A DNA stretch of 10,553 bases from Gammaproteobacteria bacterium. Lineage in GTDB: Bacteria > Pseudomonadota > Gammaproteobacteria > Steroidobacterales > JABDKV01. The position numbers and the translations under genes are program-made. Below are positions 1-10,553 of the stretch, in pieces (within the stretch, counting starts at the first letter, position 1; each line of letters opens with the position of its first letter). The stretch covers positions 1 through 10,553 of the forward strand of contig JAOTXR010000038.1 of the NCBI GenBank assembly GCA_029862285.1, given 5' to 3'. Under the pieces are notes generated by a model. It was not told the DNA's origin and searched no databases. It saw only the letters and a list, made by a program, of their open reading frames with translations.

Positions 1-1
1 A

Positions 2-484
2 TCATGTGGTGTTGTCTTGTGCCAGAATTTTCCGGATCTCGTCATTGTTTACCGGCCCTATCGCAAGAATCCGCTTGCCGATGAATTCACCCGCGTGTCT
101 CGCGGTCGCGTGGTCAAGGAAATGATCGATCGTCAGGACCTGCACAAAATTGCCCACCGCTTGCGCGATAAGGAAGTTGTGTTCTTCGCCGGCGACCAGA
201 TCGTTCGACGTGGCAAGCGCTGTGAGGAACTGCCGTTTCTTGACGTACAAACCTTGTTTCACAGTGGTGCGATCGACCTGTCACGCATGACTGGTGCAAG
301 AATTGTCCCGTATTTTCCGCAGCGCCTGCCGGGTGGTCGCTACAAGATAGAGATACTGCCGGCCTTTGAAGGAATCCCTTCGGGTGACCGGCGCGCCGAC
401 ATGAGTCGGATTAACTCTTTGTTGGAAGAATATCTCTTGCGGGATCCATCGCAATATCTGTGGACCCGGGACCGGCTTGCCTGA
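2..484 (+). CDS. Lipid A biosynthesis acyltransferase (LpxL/HtrB family), 3' part only
   Basis: The reading frame is open at the left edge, so this is the C-terminal ~160 residues of a protein that normally has about 290-310. Family features visible in order are a YRPYRKNP segment near the fragment's start, a GDQ motif about 60 residues in (FFAGDQ), a region that usually lines the acyl-donor pocket (TGARIVPYFPQRLPGG), and the C-terminal QYLWTRDRL, which matches the family's QWMW/QYLW-x-RRF ending. The catalytic HX4D motif lies upstream, outside the window. Members transfer a lauroyl or myristoyl chain from acyl-ACP to the lipid A precursor on the inner face of the inner membrane. Neighbouring LPS-type genes support this role. 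The in-frame TTG at position 17 is not a credible start because the frame and the homology continue upstream. Which acyl chain is used cannot be told. The stop codon abuts the stop of the convergent kinase gene. Confidence 0.85.
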   Translation, partial: SCGVVLCQNFPDLVIVYRPYRKNPLADEFTRVSRGRVVKEMIDRQDLHKIAHRLRDKEVVFFAGDQIVRRGKRCEELPFLDVQTLFHSGAIDLSRMTGARIVPYFPQRLPGGRYKIEILPAFEGIPSGDRRADMSRINSLLEEYLLRDPSQYLWTRDRLA

Positions 485-1192
485 TCAACGTGAGGCGATT
501 TTTTCGCGTAGTGCGTTCAATGGTCCCCTGAACCTGCGCCTCACCCAGCGTGCCGCGCGCTCCAGACGCATCGGTCGGTAGTACTGCTCGTCAGCCGGAT
601 CGAATGGCAATGAACGGTTGCGATACTTGTTTTTAAACCAGCCGTGATAATCGAGTTGTTTGGCAGCCCGGAAAAAAAGATGATTTAGCGGCCTGAAACC
701 GTCTTTGCGCACGATCGCGGTGCCAAAATCTACCAGGAACGGTTCCCGCCCGACACTGAGAATAAGGTTGTCACGGCGTTTCAGGTCGGCATGCGCCACG
801 CCATGACTGTGTAGTTGCTCGATCAATGCCAATAACCTGGCATGCACCTCGTCATCTTGCGTAAATACCAGGTTTCTGAATGCCGTGCCCTCAATGTATT
901 CCAGCAACAGGTGTCGGCCGTCGATGAGGCCAAAGCACTGCGGGATCCCGGCGATACCAGCCAGTTCCTGATAGACCAGGTACTCATTTTTGAGCATCCA
1001 CCGGCGCAGCCAACGCAGGACTTTTTCATCGGCTACTGATTTTATGACAACGCGCTGTCCATCCAGCGTTACCACATGCACCGATCCCTGGTAACCGGAC
1101 TGCGGTTGATCTTCGCCAATCACGCTCGACCCGGCAATAAGCTGATCGATATCGGCAGAGCCAAGAGCGTCAATTTTCTGCTGTAACGACAT
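485..1192 (-). CDS. Small LPS-kinase-like protein (Kdo/heptose kinase, RIO-like fold)
   Basis: This 235-residue protein carries a compact eukaryotic-like kinase core. It has VVIKS with the ATP-anchoring lysine K51, a glutamate in the following helix (E70 or E76), the catalytic loop HADLKRRDN (H134, D136, K138, N142) and a DFG metal-binding motif (D155-G157). The length and the LEYIEGTAFRNL hinge fit the lipopolysaccharide kinase group (WaaP/KdkA/InaA-like), which phosphorylates Kdo or heptose of the inner core on the cytoplasmic side. The basic C-terminus (ARWVRRRFRGP) could touch the membrane. It lies 7 bp downstream of the methyltransferase-like gene on the same strand, so the two are probably co-transcribed. 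No strong Shine-Dalgarno precedes its ATG. Its stop codon directly abuts that of the convergent acyltransferase gene. A RIO-type protein kinase is the alternative, but the LPS neighbourhood favours a sugar kinase. The acceptor is not shown by the sequence. Confidence 0.75.
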   Translation of the reverse strand: MSLQQKIDALGSADIDQLIAGSSVIGEDQPQSGYQGSVHVVTLDGQRVVIKSVADEKVLRWLRRWMLKNEYLVYQELAGIAGIPQCFGLIDGRHLLLEYIEGTAFRNLVFTQDDEVHARLLALIEQLHSHGVAHADLKRRDNLILSVGREPFLVDFGTAIVRKDGFRPLNHLFFRAAKQLDYHGWFKNKYRNRSLPFDPADEQYYRPMRLERAARWVRRRFRGPLNALREKIASR

Positions 1193-1199
1193 GCCAGGT

Positions 1200-1784
1200 T
1201 TATTTTACGAATATAACGATAAGGCACCCAAGCAGGACAGCTGCAATAATAGGTTCCGCATTCCTGCTCATTGAAGTTTTAAGAGACCATGGACCCTTGC
1301 TGTCGGCATCGGTTCGAATTCGGCGTGGCACAAGTGCCGGAGTTTGCTGCGACCAGGCGCGCCATTCGTCACCGAATAGACCCTCGAGTTTGTAATCTTC
1401 ATACTCAATCGCAGTTGGATAAAAAACGTAAAGAAAAATAGCCAGTACCACATAGGCCCATAGTTGCGAACCGGCAATGGCCAGACCCAGGAGTAGAAGG
1501 ATGTTGCCGGTATACAGCGGATGGCGCACGTATGCATACGGCCCGTTGGTAGCCAACACGCTGTTCTTCATAATGTGCCCGGATGACCAGAGGCGGATTG
1601 CGATACCGATCACAACCAGTGGTACGCCCAAATAGGCGAGTGGTAAGACTGGTTTGCCAGCTATGGCGACAGCAAATGCGAAAACAAAGCCTAGAATTTG
1701 CCGGGCAGATTCTTTGTAGCGAATCTCTCGCAGGACATGGCGCAGACCCGTGAGTTCGGGCAGGTGTTCTGTGCGATGGGACAT
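1200..1784 (-). CDS. Isoprenylcysteine carboxyl methyltransferase (ICMT/PEMT)-like membrane protein
   Basis: This is a small integral membrane protein with hydrophobic stretches, numbered from the ATG start, at about residues 29-43, 47-65, 94-121 and a final one at 177-193. Between them lies the signature GPYAYVRHPLYTGN (about 81-94), followed by EYED and GLFGDEWRAW (about 135-144). These are the cofactor- and substrate-binding hallmarks of the ICMT/phospholipid methyltransferase superfamily, which uses S-adenosylmethionine. Bacterial members rarely have a known substrate; a lipid or a lipid-linked molecule is likely here. The ATG at 1784 is preferred; an in-frame GTG at 1802 would add six residues, and neither has a clear ribosome-binding site. 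It is first in a two-gene operon with the LPS-kinase-like gene (7 bp gap). The extra C-terminal hydrophobic segment after a charged linker is not always present in this family. Confidence 0.75.
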   Translation of the reverse strand: MSHRTEHLPELTGLRHVLREIRYKESARQILGFVFAFAVAIAGKPVLPLAYLGVPLVVIGIAIRLWSSGHIMKNSVLATNGPYAYVRHPLYTGNILLLLGLAIAGSQLWAYVVLAIFLYVFYPTAIEYEDYKLEGLFGDEWRAWSQQTPALVPRRIRTDADSKGPWSLKTSMSRNAEPIIAAVLLGCLIVIFVK

Positions 1785-1802
1785 ACCGCAAGAATAGCGC
1801 AC

Positions 1803-1926
1803 GAGCTACGGTTTTTACATGTGCAGGGGCGGCAGTACGGCAGCGGCGGCCTGGTGGGTCATGAGACCGCTGTGGAGTTCTGTGTACGCAGGACGTAGTC
1901 TAGGTATCTACCCGCAGGATTTGTGA
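1803..1926. promoter_or_regulatory. Divergent intergenic region between the ICMT-like and heptosyltransferase genes
   Basis: These 124 bases separate two genes that point away from each other, so they should hold promoters for both. The only strong signal is an AGGA Shine-Dalgarno at 1916-1919, seven bases before the heptosyltransferase ATG. The middle (about 1824-1852) is GC-rich with GGC repeats. No convincing -35/-10 pair was found on either strand. Confidence 0.4.
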
Positions 1927-2988
1927 ATGGTCGACACAGCGATTCCAAAAAATGTCTGCATCATTCGTCTCTCGGCTATCGGTGATTGCTGCCATGTATT
2001 ACCTGTGCTGCGCACCCTTCAAAGCGCCTGGCCGAATGCCAGGTTTACCTGGATCGTCGGCAAGGTCGAAGCGTCGCTGGTTGGCGATATTCCCGGTATC
2101 GATTTTGTAGTGCTCGACAAGCAGCTCGGTCTGCGAGCTTACCTGGCTGTGCGACGCGCACTGCATGGCAGGAAATTTGACCTGTTATTGCACATGCATG
2201 CCTCCATGCGAGCCAATCTGGTCAGTCTGATGGTGTCGGCGCCCTATCGTCTGGGGTTCGACAAACCGCGTGCTCGCGATCGCCAGTGGTTGTTCACCAA
2301 TCAGCAGATAAACTCGCAACCGCGGCAACATGTTCTGGATGGATTGTTTGGATTTGCCGAACATTTTGGCGTGACGGAACGGCACATGCGTTGGGACATA
2401 CCCCTCGAAGATAGTGATCGTGCTGCGGCGACACAGGAAATCGAACCAGACCGGCCAATGTTGGTCATCAGTCCCTGCAGTAGTCAGCGGTTACGCAACT
2501 TTCGCAACTGGAGCGCGCAACATTATGCAGCGGTGGCCGCCCATGCAACGAAGAAGTACGGAATGCAGGTGGTGCTCACCGGTGGCAGCACGCCGCTGGA
2601 ACGGGAGTACGGAGAGCATATTGCTGCTCTCCAAGGCGAAAAAACGATAAATCTGATTGGCAAGACCACGTTAAAGCAATTACTTGCCGTTTTGGAACGA
2701 GCAACTGTTGTGTTGTGTCCCGATTCAGGTCCGGCACACATGGCAACTGCCGTGGGTACACCCGTTATCGGGTTATACGCAACTTCCAATCCGGGTCGTA
2801 CGGGTCCCTATCTGAGCCAGCGTTGGGTCGTAAATAAGTATCCGGAGGCGGTCGGGTTGGAGTTAGGCAAGTCCGCCGAAGAGTTGCGGTGGGGCGCACG
2901 CGTGCGTAATCCACGGGCAATGAACCTGATCGAGGTTGCCGATGTCACCGCCAAGCTGGACCAACTGATGGCAGCGGCGATTCCGTAG
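1927..2988 (+). CDS. Glycosyltransferase family 9 (ADP-heptose:LPS heptosyltransferase-like)
   Basis: This is a complete 353-residue GT9 enzyme, the usual length for WaaC/WaaF-type proteins. The N-terminal Rossmann half starts with CIIRLSAIGDCCHVLPVLR; D20 aligns with the catalytic aspartate of E. coli WaaC (D13). The C-terminal nucleotide-sugar half contains VVLCPDSGPAHMA (D266, S267, G268, H271), then GTPVIGLYATSNPGRTGP (277-294), the ADP-heptose-binding signature. The family adds heptose to Kdo or to another heptose of the LPS inner core on the cytoplasmic face of the inner membrane. The ATG at 1927 has an AGGA ribosome-binding site seven bases upstream. The gene stands alone on its strand, with a divergent operon before and a small terminator after it. 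It cannot be assigned to heptosyltransferase I, II or III from sequence alone. The nearby acyltransferase and LPS-kinase-like genes agree with a lipid A/core role. Confidence 0.88.
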   Translation: MVDTAIPKNVCIIRLSAIGDCCHVLPVLRTLQSAWPNARFTWIVGKVEASLVGDIPGIDFVVLDKQLGLRAYLAVRRALHGRKFDLLLHMHASMRANLVSLMVSAPYRLGFDKPRARDRQWLFTNQQINSQPRQHVLDGLFGFAEHFGVTERHMRWDIPLEDSDRAAATQEIEPDRPMLVISPCSSQRLRNFRNWSAQHYAAVAAHATKKYGMQVVLTGGSTPLEREYGEHIAALQGEKTINLIGKTTLKQLLAVLERATVVLCPDSGPAHMATAVGTPVIGLYATSNPGRTGPYLSQRWVVNKYPEAVGLELGKSAEELRWGARVRNPRAMNLIEVADVTAKLDQLMAAAIP

Positions 2989-3007
2989 CCCGCAAAAAAG
3001 GGCTTTT
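2987..3007 (+). terminator. Short intrinsic terminator overlapping the heptosyltransferase stop codon
   Basis: AGCCC (2987-2991) can pair with GGGCT (3000-3004) around an A-rich loop, followed by TTTT. The left arm includes the last two bases of the TAG stop. The five-pair stem makes this only moderately convincing. Confidence 0.5.
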
Positions 3008-3136
3008 GTGCTGTGCCGCATAAGAAAAACCGTGTTGCGGTCGGGTCAAAATTTGTCAACCGACGGTCCCGTACCCAATGTTCTGGTCTATTATCGCAGG
3101 CCCTCGCGCCAAAACCACGTGAGGGGTGGGGGACAA

Positions 3137-4210
3137 ATGGGTACAAGAGTATTTGCTGCGGCGGCGGTAGTCGCTTTTGGGGTGTTCAGTTTTCTCTGTC
3201 TGCGCGCTCACGCGCCTGCAATCGCTGCGGACCTCGAAACCAAGTCGTCTGTTGCGTTACAGGGCGCGGGGTTGAATGCAATTTCAGCTACAGCGAACGG
3301 TCGTGAACTGACTCTGGCCGGGATGGTGGCGGACGAGGACATCAAAACTCGTGCCGCACAGATGGTAGGCGGCATTGCGGGGGTCAGGAATGTTTACAAC
3401 GACCTTGAGGTGGAGAGCGGTTCTGTAGTCGCGCCAGAACCCATTGCACAGGCGCTTGCTACGCCAGCCGTCATGACGCCGTACCGGTTCCGTATCGCCA
3501 AGCGCGATGATGTCGTGACACTTAGCGGTGTCATGCCAGATGCGGAAGCGCGGCGGCGATTACTGGAACATGCTGAGGAGGTATTTGGCTCAACGGTAAT
3601 TCGTGACCGGATTGATCTGGCGCCCGGTGCTCCGGCCGAATGGTCCGAAGCACTCATGTCAGTACAGACAGAGATTGCACAATACGTTGAAGGCGATGCG
3701 CGTTTGACCGGCACAACTATCGAGGTGCGCGGCACTTTGCCCGCGAGCCGCGAGTCTGCGACGAGCCGACTTGCCGCCGCGATTCCCGCCCGGTACGACA
3801 GTGACATTGTGTTGTCGGCACCAGCGGGTGCGCTCACTTCGGATTGTCAGACGCAGCTCGACAGCTTGCTGGCAAATAATCGAATCAACTATTCTGTAGG
3901 CAGCGCTACTATCAGCAGCTCCAGTTTTGCTCTGCTCGATCGTCTTGGCGAGGCAGTGAGTGTTTGCGCAACCGCACGAATAGAAATTGCTGGCCACACC
4001 GATGCGCAAGGATCAGCGACGGTGAATCAGACACTGAGTAAAAGGCGTGCCGAAGCGGTCGTTAATTACTTGCTCGCGATGGGTATTTCCAGCGAGCAAT
4101 TAGTTGCACGCGGTTACGGCGAGACACGACCCGTCGGCGCTAACGAAACAGCGGAAGGGCGGGCACGCAACCGCCGCATCGAATTTAATGTACTGGAGAC
4201 AGACAAATGA
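3137..4210 (+). CDS. Exported BON-domain/OmpA-like peptidoglycan-binding protein
   Basis: This is a 357-residue envelope protein. Residues 5-21 form a hydrophobic signal or anchor segment, with possible signal peptidase sites near AHA (24-26) or AIA (28-30); C21 lacks a good lipobox. A clear BON domain spans about 38-92 (ELTLAGMVADED, GVRNVYNDLEV). Two weaker BON-like repeats follow at about 113-162 and 168-228. The C-terminal OmpA domain (about 237-355) carries GHTDAQGS (286-293), N297 and LSKRRA (300-305). D289 and R304 correspond to the pair that holds diaminopimelate of peptidoglycan in OmpA proteins, so it should bind the cell wall from the periplasm. The architecture resembles ArfA-type BON+OmpA proteins. 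The ATG at 3137 follows a G-rich ribosome-binding site and directly gives the signal peptide. An upstream in-frame GTG at 3008 would add 43 unlikely residues. The stop overlaps the next start in ATGA, so the two are translationally coupled. Confidence 0.85.
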   Translation: MGTRVFAAAAVVAFGVFSFLCLRAHAPAIAADLETKSSVALQGAGLNAISATANGRELTLAGMVADEDIKTRAAQMVGGIAGVRNVYNDLEVESGSVVAPEPIAQALATPAVMTPYRFRIAKRDDVVTLSGVMPDAEARRRLLEHAEEVFGSTVIRDRIDLAPGAPAEWSEALMSVQTEIAQYVEGDARLTGTTIEVRGTLPASRESATSRLAAAIPARYDSDIVLSAPAGALTSDCQTQLDSLLANNRINYSVGSATISSSSFALLDRLGEAVSVCATARIEIAGHTDAQGSATVNQTLSKRRAEAVVNYLLAMGISSEQLVARGYGETRPVGANETAEGRARNRRIEFNVLETDK

Positions 4211-5841
4211 CTTACTTATTAGCACAAATGTTCGTCTGCCTGCTGGGTGCCGGAATTATTGGGGCGATAGCCGCGTGGTTTGTGCGTCACGGCATGGCCA
4301 GGAAGCAGGAATCGGAAATAGAAAATCGCTGGTCTGGCCGGTTGCGTACGGCGGAAAGCCATCATGAACGCGAAACACAATCCCTAAAGGCGGAGGTGTC
4401 CGGGCTTCAGGAAAGATTGCCGTCGCTCGAAACAGAAGTGATGCAGCGAGATGATCGCATTCATGCATACGAAACGCAGGTGCCGCTGTTGGAGACAAAG
4501 ATCAGCGATCGCGACAATACGATCAGCAGTCTGCGTACTGATTTTGAAACCATCAAGAAACAGGTGCCGGGTCTGGAGGGTAACGTTTCAGAACGCGACA
4601 ACGTCATTGTCGGGCTGAAGCGGGATCTGGAGAGCCAGAAGAAGCAGGTTGCCAGGCTGGAAAAGGAAATAGGCGGCTACAAGGAAAAGATCTCGCCTAT
4701 GGAAAAAGAGATCGGAGATTACAAAAAACGCGTGGTCCCGCTCGAAAAAGATGCCGCTGGGTTACGCCAGCAAACGGCGCACTTGGAGGATGAGCTAAAG
4801 GACTATCGTATGAGGCTGCCGAAAATGGAGACGGAACTGTCTGACTACAAGGGTAAGTTTGCGGCGGCAGAAAAGGACCTGACTGAGCGCAAGAGTCGGT
4901 TCGCAGCTGTCGAAGAAGAGCTCGGTGGTTACCAGAAAAAAGTACCGTCACTGGAATCGGAGCTTGAGTCTCACAAGCGCAGGGTTCCGCAACTGGAAAG
5001 AACGCTAAGAGAGCTGGAACCTGAGCTTAAGACCCGGGATTTGAAAATTGCCAGACTCGAGAAAGAGGTTGCCGGGTCGCAGAGCAAGGCCGCATCCTGG
5101 GAGGAGCAAGTCGGTAACCAGGTTTCGGAGATCACAAAGTTGAGGGAAAATGCCGAACTCTCGAAAAACAGGAGTTCGGATACAGAAAAACGGCTGCATG
5201 AACGGGATCGCAGAATCAAGGCGCTGGATAGCGAGCTTCGTGGCTGGCGTACCAGGCACGATGCCATTAAGAACCGCTTTGAGGAAAAGGAACACCGCAT
5301 TACCCGGCTGACCGGTCAGCTGGCGGAGCAAAAGAAGGAGCTGACGAGTGCGCAGCGCGCGCTGGCGAAGGCCAATCATGTAGTCGATGTGGCAAAAATC
5401 AAGAGGAAGCCGGCGGCTCGCAAGACGGCGACCAGGACACGCCCGGCGACCACAAGCAAGAGAACTTCTGCGCGGCGGAAACCGGCCAAACGCAAGACTA
5501 CAACGGCAAAGACGCGGTCACGTTCTGCAACAGCGTCGAGTCGTTCAAAGACCACCCAGACGAGACGCCGCAAAGTAGCAACCGCAGCAAAGCGCCGCAA
5601 AGCCAGCGGGCCTTCCTGGCGGTTGTCCAAACCACAGGGCAAGAAGGACGATCTGCAGAGAATCTACGGTGTCGGGCCAGTCATGGAGAAGACCCTGAAC
5701 AAGCTTGGCATCTATCATTTTCGGCAAATTGCCGGGTTTTCAAAGCAGGATATCCAATGGGTCGCGGATCACATCGATACGTTTCCCGATCGCATCATGC
5801 GCGACAAGTGGGTACAGCAATCGAAAAAGCTGCAGCGCTAA
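4207..5841 (+). CDS. Membrane-anchored coiled-coil protein with H1-like basic tail and C-terminal helix-hairpin-helix domain
   Basis: This 544-residue protein has four parts. Residues 4-26 are one transmembrane helix followed by RHGMARK, so the positive-inside rule puts the rest in the cytoplasm. Residues 35-390 are a charged coiled coil. Residues 397-467 are rich in Lys, Arg, Thr, Ala and Ser (RKPAARKTATR, ARRKPAKRKT, AAKRRKAS) and resemble histone H1 tails. Residues 478-543 are a helix-hairpin-helix unit with YGVGPVMEKTLNKLGIYHF (487-505) and RIMRDKWVQQSKKL, like the 'flap endonuclease-like' COG3743 domain also found fused to other proteins. The basic tail and HhH both point to nucleic-acid binding; no nuclease residues are evident. 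The start overlaps the OmpA-like gene's stop (ATGA), so the products probably act together. A role as a membrane-DNA tether is inference; structural protein or scaffold are alternatives. Confidence 0.8.
   Translation: MTYLLAQMFVCLLGAGIIGAIAAWFVRHGMARKQESEIENRWSGRLRTAESHHERETQSLKAEVSGLQERLPSLETEVMQRDDRIHAYETQVPLLETKISDRDNTISSLRTDFETIKKQVPGLEGNVSERDNVIVGLKRDLESQKKQVARLEKEIGGYKEKISPMEKEIGDYKKRVVPLEKDAAGLRQQTAHLEDELKDYRMRLPKMETELSDYKGKFAAAEKDLTERKSRFAAVEEELGGYQKKVPSLESELESHKRRVPQLERTLRELEPELKTRDLKIARLEKEVAGSQSKAASWEEQVGNQVSEITKLRENAELSKNRSSDTEKRLHERDRRIKALDSELRGWRTRHDAIKNRFEEKEHRITRLTGQLAEQKKELTSAQRALAKANHVVDVAKIKRKPAARKTATRTRPATTSKRTSARRKPAKRKTTTAKTRSRSATASSRSKTTQTRRRKVATAAKRRKASGPSWRLSKPQGKKDDLQRIYGVGPVMEKTLNKLGIYHFRQIAGFSKQDIQWVADHIDTFPDRIMRDKWVQQSKKLQR
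4489..5034 (+). repeat. Thirteen 14-residue (42-base) coiled-coil repeats
   Basis: Within the coiled-coil protein, residues 95-276 divide without a gap into thirteen 14-residue units. Their first residues are L95, L109, L123, L137, L151, M165, L179, L193, M207, A221, V235, L249 and L263. The typical unit is L-E-x-E-L-x-x-Y-K-x-x-V-P-x, two heptads. A proline at or next to position 13 recurs in about half of the units. The bases have diverged, so the repeat is seen at protein level rather than as near-identical DNA. Confidence 0.8.
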
Positions 5842-5857
5842 AACCGCTGCCACATTC

Positions 5858-5889
5858 AAAAAAGCCTCGCTAGCCCGGGGCTTTTTTTT
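5858..5889. terminator. Strong bidirectional intrinsic terminator
   Basis: A run of six A (5858-5863) precedes GCCTCG (5864-5869), a six-base loop, CGGGGC (5876-5881) and eight T (5882-5889). The GC stem has one G-T pair and is extended by A-T pairs. Both strands end in a U-tract, so it should stop the coiled-coil gene's transcript from the left and the P-loop operon from the right. It fills the 49-base gap between the convergent stop codons. Confidence 0.88.
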
Positions 5890-5890
5890 G

Positions 5891-6913
5891 CTATTCGAAC
5901 AACTCAGGAATGGCAGCGCGCAGGTGTTGCTGCATCGGTCCTCCGGCATCGGGATCCAGGTTGTCAACTGCGGGAAGACCGGTCAGCCTGCGCACAAGAT
6001 CTATCGCGGCGGTTGTTGCGGCGGCAGGTCCGGCGACCAGGTCTGGTTTTAGTCCGAATGCCTTCATAACGCCAACCACGGAATAGGGGTCAAAAGCACA
6101 GAGCACTGTGAACTTCACCCTCGGCAACAGCAGTTGTACTGCTGTTGAGCCGTTGTACGGCTCCAATGGCGAGGCTCCAGCTTCTGCTACCAGCACGTCA
6201 ACATCGAGTGCCGCGATCCGCGCCATCATCTGCTGCATCAATGGGCGGAATTCCTCAGGGCTGACAACCGTAGACGGCAAGCCGACGTCAACAAAATCCA
6301 GGATATTGTCAGCGCCGGCGTCCTGAAAAGACAGGATATCGTGGTAACGGGCCGCGCCCGTGAACTTCGCTCCCGCAACTTTAAGGCCAAAGCGCTTTAG
6401 CTCGTGAATGATCAGCCGCCCGGTAGATGTCTTGCCAGCCGACATGGACGTACCCACCAGCAGTATCACTGGAACCTGGAGTTCCGCCGGCTCCACTTGC
6501 TCGACGAAATCTTTCATGTTGAGTTGTCGTCCGTTACGCATTACATGGCCGACATAGTCGACTGTCATGAAAGGCGGCAACAGTCTGGAAGCAGACGTGG
6601 TCATCCCCAGTAGCCCCGCACCGGTTAATGAGTTCATCACATTGTCATTTCCGACTTCACGCCAGCTGCCAGCACCTTCAAGTGTCGCGGCGCGCGTGCC
6701 GAGTGCGCTGATAGCATAGTCACCCGGCATGACCTCCACACTTCGTCCCGATATAGTCTCGAAGCGATAGAGTTTATTGGGCGCGCCGGTCACGCGTACT
6801 GCGGTGTAATCGCCCTCACTCCATTGCTCGCGTGGATAAGGCTCTACTGTGAACGGCACCTCATTGAGGTCGGCAATACGGGTCAGCGACGTCATTATGT
6901 AGCGAGGTTTCAT
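5891..6913 (-). CDS. P-loop NTPase, DUF1611/dethiobiotin-synthetase-like C-terminal domain
   Basis: This 340-residue protein has an N-terminal domain of about 145 residues that I do not recognise. A nucleotide-binding domain follows, opening with the Walker A-type loop GTSMSAGKTSTGR (154-166, K161, T162). A possible Walker B strand is VDVLVAEAG (238-246). The spacing of an N-terminal domain before GTxxxxGKxxT resembles DUF1611 proteins such as DgcN, which acylate D-glutamate, and the BioD/MobB fold. The family assignment is tentative. The ATG at 6913 overlaps the stop of the upstream peptidase gene (ATGA), which decides this start over the internal ATG at codon 7. It is the last gene of the three-gene operon and ends at the bidirectional terminator. 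It may activate or modify the small molecule processed by its partners, which is inference. No signal peptide is seen, so it is cytoplasmic. Confidence 0.6.
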   Translation of the reverse strand: MKPRYIMTSLTRIADLNEVPFTVEPYPREQWSEGDYTAVRVTGAPNKLYRFETISGRSVEVMPGDYAISALGTRAATLEGAGSWREVGNDNVMNSLTGAGLLGMTTSASRLLPPFMTVDYVGHVMRNGRQLNMKDFVEQVEPAELQVPVILLVGTSMSAGKTSTGRLIIHELKRFGLKVAGAKFTGAARYHDILSFQDAGADNILDFVDVGLPSTVVSPEEFRPLMQQMMARIAALDVDVLVAEAGASPLEPYNGSTAVQLLLPRVKFTVLCAFDPYSVVGVMKAFGLKPDLVAGPAAATTAAIDLVRRLTGLPAVDNLDPDAGGPMQQHLRAAIPELFE

Positions 6914-8073
6914 TTTCCGATCCCGTGACTGTCTAGGCCAGCCTGGATCAAAAGAGCAAGCAAAGCAGTGCGCTCGATGGTCTTGTCGATGTCGAGGAAT
7001 TCATGACGGGCGTGCGCGCCATCGCCAACCGGACCCAGGCCATCCAGCGTGGCCGTGTACAGACTGGTCGTGTTGCCATCGGAACCACCGCCTGCCATGC
7101 CCTCGTCGATATCCAGGCCAATACTGGCCCCGAGTCGTTGTGCCATTTGCAGTAACGCATGATTGCGTGGTGTGTGTTCCAGAGCGGGTCGTCCAATTCC
7201 ACCTTCGGTGTGTATCCGAACGCCCGGAGTCTTTGGCGTCAGGTTGCGAATAGCATCATCGATATGCTTGGCATCTTCTGCTGTAGCGACCCGGACATCG
7301 ATAACAGCTTTGCTGTTCGGTGCAATCACGTTCGGGCGGACTCCGCCGTCAATAGTGCCAACATTCACAGAGATACCGCGTTCTATATCGTTCAGCGCAA
7401 ACAACTGCTGGATCTGAAAAGATAGTTCCAAGATCGCACTGGCGCCACCCGTTGGATCGAGCCCTGCATGCGCGGCCTTGCCAAAAACGGTAACTGTGTA
7501 GCGACCGATACCCTTGCGACGTGTCTTGAGCTTGCCCTCCGGGCCTAATGACGGTTCCATTATGTAGGCACGTTGCGCGTGCAACGCCAGCATTTGTATG
7601 TATCGGCTCGAAGTGCGACTGCCGATCTCCTCATCGGCATTGATGAAGACTACCGGTGTCAGCGGTGGTTCGAGTCCGAGGGTTTGCAGGGCCTCCAGCG
7701 CAAACACGATTTGTGCGAGTCCACCCTTCATATCGAAAACACCGGGTCCGCGGATGATATTTTCATCTACTTCAAAAGGCATGTCGTGTAGTGTGCCCAG
7801 CGGCCAGACTGTATCGTAGTGTCCTAGCAATAACTGTATGGGCTGTCGTCTTATGCGCCGCCGCGGTCGGGCGTAGAGATGCAGCGATCCGGCACGTATC
7901 GTGTGATAGTCAATATCCTCGAAATGAGTGGCCAGTGCGCCGCTCGCCAGCCGCAGGGAATCTGCTGAAGAAGAGGGCGATTCGAGTACAGTCAGGTCGT
8001 GCAGAAAGTCAATAATCCGTTGCCGCTGGTCGCGTAGTACCGATAGCAGGGCCGGACCATTTTCAGCCGTCAT
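6910..8073 (-). CDS. M20 family metallopeptidase, carboxypeptidase G2-like
   Basis: This is a 387-residue M20 enzyme with every expected catalytic element. LLGHYDTVWPLGTL carries H85 and D87. GPGVFDMKGG carries the zinc-bridging D114. DEEIGS carries the catalytic base E148 and ligand E149. MEPSLG carries E173. The C-terminal GAHARHEFL carries H357. The dimerisation domain (about 185-295) contains GKAAHAGLDP and DGGVRPNVIAP. These phrases match carboxypeptidase G2/glutamate carboxypeptidase members, which remove C-terminal glutamate or cleave N-acyl amino acids with two zinc ions. There is no signal peptide, so it should act in the cytoplasm, unlike secreted CPG2. It starts inside the stop of the flavin-reductase-like gene and ends inside the start of the P-loop gene (ATGA on both sides), with no strong ribosome-binding site of its own. 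The true substrate is unknown. Confidence 0.85.
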   Translation of the reverse strand: MTAENGPALLSVLRDQRQRIIDFLHDLTVLESPSSSADSLRLASGALATHFEDIDYHTIRAGSLHLYARPRRRIRRQPIQLLLGHYDTVWPLGTLHDMPFEVDENIIRGPGVFDMKGGLAQIVFALEALQTLGLEPPLTPVVFINADEEIGSRTSSRYIQMLALHAQRAYIMEPSLGPEGKLKTRRKGIGRYTVTVFGKAAHAGLDPTGGASAILELSFQIQQLFALNDIERGISVNVGTIDGGVRPNVIAPNSKAVIDVRVATAEDAKHIDDAIRNLTPKTPGVRIHTEGGIGRPALEHTPRNHALLQMAQRLGASIGLDIDEGMAGGGSDGNTTSLYTATLDGLGPVGDGAHARHEFLDIDKTIERTALLALLIQAGLDSHGIGK

Positions 8074-8678
8074 TTTTTCATGCCCGAGGGGAACGGGAAT
8101 GAGAAAGAGGAATCGATGACGGCGAAACGTCCTGGATGGATATACGCAAATAATGGCGCATCTCTTAGTTGTGCATCACTGCCCATGTCTGAGTGAATTA
8201 GCGCATCCTGCGCGGCATGTGCGGCAACTATGCGGCCGGCTATCAGACCGTTTTCACCGAAATCCGGAATAATCCGATCGAGGCTGCATTCCAGCCACAG
8301 ATAGGAATTGGCGAGAAAAGGCACGCCGCTGTCGGGCGATTCAAAAGTGTCCAATGCCGAAAGGATTGGTTTGGAATCGTCGTCGCAACGCGGTGAGGCG
8401 GTGAGGCTCGTCAGCAGCAGCTGATCGGGGCGTGGATAGCTGACAGAAAATCGCTCCGTCTGTTCGATGTTGCGCCAGGTATGGTGACGTGGCGTGCAGA
8501 CGAAACCGAAGTAATTCTTCCACCCCAGTGGCGTCACCATATGTTTCGGTGCCAGGTCGGGCACACCATTGCTGTCGCAAGTGCCTATCAGAACCAGCGG
8601 CGCAATAGTAAAGAACCGTTCCCAGATCGGGTTATCGATATCCAGGCGGACAGCAGCGTCAGGCATGCTTGCAATCAT
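8070..8678 (-). CDS. Flavin reductase-like FMN-binding split-barrel protein
   Basis: This 202-residue protein is the usual length for the flavin reductase-like domain (RutF/DIM6-NTAB group). Visible family features are VLIGTCDSNGVPDLAPKHMV (29-48), covering the first strands and the N-G-x-x-D/N-x-A-P turn, then YFGFVCTPRHHTWRNIEQTERFSVSY (56-81), where FMN phosphate contacts and the T-x-x-N-I segment fall. WLECSLDRII (128-137) is the later barrel strand. Such proteins bind FMN and either reduce it with NAD(P)H for a partner enzyme or use it directly. The start is fixed by a strong GGAGGAG ribosome-binding site (8685-8691), six bases from the ATG. It is the first gene of the ATGA-coupled operon with the M20 peptidase and the P-loop protein. 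A pyridoxamine-oxidase-like split barrel is an alternative. Its redox partner is not seen here. Confidence 0.75.
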   Translation of the reverse strand: MIASMPDAAVRLDIDNPIWERFFTIAPLVLIGTCDSNGVPDLAPKHMVTPLGWKNYFGFVCTPRHHTWRNIEQTERFSVSYPRPDQLLLTSLTASPRCDDDSKPILSALDTFESPDSGVPFLANSYLWLECSLDRIIPDFGENGLIAGRIVAAHAAQDALIHSDMGSDAQLRDAPLFAYIHPGRFAVIDSSFSFPFPSGMKK

Positions 8679-8770
8679 GAGGCGCTCCTCCGATGGTTTG
8701 CCCCATTGACACGCCCAGGCCCCACGCCTGTAAATCCGTACTTGTGCTTAGCCCGTTCCCGGGCCTGGTC
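8679..8770. promoter_or_regulatory. Gap between the diguanylate cyclase and the coupled operon, with small dyads and weak promoter-like boxes
   Basis: Two GC hairpins lie here: CAGGC/GCCTG (8716-8730) and GCCCG/CGGGC (8751-8764). Neither has a T-tract, so a terminator for the diguanylate cyclase gene is not evident and read-through into the operon is possible. On the - strand TTTACA (8729-8734) and TGTCAA (8706-8711) sit 17 bases apart and could serve the operon weakly. Confidence 0.35.
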
Positions 8771-9697
8771 CTAGGCCGCGTTTTTGACGGTATTGCGACC
8801 GGCGGATTTGGCTGCATAGAGGGCCTTGTCGGCCCGCTCGATCAGCGCCGCCTGAGAATCATCGGCAGTGATTGTTGCGACCCCGATGCTGATCGAAACA
8901 CAACCGCCAGGCTGCGTTTCCCGGCCGGGGAATTCGAAGTCGGCGACACTGGCGCGTAGTTTCTCAGCCAGGGCGCTGGCAGCCTGTTCTGTGGTCTCCG
9001 GGACGACGATGACAAATTCTTCGCCGCCCCAGCGGCCGACAGCATCGCTCTGGCGGGTATTCTTCACGAGTACCCGGGCGATGCACTGCAGCGCTTCATC
9101 GCCGCTCGGGTGCCCATGCCGATCGTTGTATTCCTTAAAGTAATCGACGTCGATGAACATTATTGACAGTTCACGTCGGTAACGTATGGCGCGCTCGAAT
9201 TCTGCGGAGAGTAATTCCAGCAGGTGACGGCGATTGTAGATACCTGTCAGGCCATCGCGGATAGCCAGATGGTGCAATTCCCTGTTCGACTCATTGAGTG
9301 CATCGATTAGTTGTTCGCGTTCGCGCACCGAATTAGTCGTTGCCAGGGCGCGTTTGATCGTCGCACGCACTTTCTCGTAGTTTTCGAATGGCTTGACCAG
9401 GTAATCACAGGCACCAGCACGAATGGCAGCGATCGCTGTATCCATTGAGGCATGTCCGGTCATTACGATCGTGGGTACGTCCGGGTTGCGGTCGCGGATT
9501 GCCGCCGTCAGGCTCAGGCCGTCCATTCCGTCCATGCGGATATCGGTCATGACCAGATCGAAACCAGTGGACTCGAAGGAGGCGAGCGCCGCTTTAGCGC
9601 TCGCAACTGCCTCGACTTGAAAGCCCATTTCCACCAGAACCCGTGAAACAATCGTCCGAATATCTTCGTCGTCGTCGACTACGAGCACGCGATACAT
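8771..9697 (-). CDS. Response regulator diguanylate cyclase (REC-GGDEF, PleD/WspR-like architecture)
   Basis: This 308-residue protein has an N-terminal receiver domain (1-120) with D9/D10, phospho-acceptor D52 in TDIRMDG, T80 and K102 in KPF. A short helix linker (about 121-145) leads to a GGDEF domain (146-305). The active-site motif is GGEEF (224-228), a functional variant. RQSD (215-218) lies five residues before it, the RxxD product-inhibition site. Phosphorylation by an unseen histidine kinase should promote dimerisation and synthesis of cyclic-di-GMP from two GTP. The start at 9697 gives MYRVLVVDDD directly at the first strand of REC, with an AGGGG ribosome-binding site nine bases upstream. 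An upstream in-frame TTG at 9763 would add 22 atypical residues. No kinase gene is adjacent. It is divergent from a secreted-protein gene. Confidence 0.92.
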   Translation of the reverse strand: MYRVLVVDDDEDIRTIVSRVLVEMGFQVEAVASAKAALASFESTGFDLVMTDIRMDGMDGLSLTAAIRDRNPDVPTIVMTGHASMDTAIAAIRAGACDYLVKPFENYEKVRATIKRALATTNSVREREQLIDALNESNRELHHLAIRDGLTGIYNRRHLLELLSAEFERAIRYRRELSIMFIDVDYFKEYNDRHGHPSGDEALQCIARVLVKNTRQSDAVGRWGGEEFVIVVPETTEQAASALAEKLRASVADFEFPGRETQPGGCVSISIGVATITADDSQAALIERADKALYAAKSAGRNTVKNAA

Positions 9698-9735
9698 GCC
9701 GGCACCCCTGGAACGTCTAAAGTAACGATATCGCT

Positions 9736-9763
9736 TAAATATAGGCTCGGATTCACCTGGCAA
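9736..9763 (-). promoter_or_regulatory. Candidate sigma-70 promoter of the diguanylate cyclase gene
   Basis: On the - strand TTGCCA (9758-9763) and TATTTA (9736-9741) are separated by 16 bases. Transcription would begin near 9729, about 30 bases before the chosen ATG. The boxes match the consensus moderately. Confidence 0.4.
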
Positions 9764-9828
9764 CAGTGCTGTGGGTCACATATCCGGGGCGGCGCCGCTC
9801 TGCGGGATGAATTGCTTCCGGTAATCGC

Positions 9829-9840
9829 CACAGCGCTGTG
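9829..9840. promoter_or_regulatory. 12-base perfect palindrome CACAGCGCTGTG
   Basis: This is an exact inverted repeat. A related dyad, ACAGTGCTGT, lies at 9763-9772 and touches the -35 box of the diguanylate cyclase promoter; the two share ACAGNNCTGT and are 67 bases apart. They may be paired operators for an unknown regulator. Confidence 0.35.
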
Positions 9841-9929
9841 CCTGGGTCTGGAAGATAGCCGCGCTACGTCCTTAAGTTAAAGGCTGGCCGCAAACTAATT
9901 GTCGGAAGACTTTACAACTTGTCATTTCG

Positions 9930-9950
9930 CCGCCTGCGTCACGCGGGTGG
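9930..9950. other. Nine-pair dyad with three-base loop
   Basis: CCGCCTGCG (9930-9938) pairs with CGCGGGTGG (9942-9950), with two G-T pairs, around TCA. No T-tract follows closely, so it is more likely an operator or a chance hairpin than a terminator. Confidence 0.3.
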
Positions 9951-9995
9951 GCAAGATGAATTGTTTTTACTTAAGTACCGAAATAGCCTCAAAAG

Positions 9996-10011
9996 TGTGA
10001 CGCTGTTCACG
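9996..10011. promoter_or_regulatory. CRP/FNR-family binding site (TGTGA-N6-TCACG)
   Basis: TGTGA (9996-10000), six bases, then TCACG (10007-10011), flanked by AAAAG and TTTTG. Only the last base differs from the CRP consensus TGTGA-N6-TCACA. The site is about 88 bases upstream of the predicted sigma-54 start and about 65 bases upstream of a possible sigma-70 start, both for the secreted-protein gene. Confidence 0.6.
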
Positions 10012-10064
10012 TTTTGTGGTGCTTATTGTCAACTTGCACCAAAAAACCGGCCAGGGTGCTAAGG

Positions 10065-10081
10065 TTGGTCCGCTTCTTGCA
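10065..10081 (+). promoter_or_regulatory. Candidate sigma-54 (RpoN) -24/-12 promoter
   Basis: TTGG (10065-10068) and TTGCA (10077-10081) have exactly ten bases between the GG and GC dinucleotides, as RpoN requires. CG at 10071-10072 also fits the TTGGCACG-N4-TTGCA consensus, and only the CA after TTGG differs. Transcription would begin near 10092, leaving a leader of about 73 bases. A weaker sigma-70 alternative is TTGCAC (10034-10039) with TGCTAA (10057-10062). Confidence 0.5.
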
Positions 10082-10164
10082 ACATTATCGGCAGAGACAC
10101 GCAGAGCGTCGTTTCGCCAAGTAAAGGCGATCATCGTTTTGTAAAATTTTTTGAGGAAGGACCA

Positions 10165-10553
10165 ATGAAAAAATTAACCGGGCTGGCTATTTCAGGCATC
10201 GTAGCGATGCTGGCACCAATGCTGGTCAGCGCTATGCCGATACTCGGGGGCTCAACCTATCTGGGCTACGATTCGACACATCATAGCTATCAGATCCATG
10301 CCGAGGGCTATACGGACCTGATGCTGACATTCTCCGCGATCGGCGGTGGATCGATTGACGGATGTAGCGGCAGCGTTGTTTCCGATTGTCTTTCAGCAGG
10401 AATTGCCGGCGACGATATTCTCAGTGGATTGTCGATTAGCCGCGTGTCGCAGGAATTTTCTGCGGCGCTGCCGACCGCCGATGCGACCTTCGACCTCAGC
10501 TTTGACGCGACCATTACCGGCGACGATGAGACTATTTCCATCGATTGGCTGAT
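10165..10553 (+). CDS. Secreted protein of unknown family, 5' part
   Basis: The frame is open at the right edge, leaving the first 129 residues. A classic signal peptide is present: MKK, a hydrophobic core to about residue 20, and VSA at 21-23 with likely cleavage before M24. The mature part is rich in Gly, Ser, Asp and Thr with alternating hydrophobic residues (TFDLSFDATITGDDETISIDW), as in a beta-rich extracellular or periplasmic protein. C67 and C75 are close enough to form a disulphide. The ATG at 10165 has a strong GAGGAAGG ribosome-binding site (10153-10160). I do not recognise the family. The style of sequence and a sigma-54-type promoter would suit a PEP-CTERM/exosortase substrate, but the C-terminus that would show this is outside the window. 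Divergence from a diguanylate cyclase gene fits a surface or matrix role (inference). Confidence 0.8.
   Translation, partial: MKKLTGLAISGIVAMLAPMLVSAMPILGGSTYLGYDSTHHSYQIHAEGYTDLMLTFSAIGGGSIDGCSGSVVSDCLSAGIAGDDILSGLSISRVSQEFSAALPTADATFDLSFDATITGDDETISIDWL

Follow-up and report, generated by a model that had tools for sequence, protein, structure and literature searches.

Two overlapping genes, one for a BON/OmpA protein (O) and the other for a single-pass membrane protein with a long coiled coil (H), raise the question of whether they belong together as a unit and what such a unit would connect. The window, meaning the whole stretch of DNA analysed here, is a 10.6-kb contig of a gammaproteobacterial draft genome (2.5 Mb, 462 contigs, 70.7% complete). 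A first-pass annotation made from the sequence had read the two proteins as a possible tether between cell wall and nucleoid; the gene coordinates and the ATGA overlap that it reported were confirmed (Table 1).

Table 1. Features of the O-H gene pair in the window, with the basis of each assignment.
Feature	Position	Strand	Basis
O gene, putatively TM-anchored BON-OmpA protein, 357 aa	3137..4210	+	Pfam, AlphaFold, PDB profile match to Rv0899; start ATG 3137
O N-terminal membrane segment, residues 5-24, probably uncleaved	3149..3208	+	hydropathy; continuous helix 2-43; alignment of relatives
BON-like fold 1 of O, residues 49-92	3281..3412	+	Pfam; model
BON-like fold 2 of O, residues 117-161	3485..3619	+	BON_like match below cut-off; model
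BON-like fold 3 of O, residues 169-227	3641..3817	+	model secondary structure; YscD-like BON match below cut-off
OmpA-like peptidoglycan-binding domain of O, residues 234-353	3836..4195	+	Pfam, Foldseek; D289 4001-4003, R304 4046-4048
Cys237 to Cys277 of O, probable disulfide	3845..3967	+	cysteines kept or lost jointly
ATGA stop/start overlap of O and H, 4 nt	4207..4210	+	sequence
H gene, single-pass membrane protein, 544 aa	4207..5841	+	translation; hydropathy
H membrane segment, residues 8-26, predicted N-out/C-in	4228..4284	+	positive-inside rule
H coiled coil with 14-residue repeat, residues 44-395	4336..5391	+	Pfam; autocorrelation
H1-like basic linker of H, residues 396-478	5392..5640	+	31 K/R in 83 residues
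HhH tail of H, residues 480-544	5644..5838	+	profile match; AlphaFold; tail-family models

Proteins with a helix-hairpin-helix (HhH) tail were searched for in 59 genomes (the window's own and relatives) and in 370 genomes of the class, and the loci were fetched with their flanks. The HhH profile was derived from members of pairs, and at most four candidates were scored per genome in the class-wide search. Locus L106 entered the set through its O match instead of an H match. An HhH open reading frame was found in 97 of 103 loci, the window included, and the six loci that gave none (L083, L137, L147, L154, L176, and L190) were dropped. The threshold for an N-terminal transmembrane segment (TM) was a mean hydropathy of 1.8, with L008 (1.78) and L103 (1.76) just below it, and three of the proteins called without TM (L076, L078, and L152) are truncated by the end of a contig. 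A same-strand BON/OmpA neighbour was present for 42 of the 62 TM-HhH proteins versus one of the 35 called without TM (Fisher p 6e-11), which is the conserved adjacency that the first-pass annotation had named as a check on its reading. The start of that one protein (L094) was probably miscalled, and 20 of the 62 TM-HhH proteins had no O neighbour. Forty-one of the 42 neighbours were within 150 nt, the remaining one (L085) being at 272 nt; the gap between O and H was between -4 and +30 nt in 34 of the 42 listed pairs, and O was upstream in 38 and downstream in four. The binomial calculation on the pairing uses a chosen chance rate of 1%. The pairing goes far beyond chance, and its recurrence in many related bacteria makes it look like a genuine unit.

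The reversed order, H first and O second, was seen in L090, L094, L097, and L106, with a homologous gene nearby (HSP90 by Pfam in L097), and the H linkers of L090 and L097 are strongly acidic (-20 and -27). A third HhH-tailed protein of the window's genome (L008, 3918-5240) has a hydrophobic N-terminus and lies without a BON/OmpA neighbour.

Joint inheritance was assessed by comparing the tree distances of O and H in 33 of the 43 HhH pairs, ten being left out. The correlation was r 0.64 for the TM region plus tail and 0.47 for the tail alone, and neither value was reached in any of 2000 label shuffles. With both distance measures the true pairing came out ahead of all 383 alternatives among the 384 within-genome assignments. 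Since linkage alone could produce the same result, this swap test shows units of inheritance and not contact. One relative (genome G002) carries three paralogous pairs (L067, L081, and L072).

The product of the O gene matched the Pfam families OmpA (8.9e-22) and BON (1.3e-13). Its AlphaFold model (mean pLDDT 89.4, pTM 0.43) consists of one unbroken helix over residues 2-43 followed by the domains, whose relative placement is uncertain because of the pTM of 0.43. The three BON-like folds are our own reading of this model, the Pfam cut-off being passed by BON only. According to our reading of the alignment, many relatives of O have no obvious cleavage motif; on account of this and of the continuous helix, O appears to be anchored in the inner membrane. 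The first-pass annotation was therefore right about the BON and OmpA domains and too simple in calling the protein periplasmic, and a simple soluble periplasmic OmpA protein is disfavoured by the long N-terminal helix of the model.

The Asp and Arg of OmpA-like domains bind the peptidoglycan peptide. Both residues were described as intact in the window (D289 and R304), as indeed they are, and their equivalents are kept in 36 of 36 OmpA-bearing partners. C237 and C277 are both present in 31 of these 36 and both absent in the same five. By the positive-inside rule O was C-in in 26, C-out in seven, and tied in ten of the 43 pairs, the window being a tie; this count gives no support for the orientation of O, so that its probable periplasmic side rests on the kind of domains it carries and on the joint conservation or loss of the two cysteines. 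A clear OmpA domain was missing or degenerate in seven of the 43 partners (three TM-BON proteins of 104-113 aa, three BON proteins without an OmpA match, and one with a sub-threshold OmpA match), and wall binding is thus not universal among the pairs. Where the partner has shrunk to a TM-BON protein (L074, L075, and L077), a 209-aa gene overlaps or adjoins the 3' side of H, and a relative of this gene was also present in L069.

The description of H as a single-pass membrane protein with a cytoplasmic coil held up: its sole TM has a mean hydropathy of 2.35, and the predicted topology was C-in in 42 of 43 pairs by the positive-inside rule. The autocorrelation of the coil peaked at 28, 14, 56, and 42 residues, and the spacer between TM and HhH ranged from 59 to 927 aa across the 43 HhH pairs. 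The basic H1-like stretch and the terminal HhH domain described for the window protein were likewise recovered, the latter (65 residues) with a mean AlphaFold pLDDT of 91.1.

The canonical DNA-binding HhH hairpin has the motif GhGxxxA. At its Ala position, where a canonical HhH has a small residue, 39 of 40 scored pairs have Glu, among them that of the window. The HhH net charge over the 43 pairs, which describes the total and not the surface, ranged from -8 to +5 with a median of -1 (+3 in the window). A linker net charge of at least +10 over 90 residues was found in two of 43 pairs, one of 22 other TM-HhH proteins, and eight of 32 TM-less ones. Among the pairs the strong H1-like linker is confined to the window and its ortholog (L067), the other 41 spanning -27 to +8. 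DNA binding is unsupported as a general property of the pair tails.

For the window protein itself the H1-like linker (composition R17 T15 A14 K14 S10 P5) keeps contact with nucleic acid plausible. In the AlgP/PhaF tethers, too, a helical part is followed by a long, basic stretch of low complexity (for AlgP, PMC9239181); in contrast to H, they are granule proteins with tandem KPAA repeats, whereas the H linker is rich in R, T, A, K, and S, contains one KPAA, and is followed by HhH in a membrane protein. By this likeness to AlgP, DNA tethering may be considered credible for the window's sub-lineage only. Of the tether proposed from the sequence, the wall-contact residues, the adjacency, and the predicted C-in topology stand, while DNA binding is not supported for the pairs in general, given the rarity of the basic linker, the lack of a consistently basic net charge among the HhH domains, the Glu in the hairpin, the presence of this tail on respiratory, ribosomal, and photosynthetic proteins, and the pairs that have DUF4332 or no detectable tail.

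Pairs beyond the HhH tail were sought among the class-wide matches to the N-terminal (TM-coil) part of the profile, from which 20 loci were fetched and at least three further matches (G394:C3, G121:C37, and G314:C2) were left out. A same-strand BON/OmpA neighbour was present in 16 of these 20 fetched loci, which is not a full count, and absent in L237, L244, L250, and L255; one of the 16 (L245) has a clear HhH tail. The tails are exchanged among pairs: a DUF4332 tail (Pfam) was found in five tested pairs (L236, L240, L246, L249, and L253) and also in the unpaired L244, and among the H tails tested neither HhH nor DUF4332 was detected in L241 or in L202, an additional locus. Given a basic linker in two of 43 pairs and DUF4332 or no detectable tail elsewhere, we rejected a nucleoid tether as what the pairs do in general. 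The O profile was also run against 397 genomes from across the phylum, and 20 of the loci that it matched were fetched, 14 outside the class and six within. Twelve of the 14 outside loci had an H-type neighbour, which was HhH-tailed in nine and a TM protein of 99-112 aa in three (L266, L268, and L269), the latter being weak TM-profile matches (E 2e-4 to 1e-5). No H neighbour was detected at E<1e-3 in the other two or in any of the six within the class, at which threshold very small or divergent ones could escape. L268 and L269, both outside the class, have long BON-OmpA genes followed by TM-coil genes of 108-112 aa, that of L268 with a weak PspM match below cut-off. The two-gene module recurs both within the window's class and in further classes of the phylum; no name for it was found in the searched papers, and among the open-licence papers listed none describes the O-H pairing in its title or the opening of its abstract.

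The best solved match of O is mycobacterial ArfA/OmpATb (Rv0899; profile E 2e-44 in two stretches, Foldseek rank 1), which shares with it an N-terminal membrane anchor, a BON region, and an OmpA C-domain. The NCBIfam ArfA model NF051434 scored O at 53.4 bits, below its cut-off of 81, and nothing in the window's own genome exceeded that cut-off. OmpATb is said to be controlled by Rv0900, a membrane protein of 50 aa (PMC3618439); the partner of O differs in having a long coil on the cytoplasmic side that ends in a docking tail.

The HhH tail of H, which we take to be of the COG3743 type, belongs to a known family of shared add-ons found on respiratory, ribosomal, and photosynthetic proteins. The window tail matched the tail part of the NuoE, L21, S2, and phasin PhaH models and of two solved chains, and it carries the conserved W-x-x-Q near its end, with Ser in place of the usual following Ala. 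When the HhH model was compared with the PDB by Foldseek, no match reached E<=0.001. Protein-O of RC-LH1 resembles H in joining membrane helices to the same tail, and the function of such domains in protein-O is called obscure in PMC12079452. Unlike these proteins, H carries the tail at the end of a membrane coiled coil encoded beside a wall-binding gene. The pair also offers a handle on a tail that is shared by proteins of photosynthetic and respiratory complexes. Two such tails in tandem were seen in L143 and L149, in one case on a protein that we read as L21-like.

HubP/FimV also combines a wall-related periplasmic part, a membrane region, and a long cytoplasmic part (PMC12918733); it does so in one polypeptide with LysM and TPR, whereas here two proteins carry BON, OmpA, and HhH. 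Identity with HubP/FimV was rejected, as no LysM was among the four Pfam families listed for O (E up to 0.1). No C-terminal FimV TPR was found in the last 150 residues of H, or among the 25 of 63 Pfam matches listed for whole H. The FtsZl1 operons, which contain OmpA-like genes and a coiled-coil protein, were set aside as different gene sets, and the terms BON and helix-hairpin-helix do not occur in that text (PMC2875224).

We propose that O and H constitute a two-protein anchor from the wall to the inner membrane with a variable cytoplasmic coil and a docking tail, resembling ArfA/OmpATb on the wall side, a reading that we give an even chance of being right. O would be held in the inner membrane by its N-terminal helix, with the BON-like domains stacked in the periplasm and the OmpA domain gripping peptidoglycan. 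H would stand beside O, N-out/C-in, and the tail at the end of its coil would dock a cytoplasmic partner; in this we infer a physical O-H complex as well as the orientation of O and the tail partner. O and the membrane segment of H would form the constant core, with coil length and tail type as exchangeable cargo. The general partner of the tail would more likely be a protein or large complex than DNA; in the sub-lineage of the window the H1-like linker may contact nucleic acid in addition. Such a module would offer a testable way for the cell wall to be coupled, across the inner membrane, with structures in the cytoplasm.

It could alternatively be argued that H acts chiefly on O, as its membrane chaperone or regulator, in the way that Rv0900 acts on OmpATb, and that coil and tail are secondary. 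Rv0899 being the closest solved relative of O, the partners of only 99-112 aa in L266, L268, and L269 would suit such a role, and post-transcriptional control of OmpATb expression is ascribed to Rv0900 (PMC3618439). The 43 HhH pairs nevertheless keep a spacer and tail that a mere chaperone would not need, and Rv0900 is likened to H by description, not by sequence; we regard this explanation as rather unlikely. That the window pair is itself a cell-wall-to-nucleoid tether, with linker and HhH holding DNA and O holding the wall, is in our view unlikely. A related scenario, in which one of several wall-anchored coil pairs of the window's genus gained an H1-like linker and became a peptidoglycan-inner membrane-nucleoid tether while paralogues in the same cell hold other cytoplasmic partners via the same membrane core, is judged unlikely as well.

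The tie of OmpATb to low-pH permeability and ammonia secretion (PMC6151718) suggests a device for stress or ion homeostasis, comparable to the part in acid adaptation reported for OmpATb, and in nine order-level loci the pair does lie beside homologous genes, that of L068 encoding a Na+/H+ exchanger with TrkA_N (Pfam). This neighbourhood, however, looks like one inherited locus, and other pair types, including that of the window, have different neighbours, which leaves this function very unlikely. Contact does not follow from adjacency and overlap alone, and O and H might be co-transcribed only, with no physical link. We consider this highly improbable, as the pair recurs in different neighbourhoods, as co-inherited paralogues, and with reversed order in four loci.

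The neighbourhood was rejected as a clue to the function of the pair, since an exchanger, an HSP90-like gene, or two-component genes adjoin different pair types; because the neighbours differ in this way, they say little beyond the independence of the pair. In the window, envelope-lipid genes lie upstream (2-2988), namely the end of a lipid A acyltransferase, a kinase-like gene, a PEMT-type methyltransferase (NCBIfam LmtA 3e-15, below cut-off), and a heptosyltransferase. Downstream (5891-9763), the minus strand encodes a protein with a weak DUF1611 match, an M20 peptidase, a flavin-reductase-like protein, and a response regulator-GGDEF protein.
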